From NCBI GenBank assembly GCA_963576475.1, contig OY754981.1:1-64000 (forward strand): 64,000 nucleotides of DNA, written 5' to 3'. Below are positions 1 to 64,000 of the stretch, piece after piece (position 1 is the stretch's first letter; every line of letters starts with the position of its first letter). Origin of the DNA: Molanna angustata. Lineage: Eukaryota; Arthropoda; Insecta; Trichoptera; Molannidae. The notes below the pieces were generated by a model. It made no database searches, was not told where the DNA came from, and worked only from the letters and a program-made list of their open reading frames with translations. The translations under genes and the position numbers were made by a program.

Positions 1-648
1 TAAACAAAAGTTTTTCCAATGAAGAAAATTCTGACAGATCATGGTGGCTTTTTTTCTGGTGGTTGGAGCTGTCAGATTCGAGGTGAAAAATATGTATTTT
101 TCCTGTTTTATAGAAATTGTTATATAAAAGTAAGCGTATAAAAATAGCGCAACGTTATAAGTGTCTGGACGATTGAAGACTGATGTAGGTCTTTTCTTTT
201 TTCTTCGTTCCTGGTTTTGCCTTATTGGCCAATGGCACTCGTATGTATTTGTGGGAATCGCCGAGTGACCGAAGTTGTTGCTGGTAATCCTAGCCAGCCT
301 GACGAGACTTGGTGAGTCGAAATGTCAAAGACACATACTATATGTATGGAAATTGTTATAAGATACTTTTTGTGATAAAATTGTGTAATTTTGTACATTT
401 GTTTAAAGACAGAATTAAATTGAAATTACTATTTGCAATTGTTTGATTGTGCAATGATACCTTCTGATATTTGAATAAAGAATAATTAATATGGGCACGG
501 CATGACGGAGGGATCCAAGGACATCACGGCCTACTAATCAATTAACAAATTATTTTAATTCCCTGAAGGGCTTGGGTTCAGACCAGAGAACCCACCCGAT
601 ATCTGTGCCAAAGACTTTTCATATTTATGTGCAAGTCGGCGTATAACA
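1..648 (+). repeat. Left LTR of Ty3/gypsy element (5' end cut by window)
   Basis: This matches 6525-7172 base for base when read by eye. The right LTR is 772 bp, so the first 124 bp of this copy lie outside the window. It ends in ATAACA, the complement of the TGTTAT that opens the right LTR. A TATA-like TATATAAAAG lies near 121-130 and an AATAAA near 475-480, suiting a U3-R-U5 layout with its own promoter and polyadenylation signal. The promoter role is inferred. Confidence 0.93.
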
Positions 649-651
649 AAA

Positions 652-670
652 TGGTGCTGTGAATACCAGG
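652..670 (+). promoter_or_regulatory. Candidate primer-binding site
   Basis: The run TGGTGCTGTGAATACCAGG starts 3 bp after the left LTR. TGG is the complement of the CCA tail of a tRNA, as expected for a minus-strand primer site. I could not assign the tRNA species from memory. Confidence 0.6.
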
Positions 671-782
671 ATTCAAATATCGCGGATTTTTTTTGATTTT
701 GTGTTGCTGACTTTGTAACTTTGTTTTGTGATAATTTCGTATGTATATGAATATGTATGTACCTATATTATTTTGTGTTTAA

Positions 783-3700
783 TTGTGCATTTTTTTGTGT
801 AGGTACTTTGTATTTAAAATAACTTTGTTACATCTTTTTTTCTATAAAATGGATTATGTCCGGGATTCTATGAGTGTGAAGATTCAGAACGTGGCCAAGT
901 GTACCAAAGAAGAATTATTTTGGGAGTTAAAAATGAGAAAAATAAAACCAGCTAAACACATTAGAGAAATGCGCGCTCAGGCTACCCGATTCAATGTAGC
1001 ATTGTCAGATTTTAAAGACGAATCAGATTCGGAGGAATTTATAAGAAAAGAAAAAAAGTCACGTGACGTGGTGAAATCTTGCTCGGTTAAAAGATGTGAT
1101 TGCGTTACGTATCCAGCAAACTTTCATACCTGGAATGTAACTTTTGCCGGAAAAACGGATCCGCGTGAATTTGTTGTAAGATTGAAAGAATTGTCTAAGT
1201 CGCGGGGTATATCTTTAGATAGGGTAGTTCAGGGTTTACCCGAACTTTTGACTGAATCAGCATTGTGTTGGTTCAGATCAATCAATTCTGATCGTGATTC
1301 TTCTTTATCGTGGGATAATTTTGAGGAGTTGTTTTTTTCTCATTTTGGCAACGAGCAAGACGAGTTTAGGAAGAAGTTAGAAATTTATAATTCAAAACAA
1401 TTAACACTGGAATCGGGAACAGATTTTGTGTTACGAAATATGTATGTTAACAGGTCATTGAATGATCAATTGGCTGAAAAAGAATTTTTAAATTGTATAA
1501 AAAGAGGGCTCCATTCAAAATATGCCCCAATATTAGCGATTCAAAATTTTGAATCTGTAGAATCATTATTAAAATGTCTTAAGCAATTTGATATTTACAA
1601 CGTCCCGTTAGAAGCTCCTCAGATTGTAAGAGAAACTAAAAACACCATCAGTTATGCAGAACATAGACCCAGCACTCCATCACGTGAAATTGCGATACCT
1701 GCGTATAGAAACTACGATATTAAATGTTATTTTTGTAACAAAAGTGGACACATTCAGCGAAATTGTTTTTTGCGACAGCGAAGTTTACAGACGTCTAGCG
1801 ATAATCGTAGGCAACAACCTGCGATAGAGTTTGCATCGGAAAAAGAAAGGCATAACGCAATAGATTTACCTAGAGTGTCTTCTTTCCCAGAAATTCGTGA
1901 CATAAATGAGGATAGAAGGCCCAATGAGACATCTTGGGGTAGTAAGTCAAAGGAAAATGATAATTTATTATCAGTTCGTCGCGAATCAAAAGGATACAAT
2001 CAAGAACAGTCACTTTTAAGGAATAAAAGAAATTCAAAAAAACTTGTAAGCGGTCGGCCACCATCGGATATCTGTAAAAATGAATGGAAGAGCTGGCTGG
2101 AAATGGTTGAAAAATTTCAGAAAAATTTTAAAACACAAAAGTTAATAAATAATATTTGCAACATACCAAAGGGTGACGCGCGTCCTTATGTAAACTTTCA
2201 GATTCAGAACCAATATTTTACTGGTCTTCTTGACAGTGGCGCATCGGCCAATTGTATTAGTGAGGCAGTTTTTTGTAAATTTTTAAATAAATATTTTCCT
2301 CGCACAGATAATTCAGTAGAAATGTATTCGTTTAATCAGTTGGTTACGACCTCAAAAGGCTTGGCAGTCATGCCAGTTACATTTAAAGGTCGGATCGTAG
2401 AATTGGAGTTCCATATAGTTGATGGATTATTTGCTGATTTTTTGTTGGGCATTCCGTTTTGGCGCTATTTTGAAATAGCCTTGGAAGTTTTTAACTTGGC
2501 TCAGGTTGATGAGGAAACGGTCATCGATATGGGTTTTTTTGAGCCAAAAATAAGCGAGGATACTAAAGTCCCCACGATTCCGGATGTTTTGGAAGAACAA
2601 TCAGTTAATAAAAAGCTTACCATCATGCATACTATATGTATGGATATGTACCGTTTAATAAAGAACCGTGAGCCTTTTATTTCGTTGAAGAAAACGGACA
2701 AAACGTATTTATATCTAGATGAAATGATCACGAGGGCTATTCTTGAATTAGATCAAATTGACCTTGAAGGAAATGAAGATGTTAGAAATTATCGAAGATC
2801 CGCTGTGAAATGGTTGGAGGAAATTGCTTCTAAGTTGGAGAGCAAAACGACAGAAGTTGTTGTAGAACCAAAAGAGAAAACGACGGAAATTACTGATAAA
2901 ACTAATGTAACAAACTTCGTTGAATCTATGGGAAAGTCAAATGAAGAAAATCTACCTTCACCCGAAAAGAAGAGCGTTGATAGTCAAGAAAAAGAAACGG
3001 AAGCTGTTTTGATCAACCCAAGAGAGGAGTTTTCGCAAATTCACGTTTTATCTAATTTGGAGACTCTAAGTGTAGAACAGCGAGATGAATTATCAAAAGT
3101 ATACTCAATGTTTGAAGATATTTCATATGAAAAGAGAGGATTGGGATGTACAAATTTAGTGCAACATAACATCGTTACCGAGGGCCCTCCTATCAAACAG
3201 AGATACTATCCTCTTTCGCCCGTCCGGCAAGCTTTAGTGGAAAAAGAACTAGACGAAATGTTGGAATTGGGTGTTGTTAGACCCTCACGATCTGCATGGT
3301 CAAATCCTGTCATTATGGTTCCCAAACGCGATGGAACACTAAGATTATGTATTGACAGTCGAAAACTAAATGCAGTTACGAAGAAGGATTCTTATCCATT
3401 ACCTTATATAAACACGATTTTAGCCAATTTAGGGCGCGGGAAATACATTTCTTCAGTAGATTTATCAAAGGCATTTTGGCAGATTCCTTTGACTCCCGAG
3501 TCCTGCGAAAAGACAGCTTTCAGCATACAATCAAGGGGACTGTTTGAATTTGTTCGTCTTGCGTTTGGATTAACTTGCGCACCCCAGGAGCTTCAAAGAA
3601 CGATGGATATGTTGTTTGGACCTGAATTCAATGGGCAAGTATTCGTATACTTGGATGACCTGATCATTGTGTCAGAAAGTTTTGAAGAACACATGGATCT

Positions 3701-5738
3701 ATTAAAAAGTGTTGCTAATAAATTACGAGAAGCTGGGTTTACAGTGAATTTGAAAAAATCTGAATTTGTAAGAAAAGAACTTAGATATTTAGGTTACATA
3801 GTGGATGAAAAAGGTTTGAGGACGGATCCCGCTAAAATAGAAAGTATACAAAACTTCCCAACACCAAATAATTCAAAAGAACTAAAAGGTTTTTTGGGGC
3901 TATGCTCATATTACAGGAGATTTATCGAGAATTTTGCTGATTTAGCGGCACCTCTCACAAAATTAACTGGAAAAAGGGGTAACATTTCAAATTTCGTTTG
4001 GTCTTCCATAGCAGAGGATGCTTTTAATGGACTCAAAAAGGCTATGGTAACCGCTCCGGTCTTAGCTTCACCCAACTTTACAGAACCATTCATTATTCAT
4101 TGTGATGCATCGAGTTATGGAATTGGTGGCATACTCACACAGATATTGGAAGGATCTGAACATCCAATAGCATATTTCTCCCGTTCCTTGAAGAAACACG
4201 AAAAGAATTATGGCACAACTGAGAAAGAAATGTTAGCCGTAATTGAATCTGTAGAGCATTTTAGAGGCTACGTAGAAGGATCGGCTTTCACGATAGTCAC
4301 GGATCATTCTAGCCTCCGTTGGCTAACTACCTTGGAAAACCCTAGTGGACGATTGGCTAGGTGGGCGACCAGATTGTCGCAATTTAATTTTAATATAATA
4401 CACAGGAAAGGCTCTGAGCACGTGGCTCCAGACGCGCTCTCCCGGATACGGCCTGTTGAAATAGATGTTCTTGAAATAGATCCCTTTGTAAATGATGAGT
4501 GGTACCACATGATACGTCGAGGATGCAAAGAAAATCCGCAAAGATTTAAAAATTATCAAATTATGGAAGACCAGTTGTACCGATTTTGCAAAAGCGATTG
4601 CGCTTTGCTAGAACCCTATCAATGGAAACAAGTTATACCACAACCACTTCGCAACGAACTTATTTTCCGAATACATGAATCTGAAACATCCTGCCATCCT
4701 GGCGTATTTAAAACAGTCAAAAAGTTACAGAAAACTTATTTCTGGCCAGGTATGTATAGAGATGTTAAACGAGTGGTTGGTAGATGCAAAGTTTGCAAGG
4801 CATATAAACATTCTACTTCTGCGCCATTGGGACTAATGTCCAATCCAAAATTGGTAGATAGGCCAATGAAGATGTTAAGCATAGATCTAATAGGACCATT
4901 ACCGCGAAGTTATTCTGGACATGTTTTCATCCTAAGTTGCGTAGACGTGTTTTCTAAATATGTATGGGCATTTTCGTTACGCAAGGCCACTGCAGCCGCT
5001 GTAGTAAAATGTTTGGAGCAAGAAATATTTTTGCCATGGGGTGTGCCAAAAGTGATAGTATCTGATAATGGAAAGCAATTCGTTTCCAAAGAATACCGGT
5101 CTTTATTGAAAAAGTATGATGTGCCTGTAACATTTTTAAATCCTTACTATCATCCACAGAATAATGTAGTAGAGAGTTTTAATAAGACTATAGAGACTAT
5201 GTTGGCCATTAAAATTAATGAGGATCAACGAAACTGGACCAAGAATTTGAGAGCGGTCACAAGCGCGATGAATAATATGGTAAATGTTACCACTAATTAC
5301 TCACCTTATTTCTTGATGCACGGTAGAGAACACGTAATGAACGGATCGTTGCATAGAGACACTGTTAATGAAAATAGTGAACCCGAGAGCAATATTAAAG
5401 AAACTTCTAGAAAACCATATGCAGGAAAACTTAAAGAACTAGCACAAATTTATGATGAGGTGCAGGACCAGCTTCTTTTATCTTTTCAGAACTCGTCAAA
5501 GCAATACAACTTAAGAAGAAAACATGTAGTATACCAGGTAGGAGACAAAGTATGGAGACGAAATCATTGTCAATCTGACGCCTTAAAGTATTTCTCTCAT
5601 AAATTAGCACCACGGTTCGTCCAAAATGTAATTGTGGAAAAGAAATCTGATGTAGTTTATGTACTTAGTGATATGGACGGAAAGATATCGGGCAGTTATC
5701 ATGTCAAAGATTTGATCAAAATAGAATCACAAGACTAG
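783..5738 (+). CDS. gag-pol: Gag-Pol polyprotein of Ty3/gypsy retrotransposon with an internal BAG-like domain
   Basis: A single uninterrupted frame of 1,651 codons. The first ATG (783) gives a hydrophobic leader unlike Gag; the ATG at 849 (residue 23) is the more likely start. Order: capsid-like Gag (about 110-280); CCHC zinc knuckle with C315, C318, H323 and C328; aspartic protease with D484 in LLDSGAS; an extra acidic/helical region (about 570-780) holding a BAG-like domain (608-688); reverse transcriptase with D893 and YLDD (D958, D959); RNase H with D1108, E1149 and D1174; integrase with an HHCC zinc finger and the triad D1368, D1428, E1464 (35 residues between the last two); and a basic C-terminal module. 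No Gag/Pol frameshift and no envelope-like frame. Every catalytic motif is intact, so it may be competent to move. Family knowledge gives replication through an RNA intermediate in cytoplasmic particles. Confidence 0.95.
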   Translation: MCIFLCRYFVFKITLLHLFFYKMDYVRDSMSVKIQNVAKCTKEELFWELKMRKIKPAKHIREMRAQATRFNVALSDFKDESDSEEFIRKEKKSRDVVKSCSVKRCDCVTYPANFHTWNVTFAGKTDPREFVVRLKELSKSRGISLDRVVQGLPELLTESALCWFRSINSDRDSSLSWDNFEELFFSHFGNEQDEFRKKLEIYNSKQLTLESGTDFVLRNMYVNRSLNDQLAEKEFLNCIKRGLHSKYAPILAIQNFESVESLLKCLKQFDIYNVPLEAPQIVRETKNTISYAEHRPSTPSREIAIPAYRNYDIKCYFCNKSGHIQRNCFLRQRSLQTSSDNRRQQPAIEFASEKERHNAIDLPRVSSFPEIRDINEDRRPNETSWGSKSKENDNLLSVRRESKGYNQEQSLLRNKRNSKKLVSGRPPSDICKNEWKSWLEMVEKFQKNFKTQKLINNICNIPKGDARPYVNFQIQNQYFTGLLDSGASANCISEAVFCKFLNKYFPRTDNSVEMYSFNQLVTTSKGLAVMPVTFKGRIVELEFHIVDGLFADFLLGIPFWRYFEIALEVFNLAQVDEETVIDMGFFEPKISEDTKVPTIPDVLEEQSVNKKLTIMHTICMDMYRLIKNREPFISLKKTDKTYLYLDEMITRAILELDQIDLEGNEDVRNYRRSAVKWLEEIASKLESKTTEVVVEPKEKTTEITDKTNVTNFVESMGKSNEENLPSPEKKSVDSQEKETEAVLINPREEFSQIHVLSNLETLSVEQRDELSKVYSMFEDISYEKRGLGCTNLVQHNIVTEGPPIKQRYYPLSPVRQALVEKELDEMLELGVVRPSRSAWSNPVIMVPKRDGTLRLCIDSRKLNAVTKKDSYPLPYINTILANLGRGKYISSVDLSKAFWQIPLTPESCEKTAFSIQSRGLFEFVRLAFGLTCAPQELQRTMDMLFGPEFNGQVFVYLDDLIIVSESFEEHMDLLKSVANKLREAGFTVNLKKSEFVRKELRYLGYIVDEKGLRTDPAKIESIQNFPTPNNSKELKGFLGLCSYYRRFIENFADLAAPLTKLTGKRGNISNFVWSSIAEDAFNGLKKAMVTAPVLASPNFTEPFIIHCDASSYGIGGILTQILEGSEHPIAYFSRSLKKHEKNYGTTEKEMLAVIESVEHFRGYVEGSAFTIVTDHSSLRWLTTLENPSGRLARWATRLSQFNFNIIHRKGSEHVAPDALSRIRPVEIDVLEIDPFVNDEWYHMIRRGCKENPQRFKNYQIMEDQLYRFCKSDCALLEPYQWKQVIPQPLRNELIFRIHESETSCHPGVFKTVKKLQKTYFWPGMYRDVKRVVGRCKVCKAYKHSTSAPLGLMSNPKLVDRPMKMLSIDLIGPLPRSYSGHVFILSCVDVFSKYVWAFSLRKATAAAVVKCLEQEIFLPWGVPKVIVSDNGKQFVSKEYRSLLKKYDVPVTFLNPYYHPQNNVVESFNKTIETMLAIKINEDQRNWTKNLRAVTSAMNNMVNVTTNYSPYFLMHGREHVMNGSLHRDTVNENSEPESNIKETSRKPYAGKLKELAQIYDEVQDQLLLSFQNSSKQYNLRRKHVVYQVGDKVWRRNHCQSDALKYFSHKLAPRFVQNVIVEKKSDVVYVLSDMDGKISGSYHVKDLIKIESQD
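2604..2846 (+). other. BAG-like domain inside the Pol region
   Basis: Residues 608-688 of the polyprotein do not belong to any usual gypsy Pol domain. They read as the three-helix BAG fold of Hsp70 cochaperones (BAG3/starvin type): an N-terminal helix, then TDKTYLYLDEMITRAILELD (about 639-658), then QID and a helix with NEDVRNYRRSAVK. The aspartate of the LDQID stretch and the arginine pair near 672-673, which match BAG positions known to touch the Hsp70 ATPase domain, are present. The glutamine normally found a few residues later appears to be glutamate. A charged linker rich in E, K and T follows to about 780. Identification is from remembered family patterns, without a search. Confidence 0.8.
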
Positions 5739-6400
5739 AAAAGTAGGTGCCTAATACTTGCTATGATTTTGGCGAATTAATGATTTGGTTAAATAAAATG
5801 AGGACATTAATTTCTTTTTGGGTATTGTATTATGACGTCATAAAGTTAGATTTAGGAGAAATTATAATGAATCCTTGGAGTGTTCTGAATGTTCACATCT
5901 CAACAGTGAGAAGCTTGTAAAAGTACCTATTCTGTGTAAAATCGTATTGCTCATATTTGAGGTGTAAATAATTTTTGTGTTGTGAATAATTTTTGAGTTG
6001 TAATTAAGAACGTTTATTGGAAATTATATTTGTATTGTGTTTAATTGATAAATTTATTATGTTAAATGTGTAAGTTGTTGATTTTTATTGCTGAATTAAA
6101 ATGTTTATTGATAAGAGTTCTATGTAAAATATTTGTCTTGTTATGTTAGGTTATATTTTGTGTAAGCTTCATTTAATTGAATTATGTTGAATGTGTAAGT
6201 TGTTTATTTTTATTGCTGAATTTAAAATGTTTATTGATAAGAGTTCTATGTTAAATATTTGTCTTGTTATGTAAGGTTATATTTTGTGTAAGCTTCAATT
6301 AATGGGGTGACCATAAATTTTTAGGAATGGGGTGACCCTAATAAAAATTAAAATATTTCTGTTGATAAAATTTTAATTTTTCTGTGACGAGGGAGGTAAA
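5739..6400 (+). other. 3' untranslated region of the gypsy element
   Basis: No further open frame, so no envelope gene. It contains a perfect CRE-like palindrome (TTATGACGTCATAA, near 5830), a roughly 122-bp tandem duplication (6057-6303) and a polypurine stretch (GACGAGGGAGGTAAA, 6386-6400) directly before the right LTR. The stretch is the expected plus-strand primer. Confidence 0.8.
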
Positions 6401-7418
<1,018 letters not shown>

Positions 7419-7448
7419 ATCTCTACAATCCGCGAAAATTTAAATTTA

Positions 7449-7671
<223 letters not shown>

Positions 7672-8952
7672 ATATAAAGATAAAGATAAAGATAAGTACC
7701 AACTGTTTCTGCTGATTCAACACAAGCAAAAGTTTCTCAGGAAACTCAGATTAAAATATTTTAATTAGAATATTGTTGACACAAAAGAAAAGTTAAAGTT
7801 GTCAGATATTATTACAAGCGGTGTAAAGTCACTTCCGTTTTGTTTATGAATGAGATCATTATGAGCAATTTTTCTTTTCATAAAAAAACAACATTTTATA
7901 AACAACAAAATTATATGTAAAAAATCTCCTTAAAATGGCAGTGAGTCTATATACAAACGACAATAGGTGCTGATGAATATTGTACGAAAGATTCCATATT
8001 ACTGAGGATGGTGATATTTTCTCATGATGATGAATAGATGGAAATCATACAAATAATTATTAGAAGCAAACTTCAAATAAATTATGTAGTTCTCTTGTTC
8101 AGTTTTCAATACTCTCTCTACTCCACATGGCGGGATCATCTATCCATACTTCTGTTTTAAATACTTTTGTTATACAACTGTCGATTCGTTCAAGAAAATT
8201 TGTTTTTCTTAATGAATCGACAGTATTAATCTTAGTCCCATGTGAGAGAATCGAATGGCAAGGTCTGTCTTTTTCATGTTTTTTTTTCAACATTGAATTC
8301 AAAAAACACCAACTTGGTGTTTGGATTTATGGTTTAGTGATATGGATTAACATAGAATTCGGAGTACAACATTTAGTATATATGTATGTGTGTGTCTCTC
8401 TTATAACTTTTGATCCGATTTATTCACAGAGCCTATAATTTCAGAAAATATAGAAAATTTTAGACCTACAAAACTTTTATCAGAATATAAAATCAGAATT
8501 TCGAATGTGTGTTTCAGTCGGGGGTTATCAACAAATTATCTCACAAAATAATTGAAGCTAGAACACTAAAAATGGTATAAATATAGACAAATATGTACAA
8601 AATATTAAGTTTATTTTTTTCAACAACTTCCAAAGTATCTCAAACATTTTTTTGAAGAATTTGTATTTACGATAAATTTGTGTGTTTTACTGCCTATAAA
8701 TACATTTTTTTAGAATATCAAGAAAACGCTTTCATCCAAAAGAGAACATTTAATATTCATTACCAGTTGTTTTTTGTTTATTTGCGACCGACACCCGCTT
8801 CACTTGGAACATACCCGTGTTGGAGGGAGTATCAAAATGACTAATTTTATAATCAGATTATCACATCACAATTTTACCTACCATAAAAATAACTCATATA
8901 TTAAGTCATTCCTAATTAATTTCAAGTTGCACATTAACAGCAACAAAACACT

Positions 8953-8978
8953 TGTCACTGTCACTGTCACTGTCACTG
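8953..8978. repeat. CACTGT short tandem repeat
   Basis: About four copies of a 6-bp unit (CACTGT) in the interior of dispersed repeat copy 1. Confidence 0.8.
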
Positions 8979-9300
8979 GCATGTCCATAGATAAAGGTGA
9001 CAAGTGGCGGGAACATGATAATACAATATAGGTACAGGTTGGAATCACTTCTTATTATAGGGTAACGTTCGTTTTACAGCTAGCGGGACCCTCTAGAAAT
9101 ATATTTTTTATATAAAATTTGAAAACTACACTTTTTGATGTTCTTTATTTCAGTTGGCAAAATGTTGAATAGTCTAGGTGCCAAGTACAGGTAACTTTTT
9201 GTCCATATGTTGATGACTTTCTGGAAATAAATTTTAGTAGTAGGCACCTACAGCAAATTTTTTTTAACCATTTTTGTAAAAATTGTGACGTCATCGTTTC

Positions 9301-9365
9301 ATACAATTTGTATGGCAGTATACACAATATCGTGGATATTGTGTATACTGCCATACAAATTGTAT
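9301..9365. repeat. Perfect 31-bp inverted repeat with 3-base loop
   Basis: Arms 9301-9331 and 9335-9365 are exact reverse complements separated by GTG. The left arm includes the TACAATTTGTATGGCAGTA block present once, in one orientation, in the other copies of repeat family R, so this copy gained an inverted duplication. Confidence 0.95.
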
Positions 9366-9699
9366 GGGACTCAATAGTTTGATACTATCTCCAAACATAT
9401 GTACATATCATCAAGCTGTTTTCATATTCTGGGTAGGAAAAAAGAAATAACCTCTCCATATTATCCTATCTTGACATACATACCTACATATTTTGTATAG
9501 AAAACAAAATAATTTAAAATATTCATAGATTTTGATTTCATGGTTTATTGTTTGGTACGTATTCTTCAACTATAGGTACATACTTTCGTCTTCAATAGTT
9601 GGATCGCATGTGTTACATGCAACTAGTTATAAATTTAATAAGAATATAAAATGTCTGTAGGTAGATATATAAATAAAACATGTTGAATGGTTCAATTTT

Positions 9700-9780
9700 G
9701 CTAAGTAGGTACATATTAAACTAAGTAGGTACATATTAAACTAAGTAGGTACATATTAAACTAAGTAGGTACATATTAAA
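9700..9780. repeat. 20-bp tandem repeat, four copies
   Basis: The unit CTAAGTAGGTACATATTAAA is repeated four times head to tail with no visible change. Confidence 0.95.
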
Positions 9781-10734
9781 TTTATTTATAAAAATAAAAA
9801 TCTATTTAATACTTACTTTATTTAAATACTTTAAGGATTGCTTACATAACTATATATTAGAGTGAAGTGTTGGCCCCAACCCACTTGTTTTATTTATTAA
9901 ACCTCAATAATGAAAATAATTTCTTGTTGTCTTACAAACATATTGGATGATATGTCAGTACCTACTTTAAATAAAATTTATATTAAGAAAGCTATGTACA
10001 TATTGCATTTCTTAAAATGTTACTTATTATTTTATTCACTGAATAAAACAGACAAAACACTGCCGCTTTTATCAAGTTACAAGCTGCAAAAGTTAAAGTT
10101 AGAAAATTGTCTAGTCTATTGATTGGTTAGTAGTTGGTACATTCCAAAGTAGAGGAGACAATAAGAACAGATGGAGGTTGAAACCAAACAAGGAAGAAGA
10201 AGCTAATGCATCAAGAACCGACCACAAGTTACATTTTCTCTTCAAACATCTCAAATTTCTTACAACTATTAGGTAAGTTAGATATACCTATATCTAACTA
10301 CATGGCTACGTTGATTTCCTTACTTCACATCTACCTGCTACAGTTAATGAAACAAAATTCAAGACAAGATGATGATAATACATATATCGACCTATGAACA
10401 TAGATATGTTTTATAATATTTATTAAAAGAGTCTTCAAACGACTGGGGGTAAAATCGAAACTTCTCCACTGTGTGATTATTTTTCAAGTTAAATTTTTTT
10501 TTGATTAGGTACTCTGTTAGTAACATGTTTCGGAAATTAAATTATCAAACAATAAAAGGACAATAAACAAAAACTTATCTTTCTGCTAAATCGTTTTTCT
10601 CTCTTTTTATTTTTTTCTCGAGTTGTGCGAAATTCTCTGTAGTATAATTATTTTCTAATAATCTGATAATTTGATGACAAAAACTCTATGTATACGAAAT
10701 AGATATGAAAATATTTGGATACTTGTACATGGCA

Positions 10735-11785
10735 TGATTCTCTAAGGGTAACATGACGATATTTTTTCTGAATCCTAGCGTCTTAATTCATATAGATTTT
10801 GGTTTATTTTTTAATGAAATCTCATGGCGGCTATTGTACCAGATTTTGCACGGACATCCTTTTCTTTCCATTCCATTACTTCCAATAACAGTATTAATCT
10901 TAGTCCCTATCAGAGAATTGTATGCGGTAGTACAGTTTTTGCGCGGTTTTTAAACTTTGAAGTCAAAAAACACCAACTGAAAGGCATCGCAGCATATATG
11001 TTCTGTACATGGATGTACTTAAAATTCAGAGTAGAACATTGTGTCCGTGCGTCTGTGTGTGCCCCCCTCGTTCCTCCCTGCCCGCAATATTTTGATTAAA
11101 TTTTCCATATTTCATAAAAATCATAAAAGCTATAACATTGACAATAAATTGATACAAAGTATAGACAAATATAAAAACTCAAAAGTTCCAGAGTTTCTCA
11201 AACATTTTTTTATATAGAAAAGCATTTTTTTGTGATAAATTTATGTGAATAACTGCTTATATTATTAAAAGTTTTTAAAAATATCGAGAAACTCAGAAAC
11301 ACCCAGCTATACAATTTAATTTTCTATAAAACTACGTACAATATACATAGTTGTACATCTCAACCTTTTTTTAACAATTTTTATTAAAATTGTATTTAGT
11401 GACGACATAATTTCATACAATTTGTAAGGCAGTATACACTACACAATATCTCACTCAATAGTTTGATACCTACTAAATCTACAAATACCGCGGTTATACC
11501 TATACGCGCCCTTGAGGTGAGTTTTCACGAAAACGGTGCTATATAAATATCCAACCATATATATACCATCATGCTGTTTTCATATTATGCGTAGAAAAAA
11601 CAGATTTACCTCCATACTATCTTATCCGTAGAATATACCTACATGTTTTATATAAAAAAAAACAAAATATCGTAAAATATTTATTAATTATTAATTGTTT
11701 ATATTTGGTACGTATTCTTGAATTATACAAAATACATACTATCGCCATCGACAGTTGAATCTCATGTGGTACATACAACTAGTAA
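10735..11785. repeat. Dispersed repeat family R, copy 2
   Basis: It shares GTATTAATCTTAGTCCC, CACCAACT, the TTTCATACAATTTGTAAGGC block and the tail ATCGACAGTTGAATCTCATG with copy 1, in the same order and orientation. No coding potential. Edges are approximate. Confidence 0.6.
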
Positions 11786-12124
11786 AATATTATTGTAGGA
11801 AGATGTAACATTATATTCACAGTAGGTATACAATTTCCCAACAACAATATCTACATATATTGGCCAATACAATTACTGACAGAAACCACATTAGTGATGG
11901 GAGGATCGGTACAAGGAACAATTGACCGATAGTTTCCCAACTTGGGAAATTCCTATTACATACATACATATATATAAACCTTTCTTATCATACATATGTC
12001 CGATATACCTAGTTGACCCAGTGTTAGTGTTTTTATAAATATTTTATTCTTTAGTTGTCGTAAATAAAAGACCATTTATTTATTTATTTTGTTTTTAATA
12101 TATCTTCTCGGGCAACTAACAGGT

Positions 12125-12290
12125 ACTATGTCAAATATTTATTTAACACGCACCCAATAACAAGTTGCCACATTCTGGAGACACAGATCCAGACTGAAAA
12201 CACAATCAAAAACTGTGCCTCCACCGGGAATCGAACCCGGGACCTTTGGATCAGCAGTCAGATACCCAACCAACTGAACCGCGAAGACCG
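12125..12290 (-). mobile_element. tRNA-derived SINE, family A
   Basis: On the minus strand it has a tRNA-like head ending in an RNA polymerase III B box (GGTTCGATTCC; plus-strand complement at 12227-12237). It continues with CACAGTTTTTGATTGTG and the family tail TCCAGAATGTGGCAACTTG. The head does not fold into a complete tRNA. Related copies are at 29196, 56290 and 27266. Confidence 0.8.
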
Positions 12291-13696
12291 ACAATATGGT
12301 GGTGATGATGGTGATGTTTGATGGTGGAGTGCCACGTTTTGATTCACTCCTTCATCATATTGTCCTCTGGTCGCCTTAGTTATTATCGTTTTTCTTGTAT
12401 ATAATTTTATTATATTCTATTGAAGTCTACTCTAATACACAATAATACATTATGTATTTCGACTGAACCGTTTATTTTACCTGAGACGATTACTATTTGG
12501 TCTAATGCATTTTATTATGAATCATATTTTATTACAATTTATTATCATCGTACCTCACTACCCACTCACTAGATATGTATCAAGTAATGCCAACTGAATG
12601 GTTTGTAGAACTCAAATATGAAATTAACTCTCGGTGAGTGATTCTATAATAGTTTATAGGTAGGCACCTATTTTAACAATATATTTTAAGATCACTCAAA
12701 TAATACGAGGATAATATTTCACACGGAGCAAAATAATAATCGCGTAAATTATTTTGAAATCATTTACTCTCAGTACAACATACATATGTAGATAGTTTAA
12801 TGTTAGAGGTTATTTTTTTAACTTTTTATAAAACACGATTGAATTATTTATATTATTATATTATTTGATTTTATTCGTTCTCATATCGCACCTTTTTTTT
12901 TTTAATGACACTATATAAAATTGAAAATATAAAATTTTTAATATTTATAACCAGCTATGTATTTTAGATGAGCGCTATCTATTGAATACAGAAACACCAG
13001 ATCTCTAGTTCAAATATTTACCACCAATTGACATTATTGCGATTTGTATTTTTTCAAACTAAATAAAAAAACCATAATTTTAATCCCTGATTGAGAAAAT
13101 GTTGTTTTATGTTTAGTGTCCCTATGAAAATAAAGATGCGATATATGTCTCATATTATTGATCATCGTGGATATTTTTAGGTACATATAATGAAAAAATC
13201 GTGAATATTCATTGATGTATTCTTTCATATTCAATATATTAAGTAAAATGTTATATAAAGTGTAAACCTGCAAATATGGACTATTTCCTACTTGGACATG
13301 TTAACCTTATTTATAAAAACATTACTCGAGGTCAAATGGCCCATAAAAGTTAATCTCGGTGGTTCTAGAAAGATCCATAGTCATTTGATTAAAGATGAAA
13401 GTTGTTTGTAGTATATAGGTACCTACCTATAGATAGGTATGTACAAGAGAAAGAAGAAATAAACTCTTGGTAATAATATACGTTTATTTATATATCTGTA
13501 TTATAGGTATGTTACTTATATGTTATTTAATTATAATATTTATATTATATCATTATACATATGTATGTAAACTATCGGTAGGTACCTATGTATCATTGTG
13601 ATAAAAATGTTAAAATTGAACATAAATGCACGTACCTATCTGATCGGTAGATGTACCTACACTTCATATTATGTTGAAAATAAGTTTCTGAAATAT

Positions 13697-13843
13697 AACC
13701 ATATTTGAATTATAAATTAGCTATAAACCACTTGTTTTTTTGAGTCACTTCGCGACATGTTTCGGAAGCGCTGTCATTCCATCGACCGGCGTGTCTAGAC
13801 AAAAAAAAGTGGTTTATAGCTAATTTATAATTCAAATATGGTT
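13697..13843. mobile_element. Foldback element with 37-bp terminal inverted repeats
   Basis: Arms 13697-13733 and 13807-13843 are perfect reverse complements (core AATTATAAATTAGCTATAAA), about 147 bp in all. The minus-strand interior contains CTTCCGAAACATGTC, sharing a GAAAC-NN-GUC block with the hammerhead-like elements at 25.1 and 62.7 kb. No frame. Confidence 0.85.
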
Positions 13844-15204
13844 AATATTAACTACCACAAAATATCCGCCGAATCATTAAATGATATTTGAAACAGACAA
13901 CTCTTAATTCATTTTTTTAAAACATATTTATTTTCTTTATCTTTTCGGTGAATTTCCTCAAAACAAATTCATACATTACGTGTCAATAACCTCGAGTTTT
14001 TCTAGATTAATGGGTGATTTAGCTATGAGTATTTATACATATATAAATCATTATGGCTGCTTTCCTCCGTTGGGTTGACAATCAAATGTTTAAAATTCCC
14101 CTGGTATATGTCCTACCATATTCTAAATATTTCTTTTCATTATTTAAAAGTATTTCACTAAAAAAACATACAGTTAACAAAATCTTACTTTGTCACTTTG
14201 TTTTACTTCTAAACGTTTCTTAATCTGAAAATAAATAATTAATGAACTATAAAAACATGTTATATTACTTTCAGTTCAATTCTACTGCATATTTGGGTTC
14301 ACGAGTTCATTAACTATAAGATAGTTACGTTTAGCCAGATTCATTAAGTAATATAATAAATAATTACTCTAAAAATATTGAAATATAAGTGTGTAGATAT
14401 GTAAAGATGAATGCAATGAAATTATTCCAAAAGTGTAATAGTGTAGCAGCACTTGTCTTTAAACAATTTAATGTGTGTTCTGCTCCGTAGTGTAGTAGAT
14501 ATTATGTAGGTACATAGTTCATACCTACCTACCCATCCTACAGCAGCGAGACTATCAGTACTTGGAATCCCATCTTCTGGAGAAATTCACTTATAGATTT
14601 CTCTTGAGGGAATATGGAATGATCATACAGACGGTGGTTTGAGGTTTTCTCTTATTACCATTCGTTTAAAACCAATTTAAAACTTTGAATATTAAATAGA
14701 AGTGTATGGAAGAGTAAAGTCACCATTAAAATTAACGGATTTTTAATAATTTTACAACATACATATACCTACATACAATATACATACAATACCAGAGTAA
14801 GTAGTTTAAACGTTTTGTAGGGGAATGATTTTCAATGTAATTAATAATAGTGCTTTCACTTTTTTATCATTTTCGGGTGTCCCGTAAAAGATATACCTAA
14901 TTGACAATAAAACACAATAAAAATAACATCTTTCATACTTCAACAATGAGGTTCACTACCCATTCTTAATGTAACTTTTTTATGTGAGACAAGACTTACA
15001 GTATTATGCACAGTCGCACACCTGTCGCTGGTCACATTTATTCTTACACATTACAATTAATAATGAACATTGTTAGGTACATAATTACAAAATTCACGTT
15101 ATTTCACAACTGTTCCTCTCCTTTTCTAATAGTAATTCGTAATTTTGTTTCACACAGTTTATTTAAAGCCATCTATCATTGAACTTGTTTTGGTTTGTCT
15201 ATAG

Positions 15205-15376
15205 ATCTCCAATGGCTTCCTATGGAATGTGACTGCGCCTACGGTACAAGGTTGGAGTGTGTCGGCAAAGGATTACGAGAGGTTCCCAAGGTTCCAGGAG
15301 TGACGAGACTTCAGTTGGCCAATAACTCTATACAACTTACTGAAAACTCTTTTCAACTTTTTACTCTTGATCTCAT
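15205..15376 (+). CDS. LGR exon a: LRR N-terminal cap and first LRR
   Basis: The acceptor TCTATAG precedes 15205 and the donor GTAAG follows 15376. The exon enters and leaves after two bases of a codon, the phase shared by most later LRR exons. It encodes a cap with ECDCAYGTRLEC followed by GLREVPKVPGVTRLQLANNS, the standard start of an LRR ectodomain. It needs an upstream exon, which I did not find. Confidence 0.88.
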
Positions 15377-15527
15377 GTAAGAAATTTTATTTTTATTTTA
15401 ATATTTACCATTTCACCTTCTTTCTTCTTTTTTTATTTTAATAAATTCATAACCTTCAAAAAGTCAATGAATAAAATTTAACAACTCATTATTATTTTTT
15501 TCGTGAGATGTTTCGTGAATTTATTTT

Positions 15528-15630
15528 TTTAAAAAAAAAAAAAAAAATGAATATGTCCTTGTTAAACAAGTACATATACATCTTACTACGTTCCCTAAAA
15601 TAAGCAAATAAATGCTTGTGCTATAGGTGT
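15528..15630 (-). mobile_element. SINE family B fragment (3' part)
   Basis: After an A-run on the plus strand comes ATGAATATGTCCTTGTTAAA and AGCAAATAAATGCTTGTGCT, matching 26190-26280. The tRNA-like head is missing. Confidence 0.7.
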
Positions 15631-15849
15631 CCGAATTAACGAAAATTAACTGTCCGAAGATTAACGAAATTCAATAAGTAGGTATCCTATTTTATAAAAA
15701 ATCCATTTACCATTCTGAAGATGCCCGGCATTGAGCGATACCGGTGAATGGGAGTCGCGTTTATAGACTTAATAAAATAGAACATAAAATTATATATTAT
15801 GTAATATTTTTGTATATTCAATGTGATTATGGTGTTCTATCCCACAATA

Positions 15850-17135
15850 CTTATTATACATATTATGTATGTACATGCTCTCTTATTATACATATTATGT
15901 ATGTACATGCTCTCTTATTATACATATTATGTATGTACATGCTCTCTTATTATACATATTATGTATGTACATGCTCTCTTATTATACATATTATGTATGT
16001 ACATGCTCTCTTATTATACATATTATGTATGTACATGCTATCTTATTATACATATTATGTATGTACATGCTCTCTTATTATACATATTATGTATGTACAT
16101 GCTCTCTTATTATACATATTATGTATGTACATGCTATCTTATTATACATATTATGTATATACATGCTCTCTTATTATACATATTATGTATGTACATGCTC
16201 TCTTATTATACATATTATGTATGTACATGCTCTCTTATTATACATATTATGTATGTACATGCTCTCTTATTATACATATTATGTATGTACATGCTCTCTT
16301 ATTATACATATTATGTATGTACATGCTCTCTTATTATACATATTATGTATGTACATGCTCTCTTATTATACATATTATGTATGTACATGCTATCTTATTA
16401 TACATATTATGTATGTACATGCTCTCTTATTATACATATTATGTATGTACATGCTCTCTTATTATACATATTATGTATGTACATGCTATCTTATTATACA
16501 TATTATGTATATACATGCTCTCTTATTATACATATTATGTATGTACATGCTCTCTTATTATACATATTATGTATGTACATGCTATCTTATTATGCATATT
16601 ATGTATGTATATGCTCTCTTATTATACATATTATGTATGTTCATGCTCTCTTATTATACATATTATGTATGTACATGCTCTCTTATTATACATATTATGT
16701 ATGTACATGCTCTCTTATTATACATATTATGTATGTACATGCTCTCTTATTATACATATTATGTATGTACATGCTCTCTTATTATACATATTATATATGT
16801 ACATGCTATCTTATTATACATATTACGTATGTACATGCTCTCTTATTATACATATTATGTTTGTACATGCTCTCTTATTATACATATTATGTATGTACAT
16901 GCTCTCTTATTATACATATTATGTATGTACATGCTATCTTATTATACATATTATGTATGTACATGCTCTCTTATTATACATATTATGTATGTACATGCTC
17001 TCTTATTATACATATTATGTATGTACATGCTCTCTTATTATACATATTATGTATTTACATGCTATCTTATTATACATATTATGTATGTACATGCTCTCTT
17101 ATTATACATATTATGTATGTACATGCTCTCTTATT
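15850..17135. repeat. 32-bp satellite, about 40 copies
   Basis: The unit is 32 bp (contains CATATTATGTATGTACATGC then TCTCTTATTATA). Most copies are identical; the commonest variant has CTATCTT for CTCTCTT. Three units make 96 bp, and none of the three plus-strand frames contains a stop, so three overlapping frames of 450-500 codons appear. These are artefacts of the repeat. It lies in intron 1 of the receptor gene. Confidence 0.97.
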
Positions 17136-17260
17136 ATTCTTACTTCGTATGTTCCCATCTTTCAAAATCTCATTTATATAATCATGCCAACTCCTTTTCG
17201 GCCTTCCCCTACATCTCTATCCACTATTTTTAGATTTGTATAAAACCTTTACTTTCTTTG
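17136..17260 (-). mobile_element. RTE-like LINE fragment (C-terminal coding)
   Basis: The minus strand encodes a stretch like GRP.RSWHDYINEILKDGNI, the C-terminal signature of the LINE also at 19.6, 39.5 and 54.6 kb. It abuts the 32-bp satellite directly. Confidence 0.75.
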
Positions 17261-17316
17261 TCAGGCGTTATAAAGAAATAAAATATATATTACAATTTTT
17301 TTATTTGTAATTATTT

Positions 17317-18243
17317 TATTTTTATTATAATCAATCAATATGATCTCGGTATGAAGGTTTATTTTTATTATAATCAATCAATATGATCTCGGAATGAAGG
17401 TTTATTTATTATAATCAATCAATATGATCTCGGTATGAAGGTTTATTTTTATTATAATCAATCAATATGATCTCGGTATGAAGGTTTATTTATTATAATC
17501 AATCAATATGATCTCGGTATGAAGGTTTATTTTTATTATAATCAATCAATATGATCTCGGTATGAAGGTTTATTTATTATAATCAATCAATATGATCTCG
17601 GTATGAAGGTTTATTTTTATTATAATCAATCAATATGATCTCGGTATGAAGGTTATTTTATTATAATCAATCAATATGATCTCGGTATGAAGGTTTATTT
17701 TTATTATAATCAATCAATATGATCTCGGTATGAAGGTTTATTTATTATAATCAATCAATATGATCTCGGTATGAAGGTTTATTTTTATTATAATCAATCA
17801 ATATGATCTCGGTATGAAGGTTTATTTATTATAATCAATCAATATGATCTCGGTATGAAGGTTTATTTATTATAATCAATCAATATGATCTCGGTATGAA
17901 GGTTTATTTTTATTATAATCAATCAATATGATCTCGGTATGAAGGTTTATTTATTATAATCAATCAATATGATCTCGGTATGAAGGTTTATTTTTATTAT
18001 AATCAATCAATATGATCTCGGTATGAAGGTTTATTTATTATAATCAATCAATATGATCTCGGTATGAAGGTTTATTTATTATAATCAATCAATATGATCT
18101 CGGTATGAAGGTTTATTTTTATTATAATCAATCAATATGATCTCGGTATGAAGGTTTATTTATTATAATCAATCAATATGATCTCGGTATGAAGGTTTAT
18201 TTATTATAATCAATCAATATGATCTCGGTATGAAGGTTTATTC
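17317..18243. repeat. 40-44-bp satellite, about 22 copies
   Basis: The unit carries ATAATCAATCAATATGATCT then CGGTATGAAGGTTTATT. Two length forms, differing by a TTTA or TTTTTA spacer, alternate over much of the array. Copies are nearly identical, pointing to recent amplification. It lies in intron 1. Confidence 0.97.
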
Positions 18244-19090
18244 TCATAAATATTGATAAAATTATGTAAATTCTCATGTGCTTTAGGAAAAAATATCTAT
18301 AAAAACAAGAAAATAAAAAAAAAATCTCTCGAATTTCCTGACATCCAATTATGCAGCTGTATGAACCCGCACCCAATCTAAGGCGATATTTTGCTAAGGT
18401 ACATAATCATGGATGGGAACAGTCTAGAACATTCACATGGGTGGTATACATATGTAATGTACATGGGTAGGTAGATATACATATATAATGTAACATAATA
18501 GTTTTTTTACCAAATCACTTGTCTTCCCTTTTATCCAACAACTTGTGTTTGTTATATCTCCTTAATGTGGCCAATTTGTTTTTTCCTTGTATCACAGAAA
18601 CTACATTATTCATTTCTACATTATCTATTTTATCTTATATGTATAGGTATAAGTAATATAAGTAGGTAGGTAGGTATCTGTTTTAAACAAAATTTATAAA
18701 TCAAATACTGATTTGTAATGTCCAGTCATATCAGGGTCTATTTATTTATTTATTTATTTATATAATTTATGTACATGTGTACAAAGGCAGGTTTATTGCC
18801 ATAAGGCAATTTCTTCCAACCATTCATATTGCCTAGTTAAATATAATCGGGGTCTATTCATATTTCCTAGGTTATTATATCAGGATCTATTCATGTTGCC
18901 TAGTTAGTTATACCTACCATGGTTTATTCATATTTCCTAGGTTATTACATCAGGGTCTATTCATATTTCCAAAGTTATTTTATGTCAGGATCTATTAAAA
19001 TTGCTTAATTTATTTTCATTTCTCAAATCTAAATAGGTACAATTCACTAACATTTATATATTATATTTAGGTATGTAGACGAATGTAGTA
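18244..19090. other. Intron 1 sequence, AT-rich, no gene seen
   Basis: It contains an imperfect local repeat of GGTCTATTCATATTTCCTAG (several copies, 18850-19000), a short TTTA run near 18740 and a block near 18780-18825 (GGCAATTTCTTCCAACCA) resembling SINE family C. Nothing coding. Confidence 0.7.
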
Positions 19091-19925
19091 CCAACATTGA
19101 CGCATGCAAGTGAAACCTGGAAAAAAAACCTGAAAATGCCAAAAGTCGCACGAAAGCAGAATATGTTCAGTGTTGGAACTGTTAGAACAAATCCTTTCCT
19201 CACTTTATTCCTTTCCCCACCCCTCCGGGCCTGACCATGTCAAGGCTGTATCGAATCAGTCTGCGTCCGAATGCGCTCCGGTTGACACGTCATGCGTGTG
19301 ACGTAATCTCGTGGATTATCGCAGCGAAGCGTAGTTTTGGAGCATATTGCCGGTCGCGAAACATCGTGAAATTCCCGACGGCAATTGGAATTGGTACCTT
19401 CCGGGCTGCTCCTGGAAGGTCAGAAGACTCGTCGAACCTCAAGACAGCAGAGGAAGAGAGTGTCATCTGGAAACCGGCGACGGAAGACAGGTCAGTCCTT
19501 ATTCCTTTCGTCACAATCCCGCGACCCTCATAGGGACGCGACAGAATAAATGCAGTTCAAATGAGGTAACAAAGAAGAATTTCTAATAGGACGATGTACG
19601 AAAGGGTAAGAAACGAGGACATAAGGAAAGAATGTAAGATAAAGAATGACATAATTGATAGAACGAAAGCTATCACATTAAAATGGTTTGAGCACTTAGG
19701 AAGAATGAATGAAGAACGCCTGAAAGCTGATATAAGAGGTCAGGGGAGCCCAAGAAAAAGATAGCTCGACCATGTGAACGATATTCTGAAATACGGAAAT
19801 GTAAGAAACGTGAACAACAGACGATTCATGAATATTGACGAAGTGATGAATGTGTTTCAAGATAGAAATGTGGCGCTCTGTTCTCTCTGCCTACCCTGTG
19901 CGGGACATGGCGTGATAGTATGTAT
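19090..19925 (+). mobile_element. RTE-like LINE 3' end, interrupted by a GC-rich insert
   Basis: It begins with ACGCATGCAAGTGAAACCTG, matching the 39.46-kb copy, breaks at about 19165, and resumes at about 19560 through the conserved C-terminal coding and the tail TCTCTCTGCCTACCC..GCGTGATAGTATGTATGTA. Stops and frameshifts are present, so it is dead. Confidence 0.8.
19170..19554 (+). mobile_element. GC-rich insert, possible solo LTR
   Basis: About 385 bp of much higher G+C than its surroundings, splitting a LINE copy. It opens near TGTTGGAACTG, ends near GAATAAATGCA and is flanked by GTTCA on both sides (19165-19169, 19555-19559), as a solo LTR with a 5-bp target duplication would be. The left border has one extra G, so borders are not settled. 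The open frame inside (19237-19533) matches nothing I know. Confidence 0.4.
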
Positions 19926-20039
19926 GTATGACAAACGTTTCAATCTCATCAATTTTTTAAAAAAATATATATTGAAAATATCAGTCTAAATTTGTTTATT
20001 TCTCAAAAATATTGTGATACTGATCGATCCCAATATTTT

Positions 20040-20975
20040 CTTTTCCAGCTGTCGATATGGTAAGAGAATTTAATTCTCTAAAAATATCGACAAAGTATCA
20101 AGCCAAGATACGCGAGATTTGTATACAGGGTCTATATTTTTCATGTTTTTTCAAAAAACGTTAACTTAGAGGCTTCGCAGCATATTCGTTCAATATATAC
20201 GAATTTACTCAGAATACGGAGTAGAACATTTAGTGTGTCTGTGTCTGTGTGTTCCCCCACCCTTATAACTTTTGATCCGCTCAATTGACAGAGCTCAAAA
20301 TTTCATAATATATAAAAAGTTATAGGCCTACAAAACTTTCATACTCAGAATTTTTAATTTTTGTTTCAGTCAGGGGTTATCAAATTTTAAATTTTTACTT
20401 TATTTTTCCATATGTCTCAAAAATCATAAAAGCTAGAATGCTGAAAATTGATATAAGTATAAACAAATAAATAATCTAAAATACGTTTTTAAAAAAAAAA
20501 TTATGATAAATTTATGTGTTTAATTTCCTATATTTCCATATGTTTTAAAAATATCGATAAAAGCCGAAACACTCCAACCAGATAATTTAATTTTCTATAA
20601 AATTTATGAACATTGTAATATTTCATCACAAAATATTTTTAACATATTTTCTAAAAATTAAATTAAGTGACGACATTGTTTCATACAATTTGTAAGGCAG
20701 TAAAAATAATATCACTCAATAGTATGATACCTACTTAATCTACAAACATATATCATGCTGTTTTTATATTCTGGGTAGGATAAACAGACTCACCTCCATA
20801 CTATCCTATCCTGACATGTATACCTACATGCTATATATATATATATATATATATATAGAAAACAAAATATCTTAATATACCTATTTATTAATTTATGTTT
20901 AAGTGTTTATAGTTTCGTACGTATTCTTCAATTATGCATAATATCGCCATCGACAGTTACATGCAACTAGTATAT
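20040..20975. repeat. Dispersed repeat family R, copy 3
   Basis: It matches copy 1 through GCATATTCGTTCAATATATA, CTTATAACTTTTGATCCGCT, GTTTCAGTCAGGGGTTATCA and TTTCATACAATTTGTAAGGC, ending with ATCGCCATCGACAGTTACAT and GCAACTAGT. An (AT)n run lies at about 20833-20857. Non-coding. Confidence 0.65.
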
Positions 20976-22085
20976 TCAAATACCTACTAATAATTTGTAT
21001 TTTTTCATATAATTCATTTTTTGAAAACTGATAAAATACTTCAAAAATATATGTCTCATTTGACGGTATTTATATATGTAGGTATGTATTATAAAATATC
21101 TCTATTTCAATAAGAAGAAATCAAACAATGGCAGCTCAAAAGTCCAACTCTAACAAATAAAAAAGTACTTACCCATCATTAAACATCGAATAAACTTACA
21201 TATATCATTTGTACGTTTTTGATGACATTTCAGTTTTAAACATCACAAACAAATTTCGTTTCATCGAAAATAAACTTTCTCATTTTGTCTCATTTGAAGA
21301 AGAAAACTATTTTTGTAGTAGGTAGGTACCTACGTAGTAAAATGATTGTGCAGTACAAAGATATAGAATCTCAATTTGTTAGCACATGGCTAGATTTGTT
21401 AGCACATTGCATTCACCCTCATGTCCCTGATGTAGGTAGGTACAGTCCTTATCGATCAGCTTCGATTCTCCTGATGTCCCCTTTATTGAATGTTATTAAG
21501 ATACCACAGATAATATTATTTGCACGTACCTACCTGCAACGATTATATTATCTGTGGTACCTACATTAATTTAAATATGTTCGTAATTACACACTTCACT
21601 TGTTATTTTATTTTTCTTACTTTTCATGAATATTCTTGATTTTTTTACATATGTATATCATTAAGCGTGTACAATTTTATATACATATATATTTTTACTG
21701 TCATTTTTTCAACCTTTTCTCGATTTGATTGTTTAATCTTAACGTACATTTCTTTTGTTGTTTTTGAATTTTATTTATTTTTATTTAAACCTAACATACA
21801 TACATACAGTGATACAAACAAATTCAATGTATACAATATACCTACATATTACATATCATAGACCAATTTTGTTTGCTGATATAAAATTATTTTTTATAAG
21901 CTGCACACTCTGCACAGTTTTAGACAATTTCTTCATATATGTAATGTTGCCACTACTTTGTGGCACGTTGTTAAATTATAAATTAATTAAATTACATATA
22001 GGTAATAACTTTGTTTATCGGGAAAGGAAGGTTGTGGCATTCGTAGTCAAACTGAACAAAGCAGGAATCAGCTACCGTAAACCTC

Positions 22086-22400
<315 letters not shown>

Positions 22401-23280
22401 TTAACAAGATCAACGTTCATCGTTTAATAAAAAATATATAATTTAGTGAAATTGTGCAAGACAGCAAAACTCTTGCGAAACCTGGTCCAAACAATTTCGT
22501 GCTTTTTAGTGATAATTTGAGAAGGAATGAGATAAAATAAACAAATTCACCACAAGACTCATTATTATAAATTAATAAGTTTTGTCAATAAATATTTAAA
22601 CGACACAAGATGACAAAATCAGATTACTTGGCTACACTATTAGGTACTTGCGTGATGGTATATTGAATAAATTGTCTTTTACAGAAGAATGACTTAGAAT
22701 TCAGTATCGGAATTCAGTCTATATATTAGGTATATATTTATGAATTAATTCAGTCACGGAATGTTCGTCTGATTTTCTGTCACCGATCGAATAAGACATC
22801 CTGTTTTATTTGTTTTATTAATGAATGTAACTATTCCTCACATTTGTTTTGTTAAAGCCTGTTTTCAATTGTTCAATAGCAAAAGTTTCACAAAACAAAG
22901 TTCTGTGAAAATCAATACAAAATAACAAATTAAATTTATTTCTTCTTTGGTTGGACATTATTAGATTTTTTGTTTATTACATAAAAGGGTTTTAGATCTC
23001 TTTGAAAGAAAATTCAACATAATATTTAACTTATTGCTTAGGTAATTTGAATTTTAAATTGCTTAGGCTATTGCTTAGGCTTAGGTAATACATATCTATC
23101 TAGATATGTATGTACATACATAGTTACTTACCCGTAAAATTATAATTGAATTAAAAATCTTAATCTGACAATTATATATTATTCTGTAATTTTAAAAATA
23201 TATAACGTTTAACTTTTTTTGCGGAAATAAATTCGCCACCTACGCATAGTGCAATGAATTATTTAATGTTATCATTATTA
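22401..23280. other. Intron 1 sequence, nothing recognised
   Basis: AT-rich sequence with a local duplication of TTGCTTAGG (23030-23090). No splice-bounded exon or element recognised. Confidence 0.6.
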
Positions 23281-23550
23281 GATGGGTGGTGGCAGAACGG
23301 TTAACGTGCCGGGTTTTTTAATCCAGTATTCGCGACTTCGGATCCTGCCACGACCGATTTCGTTCACCTACAGCACAAGCATTTATGCTCAATTTAGGGA
23401 ATGTATGAGGATTTATACGTACTTGTTACTACAAGGACATATTCATTCTTCAGAATGTGGCAATTTGTTATTAGGTGCGTGTCAAATTAATATTTGGCAT
23501 AGAACCTGTAAGTTATCTGAAAAATTATACAAAATAGAAAGATAATAAAC
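23281..23550 (+). mobile_element. SINE family B with a family A tail
   Basis: The tRNA-like head (GATGGGTGGTGGCAGAACGG) and CGACCGATTTCGTTCACCTA match family B. The end TCAGAATGTGGCAATTTGTT and GGTGCGTGTCAAATTAATAT match the tail of family A, so it is a chimera. Confidence 0.75.
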
Positions 23551-24829
23551 TTAAATTATTGAATAAAAGTGTTTTGCTGCATTAGTAATAAAATAGCAAA
23601 AATAGATAACAAAAAAACATAAAGGTACCTACAACATTTAAGCTATTTTGTTAAATGAAACAAAACATATTGCGCATATAAGCACGTTTTAAAGTTATAA
23701 ACTCAATATTTAATTTTCTTATTTTGATTTTCATTAAGCGTTATACCGAAACTGTTATACGACGAACTCTGTTAAAAAGTAATCATGGTTGGGGAGGATA
23801 AAGTACAATCTATAATAAATTTAACTCAATTTAAGTTCAACTTTTCAAGTTTGTCATTGTTCTTAAAATCATCAAGTTTATAACTTAGCATTGTGTTACA
23901 CTTGGTAGAGAATGATATAGAGAGTAGATACTTACCTATATATGTGTAGGTATAATCTTAATATCATTTTATAAACCCACCAAATAATAATAATAATGTA
24001 TGGCAAGTTGTTATGTTTAATTATCACCCCTCTATCGTCTGTCTGCTATGGTTTATTATATTCCACTTTCAGTTTCAGACTATACATACCTACATACATA
24101 TGTACATAGTCGAGTATCTGATAAACCATTTTATGAGGAACAGAAGATGACGAAGGACGTAAATGAAACATCAGATACTTAATGGACACAATTGGTTTTA
24201 CTGTATTTTAACTGACTAAATAATAATCGTGTCTGCAACTTTTGAAGTGAACTTTGAAGGAAAATGAACAGTGATTTTATAGACAAATTTTAGTAGGTAC
24301 CTACCTACAAAAGATTTATTATCGAGCTTGTGATTTTACTTTCTATAGGTATCGAGCTTATAATGTATACTTTCTATAGGCATCGAGCAAAATTTTGGAC
24401 AAAAGGTTATTTACCCCCGTGACCTTTCTACAAATTTTCAAACCGTAAAATATTCTACAAATTCTTCCTAATCAATAAAACTCTGACCCTTGATGAACAC
24501 CGATGTGTTTTTAATAAACATGTATTCCATTATTGCAACTTTAATTTGGGGGCTTTGCAAAAAAATATTTAGGGTGAAAACTTGTTCCCAGTATAAATTT
24601 CAGTTTCAGTCAGAAAAAAATCTTTTCGTGAAAAATCTGTCAAATCAACACAACACCTCTCTAAACCACAACATTATAAAACCAATCTATTCATTCTGAT
24701 CATTTTCAGTTTGTTTTATTCTCCTATACATTCTAATCTACCAATATAACGGTGAGAGTCGAAAGCAGAGAAAAACTTCAATTTATTTATTTATTAGAAA
24801 AATATGTAAGTATTTTATATTTTTCACAG

Positions 24830-24901
24830 AAATCTGGTGGACAACGATCTAACTGAATTACCTACCAAAGTCTTTCAAAACCAGACCAAACTACAAAAAC
24901 T
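24830..24901 (+). CDS. LGR exon b: one LRR
   Basis: 72 nt between TTTTCACAG and GTAAGTATC. Spliced to exon a it reads INLVDNDLTELPTKVFQNQT then KLQKL, a full 24-residue LRR with the LxxNxL core. Confidence 0.93.
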
Positions 24902-25040
24902 GTAAGTATCAATATGTAATTATATCTAATACATATACTAGGTACTTTCCTAACCATTTATTTATTTCATAGACATCAATTATTCATGTTATCTATATTT
25001 TTCATTCCAACTCATCATATTTATATCAGATGTATCTTTG

Positions 25041-25285
25041 ATATGTTATAAAAAATATAAAAATACTTGGTAATTGTTCTATTGTGTTTATTTGATTATT
25101 GACGCGTTTCGTGCAAAGCACATCGTCAGAATGAATTGAATGAATTCTGACGATGTGCTTTGCACGAAACGCGTCAATAATCAAATAAACACAATAGAAC
25201 AATTACCAAGTATTTTTATATTTTTTATAACATATCAACGTACAATGGAATTCTATCAAGAATTGTCGATCGACAAACTAAACTT
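25041..25285. mobile_element. Snapback element with hammerhead-like core, flanked by 13-bp direct repeats
   Basis: AGATGTATCTTTG occurs at 25028-25040 and again at 25286-25298, like a target-site duplication. Between them, arms 25041-25132 and 25144-25235 are 92-bp reverse complements with an 11-base loop. A single-copy tail follows (AATGGAATTCTATCAAGAAT). Each arm holds CTGACGATGTGCTTTGCACG then AAACGCGTC: CUGANGA, a stem GUGC/GCAC, then GAAAC and GUC. This is the hammerhead layout with one extra U before stem II. Penelope-like elements are known to carry hammerhead motifs, so a short Penelope-related retroposon is my inference. Confidence 0.75.
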
Positions 25286-25804
25286 AGATGTATCTTTGTT
25301 TTGTAGTAATAATAGTAAGTTATTTGTATAGCGCCGTTTAATGATTCGAGATCATACCAAGGGCGCTGATAGTATGTTGTATTGCTCTCTGAAACAAAGC
25401 TGTTTTTAGTCCTTTAATGAATGTGCTCTTGCTTTGAGCACTGCGGACATCTAGAGGCAGTGAATTCCACTTAATAGGACCACTCACACTAAAGCATTGT
25501 AAAGAGTATTTTTTAAATACTCTATAAATGAAAAGAAGGTAATAGTTAATATTTGTTTCTCATATTAGTATGGACAAAAATAGGATATGGATTATGAAAG
25601 AATATAAAACATCACAACTAATTTGATCTAGCTGATGTCGCATTATCCCTTCCACCATCACAACCCACTATGTGTAGACAAATATTCCATCCACCAAGTC
25701 TCTGATATAAAGTTTAAAATTATTTTCGCATCATATTTCATAAAAAAAAAACAATATTTCTGTATACTTTGCTGGAAATAATAACCATCTTGGAGACATG
25801 CAAT

Positions 25805-26820
25805 AAACGTCGGCATATGTCAACATCAGAGATTTTGAATTTTCATTTCAGTCAGGGGTTATTAACCTTTTAATTTTTGCTTTATTTTTCAATATATCTC
25901 AAAAACAATATAAGCTAGAATCCTGAAAATTCGTAAAAATATAAACAAATACCGAAAAATTCCAAAGTTGCTCAAACATTTTTTATTAAGAAAAATATTT
26001 GTTTTGTGATATTTGTTGTGTTTAACTGTCCAAAGTTTTTAAAAATATCGTAAAAAAATGAAATACCCCAACTACATAATTTAATTTTCTATAAAAAATA
26101 TTAGCATTGTAGTAGTACATGCTGCCTCATCAAGCACAAGATTGCATTCTTTTTGATGAGGCACTGCAAAGAAAAATTTTTTTTTATTAAAAAATGAATA
26201 TGTCCTTGTTAAACAAGTACATATACATCTTCCTACGTTCCCTAAAATAAGCAAATAAATGCTTGTGCCATAGGTGAACGAAATCGGTCGAGGCAGGATT
26301 CGAACTCGCGACCACTGGATTACTAACCCAGCGCGCTAACCGCTCTGCCACCGACCCATCTACATTTGTAAAAATATTATTACCTGTGAATTATATCTTG
26401 AATTGTTATTGTAAAATTAGTATGTTAAATAAATAAATAAAAAATAAATAAACATCTCAAACTTTTTTTAACAATTTTTATAAAAATTGAATTTAGTTGC
26501 AACATCGTTTCATTCAATTCGTAAGGCAGTAACACTTCACAATATCAACTTGGACTCAATAATTTAATACTTAATTTCCAAACATACATACATACCATCA
26601 TCCTGTATTCATTTTCTGGGTTGGAAAAAAAGACTGACCTCCATACTATCCAATCCTGACATACATACCTACATTTTTTATATAGAAAACAAAATATTTT
26701 AAAATGTTTATAAATTTGTGTTTAAGTGTTTATAGTTGGGTACGTATTCTTCAATTATACATATTATAGCCATCGACAGTTGGATCGCATATGTTACATG
26801 CAACTAGTTGTATGAATAAT
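25805..26820. repeat. Dispersed repeat family R, copy 4, with nested SINE
   Basis: It matches the other copies through TTTCAGTCAGGGGTTATTAA, GGCAGTAACACTTCACAATA and the tail AGCCATCGACAGTTGGATCG. About 26111-26450 is inserted material including a minus-strand SINE B. Confidence 0.65.
26165..26365 (-). mobile_element. SINE family B, near full length
   Basis: Plus-strand A-run, TGAATATGTCCTTGTTAAAC, the body, then GGATTCGAACTCGCGACCAC (complement of the B box) and the tRNA-like head ending in CGCTCTGCCACCGACCCATC. The head is tRNA-like but does not read as a clean functional tRNA. It lies inside repeat R copy 4. Confidence 0.8.
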
Positions 26821-26924
26821 GTATATAACAGAAGTAAAATAGCTTCTGTATGGGAAAATTGAGTGATCAACTTCATATTGATATTGTATGTGTCTCTATA
26901 GACAAGTGTATTTTTTACTCTCCA

Positions 26925-27050
26925 CTTCTATCTTCCTCAAGGGGTAGGCAGTGAGAACCGAACACCGCATTCTTCTATCTTGACACATACATCGCCTCAT
27001 CAACATTGATACACTGTCTCATACATGCTCATCTTGCTAGTAATGCATTT
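26925..27050 (-). mobile_element. RTE-like LINE tail fragment
   Basis: GGGGTAGGCAGTGAGAACCG followed by TCTATCTTGACACATACATC is the complement of the LINE 3' tail (TGTCAAGATAGA..TTCTC..TGCCTACCCC). Confidence 0.7.
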
Positions 27051-27265
27051 TTACTTAAAATTACTCAAAAGGTATCATGCATATCTACTATGAGTTTTGT
27101 GACAATGTTTTTATGTATATGGTGCATTGTGAAAACTTGTCCTCTGGGAATCTTATATTTGTTTAAGAATCTTATAGAAATGTACTTCATAAAAATGCAT
27201 TTAGAGATTGTCAACCATTCAAGATGAAAATATATACACTTGCTATGTAGTGGAGAGTTAAGTGT

Positions 27266-27420
27266 TGGCCACAACCCACTCGTTTATTGTGTTTTCAGTC
27301 TGGATCTGTGAGATGACATATTTCCCAAATCTCCAGAATGTGCGTGTACTTGTTATCGGGTGCGTGTTGTTTCTGTTGGTTGCCTGCATGAGAAGCAATA
27401 CAAAAATATTAAATAATATA
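27266..27420 (+). mobile_element. SINE family A tail, headless
   Basis: TGTGTTTTCAGTCTGGATCT and CTCCAGAATGTGCGTGTACT match the body and tail of family A. The tRNA-like head is absent. Confidence 0.65.
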
Positions 27421-27773
27421 AAATATTATTGGGTACATCCCTCACAGGAAGGTACACTGAAAAACCAAGTGAAACATACTCCTGTCCGAATTTACATCAT
27501 GTCATATTCTCATGCGGAGTACCTTTGTATCTCGCTCAATCTAGGTACTTAGTTTCATGGATTATCTTCTTCTATCATTCACAAGTTATGGCCAGACCAC
27601 CTCAGAGTGTTTATTCCTAATTCGCAGATGACATTCTTTTATTAGGTATTTTTTTATCTGCAATTTGTCTAATTCTTACACCGTGGTCGACAGAACCTAC
27701 CTATACTTCAAAATATATCTGACTACATCTATATTTGAATACGTGAAGCGAAACATTAGGGATCTTCTTCAAG

Positions 27774-28057
27774 CAAACTGCTCGCACAGAGGAGCTATAG
27801 ATTTGGCATAGTTACGGTTTAGGTATAACATGGATAAAGAGTACAAACTGCTCGCACAGAGGAGCTATAGATTTGGCATAGTTACGGTTTAGGTATAACA
27901 TGGATAAAGAGTACAAACTGCTCGCACAGAGGAGCTATAGATTTGGCATAGTTACGGTTTAGGTATAACATGGATAAAGAGTACAAACTGCTCGCACAGA
28001 GGAGCTATAGATTTGGCATAGTTACGGTTTAGGTATAACATGGATAAAGAGTACAAA
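27774..28057. repeat. 70-bp tandem repeat, four copies
   Basis: The unit begins CAAACTGCTCGCACAGAGGA and ends GGATAAAGAGTA; four head-to-tail copies show no difference by eye. Intron 2. Confidence 0.95.
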
Positions 28058-28344
28058 AATTTCAATTTATACATAATATATGTATGTTACAAATTCATTG
28101 AATTAGATAAAAAATATTTCACATCAACTCATGGATTGATTACTTTCATACTGCTAGTGTTAAACGCATTTGTTTTTAATTCAAATACAGAACATGTTAA
28201 TTAAAACTATATCATTTACTGTGAAACAATATAAATAGTACTTTAACAATTCAACTTGATGTATTTTATTATGGCTCAGGTCCACTCAAAAATTTAATGA
28301 ATTACGGTCTGACCTTTCTGACCTTTGCGCGATCACTAGTATGA

Positions 28345-28500
28345 ATCTTGTAATAACGCTGGATCAGTAATCCAGTGGTCGAGAGTTCGAATCCTGACAC
28401 GACCGATTTCGTTCACCTATAGTACAAGCATTTTCGCTTAGTTAAGGGAATGTATGAGGATGTATATGTACTTGTTACTACAGTAACATATTCACTATTT
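28345..28500 (+). mobile_element. SINE family B
   Basis: GGATCAGTAATCCAGTGGTC, GAGAGTTCGAATCC (B box) and CGACCGATTTCGTTCACCTA match family B, ending before an A-rich stretch. It lies just upstream of exon c. Confidence 0.75.
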
Positions 28501-28578
28501 AAAAAAATATATAAGATCAGAAAAAAATGTAATATTTTTATTTATACTTACATGAAAAAAAATAATGATTTATTACAG

Positions 28579-28782
28579 GTATCTGTTCAACAATAAACTA
28601 AAATCAGTCACAAAAAATCATCTCGTTGATCTAACCTCTCTCGCCTGGTTATTCCTGCAGAACAATTTGATCGAAGACTTTAGTCTCTCAACTGGTTTGA
28701 TCTCTCTACAATGGATTCAATTGGGAAACAACAGAATAAAAACACTTCATCCCTTTCCAGATCTTCCAGAAATATATGAACT
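28579..28782 (+). CDS. LGR exon c: nearly three LRRs
   Basis: 204 nt between TTATTACAG and GTGAGTTA. It encodes repeats with LFNNKLKSV, FLQNNLIEDF and LGNNRIKTLHPFPDLP. Its length suggests that ancestral single-repeat exons fused here. The phase matches both neighbours. Confidence 0.93.
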
Positions 28783-29089
28783 GTGAGTTATATAACTATT
28801 TAGTTTATTACTTAACGCAAAAATATGACGTATGAAACGACGTAAAGGATCATGTTTCAATTTAACACAATTTTTGGATTGTTGGTTAATTTTTACCGTA
28901 ATTAAATACCCCATTGTCTATGTAAAAGTCATCGGTTTTTATTATCAAAGTAATAAATAATTTCAATTAAACATGATCTAATTAAGTTTACGAGAGAAAT
29001 TCAGTTCAAGCAAACACCAGGATCTACTAAATGATATTTTTCCATAAATATTAGTGTCCGATTTTGGCCGAAGCCGAAGCCGATTGTTC

Positions 29090-29375
29090 CGCCTCAGCCG
29101 TACCCTTCGGCCGAAGCCGAAGGTTTGATTTTACTAAAAAAATCGATTCAAATAATAAATAATCTGCTTTCGTGACTTAGTTGTTTAGATATCTAACTAC
29201 TGAGCCAAGGGTCCTGGATCGTTTGATTTTACTAAATAAATTCGATTAAAATAATAAATAATTGGCTTTCGTGACTCAGTTGGTATGATATCTGACTACT
29301 GAGCCAAGGGTCCTGGGTTCGATTCCCAGTGGAGACACAGTTTTTATTTGTGTTTTCAATCTGGATCTATGAGAT
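29090..29375 (+). mobile_element. SINE family A with a partial upstream duplicate
   Basis: The main copy (about 29222-29375) has CTGAGCCAAGGGTCCTGGGT, a B box at 29316-29326 (GGTTCGATTCC) and the family A body. A block of about 75 bp (29128-29220) repeats the sequence just upstream. Clusters of CCGAAGCCGAAG flank the pair. Confidence 0.7.
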
Positions 29376-29554
29376 TAACTGTTTTTAGCGGCTGAAGAAA
29401 GCTTCGAAGCCGAAGCTTTGGTCGGACACTAATAAATATCAAGAAATGACAAACAGTAAACATATCATATGACACTCGTTTATAATTTGAGGTAAAAATG
29501 CTTGAAATGGCGAAAAAATAATGAAACGGTACAACATGAAAGTATTTGATTGAC

Positions 29555-29760
29555 ATTCATATTACATATCAGGTACCTATGCATATTCGTCATATTACAT
29601 ATCAGGTACCTATGCATATTCCTCATATTACATATCAGGTACCTATGCATATTCGTCATATTACATATCAGGTACCTATGCATATTCGTCATATTACATA
29701 TCAGGTACCTATGCATATTCGTCATATTACATATCAGATACCTATGCATATTCGTCAATT
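29555..29760. repeat. 33-bp tandem repeat, six copies
   Basis: The unit contains CATATTACATATCAGGTACC then TATGCATATTCGT. Because 33 is a multiple of three, frames on both strands stay open. Non-coding intron 3 repeat. Confidence 0.95.
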
Positions 29761-30887
29761 TATAATATACCTACTTATGTGGGATTTTAAAAAATGTTAT
29801 CATCATCTGCAAGAATAATTACTTATATTTATTAATGGGAATCTTATTGTTTTACGTATTTCTTAATTCAGTTTTGATACTGAATTTGTTATTTTCCACT
29901 TGGTATATACACGTTGTACACATACATACATATACATATTCATATATCAAGTGAAGTGTCCATAGTCCATTTTCCAAGTTCTCAATCAGATGGAAATCTA
30001 CCACTCCATGGGGGCCTCTACCAATGAATAACTGCATTTAATCAAGGAAGTGATTGTACCTACATACCTATACTAACTTATATTACACAATATCATCATT
30101 TATGCTAATTTAGGTATATTGAAGACATTCGTTTCAAACTCTACCTATCTAGTTAATTCGCACAAAGTTGTAATTCACACTGCACATGTCATGTAGGTCG
30201 CAATATTATAGAACGTGGAAATATATTATTAGGATGTGCAAAACAGTTTTAGAAATATCGCCTCCACTTAATTCAATCAATGGGTCACATGCAGTTTGCA
30301 GATCGATAGCGAATTTTATGTAAGCATCCATTAACTGTAGGTATCTCTCTCTTAAACTTATAAACTCACACACATACAAAATAGAAATATCTAATATTTC
30401 TACCGTCGCGTCGAACGAAAACCAAATACTATTGAAGACACGTTTTTATTATATTCAATTTCTTTAGCATCATTATGAATAACAACACAGCAAGGAGTCA
30501 TTCAGCGAACATGGAATTATAAGCATGATACTTCAGAGACATTTAAGTCGAGTTAATAAAAAATATCTCCCCACAGCATTATTTTACATTTATATGGGTA
30601 TGATTTCTTAGTTTGGAAACCTATGTTTTGATTCTATATTCAACAAGTTCCTATAATTTGCACGATAAATATTTTTTTTATTTTTGTACGGCATATGGCG
30701 TGTCCTATTTTTTTGTGTTCGCTAAGCTACACTTGCTTCAAAACTAGTGACTGCAGTGGTTTTTAAAAAATATTGTTCCACGTAAGCATAATACAATATT
30801 TAGAGAATCATAAGATAAAATTTCAACAATATTTATTTTGAAATAAAGGTATTTTATTTATATTGATTTTATTTTATTTGTTGTCAG

Positions 30888-30959
30888 ATTTCTTGAAAAC
30901 AATTTAATAGAAGAAATTCAAGATGAAACATTCTCTCAATTGACTCATCTTCAGTTATT
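30888..30959 (+). CDS. LGR exon d: one LRR
   Basis: 72 nt between GTTGTCAG and GTAAGTATT, encoding LFLENNLIEEIQDETFSQLT then HLQLL. Phase as in exon b. Confidence 0.94.
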
Positions 30960-31214
30960 GTAAGTATTTTTACTAAATTATAATTCATTGAAATTTTAAC
31001 GAGATAATATAGATAGGTACCTACATAACATTTATAAAGGTTGGATTAAGAAATATTTAATTATCTTGGTGAATAATGAGATCATTTCTATATAAGTATG
31101 AAATATTAATTTTTGGACAAACTCATTATTACCATTTGTATAAATTTACATATTTATTAATGCCTCAAAATATAAATGAATATCTAATCCGGTTGTCAGC
31201 TAAAGGAAAGCGGA

Positions 31215-31320
31215 GAGATTTTGAATACTAGATAGCCATACCATAACATCACGCCATTTCCTTATTCGGGGTAGGAAGAGAGGACCAAACATCAGAAGCC
31301 TTTCTCTTGACATACATTTG
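31215..31320 (-). mobile_element. RTE-like LINE tail fragment
   Basis: CATACCATAACATCACGCCA, then GGGGTAGGAAGAGAGGACC and TCTCTTGACATACATTTG, is the reverse complement of the family's 3' tail. Confidence 0.7.
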
Positions 31321-31457
31321 ATTCCACTTATTTTCGAGGATATGTATCTGGTGCATAATATCAGATCCTGCTCTTAATTTTATCTCTGTTTTTGAACAAA
31401 ATGCCAACCGTACATAAGCATAAATATTATATCGTGTTATGTTTTATTGTTTTCCAG

Positions 31458-31529
31458 ATATCTCAGAGGAAATCACATACATTCTATATCAGAAAAGGCA
31501 TTCGAGAATCTGTTTCAACTTCGGGAACT
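31458..31529 (+). CDS. LGR exon e: one LRR
   Basis: 72 nt between TTTTCCAG and GTAAGTATT, encoding YLRGNHIHSISEKAFENLFQ then LREL. Confidence 0.94.
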
Positions 31530-31864
31530 GTAAGTATTCATCTTATGAACATTTCATAACAATACAAATCACATCAGATCTGATTAACACAACGCATGAC
31601 ATGTACATTGTACATAATTTATTCATTGTAGATATGTCGATTTATTTTTGTATATAAAAATGTTCACGCCTTAGTTTTCCCTGATGATAGAAAAATACTT
31701 TCGTTTTAGATAAAATAAATTTTGTAAATATTTTTACACAATACAAACGGTTTAGTTAGAAAATCGTTAAGCAGTTTAGTAGTTGAGTACTTATATAATA
31801 AATCAAGTTACATAAGAACCGCGATTAATGTTGTTTATAATATAGGTACATATTTATTTTGTAG

Positions 31865-31936
31865 GGATCTATCGGAAAATCGCCTGATGTTGTTACATCC
31901 AACTACACTACATTCACTCCATTATTTGGATCATTT
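31865..31936 (+). CDS. LGR exon f: one LRR
   Basis: 72 nt between TTTTGTAG and GTAAGTTTA, encoding LDLSENRLMLLHPTTLHSLH then YLDHL. The preceding intron is only 335 bp. Confidence 0.94.
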
Positions 31937-33299
31937 GTAAGTTTATATAATATTATTATTATTGTCATTTATATTTGTTTTGTATCTTTTTTCTTATTTT
32001 TTTTATTTGTTTTGCTTTTCTACATAAAAAAATAGAATGAAAATAAGTCAGAATAAGATTAAAATAAAATAGCGGTTATGTCACCAAATGTGTGGTTGGC
32101 TGGTAAAAATTGCATACGAACAATAAATTCGCCACATTATGTGAATATAATTTTTGCATGAAAAACGAACATTATTATTGTTATTAATATTAATTGAACG
32201 ATAAAATATTTCGATACTATAAAGTGAAAAACAATAACCTTGCATCAATGTGTTGGATTTATTTTAATGCATGTTTTATATTGTTCGCTCAACATTTAAG
32301 GCGTGATATTATATTAATAAATAATTATAATATGTTCATCATATAATAAATGTTCTCTGTTTCACAGCAATTTATATAAAACCTTGTTTTTTATTTTAAA
32401 TATAATATACTTTTTTATATAAAATATAATAAAAAATATCTACGTAAATAAATGACATTCAGAGTTTTTCAGTTAAATATTCACACAAAAATAAAGATGT
32501 TAAATTATAAGGAGATAGTTTTTGTATGGAAATTTAACACATCAATAAAAAGTTATCTTAATGTTATATATGTATGTATGTAGGTAGGTACCTTTATCTC
32601 TGGTTTAGTCTTGTGGAAAAATACAAGTTTTATGAGATTTTTCACTTTCAATAGATATTCCACGGTGGTAGTTTAATAATAAAATATCATCTTATCTCAT
32701 TTGACAATAATTTATTATTTAATAAATTGAGAAAAACTGAATAACCAATTAATTTGACAACATTTAGATTCAGATATAATATAATCGAACAAAGCCATAA
32801 GATAAATAATTATGTTAATAGAATGAATGTTTGATAAAACAAATAGGAGAAAATGTATAGTTAGGTACTTCTTACTCTGTAATTTATTATTATTTTTATT
32901 GGATATCTCTATTTTGTATTACTCTATTATATTACCATTAATTTATTTTAAAACCCACTATCTTCGTTATTTATTGAAAAGGCGATGAGCCGTTCAAATA
33001 AATAGTTAAAAAATATGAATAAATAAATAATAATAGTACATTTTATTTAGATGTAAAAACATATAAACAATAAGATAATAAATAAATAAATAAACCAATA
33101 AATAAATAAATTATTTAATAAAATAATTATTAATAAATATACAAATATATAAATATATAAAGAAAAGAGTCACCGACAGAAAACAAAATTGCTTGGATAC
33201 ATTCTACGATTATAATAGTTAATTATTACTTAAGCAATGACTGTGTTTATCGTTTCTAATCATTTTTTTATGAAATATTAAATCATATTGCATATAATC

Positions 33300-33480
33300 A
33301 CTTCCTTGCACCCTGCACAAGTGCGAGTTTTTTGTCATATGGCTATTTCTTCCAACTAACCCAGAGAGGCAATATTTGCGTGAGAATTTAATTTAAATAA
33401 ATTGCTCCTCTGCAAGTTATCGAACCCAGGACGCCCCCACAGAAACCAAGTGACTAACCAAATGTGCCACAATAGTCGGC
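33300..33480 (-). mobile_element. tRNA-derived SINE, family C
   Basis: The minus strand reads GTGGCACATTTGGTTAGTCA, then CCTGGGTTCGATAACTTGCA and GGAGCAATTT, ending CACTTGTGCAGGGTGCAAGG. The head resembles a tRNA with a B box, and the tail recurs on the plus strand at 36090-36118. Confidence 0.65.
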
Positions 33481-33544
33481 CATTTGAATGTTATGTTATA
33501 CTTTAGGATGAGAATGTATAATTGAAAGAATCATCTAATTTCAA

Positions 33545-33770
33545 AAGCATTATTCTGCTTATTGCGCCTTCTGCCACGTCCAGGTTTTACTTGCAAACGT
33601 CAAGGTTGGCACTACGCTTGCGTTATGAATGGCATCCTTTGATATGTTACGATCATTCATAACTGGTCTAAGTGCTCCATTCACTTTGTATTCTGACATA
33701 ACTCTTCTTTCGATATCCTAATCAGATCGTCCATTCCATTGTAACATACGTACTTTGTATTTTATATTAA
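33545..33770 (-). mobile_element. RTE-like LINE fragment
   Basis: The minus-strand reading around TTGTGAATGGAGCACTTAGACC-like sequence, ATGCCATTCATAACGCAAGC and CTTGACGTTTGCAAGTAAAA matches, with decay, the reverse-transcriptase C-terminal part seen at 39330-39480. Confidence 0.55.
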
Positions 33771-34179
33771 AAGCAAACATGTTTGTTTCCAAAACAATTT
33801 AATCTCTGCGTCATATGGTTAATAATTAATTAAAATCAAAATTATGATGAACTTAAAAAATGCGCCTGTGTATTACAAGATGGCATTTCCGCTGTTCATG
33901 TACCTATATTTCTAGTTGAGTGCGTTGTAAAATGTTTTATTGAAATGGTGTAAAATGCATGAAATATGAAATAAGACCTTGTTATCATAATATTTTCCTT
34001 CAAATACCTTCCTATTTCACATCTCTATACAAATCATGTCTATGTGATATTATAATTCCCGCATTTATTGTACCAACGTACGTGACGATGTCTGATTTGT
34101 TTGTATTTTCTGTGCAAAATGCATTACCAACTTTACACAATATATCTGAATCTCCCCATAGACTTTTATTTCATGAAAC

Positions 34180-34480
34180 ACGAGCTGCCTCCCCCCCCCC
34201 CTCCTCATCACACACTCTACACAGATATCTACAAAAGGTAGTGCCTGCCAATACAAACATAAATTGCATTTCACTTCATTCACACCAATGCATCGTCTCA
34301 TACACGCTCTTCTGGTTCAATTAAATTATGCACCACCATCATGTCATTTCCCTATTTGGAGGAAACATAACTGAAGGTAGGTACAGATTCCTCTCTCTTG
34401 ACATAAATGTTTCACTTCATTCACACCAATGCATCGTCTCATACACGCTCTTCTAATCTTTACATTTACATCCTTCCAGA
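34180..34480 (-). mobile_element. Two overlapping LINE tail fragments
   Basis: The block TTTCACTTCATTCACACCAA, TGCATCGTCTCATACACGCT, CTTCT occurs twice (34267-34315 and 34409-34457). With TCTCTCTTGACATAAATG this is the complement of the family C-terminal coding and tail. A poly-C run sits at 34190. Confidence 0.6.
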
Positions 34481-34779
34481 TCACATCAATGTGATCGTGT
34501 CAAATAAAAGTAATTATTTTTTGAAATGTAGGGATCAAACAGTGTTCTATTATTCTTACTTCTAACGTCAATACTAGAGAGGAAAATTACAAAATCTTTC
34601 TTAATGGATTACTATAATTATTTTTTTAAATGTAGGGATCAAACAGTGTATTAAAAAAATCATTTAGGATTAGGGATATGAATTGTTTTTATAAACTATT
34701 AAAATAAACTATAACAAGAAAATGTTTCATTTGCATCGCGTCTAAGAAATATTCATTTTTTTTCACATATTTCTTTTTT

Positions 34780-34945
34780 TTGAGAATCTATATGTCCTTG
34801 TAACAAGTAAAGAATATGGACATCCTAAATGAAGCATAAGTGTTTGTGCTATAGGTGAACAAAATCGGTCGTGGCAAATTCGAACTGGATTACTAACCAA
34901 GCGCGCTAATCGCCCTGCCACCATCTCCCTGCCATCATTTGTCTG
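34780..34945 (-). mobile_element. SINE family B, degraded
   Basis: TATATGTCCTTGTAACAAGT, AAGCATAAGTGTTTGTGCTA and GTGAACAAAATCGGTCGTGG lead to a decayed B box and the head complement CGCGCTAATCGCCCTGCCAC. Confidence 0.7.
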
Positions 34946-35649
34946 AAGAAAATTTTTAGTCAATTATTGACTTCTTCAAAATATTTTTACTTGTTGTTCT
35001 TTCACAATTCACAATACTAGATCGTGCTGGTTTGGATACTTCGTAACATATTTTCGATAAAAGATTAAAGAAATTGTCAATCTATATTTATTTTATTATG
35101 TGCTTAGACGAAATATCTTAAAAAATGAATTTCTTTACAAACGTGAAACTATTAGCGTCTGAATATAAAATGAGTACCTAGGTAGATATATATTTTTTTA
35201 ATAAAAAGATTACAAAGAAAAAGATTCAATTTTGAACGGTTGGATGAGATCTTACATTCCTTTATGTGGGACATCGATAGGAAAATATAAAAAAAATACC
35301 TTCAGCATTGTATAAACACTCCTTCCAATATTGTTCTCTTCCTTTCCCACTCAATTCAATTGATTATTCAAATCGTGAATTTAATTTCAATTGATTTCGA
35401 TTCATTCAAAGGGTGAATTAAATTTGGGTTGTGACAGAGAAATTCTCTAAATAATAAGAATCAAAGACAATTTTATATTGGGCAGATGGTTTTCACGAAA
35501 CAAAAGTTAATTATCTTTTCCCTAACTGTGTATTCAGATTAAATAATTTCCTTTATATTCTTTGTATAATGACATGAAATTAAAATATTTACTGAACTAA
35601 AAAATATATATATTTGGACAGTTGCGACAGAATCATATATTTATTTATT

Positions 35650-35885
35650 TTGAAAAGATGCATATAGCTTTTTATAAAGATGATATAAAGATGCATGTGG
35701 CTTTTTATAAAGATGCATGTAGCTTTTTATAAAGATGATATGAAGATGCATGTAGCTTTTTATAAAGATGCATGTAGCTTTTTATAAAGATGATATAAAG
35801 ATGCATGTAGCTTTTTATAAAGATGATATAAAGATGCATGTAGCTTTTTATAAAGATGATATAAAGATGCATGTAGCTTTTTATT
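35650..35885. repeat. Compound 24/33-bp tandem repeat
   Basis: GATGCATGTAGCTTTTTATA then AA is repeated eight or nine times, in places with a GATGATATAAA spacer, so two unit lengths mix. Intron 6. Confidence 0.9.
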
Positions 35886-35999
35886 CATGTTCAGTGTCTG
35901 TGTGCAATTTTATTGTTACGCACTTTTGTATTATCTGAATATGGCAGTAAGGTATGAACATTTCAGACTTATTTTTAAAGAATGTATAGTTAAATAACA

Positions 36000-36130
36000 T
36001 TTGATGAGGATTTGATCCCCACCAGAGGAGAAATTTATTGAATTTCATTTTTCATGCTAATATTCCTTCTCTGGGCTGGTTATTTGTCTCGCCACTTGCG
36101 CAGGGTGCAAGGAAGTGTTTATTATTATTA
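36000..36130 (+). mobile_element. SINE family C tail
   Basis: GGATTTGATCCCCACCAGAG, GAGAAATTTATTGAA and CGCCACTTGCGCAGGGTGCA are the plus-strand version of the 33.3-kb SINE. Confidence 0.55.
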
Positions 36131-37492
36131 TTATAAGTTACTCGATGACTCTCGGAGGCGGATGTGGACAGACGGGAACCTTTTTATCAGTCAAAAATTC
36201 GCTGATCAGAAAGAAATGTGAGACGGCGTATGATGAAGGAAAAAGCCACAACAGGCTTGACTTGCATGACCTCACTTTTCTAGCTGTGAAAGCCAGTTTA
36301 CAGTCTTATTATGTCAAAATAAAAGGTAATGGATGTATTGTCAACAGTTGCTTTTACCGTATTTTTCGATCAGAGTAGATTTGTTTTAATTAATAGTTTC
36401 TTCTGTTTCAAATTTTCAATTTGATATTATCTTCTGAACTGATTTTATTTATTTATGTAACTATACTCTTCGTTTCAGTTGTTGGTATGAACTCAGATGT
36501 ATGAACTGTCTAGTATAACTATAGATAAAATATAATGTAATGTTTCCTCTTATACTGTCCATACTCTGCACTTGCTTGTTTTATTCTGATTTTTACTTAA
36601 TTGCATTCATTGAAGGAAAAAGTAAAGTTTTGAATTCCAATATAAATGTTATAAAATAATATGTACCTACCTATCAATATACATATTACATATGTGCCCA
36701 CCTACCCTACCTAGGTTTATCACGCACGTCTATTACTATCCAATATGTACAAATATAATTTATTTCGTTTTCCTCATTTTACCAACTGTACAATATCAAT
36801 ATGTAGGTACTTAATCCCTTGCTCATGTCATATTCAACGAACGACACGTGCCAATACATCTATTATAAAAACATATTTACTCTCATTATTATTACAGTAA
36901 AATATTTCATCTCTACAACGTCATATGAAACCACATTTTAATCACAAGACCAATTATTAATAGTTTATTATTTAGGTACTGTGGAAGAAAATTAAGTTTT
37001 TTCTTATGTCATGATTACCTAATTATATTTTTCTAAAAATAGCTCTTTGAAAACATCAAGATTGATTTCGACAGAGAATGTGAAAATTTCAACATAAAAA
37101 TATAAACTTTTTATCTACGTTTGTTTTTCCAATTAATTTGTTGCTGGTTTAAAATATTCAAATATATTTTTGACTTATCAAGTCTGCTTTCGAAGCTGAC
37201 CCGTTGATTTGAACATATTAACCATCCAAATTTCTTGTCATAGAGATGGGAACTGGAGATCGGCAGCTGAGGAAAAAAGTGGGAGGCAGTGGCAGGATTA
37301 TGCAAAGCATGAAAAGGGGCACAAATTAATAAAAATAATAATAAAATTCATGATTATTAATATTTAATTCAAACTCAAATATTATAATTTAGATAATATT
37401 TCAAAAACTTATTAGTGATTTCGCAAATATTACAATAAGATATTTTTTAATTTGTCAATACTGACAATGTTTAATGTGTAGAACTCCATTAC

Positions 37493-37645
37493 ACTAGGTA
37501 TTTTTAATCAAACAAAAATGATTATGTTTCTACATATATATTTCCCAATTGATAAGGGCCTAGTCAGCCGAAGCGGTCGTCCTATTATAAGGGAAATATA
37601 TATGTATAAACATAATCATTTTTGTTTGATTAAAAAATACCTAGT
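37493..37645. mobile_element. Foldback element, about 54-bp inverted repeats, 5-bp direct repeats
   Basis: Arms 37493-37546 and 37591-37645 are near-perfect reverse complements (ACTAGGTATTTTTAATCAAA outward) around a 44-bp centre. ATTAC sits on both sides (37488-37492, 37646-37650), consistent with a 5-bp target duplication. No coding capacity. Confidence 0.85.
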
Positions 37646-38268
37646 ATTACAACATTATTTTATGCAAATATGTAGTAGCAGAAGTACAAAAAATGTAAGG
37701 GGCCTTTACCTACTTGGTTTTTGAGTGAGGGTCCATAATGTCTAGCTTGGCCACTGGTTGGAGGCAGAAGTTAAAGCAGTCCAAGTCTCGATTTGTACCA
37801 TTGATAAAGAAAAAGAAAACCATCCAAATGAATCAACATACTTTTGTTGACAAATAATTACTTCATGTACACTATTAACTTTTACAGACTGTCTATTTTT
37901 TATTCTTATAGTTTTATTTTGTACTCATCTGCTCTATTTTTTATTCCTACTGAACTTATTACTACATTGTGTCTTGTATCTTATTTTTGTTGTTGTTTAA
38001 GCCATAGGGAAGTGATAAAAGTACGTGTGTATATTATTTTTGTTTTGTGTATTTAATTAATTGTTGAACCTTTTTACGGTACTTACCTTTATGTGGATTA
38101 TGGGCAATGAAATACATAGACGATGTATACATCCTGAAATAGTAAGTTGCCTTCACTATTGTATCTTTTCAGGATCATAAATATTTTTTAACAGAAGGAA
38201 TTGTTTTGCCGTCTATGACCAGAGTCTGTGGAAAATCTTTGGTAATATTTTAAATTAAATTGTTTCAG

Positions 38269-38337
38269 GTCCATTGGATATAATCCTCTTCGTATATCTA
38301 AAGACCTTCTTAAAACGAACCACAATATATCAATGCT
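38269..38337 (+). CDS. LGR exon g: one LRR
   Basis: 69 nt between TTGTTTCAG and GTAAGTTAT, encoding SIGYNPLRISKDLLKTNHNI then SML. One residue shorter than its 72-nt neighbours. Confidence 0.92.
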
Positions 38338-38649
38338 GTAAGTTATATTTAGTCAAATTTATCAATAAATATGTTATTTTTAACTATGAAGCTTATAGGT
38401 TCCTACTTATCTACTTTTTAAGCAGATAAGTAGGAACCCTCAATTATAAATGAAGTCACAGGGGGGGGGATACGGGCTTGTGACATATTCAGCAAATTAA
38501 CATTACAACTACAAAAAATAACGATTTTTTAAAATTTTATTTTTTCTCAGAAACCATTAAAAACTTAATGACTTTATAACTCAAACACCTTAATTACCGT
38601 AAACAACTCAACTCGATTACTTCAAATTTAGTGTGAAGTATGAAGGATA

Positions 38650-39930
38650 TTAGGATATTGAAGTGTGAAGGATATTAGGATATTAGATCAAAAGTTACGA
38701 AAGGTGACTGAAAACAAGGCATGGGATGCACAAGGAGCGTTTGTTAGGGGTATAGGATGCACTGACCAAATTTTCTCCCTTCGAATGGCAACTGAAAAGG
38801 TTCTGGCAAAAACCAGAAGCTTTTCTGTGCTTTCATTGACCTGGAAAAGGCCTATGCGTGCTATCAGTGTACGGAGTGGAAGGTATGTTGGTAGGAGCAA
38901 ATGCATCTCTTTATGAGGGTAGCCAGGCCTGTGTGAGGGTTAATAACTCACTCACAGAATGGTTCCCCATCAACAAGGGAGTACGACAGGGTTGCGTCTT
39001 ATCACTGTGGCTTTTCAATTTGTACATTGACTACTGTGTAAAATAACTGAAGAACGTAAACATCGGTTTGAAGCTGGAAGGGGTCAATGTATGCAAATGA
39101 CAAAGTATTAATGGCAGAAAATGTGAAATATCTAGAGCGCTTGGTAAAACCGCTATTCAAGGGATGCATCCAAAATGGACTGAGAATGAATGGAGCTAAG
39201 TCTAAAGTAATGGTAATAGAAAAAGACGAAAAAAGTACAGAATGCGAAATACGAGTGAATAATGAATTACTAGAACAAGTGGATGAATATTTGTATCTAG
39301 GAAGTATGTTTCAGCGTGATGGAAGACTGGAAAAGTATATAGAAAGAAGGGTAACGGCAGCAAATAGGGTGAACGGTGCATTAAGAACAATAATGGCCGA
39401 CCCAATTATCTCAAGGCCAGCAAAGCTCGCTGTGCACAATGCAATAGTCGTACCAACATTAATGTATGCAAGTGAGACATGGACATAACAGAAGACGCAT
39501 GAAAGTAAAATTAACGCTGTGGAAATGAGGTCCCTAAGACGAATGTGTGGTAGAAAGATCTATGATTGGATAAGGAATGTGGACATCAGACGAGAATGCA
39601 AGATTGAAAGAGATATTGTGAGTAGAATGAAAGTAAATACACTACGATGGTTCGGACATGTGGAGCGAATGAACGAAGAGCGCCTGACAAAGAAAGTATA
39701 CAATGCTGAAAAGAGTGGAATGAGATGTCGTGGCCGCCCGAGAAAGAGCTGGCATGATCATATAAATGAGATTTTAAAAGATGGTAATATACGAAGTCAG
39801 AATAATAGGAGAGCATGTATGACGCGATGCATGGATCTAAATGAGGCAAAACATGTAAGTCAAGATAGAGGTGTCTGGCGTTCGGTCCTCTCTGCCTACC
39901 CCAAGTAGGGATACGGCGTGATGGTATGGT
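38650..39930 (+). mobile_element. RTE-like LINE, longest copy, frameshifted
   Basis: The coding sequence is spread over several frames. 38665-38916 has reverse-transcriptase text (KAWDAQGAFVRGIGCTDQIF). 38858-39046 has GVRQGCVLSLWLFNLYIDYC. 39087-39488 starts MYANDK in place of the YADD box and continues to LMYASETWT, and 39519-39908 has the C-terminal LRWFGHVERMNEERLTKKVY and GRPRKSWHDHINEILKDG. The tail is CTCTCTGCCTACCCCAAGTA..GCGTGATGGTATG. At least three frame breaks and a lost 5' half make it inactive. Clade assignment (RTE-like) is from remembered insect elements. Intron 7. Confidence 0.85.
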
Positions 39931-40649
39931 TCTATGTAAGTAGTGTGAAGTAATTGATTCATTCATAACTTCAGAAGAGTATTTTATTAAGTTGAAAATA
40001 CTATTTAGTCATCCGGGTTTTTTTATTTTTCTTGTTTTCTTTCATAAGGTTAATATATTTCAACAAAATAATACCTACCATGTACCATGTTGATATTTAA
40101 ATTTAAGTACATTTTTTATACAGTAATAAATACTTTCCCAGTAGCATTAAAATAAAAAGAAAACTATTAAATTAGTTCCCCAAATATTTTCTCGTTATAT
40201 TTATTTCTTTAGTTATTTTTAGTAAATACAAGCTTGAAAATACCATTTTCAGAATGGCAAATTATAGTTTTCGTATAGGTTCATATAATTCTAAAAAACA
40301 ATATGTTTTTAAGCAGCCATTGATGTGAAGTATTCCCCTTTGTGTCTTAAATACGACAATAACAATAAAGGAAGAAAAAAATAATTTCGTTTCGTTATTT
40401 CGTTATGACTCACTCACTACCAGAGGAAAAACTCTTTTTTTTATATTTCTATACTTGAAATGGAAAATTCTGTATAGTTTACACAAAGTGAGTGAGCTCG
40501 ATATGTGGAATATTAATTGTTATGTCTGTAATTCTAATAAAGAAGACGTAGGCAGCAAAGTTCGGTATATTTACTTTTGGGCAAAATTGTGCTTTTGTTG
40601 ACAGTATAAAGTCCTGTCCTATAAAGATATACGTTCGGTGAGAATAAAG

Positions 40650-41190
40650 CACAATTTACACGGACGAGGTTTTCAACAGGGTTCATGTTTTCAACGCTGT
40701 GGGAAAAAAATAGAACGTCAGAACGTGTCCCATTTTTCAACGCGTTTTGTGTCGTTTTTCGTAAAACAGAAATATGTAAAATTATTCGTCATCCATGGTA
40801 TTGTGTTGACTTTGAGGTTTGCGGTATTTTTTTTTTATTTGTCATCTCTCGACCAGAGAACAATGTTTTGAAACAAAAACAATAAAAGTGAGGGTCCATA
40901 AAAATCACAATCGTGTCCAATTCAAGTGAAATTCCGGGTAGTCAAAATGCAAATTCAAACTAAGAAAACGAGAGAAAGATAAAACACTGTTGAACGAAAC
41001 GCGGAACAAGCGAAAAATAAAAGTTGCTATTTATCACACAAATGGGATATTTATTTTTTTCGTAATAATAGGAATCGCAAATAAAGAATTAAATAATGTG
41101 TAAAGCGATGTTTGGAGTAACCTGTATTTTGTGTGCTGTTTTAAGCGTTGAAAACCGGACCGTGTTGAAAACCTCGTATGTCTAAAGCGC
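40650..41190. mobile_element. MITE-like element with about 34-bp imperfect inverted ends
   Basis: The left end GACGAGGTTTTCAACAGGGT..GTTTTCAACGCTG pairs with the right end, whose complement reads TACGAGGTTTTCAACACGGT..GGTTTTCAACGC. No transposase frame. Intron 7. Confidence 0.7.
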
Positions 41191-41395
41191 CCTTAAGATA
41201 CTATAAGTAGGCTATATATGTAGTATATTTTGAAAATTATTTTCCCAGTACCCTCAAAAGATATGTCTTTGAAATTAGGAACAGATTGTACGCACATACC
41301 TATTTATTCTATTGCATATTTTTTTTGAATTTTGAATTTGTTTATTATTTTTCTTTAAGTTTAATATTGTTTCGTTCACAGAGTGGATGGAAATT

Positions 41396-41467
41396 ATTAC
41401 GAGTATAAACACAATTTAAATCCACAAACAATTGTTTGTGGATTTAAACTGTGTTTATATTCGTAAT
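41396..41467. repeat. 36-bp-arm palindrome without loop
   Basis: Arms meet at CAATTG (41429-41434), with two mismatches over 36 bp (AAACACAATTTAAATCCACA on the left). Intron 7. Confidence 0.9.
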
Positions 41468-42257
41468 ATTTTTTTATTATTTTTCTTGTAAAATTTGTTT
41501 TAGTAAAACCCTTTATTATTTTTTTGTTGTAAGTAACTAAAAAACCACAATGCCTATGAAGTAGATTTTTACTTCAATCGACAGAGATTATGAAAATCTA
41601 CCGGCTGAGTTATTTATTATTATAATATTTTAATTACTATTCTTGCTATTTAAATTTTACCTTTTCTTCACGAAAAAATGTTGTGTATCACATATTAAGT
41701 GATATATAAATATTTTTTCGTGTTTCATACAATAGAAGTTCATTTATTGAGCATTTTTGTGTACATCCGTATACCCAGCCTATACAAGGGTCTTAACTAC
41801 ATATTTCTGCTGAAAGACATCTTCCATTATTCATAAAATTTATTTTAAGTATTTGCTCACATCTTATGTTATACGTTTTATTTCGCTTTATTATTCGTAG
41901 TTTTTTTTTTAATAAATATTTTTTCAGGCATTGCGTTTGTATGATATTATGATCGCCTTATGTTGCTTTCCAATTAAACAGGTGTTACCTCTTAGAGATG
42001 CATTATTGTGAAATGAAGAATTTCAATATAACGTTGTTGTTGTGTGGTTGTCAACATTTTTAATTTTATATGGGAATTATTTTTTAACTAAATAAAATGT
42101 GTTCACTTAAATATTGTTCTATGTTTTATAACACAGGCTATAATTATAATTGATATTTATTTTACAATTGTTTATTTTTATATTTGTTAAAATTATATTC
42201 AGTACATCCGTCATTTTTAAGTTTTTTGTGTATAATTCATGTATTTATCTTCTACAG

Positions 42258-42397
42258 AAAATTAGACGATATAGATGCATCAAATATTGACTTCAATATA
42301 TTTGAAACATTTGGTAATCTAAAAGTGGTCTACTTCAAAAAGTTCTACTATTGTTCATTGGTTCCTCAAGTACCAATCTGTAAACCTAATTCTGATG
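42258..42397 (+). CDS. LGR exon h: last LRR and C-terminal cap
   Basis: 140 nt between TTCTACAG and GTAAGTAC. The LRR part (KLDDIDASNIDFNIFETFGN) leads to a cysteine-bearing cap FYYCSLVPQVPICKPNSDG, the hinge seen in RXFP-type receptors before the first helix. It leaves after one base of a codon. Confidence 0.94.
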
Positions 42398-43013
42398 GTA
42401 AGTACAAACCAATTATTGTTTTATTAAGACGCATTATTGTAAAGAAAACAATGGTCACGTAATAGACACTTGGATATACATTATTACTTTCCCAATTAAA
42501 TATGCTTTCTATCATCCGATTGGATTGAAAATTCTTTTGATGGAATCAATTATATGTTGATTCCTAAGATATTTAAAGAGATCTTAGTCACACATTTTCT
42601 GCTTGACATTTCAAAAGATCTGAAGTCAATGACAGTCCACGAGTGTGAATCTTTTATTCACATTCGTCGATTGTTGTTTCTGCACTATGGTGCTGAGATT
42701 ACTTATCTTGAGGGCTCCATGAGCTTCTTTTGGTGCTGTTTTTTTTTTTGTTGCTCACTTAGCGTTCTGTGAATGGGCCGTTTACAGTCCTAATATGAAG
42801 AACGGGTGGTGGTGGAAGTAGTGAATCAATTATAGGTAAAGAGTAAAAATTCTTTCGATAAGACAATGGGTTCAATTCTGAAAACGCATTAAAATTTTAA
42901 TGAATTTTTAAATATATTTATTTTTTGTTTATGATTGAATAAAATATAGAAAATTAAAAATAACAGTACTGGTTTATTATAAAATGGATATATTTTTTTC
43001 AATTGGCAGTTCT

Positions 43014-43185
43014 GGGGGGCAAGTCCCGTCAAACAGTGGAATCAAGACCCTCATGATAACCCATATCATGAATATAATTATTTTATTGAGTTCTATAATA
43101 TCTTAAGATTTTATAAAACTCCATCCATGATGTGGGTTATCCGGTTATATAGTGAGGATTTTACGTTTGGCGGGACTTGCCCCCC
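43014..43185. mobile_element. MITE, about 172 bp, 21-bp inverted ends
   Basis: GGGGGGCAAGTCCCGTCAAAC at the left and the complement of GTTTGGCGGGACTTGCCCCCC at the right differ at one position. It sits 52 bp upstream of exon i, in intron 8. No coding capacity. Confidence 0.85.
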
Positions 43186-43237
43186 TGGTGAACATATTTT
43201 TGTTTTTAATAACTTTAAAACCAATTGTTTGTGTCAG

Positions 43238-43399
43238 GAATATCATCCCTCCAGGAATTGATCAGTAGACCTGTCCTACGTCTGTCCACTTGGCTGGTTG
43301 CTATAATTACTTTACTTGGTAATCTGATGGTACTCTGGGGAAGGATGCTCTCGAGAGATGAAAATAGAGCACTATCACTTCTTATCAGGAATTTAGCCG
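43238..43399 (+). CDS. LGR exon i: hinge, TM1 and start of TM2
   Basis: 162 nt between TGTGTCAG and GTAATATAAC. TM1 reads STWLVAIITLLGNLMVLWGR with the conserved GN pair. The exon ends in LLIRNLA, the entry to TM2. Confidence 0.94.
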
Positions 43400-46300
43400 G
43401 TAATATAACACCTTTCGCAATAAATCATATCATTTATTAATCATCAAAACTACGGATGTTGACAACAAGAGTACGACAGTGATTTTGAATGCGATAGAGT
43501 CTGACTGGTATACTTTCAATAGAATATATGAAGTAGGTACCTACCTACCTATTAAAACAATTAAATATTTCATCATCTACAGAATGTTTCAAAAGTTGCT
43601 AATTAACGGTAAAACAGATTATCTTAACATATTAAGGGCATATTCATTGTTTTAAAGGAAAATATTAGGTATATTGATGGGTTATGCTGTAAGTATTGTG
43701 TTTTACTCTTAATTTTATTTATTATTTAAAATTTGTAATGCATTTTTGTGTGTTTATTTCTAATGTTATTTATAATTTTGTAATTTGTTATCTCTAATTT
43801 GTAATGCTATTTTTGTGTGTGTTTTGTTAGTTGGCATTCACTGTTAAAAGTGTAATAATAATGTTATTAATGAAATATTATTCTATATATATAATACCAG
43901 GTGTTAATGTTGATCGAATAGTGAAAATCAATAATCAATTATTTACAGCTTTTATTTACAATATACAATATACACAAATTTACACGAGATTGAGATTACT
44001 GTCGCGTGAGAGTTCTAAATTGGCACTGCCCGTTTTCGTTGGTTTACCAGTATTTATAGACTCTCGTTTGGTAGAACATTTTATTTTTTAGTAATCGTTC
44101 CATGTTTCAAATTATAAATATTTCGCCACAAAAGTATTATTATTTCAAAATGCTTTAGCTCGGCACAGGTTTTTATCTAATAGGGCATTGCAGTTACGAA
44201 TATTATTTGTCAATTAAATAGGTATAATGTATGTTTAAATAAAAATAAAAATAATTCTTTGTATGACGAAGAATGTGATGAAAATAGGTCATATTTCCTC
44301 TTATAATCGTCCTCCAAAAACGGCGGTGGTTATCAATTCACGTGAACAGTTATTTATGTATGTTTAGCGATTACTTTATACCATGCTGCAGATGATTCTC
44401 TTTTCAATTTGGACAAGATCTGATGATAGAATTTCTGAGAAAATCATTAGACTCTTCAATTTTCTCTTCAGCGATAGTAATTCTTTATCCCATTAACCGA
44501 TTTTAACGATTCCTTTTTTAAAGGGATTTCTTCTGGGGTAGTTACATCTGAACTAAGCCAAGTGGTTTGATGATGGGAAATCATAAAAACTCATCAATTT
44601 GCGAAGGATTTGCGTATTATTGCACGGAGAAGGCAGAGAGAACCGTTAACCATATATTTTTTTCTATGTTGACACACATTAATTTTGAAGTCAATTTTTC
44701 CTATATAAAAGATTATTAATAATAATTTGAGTTTTTTCTTTAACACAGTGAAAGTTCATAATTATAAATTAAATTATTTATTAAAATCAATACTTACTTA
44801 TTTACTTGACGTGTCCGGGTAAATTCAATAAAAACACATCATTTTTAATCCACAAATGATAATAACTAATGAACTTATAGGAATCTACACTCTTCACTTA
44901 AAAACCAGAATCCCTTATAAAAATAGATTTGAATTAATATTAGGTATGTGTGTATTTTGCTAATGGTATACAATGAGATATTATTATACAGATTTGAAAA
45001 CATACCTAAATGTAGGGAAGATCAAATGCAAGATCAAGACCGAGTGGTCTTAGTCTTGTTAAAATTCAGTATTAATACATGACAAAAAACACCAATTTAA
45101 TAAATGGTTTGAAATTATTTTTACTTTTAGATTAAAAATAAATAAGCTTATAAAATATTGCGAGACTGCACGACTCTTGCATTAAGTCGCTTGGTCTTGC
45201 TTGGCCTAGTCTTGGTCTTCCAGCGATACATGCTGTCTTAGTCTAGCAAGTCTTGCAAGACCAAAATCGATAAAAAGTCTTGCAAATCTTGCAGACTTTG
45301 CCCATCACTATCTTTAATGTAAATTAATCGATTGATAAAATAGAAAAGTGTGGCTTTGAATTGTCCTATTTACAATGTCATAAAAGTGATACAGATTTTT
45401 GATAAAATTGGCATTCCTTTCATCTGTATAAAAATAAATTTAAAAAAAAATCCTAGCAGAGCGTGGTTTCGATCCACGGACCTCTGGGTTATGGGCCCAG
45501 CACGCTTCCGCTGCGCCACTCTGCTATATGACCAAGGCGTCACAAATATACAATAAATACTTTAAAGTTATAAAATTCATCATTGAAGCTTATTTTGAAA
45601 TCAACCAAAATATTTAAATAATATTTTAAATTCTATGAAATTCCCTAAATAACACATTTTTATAATATAAAATGATAGAACTGCCGATATTTTAAATTAT
45701 TCTTGTATATTTTGTACTGCCATCTTTATTTCAGTAGCTAAACTAATTCATACGGTGTATATTTTTCAACTATAATGTAAAAAGTTATGATTTTTATATA
45801 AATAATATATTTTGATTCATGCACTAAAAAATATATCATTTGCAATCGTACAGTCGTATATATTCGTATTTGAAAACTATTTTGTTTCATATATTATGTG
45901 TATATATTTAAATATAATATATTTATTAATATATAATATATTTAAATATATGTGTAATACGCCATTCTATTTCAGCACAGTATTATCAAAATGTCACTAT
46001 GCAATACTAGATGGCGCTAAATATCAATAGTCTTCGTACTTCACCATTTGCATCTTTTTCATATAAGTATTCACCAACAGATGGCAGTAGCAATCACAAT
46101 TTATCACGGAATACAAAATGCTTCAATATAATAAATTATACTAGCGATTGAACATAATATTCCCTATTTTGCCGCTAGAGGGAGCAATAATAAATTAACA
46201 TCCGTTAATATTTTTACAGTAGGTACTTATGTACTTATATAAAATTTTATAGTTTTTGACAAATAAAATAATCAACATCAAAGCAGCAGTTACGGGTTTA

Positions 46301-46528
46301 TTCTTTTTCCATCGACGAGAAAGTCGGGAAAGACAAATCAAAAATTTTTTTAGGACATCTTTTAACAAATAAATTTATTACTAACTTTTTACAATTTTGA
46401 GAATATAGGTAGGTCTATTTATTTTTCTTTGTTTTTTTTTTTAATATAAACCGAAATTTCCACTTTGAAGTTAAGGAAAAAAATTCCTATAATCAACACT
46501 ATTTATAACGGATAATTTAAAATTTCAG
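43400..46528. other. Intron 9, holds an antisense initiator tRNA gene
   Basis: Besides the tRNA (45454-45525) it holds a decayed LINE tail near 44615-44690 (complement of the TCTCTCTGCC tail). AGATGGCGCT, AGATGGCAGT and GCCGCTAGAGGGAG lie near 46010-46185. No exon seen. Confidence 0.7.
45454..45525 (-). tRNA. tRNA-iMet: Initiator tRNA-Met (CAU)
   Basis: The minus strand gives a full 72-nt cloverleaf. Acceptor AGCAGAG pairs with CTCTGCT (discriminator A). The anticodon arm is CTGGG-CCCATAA-CCCAG with CAT at 45491-45493. The T arm is CGTGG-ATCGAAA-CCACG; its A-bearing loop (ATCGAAA in place of TTCRA) is a eukaryotic initiator hallmark. No intron. A run of T follows on the minus strand (plus-strand A-run, 45442-45450) as the polymerase III terminator. 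It lies inside receptor intron 9, antisense to the host gene. It loads methionine for translation start. Confidence 0.95.
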
Positions 46529-46674
46529 TTGCGGACATGTTGATGGGAATATATTTATTAGTGATTGCTATACAAGATGCAAGATTCCGTAATGTATTCC
46601 ATCAATATTTTCATAAATGGACCAGCTCATGGATGTGTACTATTATAGGAGCTCTTGCTATGACATCGTCTGAG
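46529..46674 (+). CDS. LGR exon j: TM2 and TM3
   Basis: 146 nt between AATTTCAG and GTATGG. It encodes VADMLMGIYLLVIAIQDARF (TM2), a loop with SSWMC whose cysteine should pair with the ECL2 cysteine, and GALAMTSSE of TM3. It ends at a codon boundary. Confidence 0.94.
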
Positions 46675-46949
46675 GTATGGAAATAAAATCACTGACTTAT
46701 TCAAACCTCATGAAATATTATTATCATTTAAACTATCTCTCTATTAAATTCTAGCGAAACGCAGCAATTTTCAATAATTAAAAATGGTCGATATTTATGT
46801 AATCTAACATTTATAATTATAATTCCGTCCCTTCAGTTCCTCCTATCTCCTTCATCCAGGGCCGGTTAAATCATAGAAGACTAAGGAACAAGAAGTCAGG
46901 TCGGTTGTCTTAAAAAGGGCGCTTAATATCCTAAAATATAAATCAAAAA

Positions 46950-47010
46950 TCCGGCGCTCGGTTCTCTTTGCGTACTCGGAAAGAGGCTTGGCGTGATGGT
47001 GTGTATGTAA
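46950..47010 (+). mobile_element. RTE-like LINE tail fragment
   Basis: GCGCTCGGTTCTCTTTGCGT and GAGGCTTGGCGTGATGGTGT match the family tail. Intron 10. Confidence 0.65.
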
Positions 47011-47900
47011 AAAATTGTCAATGATTGTCATTTTAGACTCGATGTAATTTTAAATAATTTTTAATTGTTCTGCATGAAAATTCCTAAAAAATGTAGGGTG
47101 GGGGCGGTTTCAAATATATTGCTACGGGTATAAAAACACGTATATCCGGCCCTGCCTCCATCCCTCCAGTAAAATGTGTAATGACATTTATGTTCGTATT
47201 TCTATGTTGATCATTTTCAATAAATTCCTTTGTGAGAACACTTCTGGAGAATCCCAGTCCACGTCGTACTAATGGACGATTTTGACAATAAAATTGTCAA
47301 AATTATAAGCCAGAAATACATAAAACACTTGCTAGGAGATGGAAGGACAGTTGGATCTCTTTCACAGGATATTCCACCTTCACGGGTGAATGACCTGATA
47401 CACGATGAAGTAGTAGAATAAAAATGTTTATATCCATAAACCGTTCCGGGTATACGCTCTACAATTCAATATTAAAGTTTCATTGCATTGGGATAAACGG
47501 TTTAGGAGTTATTATGCTTGTTTGCGCATATCGCACATACAAACATTAAGTTTTATAAATATTATATACATACAGTATGTAAGTACCTACTTGACAATCA
47601 ATTCTATTTCACTCTTAAATTATATAAATTTATCTCATATGTATTTAAAATAAATATAAATATAAAATCCCATTTCCCTTTTTTTCTCATCCTCAATTTA
47701 ATTTATACATACGCAATTTAAAATGCCTGATTTATCTTTTTATCGTAATATAGTAGGTACCTACTTATATTCTAAAAAAATATTATTGCAAATCATCCTG
47801 AGTGAAATTCAATAAATATATAATATTCTCTTTGAATACCATAAATTCAACATAAATTCCAAATAATGTTAAATTAAATACAATTATTTCCCAATTCCAG

Positions 47901-48051
47901 GTATCGATGTTGATATTAGCATTCATGTCCGTGGAGAGATTCGTTCTTATTGTAGATCCATTGGGAGGACATCCAAAATTGACACCACAGATTGCCAAAA
48001 AAGTTTTAATTTCATTGTGGATTTGTGGGATAACTCTCGCTGTATTACCAA
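47901..48051 (+). CDS. LGR exon k: end of TM3, ICL2 and TM4
   Basis: 151 nt between CAATTCCAG and GTATGTC. It encodes VSMLILAFMSVERFVLIVDP, with ERF in the DRY/ERY position at the foot of TM3, then TM4 (LISLWICGITLAVLP). Confidence 0.94.
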
Positions 48052-48117
48052 GTATGTCAAAATTATTTATTCATTACACCTATTAAACAACATGAATATG
48101 TCATTATAATACCATAG

Positions 48118-51100
48118 TTTTTTTTTTTTTTTTTAACATGTTTATTTTGGGAGAAGGTGAGTTTGCTCCCCCCCAACCCATCCTCTGGGATTGGAAAGTA
48201 AACCCTGCCTTCGACATGGGGTCAGTATACTATACTGGTTTACCAAGCCACTGAATTTATGGTCCCCTAAAATATCTCGCCATATTCGGGGTCCTTTGCT
48301 TTGGTGCCCAGGTGGGCACTTGTGTTGGAGTTGATCAACGGCCTATCTTGATGATGTCATCCCGGCCGCTGCGCGGCGGGTCTGGTTGGAGGTGTGAGCC
48401 GAGGGAGATCTGTGTGAAACGGTTCGTCGCTGGCCGGCCGCCGAATAGTACAGGGGCCCGACCTAAGCTAACGACTACGGGTTGGCTGCCCTATCAGTCG
48501 GCGCATAATCTCGCTGCAATCGTTGTGCCGGATCGTGACCGGACGAGGTCCCAGCAGTTATATGCGGGGGGCACCAGGCGTCCTCCACGGCCATATCCTC
48601 CCTCCTTCAACCTAGCAGCGCAGCTGCCGGAACAAATGTCCTTGAAAAGGGCTTCTGATCTCCTCATTTCACAATGCCACCCCCCCCCCACAAAACCTTC
48701 ATCATGACAGATAAACCCAATAATAATGTTTATACAGCGACAACCAAGACTGCATACCCTCGCACCATTTGTGAACTGTTGGTAGACTTCGCTAACATCA
48801 GAGGTATCCACAGTAATTTAAATTCTGTTCACCATTACTTGCAATCTCAAAAACCACACCTGCTCTTTCTCACGGAAACACAAATTCAAGATCCACCCGA
48901 CACAAGTTACCTCAACTGCCCAGGGTACATACTCGAAAGCATGTTTGTGCCCAAAGGAGGCTTGTGCCTCTACAGCCGCGAAGACATCAACTGTGTCAGA
49001 TTGAAGGAATTCGAGAACCCCGCCTTCAATGTTATGTGGGTCCGTTTAAAATCTAACAAATTCATAAAAATTTATGCTTGTATATACCGATCTCCAAATA
49101 TGAGTGATTATGATTCTTCCGAGTTTTTCAAATACTTAGGAGAAACCATTGACAGTCTTCTGTCTCGCTACCCGTCGGCAGAATTTTCGGTTCTCGGCGA
49201 TTTCAATGTCCATCACTCCGATTGGCTGAAATCGGGAACTACCGATTCGGCTGGCCGCATGACGGAATCCTTTGCTTTGTGTCATAACCTGGAGCAACTT
49301 GTTCAAGAGCCAACTCGCATCCCTGATGTCTCTGGGCATCGTTCCAATCTGCTTGATCTTTTTATGACTACCTCGCCAACGGGATACACACTGAAAGTCA
49401 CAGCCCCACTGGGCTCTTCAGACAATTGCCTTGTGCAAACGGCCATCCACTTCATCCCGGACCTTCCACCCGAAAAACCTAAAAGGAAAATTTGGCAATA
49501 TAAGTCAGCAGATTGGAATGCACTGCGAATACACTTTCGCGACTTTCCTTGGAATGAAGTCTGTTTTAGAACCAAAGACCCTTCTATCTGTGCGCGTGAG
49601 ATAGGGGATGTCATCACTTCTGCTATGGATGGCTATATTCCCTCCTCCCTCAAAACCTGCGGACCAGGCACAAAACCTTGGTTTGATTCCAAATGCCGAG
49701 AAGCAGTCACGCGTAAAAATCTGGCTTTCAAAACATTTCAAAAACTTCAATCCCCGTCAAACAAGAAAGCATACAACAAGATGACAAAGGATTGTAAAAA
49801 AACCATTAATCAGGCTAAAAAACTCCATGACCAACATATAAGTCAAAAACTCTCCTCATGCCCTAACGGTAGCCGAAGATTCTGATCATTGTCAACCTCC
49901 ATAGGTCAGAACTTTTGCACATCTTCATTTCCACCTTTAACGAACCATGACGGATCCATTGATAACTCTGCCACCGACAAAGCTAATCTTCTCGGTAAAT
50001 TATTTGCAGATAACTCAACCCTTGACGACGGAGGAAAAGCTCCTCAACCAGTTCCACATTGTGGTTTTAAAATGAAAGAAGTAAGGATTAACTTCTCTGA
50101 GGTTTTACTCGCCATCCGAGGGTTGGATGTTAACAAAGCTAATGGACCAGATGGAATTCCCGTTCTTGTGTTAAAAAAATGCTCCGCCGAACTAGCCCCA
50201 GTTCTCACTAAACTCTTCAAACTCTCGTTTAAAACTGGTATTGTCCCATGTGACTGGAAAAAAGCGGTCATCCACCCAATTCCCAAAAAAGGTGATCGCT
50301 CCAACCCATCTAACTACCGACCCATCGCTATTACTTCTGTACTCTCCAAAATAATGGAAAGGGTACTAAGCACCAAGTTGATCACATACCTCGAAGCAAA
50401 CAAAATTTTAAGCGACCGCCAATATGGATTTCGTGGAAATCGATCTTGTGGCGATCTACTCGCGTATGTGACATCCGTTTGGGGTCAAGTTATGGAACGC
50501 TTTGGAGAAGCTCAAACTGTCGCCCTTGACATCTCTAAAGCTTTCGACCGGGTTTGGCACCGAGGTCTCTTAATGAAACTCCCTTCTTATGGACTACCCC
50601 AGTCTCTGTGTACTTGGATTGCGAATTTTTTAAAAGATCGCGAAGTCATAACTGTAGTGGACGGTTGCTCTTCTTCTCCCCATTCCATTAATGCGGGAGT
50701 TCCTCAAGGGTCCATTCTATCTCCAACCCTATTCCTCCTACATATTAATGACTTGCTCTTACGCGCCCCCATCCACTGTTACGCTGATGACAGCACAGTC
50801 CATGACAATTTCTCTTTTGACAAACCTCCTAAACAGAGTGAAATATCAGAAGCCCGGAAAGACCTTCATCAAAAAATAAATAGCTACCTCCACTCAATCA
50901 ATACCTGGGGTGAAAGTAATCTTGTTTCATTTAACGTCTCAAAAACCCAAGCCTGTCTAATTTCTGCGAAGAGAAACCCCAATGAATTGCAAGTTTCTTT
51001 CAACGGAAGCACCCTACCTAACAGCAGCTCTATCGACCTGCTTGGAGTATCTATAACGAACCAATTACACTACAAGGGCTCCATCGAAGCTAAGGTGAAA

Positions 51101-51715
51101 CTCGCCTCCAAAAAATTGAGCGTACTATATAGAGCGCGCAGATATTTTACTAAGACCCAGATCTGTATACTCTACAAAGCGCAAATACGTCCAATTATTG
51201 AATATGGCAGTCACCTCTGGAGTGGCGCCCCCCAATACCTACTGAATACCCTCGACGCTGTCCAAAGGCGTGCTATACGCTGATTGATGATCCATCACTG
51301 ACTGATGGATTGCAATCACTAGAACACAGACGCAGAGTCGGTATTTTAAGTTTATTCTATAGATACTACCACGGGAATTGCTCAGAAGAACTTGCATCTT
51401 TGGTCCCTCCTCCACCCACTCGCAACAGAGTCACTCGCTTCACTCAATCGCAGCATCCATTCACAGTGGACCTTCAACATATACGAACAAGTCGCTTCTC
51501 GAACTCCTTTATTAATACAGCAGCCCGACTGTGGAACGATCTTCCGAATTCTGTGTTTCCATCTTCGTACAACCCGGGTCTTTTTAAAATCCGAATTAAT
51601 AAACTCATTTCTAGATTGCAAACCCCTCCCAACGCTACGTAGTGCGCTTCTTCGGAAGAGTAAAATGGACCCAAATCCTAATAGCTGGCGTCCCCTACGT
51701 AGACTAGTTTAAAAA
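48118..51715 (+). mobile_element. Non-LTR retrotransposon (jockey/CR1-like LINE) in intron 11
   Basis: A GC-richer block holding endonuclease and reverse-transcriptase coding (below) and ending in AAAAAAAAA at about 51712. The 5' part (48140-48670) is GC-rich without a recognised protein. The T-run at 48118-48136 followed by AACATGTTTATTTTGGGAG looks like the poly-A end of another element in the opposite orientation, so the true 5' border is unclear. Confidence 0.85.
48674..51642 (+). pseudogene. LINE endonuclease/reverse transcriptase ORF2, broken
   Basis: Two long pieces share one frame: 48674-49885 (AP-type endonuclease: FLTETQ, GDFNVHHSDW, GSSDN) and 49889-51283 (reverse transcriptase: PIPKKGDRSNPSNYRPIAIT, DISKAFDRVWHRGLL, GVPQGSILSP, YADD at 50780-50791). 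They are parted by a single TGA at 49883. A frameshift near 51283 moves the C-terminal part (RLWNDLPNSVFPSS) to the frame of 51310-51642. With only two lesions the copy is fairly young but inactive. Motifs fit the jockey/CR1 group. The true start may lie upstream of 48674, and no separate ORF1 was recognised. Sense to the receptor gene. Confidence 0.9.
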
Positions 51716-51721
51716 AAAATG

Positions 51722-51946
51722 GATTGAGTGAAGCGAATGACTCTGTTGCGAGTGGGTGGAGGAGGGACCAAAGATGCAAGTTCTTCTGAGCAATTCCCGT
51801 GGTAGTATCTATAGAATAAACATAAAATACCGACTTTACGTCTGTGTTCTAGTGATTACAATCCATCAGTCAGTGATGGATCATCAATCAGACGTATAGC
51901 ACGCCTTTGGACAGCGTCGAGGGTATTCAGTAGGTATCGGGGGGCG
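51722..51946 (-). repeat. Inverted 225-bp copy of the LINE 3' coding part
   Basis: It begins about 10 bp after the LINE's A-run and is the reverse complement of about 51222-51448 (GAGTGAAGCGAATGACTCTG matching CAGAGTCACTCGCTTCACTC with small changes). It keeps neither end of the element. Confidence 0.9.
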
Positions 51947-52195
51947 AGTTTGAAACTAAACATTCAAATAACTAAATTTGGAGATTTTGTAGTGTATTTT
52001 AGAATATTATAATGAACATACTTTTTAGTATCTCTAATATTTGGTTTTGTTGAATATTTTCAATCATATGTAGTGTATTTTTAACTTTACTCTCCTTACA
52101 TTGTTGATTTGAATTCATTTTTCTGATTCTTCTTCGTAGAATTATTTTTCTTTGTTTAATGTACAAATTATGCATCTATTATTTTATAATTATAG

Positions 52196-52328
52196 TTATT
52201 CACTGGAGAAACAGCACAAGGTTCTATGGCATTCATAGTGGAATGTGTTTTCCTCTTCATCTTCAAGATAAATATGCTTTGGGTTGGCAATACTCTGCTT
52301 TTATATTTCTCGGTGTTAATATGGTTGG
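52196..52328 (+). CDS. LGR exon l: ECL2 and start of TM5
   Basis: 133 nt between ATTATAG and GTAATTAT. It encodes an extracellular loop with FYGIHSGMCFPLH, whose cysteine is the ECL2 partner, and YSAFIFLGVNMVG of TM5, very close to the RXFP pattern. Confidence 0.92.
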
Positions 52329-52559
52329 GTAATTATATACACTATTTTATTTTATTATTTACATCTATACCTTTTCCAAACGATTATTGTATCAAATATT
52401 TAACCTTACAATATTTTAGCTTTTAATTCATTAGTTTCATGAAACGGTTCTCTAATGTGCACGATTCTATATTAATATTTAACACATTTGAATTAATTTT
52501 ATTTCCATACACGCAAATATTGGATTATTCCTCTGTCGGGGATGATATTTTATGAAAAA

Positions 52560-52595
52560 TTTTAACATCTCAATAGAGACGAAGTTGGAACACAA
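52560..52595 (+). repeat. Short dispersed repeat (ATCTCAATAGAGACGAAGTT)
   Basis: The same block occurs in opposite orientation at about 59650-59680. Nature unknown. Confidence 0.6.
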
Positions 52596-52707
52596 CAGGA
52601 AAACCAGGAACTCAAGACACCCACAGTTCCTACCAACATCGACTTTATTGATATGTTAAAGATATATTTTATTTGATTGATTATTAATTATTTTATTTTA
52701 TTTCTAG

Positions 52708-52895
52708 TCTTTTGATAATAGCAACTGTATACTGTGCCATGTTTATATCTGTATGGAGGACAAGGAGAGTAGCACCAAGTTCTAGTGATTGTGAATTTGC
52801 CATTCGTTTCTTCTTTATTGTATTGACTAATGCTGTTTGTTGGGCTCCTGTTGTTTGTCTTAAAACCCTTAATTTCTTCGAGATTGAAATATCAT
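52708..52895 (+). CDS. LGR exon m: TM5 end, ICL3 and TM6
   Basis: 188 nt between TTTCTAG and GTAAGTTT. It encodes LLIIATVYCAMFISVWRTRR, a short ICL3, then FFFIVLTNAVCWAPVVCLK with the CWxP motif of TM6. The TN before AVCW replaces the TD usual in RXFP1. Confidence 0.94.
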
Positions 52896-53200
52896 GTAAG
52901 TTTAATATAATACATAGGTACATTATAACTTTCATTGTTTTAGGATACTTATATAATTATTTAATCACGACAGTTAAACGGGCTTCAATTTCAGTAATCG
53001 GTAATTTAGCTGTACATTATTTTATTTGTATTTAAATACTTAAATATTTTACGTCAAATATTTTTACATCGTTTAATGCCATCGACTATTGAAAAAGGAG
53101 AGACTAAATTCAATTTATGGATTATTTGTTGATAAATATGAATCATCTTACTGAAATGTATGATCCTATCTGTTTTACTTGTTTTTATGTTAAATTTCAG

Positions 53201-53347
53201 CTGATATGTACGCTTGGTTGGTTGTATTTGTGGTTCCACTCAATTCTGCTGTCAATCCAATTCTCTATACATTCACCACACCCAAGTATAGAGATCATCT
53301 TCTATCATTCAGTTGGAGATATTCGGTAAAAAGGTCTTCCACTGGAG
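53201..53347 (+). CDS. LGR exon n: TM7 and proximal tail
   Basis: 147 nt between AATTTCAG and GTATGAAC. It encodes AWLVVFVVPLNSAVNPILYT with the NPxxY box, then YRDHLLSFSWRYSVKRSS. Confidence 0.94.
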
Positions 53348-53690
53348 GTATGAACCAACAACATTGTATCTATTATTTTCAAATAATTTTGAAACTTATA
53401 TAAAAAAAAACTTTGCAAAACTCCGCTTTGTAACACAAGTGTAAAATTAAGATATTTATGTTAATTATTATATTAAAAAAAAGTCTATTAATTGATACGT
53501 AGAAATGTGAATTATATATATACATATATTTGATAGATAATTATGTTATTAATTATTTTTAACCGTATGAATATTTTTCTACATCATTTTTTATTAACTA
53601 ATTAAGTAGGTAGGTACTATTGAAGCATTGAACCAAATTCACAAGTACCATTCTAACATACAATGAATTCCTTTTATTTCACCATTTCAG

Positions 53691-53737
53691 CTGTTTCTTG
53701 TGTTAAATTATTTCTTCAAATTGAATATGACACCTGA
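53691..53737 (+). CDS. Possible alternative last exon of the LGR gene
   Basis: A strong acceptor (CACCATTTCAG) at 53690 would join exon n in phase and add AVSCVKLFLQIEYDT before TGA at 53735. It would give a shorter cysteine-bearing tail lacking exon o. Transcripts are needed to decide. Confidence 0.35.
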
Positions 53738-53977
53738 TTTCCTTCCCCATCATCCACTGTTTTCCAATCTCGACTATAATGGAATCTCTTAGAAAAATCG
53801 TAAATAAATCTTAATGATCAAGGAAAACGAAAGTTATTTTTGGATTCATGGCATGGTCCTATTTAAAATAATTATCAGCAGGAATAGTTTGATAATAAGA
53901 ACTAAAATACATTTTCGATTTATGTTTTAAAGTATTATCAATATAACATAATATAATTGTATTGTTATTGTTTGTAG

Positions 53978-54099
53978 ATACAGAGAGTTCTCGTACATCT
54001 TCCAATAAAAACATAACATGCGTCATTGGTCCAAAATCTCAACATCCCGAGCCACTTATATCAACCATTGATTCATATTCTTTGGATTGTAAACTATAA
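53978..54099 (+). CDS. LGR exon o: C-terminal tail and stop
   Basis: It starts after TTTGTAG and encodes a Ser/Thr-rich tail (DTESSRTSSNKNITCVIGPK) ending at TAA (54097-54099). The serine/threonine cluster suits phosphorylation-dependent desensitisation, an inference. AATAAA at about 54353 is a candidate polyadenylation signal. Confidence 0.85.
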
Positions 54100-54352
54100 T
54101 AATATTATTCAAATAACTAACTTATTTGGTTGTAAACTTATTGTTACATACTTTTTAAATTAACAATTATTCATCGAATCATTTTTAAATACATGAATAG
54201 GTACTTTTCGATAAGTTATAAGTACATTGTTCTTTCATCGTGTTAAAAATATTATTTACATAGTGTTTGTCTAATGTTATTTAATATTTGTGATTTATGT
54301 ATTATGTACGTAACGATTTCAATGTCCAAAATAATTTTACATAGATTTTATA

Positions 54353-54358
54353 AATAAA
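54353..54358 (+). terminator. Candidate polyadenylation signal of the LGR gene
   Basis: AATAAA about 254 bp after the stop; a second, ATAAATAAA-like, follows near 54393. Confidence 0.5.
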
Positions 54359-54554
54359 AACCTATACTTAATTATTATACTTAAGTAGACGTATAAATAA
54401 AATTGATAAGGGATTTAACAAGATTTTTTTTAAAAGAGAAGGATTTATTAAAGAACCATATTGTTGCCAAAATTTGACAATTACCTACCTACCTTATACT
54501 TTAATAATTTCATTCTTAGCTACCTACTAACAAAATAGTATATAAAATATAATT

Positions 54555-54850
54555 AACAATGTATGTCAGAGTTAGAAATGAAGATACAAGGAAAGAATGA
54601 CGAAGAAAATATACAAAGCTGACAGGAACGGAATAAAAGGTCGGGGATGCCCAAGAAAAGGATGGCACGACCATGTAAACGATATTCTGAAAGACGAAAA
54701 TGTAAGAAGCGTGAACAACAGACGAACATGTATAAGACGATGTATGAATGTCGATGAGGCGATGAATGTGTGTCAAGATAGAAAAATGTGACTTTCGGTT
54801 CTCTCTGCCTACCCCGTGAAGGACATGGCGTGATGGTATGTATGTATATT
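54555..54850 (+). mobile_element. RTE-like LINE 3' end
   Basis: It encodes GRGCPRKGWHDHVNDILKDE and ends with TCTCTCTGCCTACCCCGTGA..GCGTGATGGTATGTATGTA. Closest in layout to the 19.6-kb copy. Confidence 0.8.
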
Positions 54851-54859
54851 TCGCTACTC

Positions 54860-56285
54860 CTACCACCACCCGCTCCGCATATGGGGACTGTCAACGGCCC
54901 CTTCGCAGAACTCTAGAATGAATGACAAAAAAAAACAATGCATGGCACGAAGAGTAGCTCATGGAGCCCTCTAGATTAGCAATCTCGGCACCATGGTGCA
55001 AAAAGAACAATCAACAAGTGCGAATTGAGATTCACACTTGCGGACTGTCGGCGACTTCAGATCCATATAATGTATAATTAAATTTTTTAATCGTTAGGTA
55101 TATGTTAGTAATTACTGTCTGCCATTTAAATATACTATGTAGATTATATACATTTATTTTCGCCGACTATTTTTTTTATTGCATAAAATCCATCCATTGA
55201 ACCCATTAAATTATTGATTTATATTTCTATTTGAAAAGCAAATATAAAAATAGTTATCAGTAAGTTTAATCTATCAATCAATTTTCTGGGGTTATAAATG
55301 GGTTAGCGAAAAAACGTTTTTATTCAAATTTGATAAAATTTTTATTCAAATTTGTCGGAACATCGGAAGATATTTATATTTTTCAAAATCATCCTGAACG
55401 AATTTTGCTAACATTCTCGTTGTTGTTAGTATATTATTATTATACTTTCCTCGTATGTACCTATGTAGTTATTTAAACAAACATTTATTTATTTATTATC
55501 TTAATTAAGAAATAAAGTAAAACCAAATTTGGTTTTAGGTACCTACTTTAAATGTAAAATTTACCTATTCATAATTTTATTAAATTGACTATTTTAATCA
55601 TATCTGTGTGTGTTAAAATGATAATGATTGAAAATAATCAAAGTAATTATGATAAAATTTAAAGATACCTTATTAGGTACCTATATGTAGAGATATTGAA
55701 AAACAAAACCGATGATTTTTAAAAAGTAAGTAAGATTATAACAATTGCCATTTTGCCAAATCTTTTGAAGAATAATGTTAACAGTTTTTTAATCGGTGTA
55801 ATAATAAAATGATATTGTTAATATTTGATATAGTTATTGATGTTTTTTACATTTTGTATGTTTTTAATGTGAATATTTAATAAAAAACAATGAGCGTCTT
55901 AATGTGTAGTAATAATTTCTGTGATAATATTGATATCAATATTGAATTTATGTGTGTAATTGAGATACATATTAAATTTAATAATTGTATTTTTTGGGTT
56001 TTTATTATACCGTTTTCATGATATCTCTAGTATAGGTATAGGAGAATGGAACTGTTGCGCAACTACCATCCAAGCAAATAACTTAAATTTGTATTCTGCG
56101 CACCACGTGATTTTTCAAAATGTTTTCCGGTGAATCTAGTAGGTTGAAATTATACTTAACCACGAAGACGATGTTTAATAAATTAAATATTGTTTTCTTT
56201 TCTTATTTAAAACAAGTAAGAGAGCGCGGTTGACAGTTATTTTCAGCACAGATTTTATATTGGTTGATTCGAATCAGAATACCTA
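54860..56285. other. Intergenic sequence, nothing recognised
   Basis: AT-rich, with short GTAGGTACC-type motifs that recur across the window. The first 200 bp (54860-55060) are less AT-rich and could be an old repeat. No frame or RNA recognised. Confidence 0.6.
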
Positions 56286-56500
56286 TATCGGCCTTAGTGG
56301 CTCAGTTGGTTGGATAAGCGACTTCTGAACCAATGGTCCCGGGTTCGATTCCCGGTGGAGGCACAATTTTTAATTTGAGTTTTTAATCTGGATCTGTGAG
56401 ACGAAACATAATATTATAAATTATAAGTCTCCAGAATGTGACAACTTGTTATTGGGTGATTTTGAATTAATATTTGACACAATACATTTTACCCGAAAAG
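56286..56500 (+). mobile_element. SINE family A, best preserved copy
   Basis: The tRNA-like head GGCCTTAGTGGCTCAGTTGG, a B box at 56342-56352, then TTTTTAATCTGGATCTGTGA and CTCCAGAATGTGACAACTTG. The D-arm part is tRNA-like, but the head has an unpaired acceptor, so it is a SINE. Confidence 0.85.
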
Positions 56501-56519
56501 CAATACAATACAATATCCC

Positions 56520-59500
56520 TGTACCTAATTAAATAATTGGTCGTCATCCGCATTCTTTCTCTTGACGAGCTCGACCTATTAAATCCAGGCCTCGATGATT
56601 CAGTACGCAAGTTTACTGTTTGTTAAGGTAATGATTGTTGAGGTGCAGAAAATTAAGATTGTGTACATATTTAGTGTGGAACGGGAACATTCACTTGGTT
56701 CATAATTGCATATAATTGTCAATATAAATTGTAAACTGCTAGCCCTAGATCAAGATTTCGTAGTTGGGCAGCAGTAATCTACTTATTGTTGTCATTATAA
56801 ATATGGTGTGATAAAAGGTAAATAAATAAATAAAATATTCGGACTCGACAGTAGGTGCAATAGTTTGTTGATACCAACTCTGAAGGAGGAATGCGGTAAA
56901 TCGTGACAATTGAAAGTAAAGAAAGGTTGTGCAAGATGGTGTCATGATGGAGTATGTCGTTGGTCAGATCAAAGGGCTGGGCAGACTTAACACTGACCAG
57001 ATACATAGATCTGTTTGTGGATAAATAAACAATAATCGAACCATTTTACTTCCCTGAATTACATAGTCAACATTGACATTTCAAATACATATACCAACAT
57101 AATTATTTGCTTTCTAATAAAACACTATCTCTCAATTCCACTGATTTACTATATGCCTGCTACAAGCAATATGATGAAACTGTTGAATGTACGAATGTCC
57201 TATTAAAATCCCTTTTGAGCATTGTATTGCATTTATGTTAAAAATAAAATCTAATTTGTTTTGTTTGTCAACTGGCAGTAAACATTTAATTAATAATTAA
57301 TACATTTCTATGTTTCACATTCTTTGAATAGTTTCTGTTCTAACGCCCAAACAAATTATGTAAAATACTGGAGGAATATCACTTTCAAATTCAAGGGAAA
57401 ATTTCGAAAAAAGGGTAATTTCAGTGACTTGTTCTTGTAACTCAGCGACAGTATACATTTTGTACATTGCCTTTGAAATTTGATAAGCAAGCCTACTTGC
57501 GCTAATTCCTACTATTTGTGTCTATTGTTAATTGTATTGTTATCCCCCCTAGGTTCTTTACAGAACACTTGGGTTCATCGTTACATGGTTCACAATATTA
57601 TGGTCACAATAATTGATATAATACATTGAGATAACATGACATCGTAGTTTAACAGAGTACAGATATAGTATATTAAAGAGTAAATAAAAAAATAAAGAAT
57701 ATAGAGAAACAAAAATATGTATACAAAATAAGCAAAAAAAGAAAAGAAAAATTGAGTGCTAGAAGGATGTAAAGGGTCCCTCTAGCACCATGTCCAATAA
57801 ACAGTTATTTAAGATAAAAGTAAGGTACATAGCATTGAAAAAGCAGAAAGAGTACAAGAACAAAGTCAAGGACGACAAACCAAACAAATACACATATATA
57901 ATAGTTAATTAATTAGTAATTAGTGTTCATAAATATCACAGATTAGTTGGATTAATGTTTGAACTTTGTATTGTGTAATGTCCAATACGATAAATAAATA
58001 CAAAGCATGGCTCCATGGTTCAAAGAAACTAAATCTAACAAAGTATGTTTTATCACCAATCTCTCGAACGCGCATTGGACACTGCCGTATCCCTGCGCAA
58101 CATTTATTGTTTCATTATTTTGAATTGTTAATGTTATAAAATAAACTGCTGTATCAACATATGTATATGTATTACTAAAATTAAACATTGTAGAGGAAGC
58201 TACAACTGCGTCTGCGAATAACAGGAAGTGACACTAAACCACGTTTTCTTCAATTGTGAAAAATAAACCTCAGAATAACTTTACACACAAAGAGAAAACG
58301 ATAAAAATATTAAACTTCTTTGACAATTTATTAAATGAATACGTGTGACTGTAAAGGGTTTGTTCGGTAATCCAACGGTTTAATACAAAAAGAGAGCATG
58401 AACGATAGTTTGCAATAATTTTTAAGTATCGCTGCTTAGATGAAGGTATCAACTGCCTAAGAACGCCTCAATGAGGTGAAAAGACAAAAAAACAAAATCC
58501 GTTCAAAAAAATAGTTTCCAGCTTGTTCTAAAATATCGTTTTGTATATAAATTTTCAATGAATAAATATCACCATCATGTTTATTCAAATCTACCCACGT
58601 TTTGAATATGTTCAATTATTGAACAATGGAGTTATTTTTGAAACCTGATAAATAAAGTACATTTGAGGAGGTACATAAAATATTTATAGTTATTTTGGTA
58701 ATCAATCAATCAAATGTTAAAATGTTGGTACCAAATATTTTGATCGTGTGACATTGGGAGAAAGGTATGTAGGTTTGTAATGATTAATGATCTATAGATC
58801 AATCGATCTTTAAGGTATGACGAAAGAATGATAACAAAACAATTTACGATTTTCTTTTATTACCCACAACATCATACATATTGCACCATAAACTAAAACA
58901 AAATTGTGCAATAATGTTTAGATTTTTATAAGTTTTAACATAGCAAGCAAAAGATTGGTGTAGAATATTTTTATTTATTTATAGCTTCTTGAGCACATGT
59001 GCACAATGTGAAAACTTTCAACCAACCATATTCATTTGGTGAAGAATATTGTATTTAAGATACGTACCTACATTTTATTGAATACAACATATGATAAAAA
59101 TATAATTGCGTACAAAACAAAACAATAAAGAAACGGAGGGGCAGGGGGGACAAGGATAGGATAAGATGGAGACAAATTTAAATGATATGTGTAAGGAAAT
59201 GATTCCTCAGATTTCTTGAAAGCGGGTAGTGTTAATGAAACTTGAAGATGCGATGGGATGTGATTCCAAAGAGGAGCTGCTTGTACGGAGAAAGATGTGG
59301 AGAAAAAGTAAGTATTGTGTACTGGGATACTGAGAGTTCTTTCAGTATTTTAACGAAGAATGGTGTTGAACTCAGAATAGTGTTGGTTATGTGTAGTTCG
59401 TCCATTTATATTAATTTTTTGCTAATGTTTTCGTGACTCTTAAAATTAAATGATGTTTTGCGCCTAACTGGACCATTGCGTTGAATCAAACACCACGGTT

Positions 59501-59730
59501 TACAAATCCATAAAAATTAACTGATGAATAAATATAATATCAAATTCTGATAATCATTAAAACAGGATCTTTACCCGAATAAATTTTCACTAGCCGATGA
59601 CAGGTAGTAAGCCCTGTAGGTGCCTTGATTTTCCGGTTCTCCTACAGTAAATATTCCAACTTCGTCTCTATTGAGATAATTAAAAATCTGTTAAAAAAAG
59701 GATCTTTACCCGTTTTCTCTCCGATAAACG
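56520..59730. other. Intergenic sequence, no gene recognised
   Basis: Many short frames, none with a recognisable domain or codon pattern. A repeated AGGATCTTTACCCG block occurs at 59570 and 59699. A less AT-rich patch near 59160-59330 (CGATGGGATGTGATTCCAAA) may be an old repeat. Confidence 0.55.
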
Positions 59731-59738
59731 TAAATTTC

Positions 59739-59970
59739 AAAGCAAAATATTTTAGTAACTTATTATTAAAAATGAAAAAAACTTTGTATATCCCACTTCA
59801 AATTTATTTTACGTTATAACGTTTTCAGATTGTTCAATCCATCTTTAGTAACAACTAAAATGTCGCATTACTAAAGATGGATTGAACAATCCGAAAACGT
59901 TATAACGTATGTGGAATATGCAAAGTTTTTTCTTTTTCATTTTTAGTAAAAAAATACTAAAATATTTAGC
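59739..59970. mobile_element. Foldback element, core arms 42 bp
   Basis: Arms 59810-59851 and 59868-59909 differ at one position (GTTCAATCCATCTTTAGTAA against its complement) around a 16-base loop. Weaker complementarity (CTTTGTATATCCCAC with GTGGAATATGCAAAG) extends to both sides. Non-coding. Confidence 0.8.
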
Positions 59971-61555
59971 TATTAATATGGAATTCCACAAAGTTTGAAA
60001 AAAATATTTTAGTAAATTTCATGTTCGATAGATATGTTCTAGAGGCTCGTGTTCAAATTTTTCTAACATTTTTAACTCTTTCGATATGTAATTACTGATT
60101 TTCAATTGTAATTACATCAAATTATTCGTTTGCCGGTAGAAATATTTGAGAGATTGATCAAACATGAAATGAAAGATTATTTACTAACTTGACTAACTCA
60201 TCAGGTACCTACTCATGAGATATTCATATAAATTAACGTTAATATTCAACAATGTATGTATATTTGCATAACACGGTGCAATTGTGTCCAATGAGATTCA
60301 AATGTTCCATATGAAATTTCGCCTTCGGCTTTTATTTTAAAATAAAGGAGGATAATGAATTTTATATTGTTAGTCTCATATATCTGTTATTATTATATTT
60401 TATAATATGGATTGATTCGTTATGTATTTAATTGAACTCTTACAAATTTGTTATGTAATTGGAATATATTGGTTTATTAGGTATATTGGCAAAGGAACAG
60501 GAAGCAATAACCACAAATGTTAGAATTTTCTAAACAAATAAACTCATATAAGAATTTCATAGTTTTTTCGTTATTACAGTGGAGATTCATAATTAGTTAT
60601 TAAATTAGATGTTTATTTATAAAAATAAAACATAAAGTTACACTAATAAAAAAATAATCATAACTTTACACAGAGCCGTGAATTATTTATGTTTTGGTTG
60701 TTATTGGTACCTAGTAATTATTTAAATTTATGATTTTGTATATCAGCGAGCAAACCTTTCACAATCTTACCAATATTTCTTTATCGTAACCTTATTGTTG
60801 CGATTCTAAATAAAGATGGTAAAATGGATTCTCAAAATATTAATTATACAAATTAATAAGACGAAATATTTCTTAACACTTGACAAATATTTTTGGTTTT
60901 GTAGTTGATGAATGAATGGCTAACACAAAAGAAACTCCGCAGGGTTCTTGCCTTTGCCCGCAAATTATGAGCGAAATAAAATTCCTTTATTATACAATAA
61001 ACCATCATTTGTTATATTTATCTATGACTTGGTTTATATATTATTTATTGTTTGTACTTAATATTGCTGTGCCTGTTCATGGTTGATTACATACTTAGGT
61101 ACTTGGTAACATACTTACATAACATTAATTTGTTACATATCTCCATGGAAGAGAAGAAAACCCAGACAAGTAGTGAAGTGACTACATTGGATATGTTCGA
61201 AGAATAACGCCCATTGGGCGGTTTTAGTCACGACACCAAAAATGCTTCGAAGAAAAAAATTAAATTATTATAAAACATTCCATAACAGCGCGTTGTAATT
61301 CCGCAACGCTGTTCAATTTTAAAATTAATGCTCAAAACATTAACATTAAAACCGATAGAAAACCGTAGTTAAGTGTTTGAACTCTGTTGAAATAAGTACA
61401 CTGAACTAGGTTGAGTTATTTGAATAAAATAAATTAAAATGTAAGTCAATAAGTAAATACTGATGTGGTTGATCTTCTTCTTCTTCTGGTTGATCCGAAT
61501 TTATAAAAATAAAACACAATTTTAATCCACGTCGAGTATTTCATTATTAAATAAC

Positions 61556-61591
61556 CTAACCGCTTTCGCTAGTCTTAGTTAACATCTTCAG
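61556..61591 (-). ncRNA. Hammerhead-like motif, isolated
   Basis: The minus strand reads CUGAAGAU-GUUA, an 8-base loop, UAGC-GAAAGCGGUUA. The CUGAAGA and GAAA boxes and a 4-bp stem (one G-U pair) resemble the cores at 25.1 and 62.7 kb, but no GUC follows. It is partly flanked by inverted ATAAAAATAAAAC (61502-61515, 61654-61668). Probably a decayed relative. Confidence 0.35.
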
Positions 61592-62578
61592 AGACGTAAT
61601 TTTAATATATTGATAACAAATGGGGGTCGTGGGCTACTTGCTACTACTGTATGTTTTATTTTTATAAAATTGATTTAATTCATCATTGTGAACTTCCACT
61701 GTTATAACGAAAAAACTTTGCATTTAAAATATGTATATGAATTATCAAAACCATACTTTGAAGTATGTACTCATCAATAGCAAATAATAAGTTAATCTCA
61801 AATTTGATATATGTAAAATTTAAATATATTGAATAATGTCCAAATAAAACAATTATAATTTAGCAAGGAAAATGTTAAACTGTTGTCTACACAAATCGAG
61901 GCTTTGGCAATAATTTGTCGACTTTCTCTTGATTTGCCGATTCGATTTGAATTATTTTCCATAAAATAACAATTTGAATGTCGGCCATGTAAAGTTTTAA
62001 ACGTGATAATATTGTTACATAAACATGAACATGGTATCGATACAATTTGTAAAACAATACAACTCTTCGGCCACTGCTTCATTTGGACATAATATAACAT
62101 CCACCATCAGCCGTTGTCCAACTAATAAAACCTCTTTCTAAACTTTCCTTGATATTTCCTGTTTTGTACAAACCTTTCTTCGGGATCGAAAGAATAACAC
62201 AAGGCTTCGCAAGGTGACCTAAAAGGAATGAGATTAGAAAAACCAAGATTATATTATTCTATTACTAATATTGAAGAATGTCAGCATAGTTACAGGAGCA
62301 GTGAAAGGGATGGTTCAGAGAAGTACAAGATTCATTACACAGTGAAATGCCATTCATACCTATCTCCCCCCAACCTCCAATCTCACTGTTTTCCTTTAAA
62401 TACACCGTCACATTCAGTGTTAAGTTGTTATTTAGCCAGAAGATGGAACTATTACTCAAACTGCTCGCATAAATGCAATAAATTACTTGTTTTATACAAA
62501 GTTTTCAAAAATAAATTTAAAAATACAATTTTCGTTTGGATAATGGAATATCACAACATTCAAAATACAGTCATTTAA

Positions 62579-62820
62579 ATTATATAAAATTACTTAAAAA
62601 AAATAAGTAACAACACAAATTTATAACTTGTTTCCACTAATTTAAAAATATTACCTACGCGTATAATAATATACGCGTTTCGCTCAAAGAGCATCTTCAG
62701 TGGTCAATATTTTTAAATTAGTGGAAAAAAGTTAAAAATTTGTGTTGTAACTTTTTTTTTTAAGTAATTTTATATAATTGATAATGGAATTCCATCACGA
62801 ATTAGCAGTCGAAAAATTAG
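62579..62820. mobile_element. Snapback element with hammerhead-like core, flanked by 17-bp direct repeats
   Basis: AAAATACAGTCATTTAA stands at 62562-62578 and 62821-62837. Arms 62579-62652 and 62706-62779 are near-perfect reverse complements. The minus strand of the centre (62672-62700) reads CUGAAGAU-GCUC-UUU-GAGC-GAAACGCGUA, the same layout as the 25.1-kb element with a different, still paired stem II. The tail AATGGAATTCCATCACGAAT matches the 25.1-kb tail. Same family, independent insertion. Confidence 0.75.
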
Positions 62821-62861
62821 AAAATACAGTCATTTAATGACTCAAAAATAATCATGAACTT

Positions 62862-63071
62862 TTGTCAAGACATAAAACAGATACATTTACACCCAGAGTT
62901 CTGAAGTGGAGGCCGTGGGGAAAAAGACAAGCAGTGGAACACCCTCAGAGAAGATTATCAGAAGACCTCATCTATGTTGCAGAAGTGGAAATCACTATAA
63001 GAGGCAATATACATCCAGCAGTAGAGGGAAGGCTGAAAAAGAAGAAGAATTTTTTGAAGCTGTCAACATAA
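62862..63071 (+). pseudogene. Possible LINE C-terminal remnant
   Basis: The frame contains VLKWRPWGKRQAVEHPQRRL then SEDLIYVAE, resembling the WRP..GKRS.GRP..RW.DDL C-terminal signature common in insect non-LTR elements. The GRP is lost. Weak but suggestive. Confidence 0.4.
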
Positions 63072-63714
63072 ATCTATTACAAATGAAAAATATATCACAA
63101 TAAATGACAACTCTGTGTATTAAGAATTTTTTGTACACCTACTCACAGCATTTATAATAACAACTTTGTGTGTTAAAAAAAAATTTGTACACCTATCCAC
63201 AGCATTTATAATAGCTATAATTCCGCAAAAAAGCTTTCAAAATGTATGTAATATTTACGGTAAATTGGATAAATTTCACTGATAGTTATGTTAGAAGTTA
63301 CCACCAATAAACAGCACATAATCTGGTTAATATTACCAAACATTGTACCTACACATTTCACGGCTTGGTGGGTCTCTCTACGATCTTGCTAATATTACCG
63401 AACAGTAGTGAGTATTCTGATGATAATTTCAGTATTGTGAACCGGCATACTTTGCTCAAATATAACGAATAACAAATGTTAACATTTCACTTTATTTATT
63501 ATCATTATCAAGTTTTCAATTATACCGTAACAGATATTACATATTCTTCTAAAGACATTATTAAGTTGGACAATGGACAATACATTGACTCTAAACAAAT
63601 ATCAAATTTTAATATTATTTTAAATTGATGCAAAATAACTTTTTTAATACATACTTGCTTCCCCCGAAGAAATACATTAGCCAATATTCATATGTTAGCC
63701 TTTGACACTGAATA

Positions 63715-64000
63715 CTAGGCATGCCTTTTAAGTTCTGTCGTTTACATATTTACCGGCAGCTTTGAATTTGGAACTGTTTGATATTCAAATTTGTTTGAAT
63801 TTAGAATCTCAAAACAACTAAAAGTATTAGGATTAATGCTATTGTTGAGTCATTGCGTCGTTTTGAATCTGTCAGGTCACGTACGAAAATGAATCTTACT
63901 AAGGAAAATGTCCGTGCAATAATTTTCTACAACTTTAAAAGAGGCCAAACACGGCTTCAGTGTTTTGAAGAGATAACATATGTGTTCCAAGATGAAGCTC
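63715..64000 (+). mobile_element. mariner transposon, 5' part (cut by window end)
   Basis: CTAGGCATGCCTTTTAAGTT then CTGTCGTTT resembles a mariner terminal inverted repeat; it follows a TA at 63713-63714, the mariner target. The transposase frame begins 174 bp further on. Confidence 0.75.
63889..64000 (+). CDS. mariner transposase, N-terminal 37 residues
   Basis: The ATG at 63889 opens MNLTKENVRAIIFYNFKRGQ and continues LQCFEEITYVFQDEA to the window end with no stop. This is the first helix-turn-helix of mariner transposases (pattern: F.RG.....C..E....F.DEA). Whether the rest is intact lies outside the window. Confidence 0.75.
   Translation, partial: MNLTKENVRAIIFYNFKRGQTRLQCFEEITYVFQDEA

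What the first reader, a model, noticed from the sequence alone, without database searches (positions are those of the whole stretch)
2604..2846. A BAG-type Hsp70-cochaperone domain inside a gypsy polyprotein
Seen: residues 608-688 of an otherwise ordinary Gag-Pol form a helix, TDKTYLYLDEMITRAILELD, QID and a basic helix NEDVRNYRRSAVK, set between protease and reverse transcriptase. Known: BAG domains bind the Hsp70 ATPase domain and speed ADP release, and I know of no standard gypsy Pol with one. Inference: an ancestral element captured a host BAG3/starvin-like exon and uses Hsp70 in assembly, processing or nuclear import. The frame is intact and the element looks young, so the domain has been kept through transposition. 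I cannot say whether it has been described.
Basis: partly seen in the sequence, partly recalled or inferred. Interest (0 to 1): 0.92.

Follow-up and report, generated by a model that had tools for sequence, protein, structure and literature searches.

The report
Retrotransposon carrying an Hsp70 cochaperone domain
A recently active jumping gene in an arthropod-like genome carries, inside the protein it uses to copy itself, a host-like domain of the kind that grips the cell's Hsp70 chaperone, suggesting that it recruits the host's protein-folding machinery for its own use.

Summary
The stretch between protease and reverse transcriptase (RT) matches Pfam BAG at 55 bits (cut-off 23.4). Solved BAG3 and BAG4 domains are its best PDB sequence relatives; the predicted fold is a three-helix bundle with BAG4 as best Foldseek match. 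Three of four Hsp70-contact positions are kept; the fourth is Q to E. In 11 sister loci of the same genome, and in 112 of 120 listed database relatives, protease runs into RT after a short spacing (8-49 residues in the database set; 178 here): about 168 residues were inserted. 42 of 43 same-family RT copies found carry the BAG match; the other is a deletion copy cut inside BAG. LTR pairs are identical or differ at one site in 9 of 10 copies examined; the tenth was not comparable. The only other BAG match found in the 995-Mb genome is a BAG3-like host gene, 43% identical, so this is no recent copy of it. BAG varies less than the flanking insert, but the family is too young for a strong dN/dS test. 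Hsp70 binding and function are inferred. Five literature searches listed no such element.

The parts
1..648 (+). 5' LTR, its first 124 bases cut off by the contig start
   Evidence: 648 of 648 bases identical to 6525-7172; window is G000:C17:1-64000
1242..1514 (+). Gag match (Retrotrans_gag)
   Evidence: PF03732 25.7 bits, cut-off 24.1
1719..1766 (+). CCHC zinc knuckle
   Evidence: PF00098 21.4 bits, cut-off 20.8
2178..2450 (+). aspartic protease, LLDSGA stretch
   Evidence: PF00077 24.0 bits on 2178-2267, cut-off 20.7; PF13975 below its cut-off on 2190-2450
2523..3026 (+). about 168-residue insertion relative to sister elements, between protease and RT (edges uncertain by about 10 residues)
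   Evidence: alignment with nine in-frame sister copies, matches in 11 sister loci, spacing in 112 of 120 database relatives
2577..2843 (+). BAG domain, three predicted helices 2577-2666, 2700-2753, 2775-2843
   Evidence: PF02179 at 2679-2846 and 2676-2846; model; Foldseek
2721..2819 (+). Hsp70-contact positions: codons 2721 (E), 2751 (D), 2793 (R, = BAG3 R480), 2817 (E where BAG3 has Q488)
   Evidence: position matching by spacing is my inference; no variant at these codons among 41 sequences
2847..3026 (+). charged, variable tail of the insertion
   Evidence: no Pfam match over its cut-off beyond BAG; pi 0.0148 for 2853-3104 against 0.0037 for BAG
3318..3803 (+). reverse transcriptase
   Evidence: PF00078 in two pieces
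3999..4385 (+). RNase H
   Evidence: PF17919 and PF17917
4635..5150 (+). integrase zinc-binding and core domains
   Evidence: PF17921 and PF00665
6401..7172 (+). 3' LTR, TGTTAT...ATAACA, 772 bp

Best explanation
A Ty3/gypsy-type LTR retrotransposon gained a BAG3/BAG4-type BAG domain with a charged tail at the protease-RT junction, from a BAG3-like gene of some ancestor or relative of its hosts. Shown: domain identity, insertion, multicopy young family, mostly kept contact residues. Inferred: within Gag-Pol, or as an extension of RT or protease after cleavage, the domain binds the ATPase domain of host Hsc70/Hsp70 and speeds ADP release, so that Hsp70 is held at the polyprotein or RT and cycled there. 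The likeliest benefit is folding or activation of RT, or control of particle assembly and disassembly.
For: PF02179 at 55 bits. BAG3, BAG4 and BAG5 are the five PDB sequence hits with E below 0.001. Three helices, pLDDT 74.5 without an alignment; the five best Foldseek matches are BAG4, BAG3 and BAG5 entries, one of them at E below 0.001. BAG1 E212, D222, R237 and Q245 contact Hsc70 (PMC8755836, one passage); the matching residues here are E, D, R, E. R480A abolishes BAG3-Hsp70 binding (PMC6297355, passages) and that Arg is kept. 42 of 43 same-family RT copies have the BAG match; no stop inside any of the 45 BAG matches. No comparable insertion in 11 sister loci or 112 database relatives. Variants at 6 of 240 sites in BAG against 33 of 336 in the flanking insert, Fisher P 0.0006. 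dN 0.51 with saturated synonymous change (pS 0.77) against the host gene.
Against: No binding or expression data. The fourth contact residue is changed (Q to E), and A479, the same in BAG3, BAG4 and the host gene, is Tyr. 17 of 41 sequences have Tyr for Asp at the BAG3 D475 position. BAG pN/pS is 0.49 on six variants, close to the tail (0.60) and far from RT (0.09). BAG does not vary significantly less than protease (P 0.07) or RT (P 0.31), and synonymous variants are also few in BAG (2 of 47 sites against 38 of 278, P 0.09), so part of the low diversity may not be selection on the protein.
Confidence: 0.68

Rival explanations
1. The domain is a decoy: it titrates or redirects Hsc70 away from host defence, such as Argonaute/piRNA loading or BAG3-guided autophagy of aggregated Gag.
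For: Same binding signature as the best explanation. That Hsc70/Hsp90 machinery loads Argonautes is recalled, from no call.
Against: The domain sits in the Gag-Pol frame next to RT rather than in a separate protein, which suits a local role better; no direct evidence either way.
Confidence: 0.1
2. Passenger: the insert was captured once and is tolerated as a spacer; the family is so young that nothing has been lost yet.
For: Family diversity is low and LTR pairs are nearly identical. BAG N:S is 4:2 against 6:19 in RT (Fisher P 0.067).
Against: 43% identity to the host gene with a strong profile match and three of four contact residues after synonymous saturation; fewer variants than the flanking insert. 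A recent capture from an unsampled diverged BAG gene would remove the first argument.
Confidence: 0.18
3. Three-helix structural module without Hsp70 binding, kept for folding or spacing of protease and RT.
Against: E, D and R contact residues are kept and without variants among 41 sequences; 112 database relatives and 11 sister loci do without a comparable insert.
Confidence: 0.12

Closest known systems
BAG3 / starvin and BAG4 (SODD) short BAG domains
   Same: Profile, best PDB sequence and Foldseek matches, helix 2-3 signature, Arg480 equivalent
   Different: Lies inside Gag-Pol; no WW match listed for any piece; Q488 to E, A479 to Y
Ty3/gypsy elements of the same genome at 51-60% RT identity, and database relatives at 51-61%, mostly from unnamed assemblies, two named from Parnassius and Plutella
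   Same: Protease-RT-RNase H-integrase order
   Different: No BAG and no comparable insert at the protease-RT junction where examined; the RT frame in the 104 sister rows is at most 1072 aa, against 1651 aa with fused Gag here
LTR elements with captured domains (chromodomain, dUTPase; recalled) and hepadnavirus RT, which depends on chaperones
   Same: Principle of an added domain; dependence of duck hepatitis B virus RT on Hsp90 seen in a passage of PMC7356129
   Different: Those added domains are not BAG (recalled); hepadnavirus RT uses host chaperones without, as far as I recall, a domain of its own for them

Membership tests
BAG domain (PF02179) | Profile match above the curated cut-off | tested here: met
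   55.0 bits against 23.4
BAG domain (PF02179) | Three-helix bundle | tested here: met
   Predicted only: helices 12-41, 53-70, 78-100, pLDDT 74.5; BAG4 1m62 E 8.5e-4, TMt 0.72, rmsd 2.2
BAG domain (PF02179) | Hsp70-contact residues E, D, R, Q | tested here: inconclusive
   E, D, R kept; Q is Glu
BAG domain (PF02179) | Binds the Hsp70 ATPase domain and speeds nucleotide exchange | not testable with these tools
   needs protein
BAG3/starvin protein | WW domain beside BAG | tested here: not met
   No WW match listed at E up to 10 for seven pieces that cover the frame (HMMER filters apply); it is a BAG domain, not a BAG3 protein
Ty3/gypsy LTR retrotransposon | Protease, RT, RNase H, integrase in that order | tested here: met
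Ty3/gypsy LTR retrotransposon | TG...CA LTRs and short target-site duplication | tested here: met
   LTR 772 bp; 4-bp duplication in 7 of 10 copies; two others unmatched, and one (C26:301967) with incomplete or rearranged LTR matches in the regions fetched
Ty3/gypsy LTR retrotransposon | Primer-binding site for a tRNA | not tested
   TGGTGCTGTGAATACC follows the LTR at 652; not matched to a tRNA
Errantivirus (gypsy with env) | Env reading frame after Pol | tested here: not met
   No frame of 100 aa or more lies between 5738 and the 3' LTR

The most novel reading that the evidence does not exclude
The first described retroelement (as far as the searched library shows) that encodes its own Hsp70 nucleotide-exchange domain, fixed beside the reverse transcriptase and needed for its replication: an independent solution to the chaperone dependence that other reverse-transcribing agents meet with host factors alone.
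Probability: 0.42. Interest if true: 0.88.

Novelty: new variant of a known kind. Interest (0 to 1): 0.77.

Why it matters
It is a clean case of a recently active mobile element carrying a host-type cochaperone domain. It makes a hard question, whether retrotransposon Gag-Pol needs Hsp70 and at which step, directly testable: the domain is separable, has a point change known to break binding in BAG3, and sister elements without it occur in the same genome as controls. It also shows that host proteostasis genes can enter mobile elements.

Tried and rejected
Artefact or chance: rejected (55 bits; 44 element copies with the match on 20 contigs). Host gene fused to the element: rejected, LTRs flank the frame. 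Recent copy of the host's BAG3-like gene: rejected by 43% identity (23 of 53). Same-family copy that never had BAG: the one candidate (C24) is a deletion copy whose LTR side runs into the middle of BAG.

Not done: a BAG tree (53 columns, four sequences, judged too weak); a second structure model; the own-genome search with the BAG protein (unanswered, not repeated since one search had searched the family); a search for a WW exon of the host gene.

Full report
Observation. The window opens inside the 5' LTR of an LTR retrotransposon at the very start of contig C17. The LTR is 772 bp (6401-7172, TGTTAT...ATAACA); the 648 bases of the 5' copy that lie in the window are identical to the 3' copy. 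One frame, 783-5738, holds Gag, CCHC knuckle, aspartic protease, BAG, RT, RNase H and integrase matches. The frame was scanned in seven pieces, some overlapping. PF02179 scores 55.0 bits (E 1.2e-14) on 2544-2900, far above its cut-off of 23.4. PDB sequence search returns BAG3, BAG4 and BAG5 chains as the five hits with E below 0.001.

Binding residues. BAG1 uses Glu212, Asp222, Arg237 and Gln245 on Hsc70 (PMC8755836, one passage). In BAG3, R480A abolishes Hsp70 binding (PMC6297355, passages); P470 in the same passages fixes the numbering of the alignment. The BAG1-to-BAG3 position match (456, 466, 480, 488) is my inference from spacing. The element has E456, D466 and R480 and Glu at 488. Of 17 positions the same in BAG3, BAG4 and the host gene, 13 are kept; L458, L462, A479 and Q488 are changed to I, I, Y, E.

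Copies. The genome (995 Mb, 131 contigs) gave 45 PF02179 matches from 46 candidates: one host gene (76.3 bits) and 44 in copies of this element, none with a stop inside the match. All 44 were confirmed as this family by DNA or translated comparison (the window is one). They lie on 20 contigs. The RT piece finds 43 same-family copies (87-100% identity) and 104 rows of other families (51-60%), 147 of 3269 candidates being scored, so sister copies are undercounted. By position, 42 of the 43 same-family RT copies have a BAG match within 3 kb, and none of the 104 others has one within 10 kb; one BAG match (C27:27847178) has no scored RT match within 3 kb. The RT copy without BAG (C24) is a deletion copy that enters BAG in its middle. 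Of 10 copies whose two LTR regions were fetched, 7 LTR pairs were identical and 2 differed at one site; the tenth (C26:301967) has incomplete or rearranged LTR matches there and could not be compared. 7 of 10 have a 4-bp target duplication. In those nine copies the LTRs are 91.6-100% identical to the window's, so several source lineages were recently active (inference).

Insertion. Eleven sister loci were fetched; in each, the protease and RT matches are separate in the query and close in the locus, while two protease matches (L058, L061) run on weakly into the RT stretch. Ten were put into the alignment: nine are in frame and pass from protease to RT with no counterpart of the insert; L062 is frame-shifted between the two and its row is not usable; L063, with its RT match in two pieces, was not put in. 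Of 120 listed database relatives (1411 passed E 1e-20), 112 could be measured: spacing 8-49 residues, median 16, against 178 here; 8 could not be placed. None of the 120 has PF02179 in its precomputed domains or matches the BAG segment by phmmer at E up to 10. Five sister pieces scanned against Pfam show protease and RT and no BAG. The insert is about 2523-3026, 168 residues.

Origin. The host gene (L009 4344-5537) has BAG at 71.7 bits and no other domain over its cut-off in that exon; its best PDB sequence match is BAG3 (3.6e-12), then BAG4 and BAG5. A HIPIFV stretch resembles the IPV motif of BAG3 (recalled). A WW exon was not sought. Identity over 53 positions: element-host 23, element-BAG3 26, element-BAG4 25. 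dN is 0.51 and synonymous sites are saturated (pS 0.77) between element and host over 54 codons. So the donor was a BAG3/BAG4-type gene, but the capture is old or came from another lineage. I cannot tell which.

Selection. For BAG, 41 sequences were counted: the window plus 40 of 41 pieces (the C23 copy with a 12-nt deletion was dropped; C52 and C9:15664506 were not in the set). For protease 36 of 42 pieces, for the segments before and after BAG 40 of 41, for RT 38 of 40 were full and ungapped. Variants, synonymous and nonsynonymous: BAG (240 nt) 2 and 4; tail 7 and 16; before BAG 3 and 7; protease 9 and 12; RT 19 and 6; one stop each in protease, tail and RT, none in BAG. BAG has fewer variants than the flanking insert (6 of 240 against 33 of 336, P 0.0006; nonsynonymous alone P 0.004), but is not different from protease (P 0.07) or RT (P 0.31), and synonymous variants are also few. 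pN/pS: BAG 0.49, tail 0.60, before BAG 0.58, protease 0.35, RT 0.09. This favours constraint without proving it; related copies are not independent. No variant hits the four contact codons.

Mechanism. Shown: a BAG domain with three of four contact residues, placed directly after protease in a single Gag-Pol frame. Inferred: Hsc70 is recruited to Gag-Pol or RT and its cycle is driven there. Reverse transcriptases can depend on chaperones: duck hepatitis B virus RT needs Hsp90 for binding its RNA signal (PMC7356129, passage). Which step profits (RT activation, assembly, uncoating) is open.

Novelty. Searches for BAG domain with retrotransposon and gypsy, LTR retrotransposon, polyprotein and transposon, Lepidoptera and integrase listed no paper on such an element; only listings and abstract openings were seen, and the library lacks most subscription journals.

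Noticed in passing
L009:4875-5300: The host BAG exon also matches Pfam DUF2682 (PF10909, E 6.6e-4, below its cut-off) over the BAG helices; that family may be an unrecognised BAG relative.
   Followed up: no
window 48674-51283 and 39087-39908: Frames that read like endonuclease and reverse transcriptase of non-LTR elements (judged by eye).
   Followed up: no
window 15744-17243: Three overlapping frames of about 450-500 aa made of one repeated stretch; not a gene by eye.
   Followed up: no
window 1: The contig begins inside the element's 5' LTR, so the assembly breaks in this repeat.
   Followed up: partly
window 2778: Asp/Tyr split (17 of 41 sequences with Tyr) at the BAG3 D475 position; it may mark two subfamilies of the element.
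   Followed up: partly
window 6056-6303: A 123-nt tandem duplication, 95% identical, in the non-coding stretch before the 3' LTR.
   Followed up: no
protein P0086: A gypsy-type Pol, 54% identical, is filed under the bacterium Pectobacterium brasiliense; probably arthropod contamination of that assembly.
   Followed up: no
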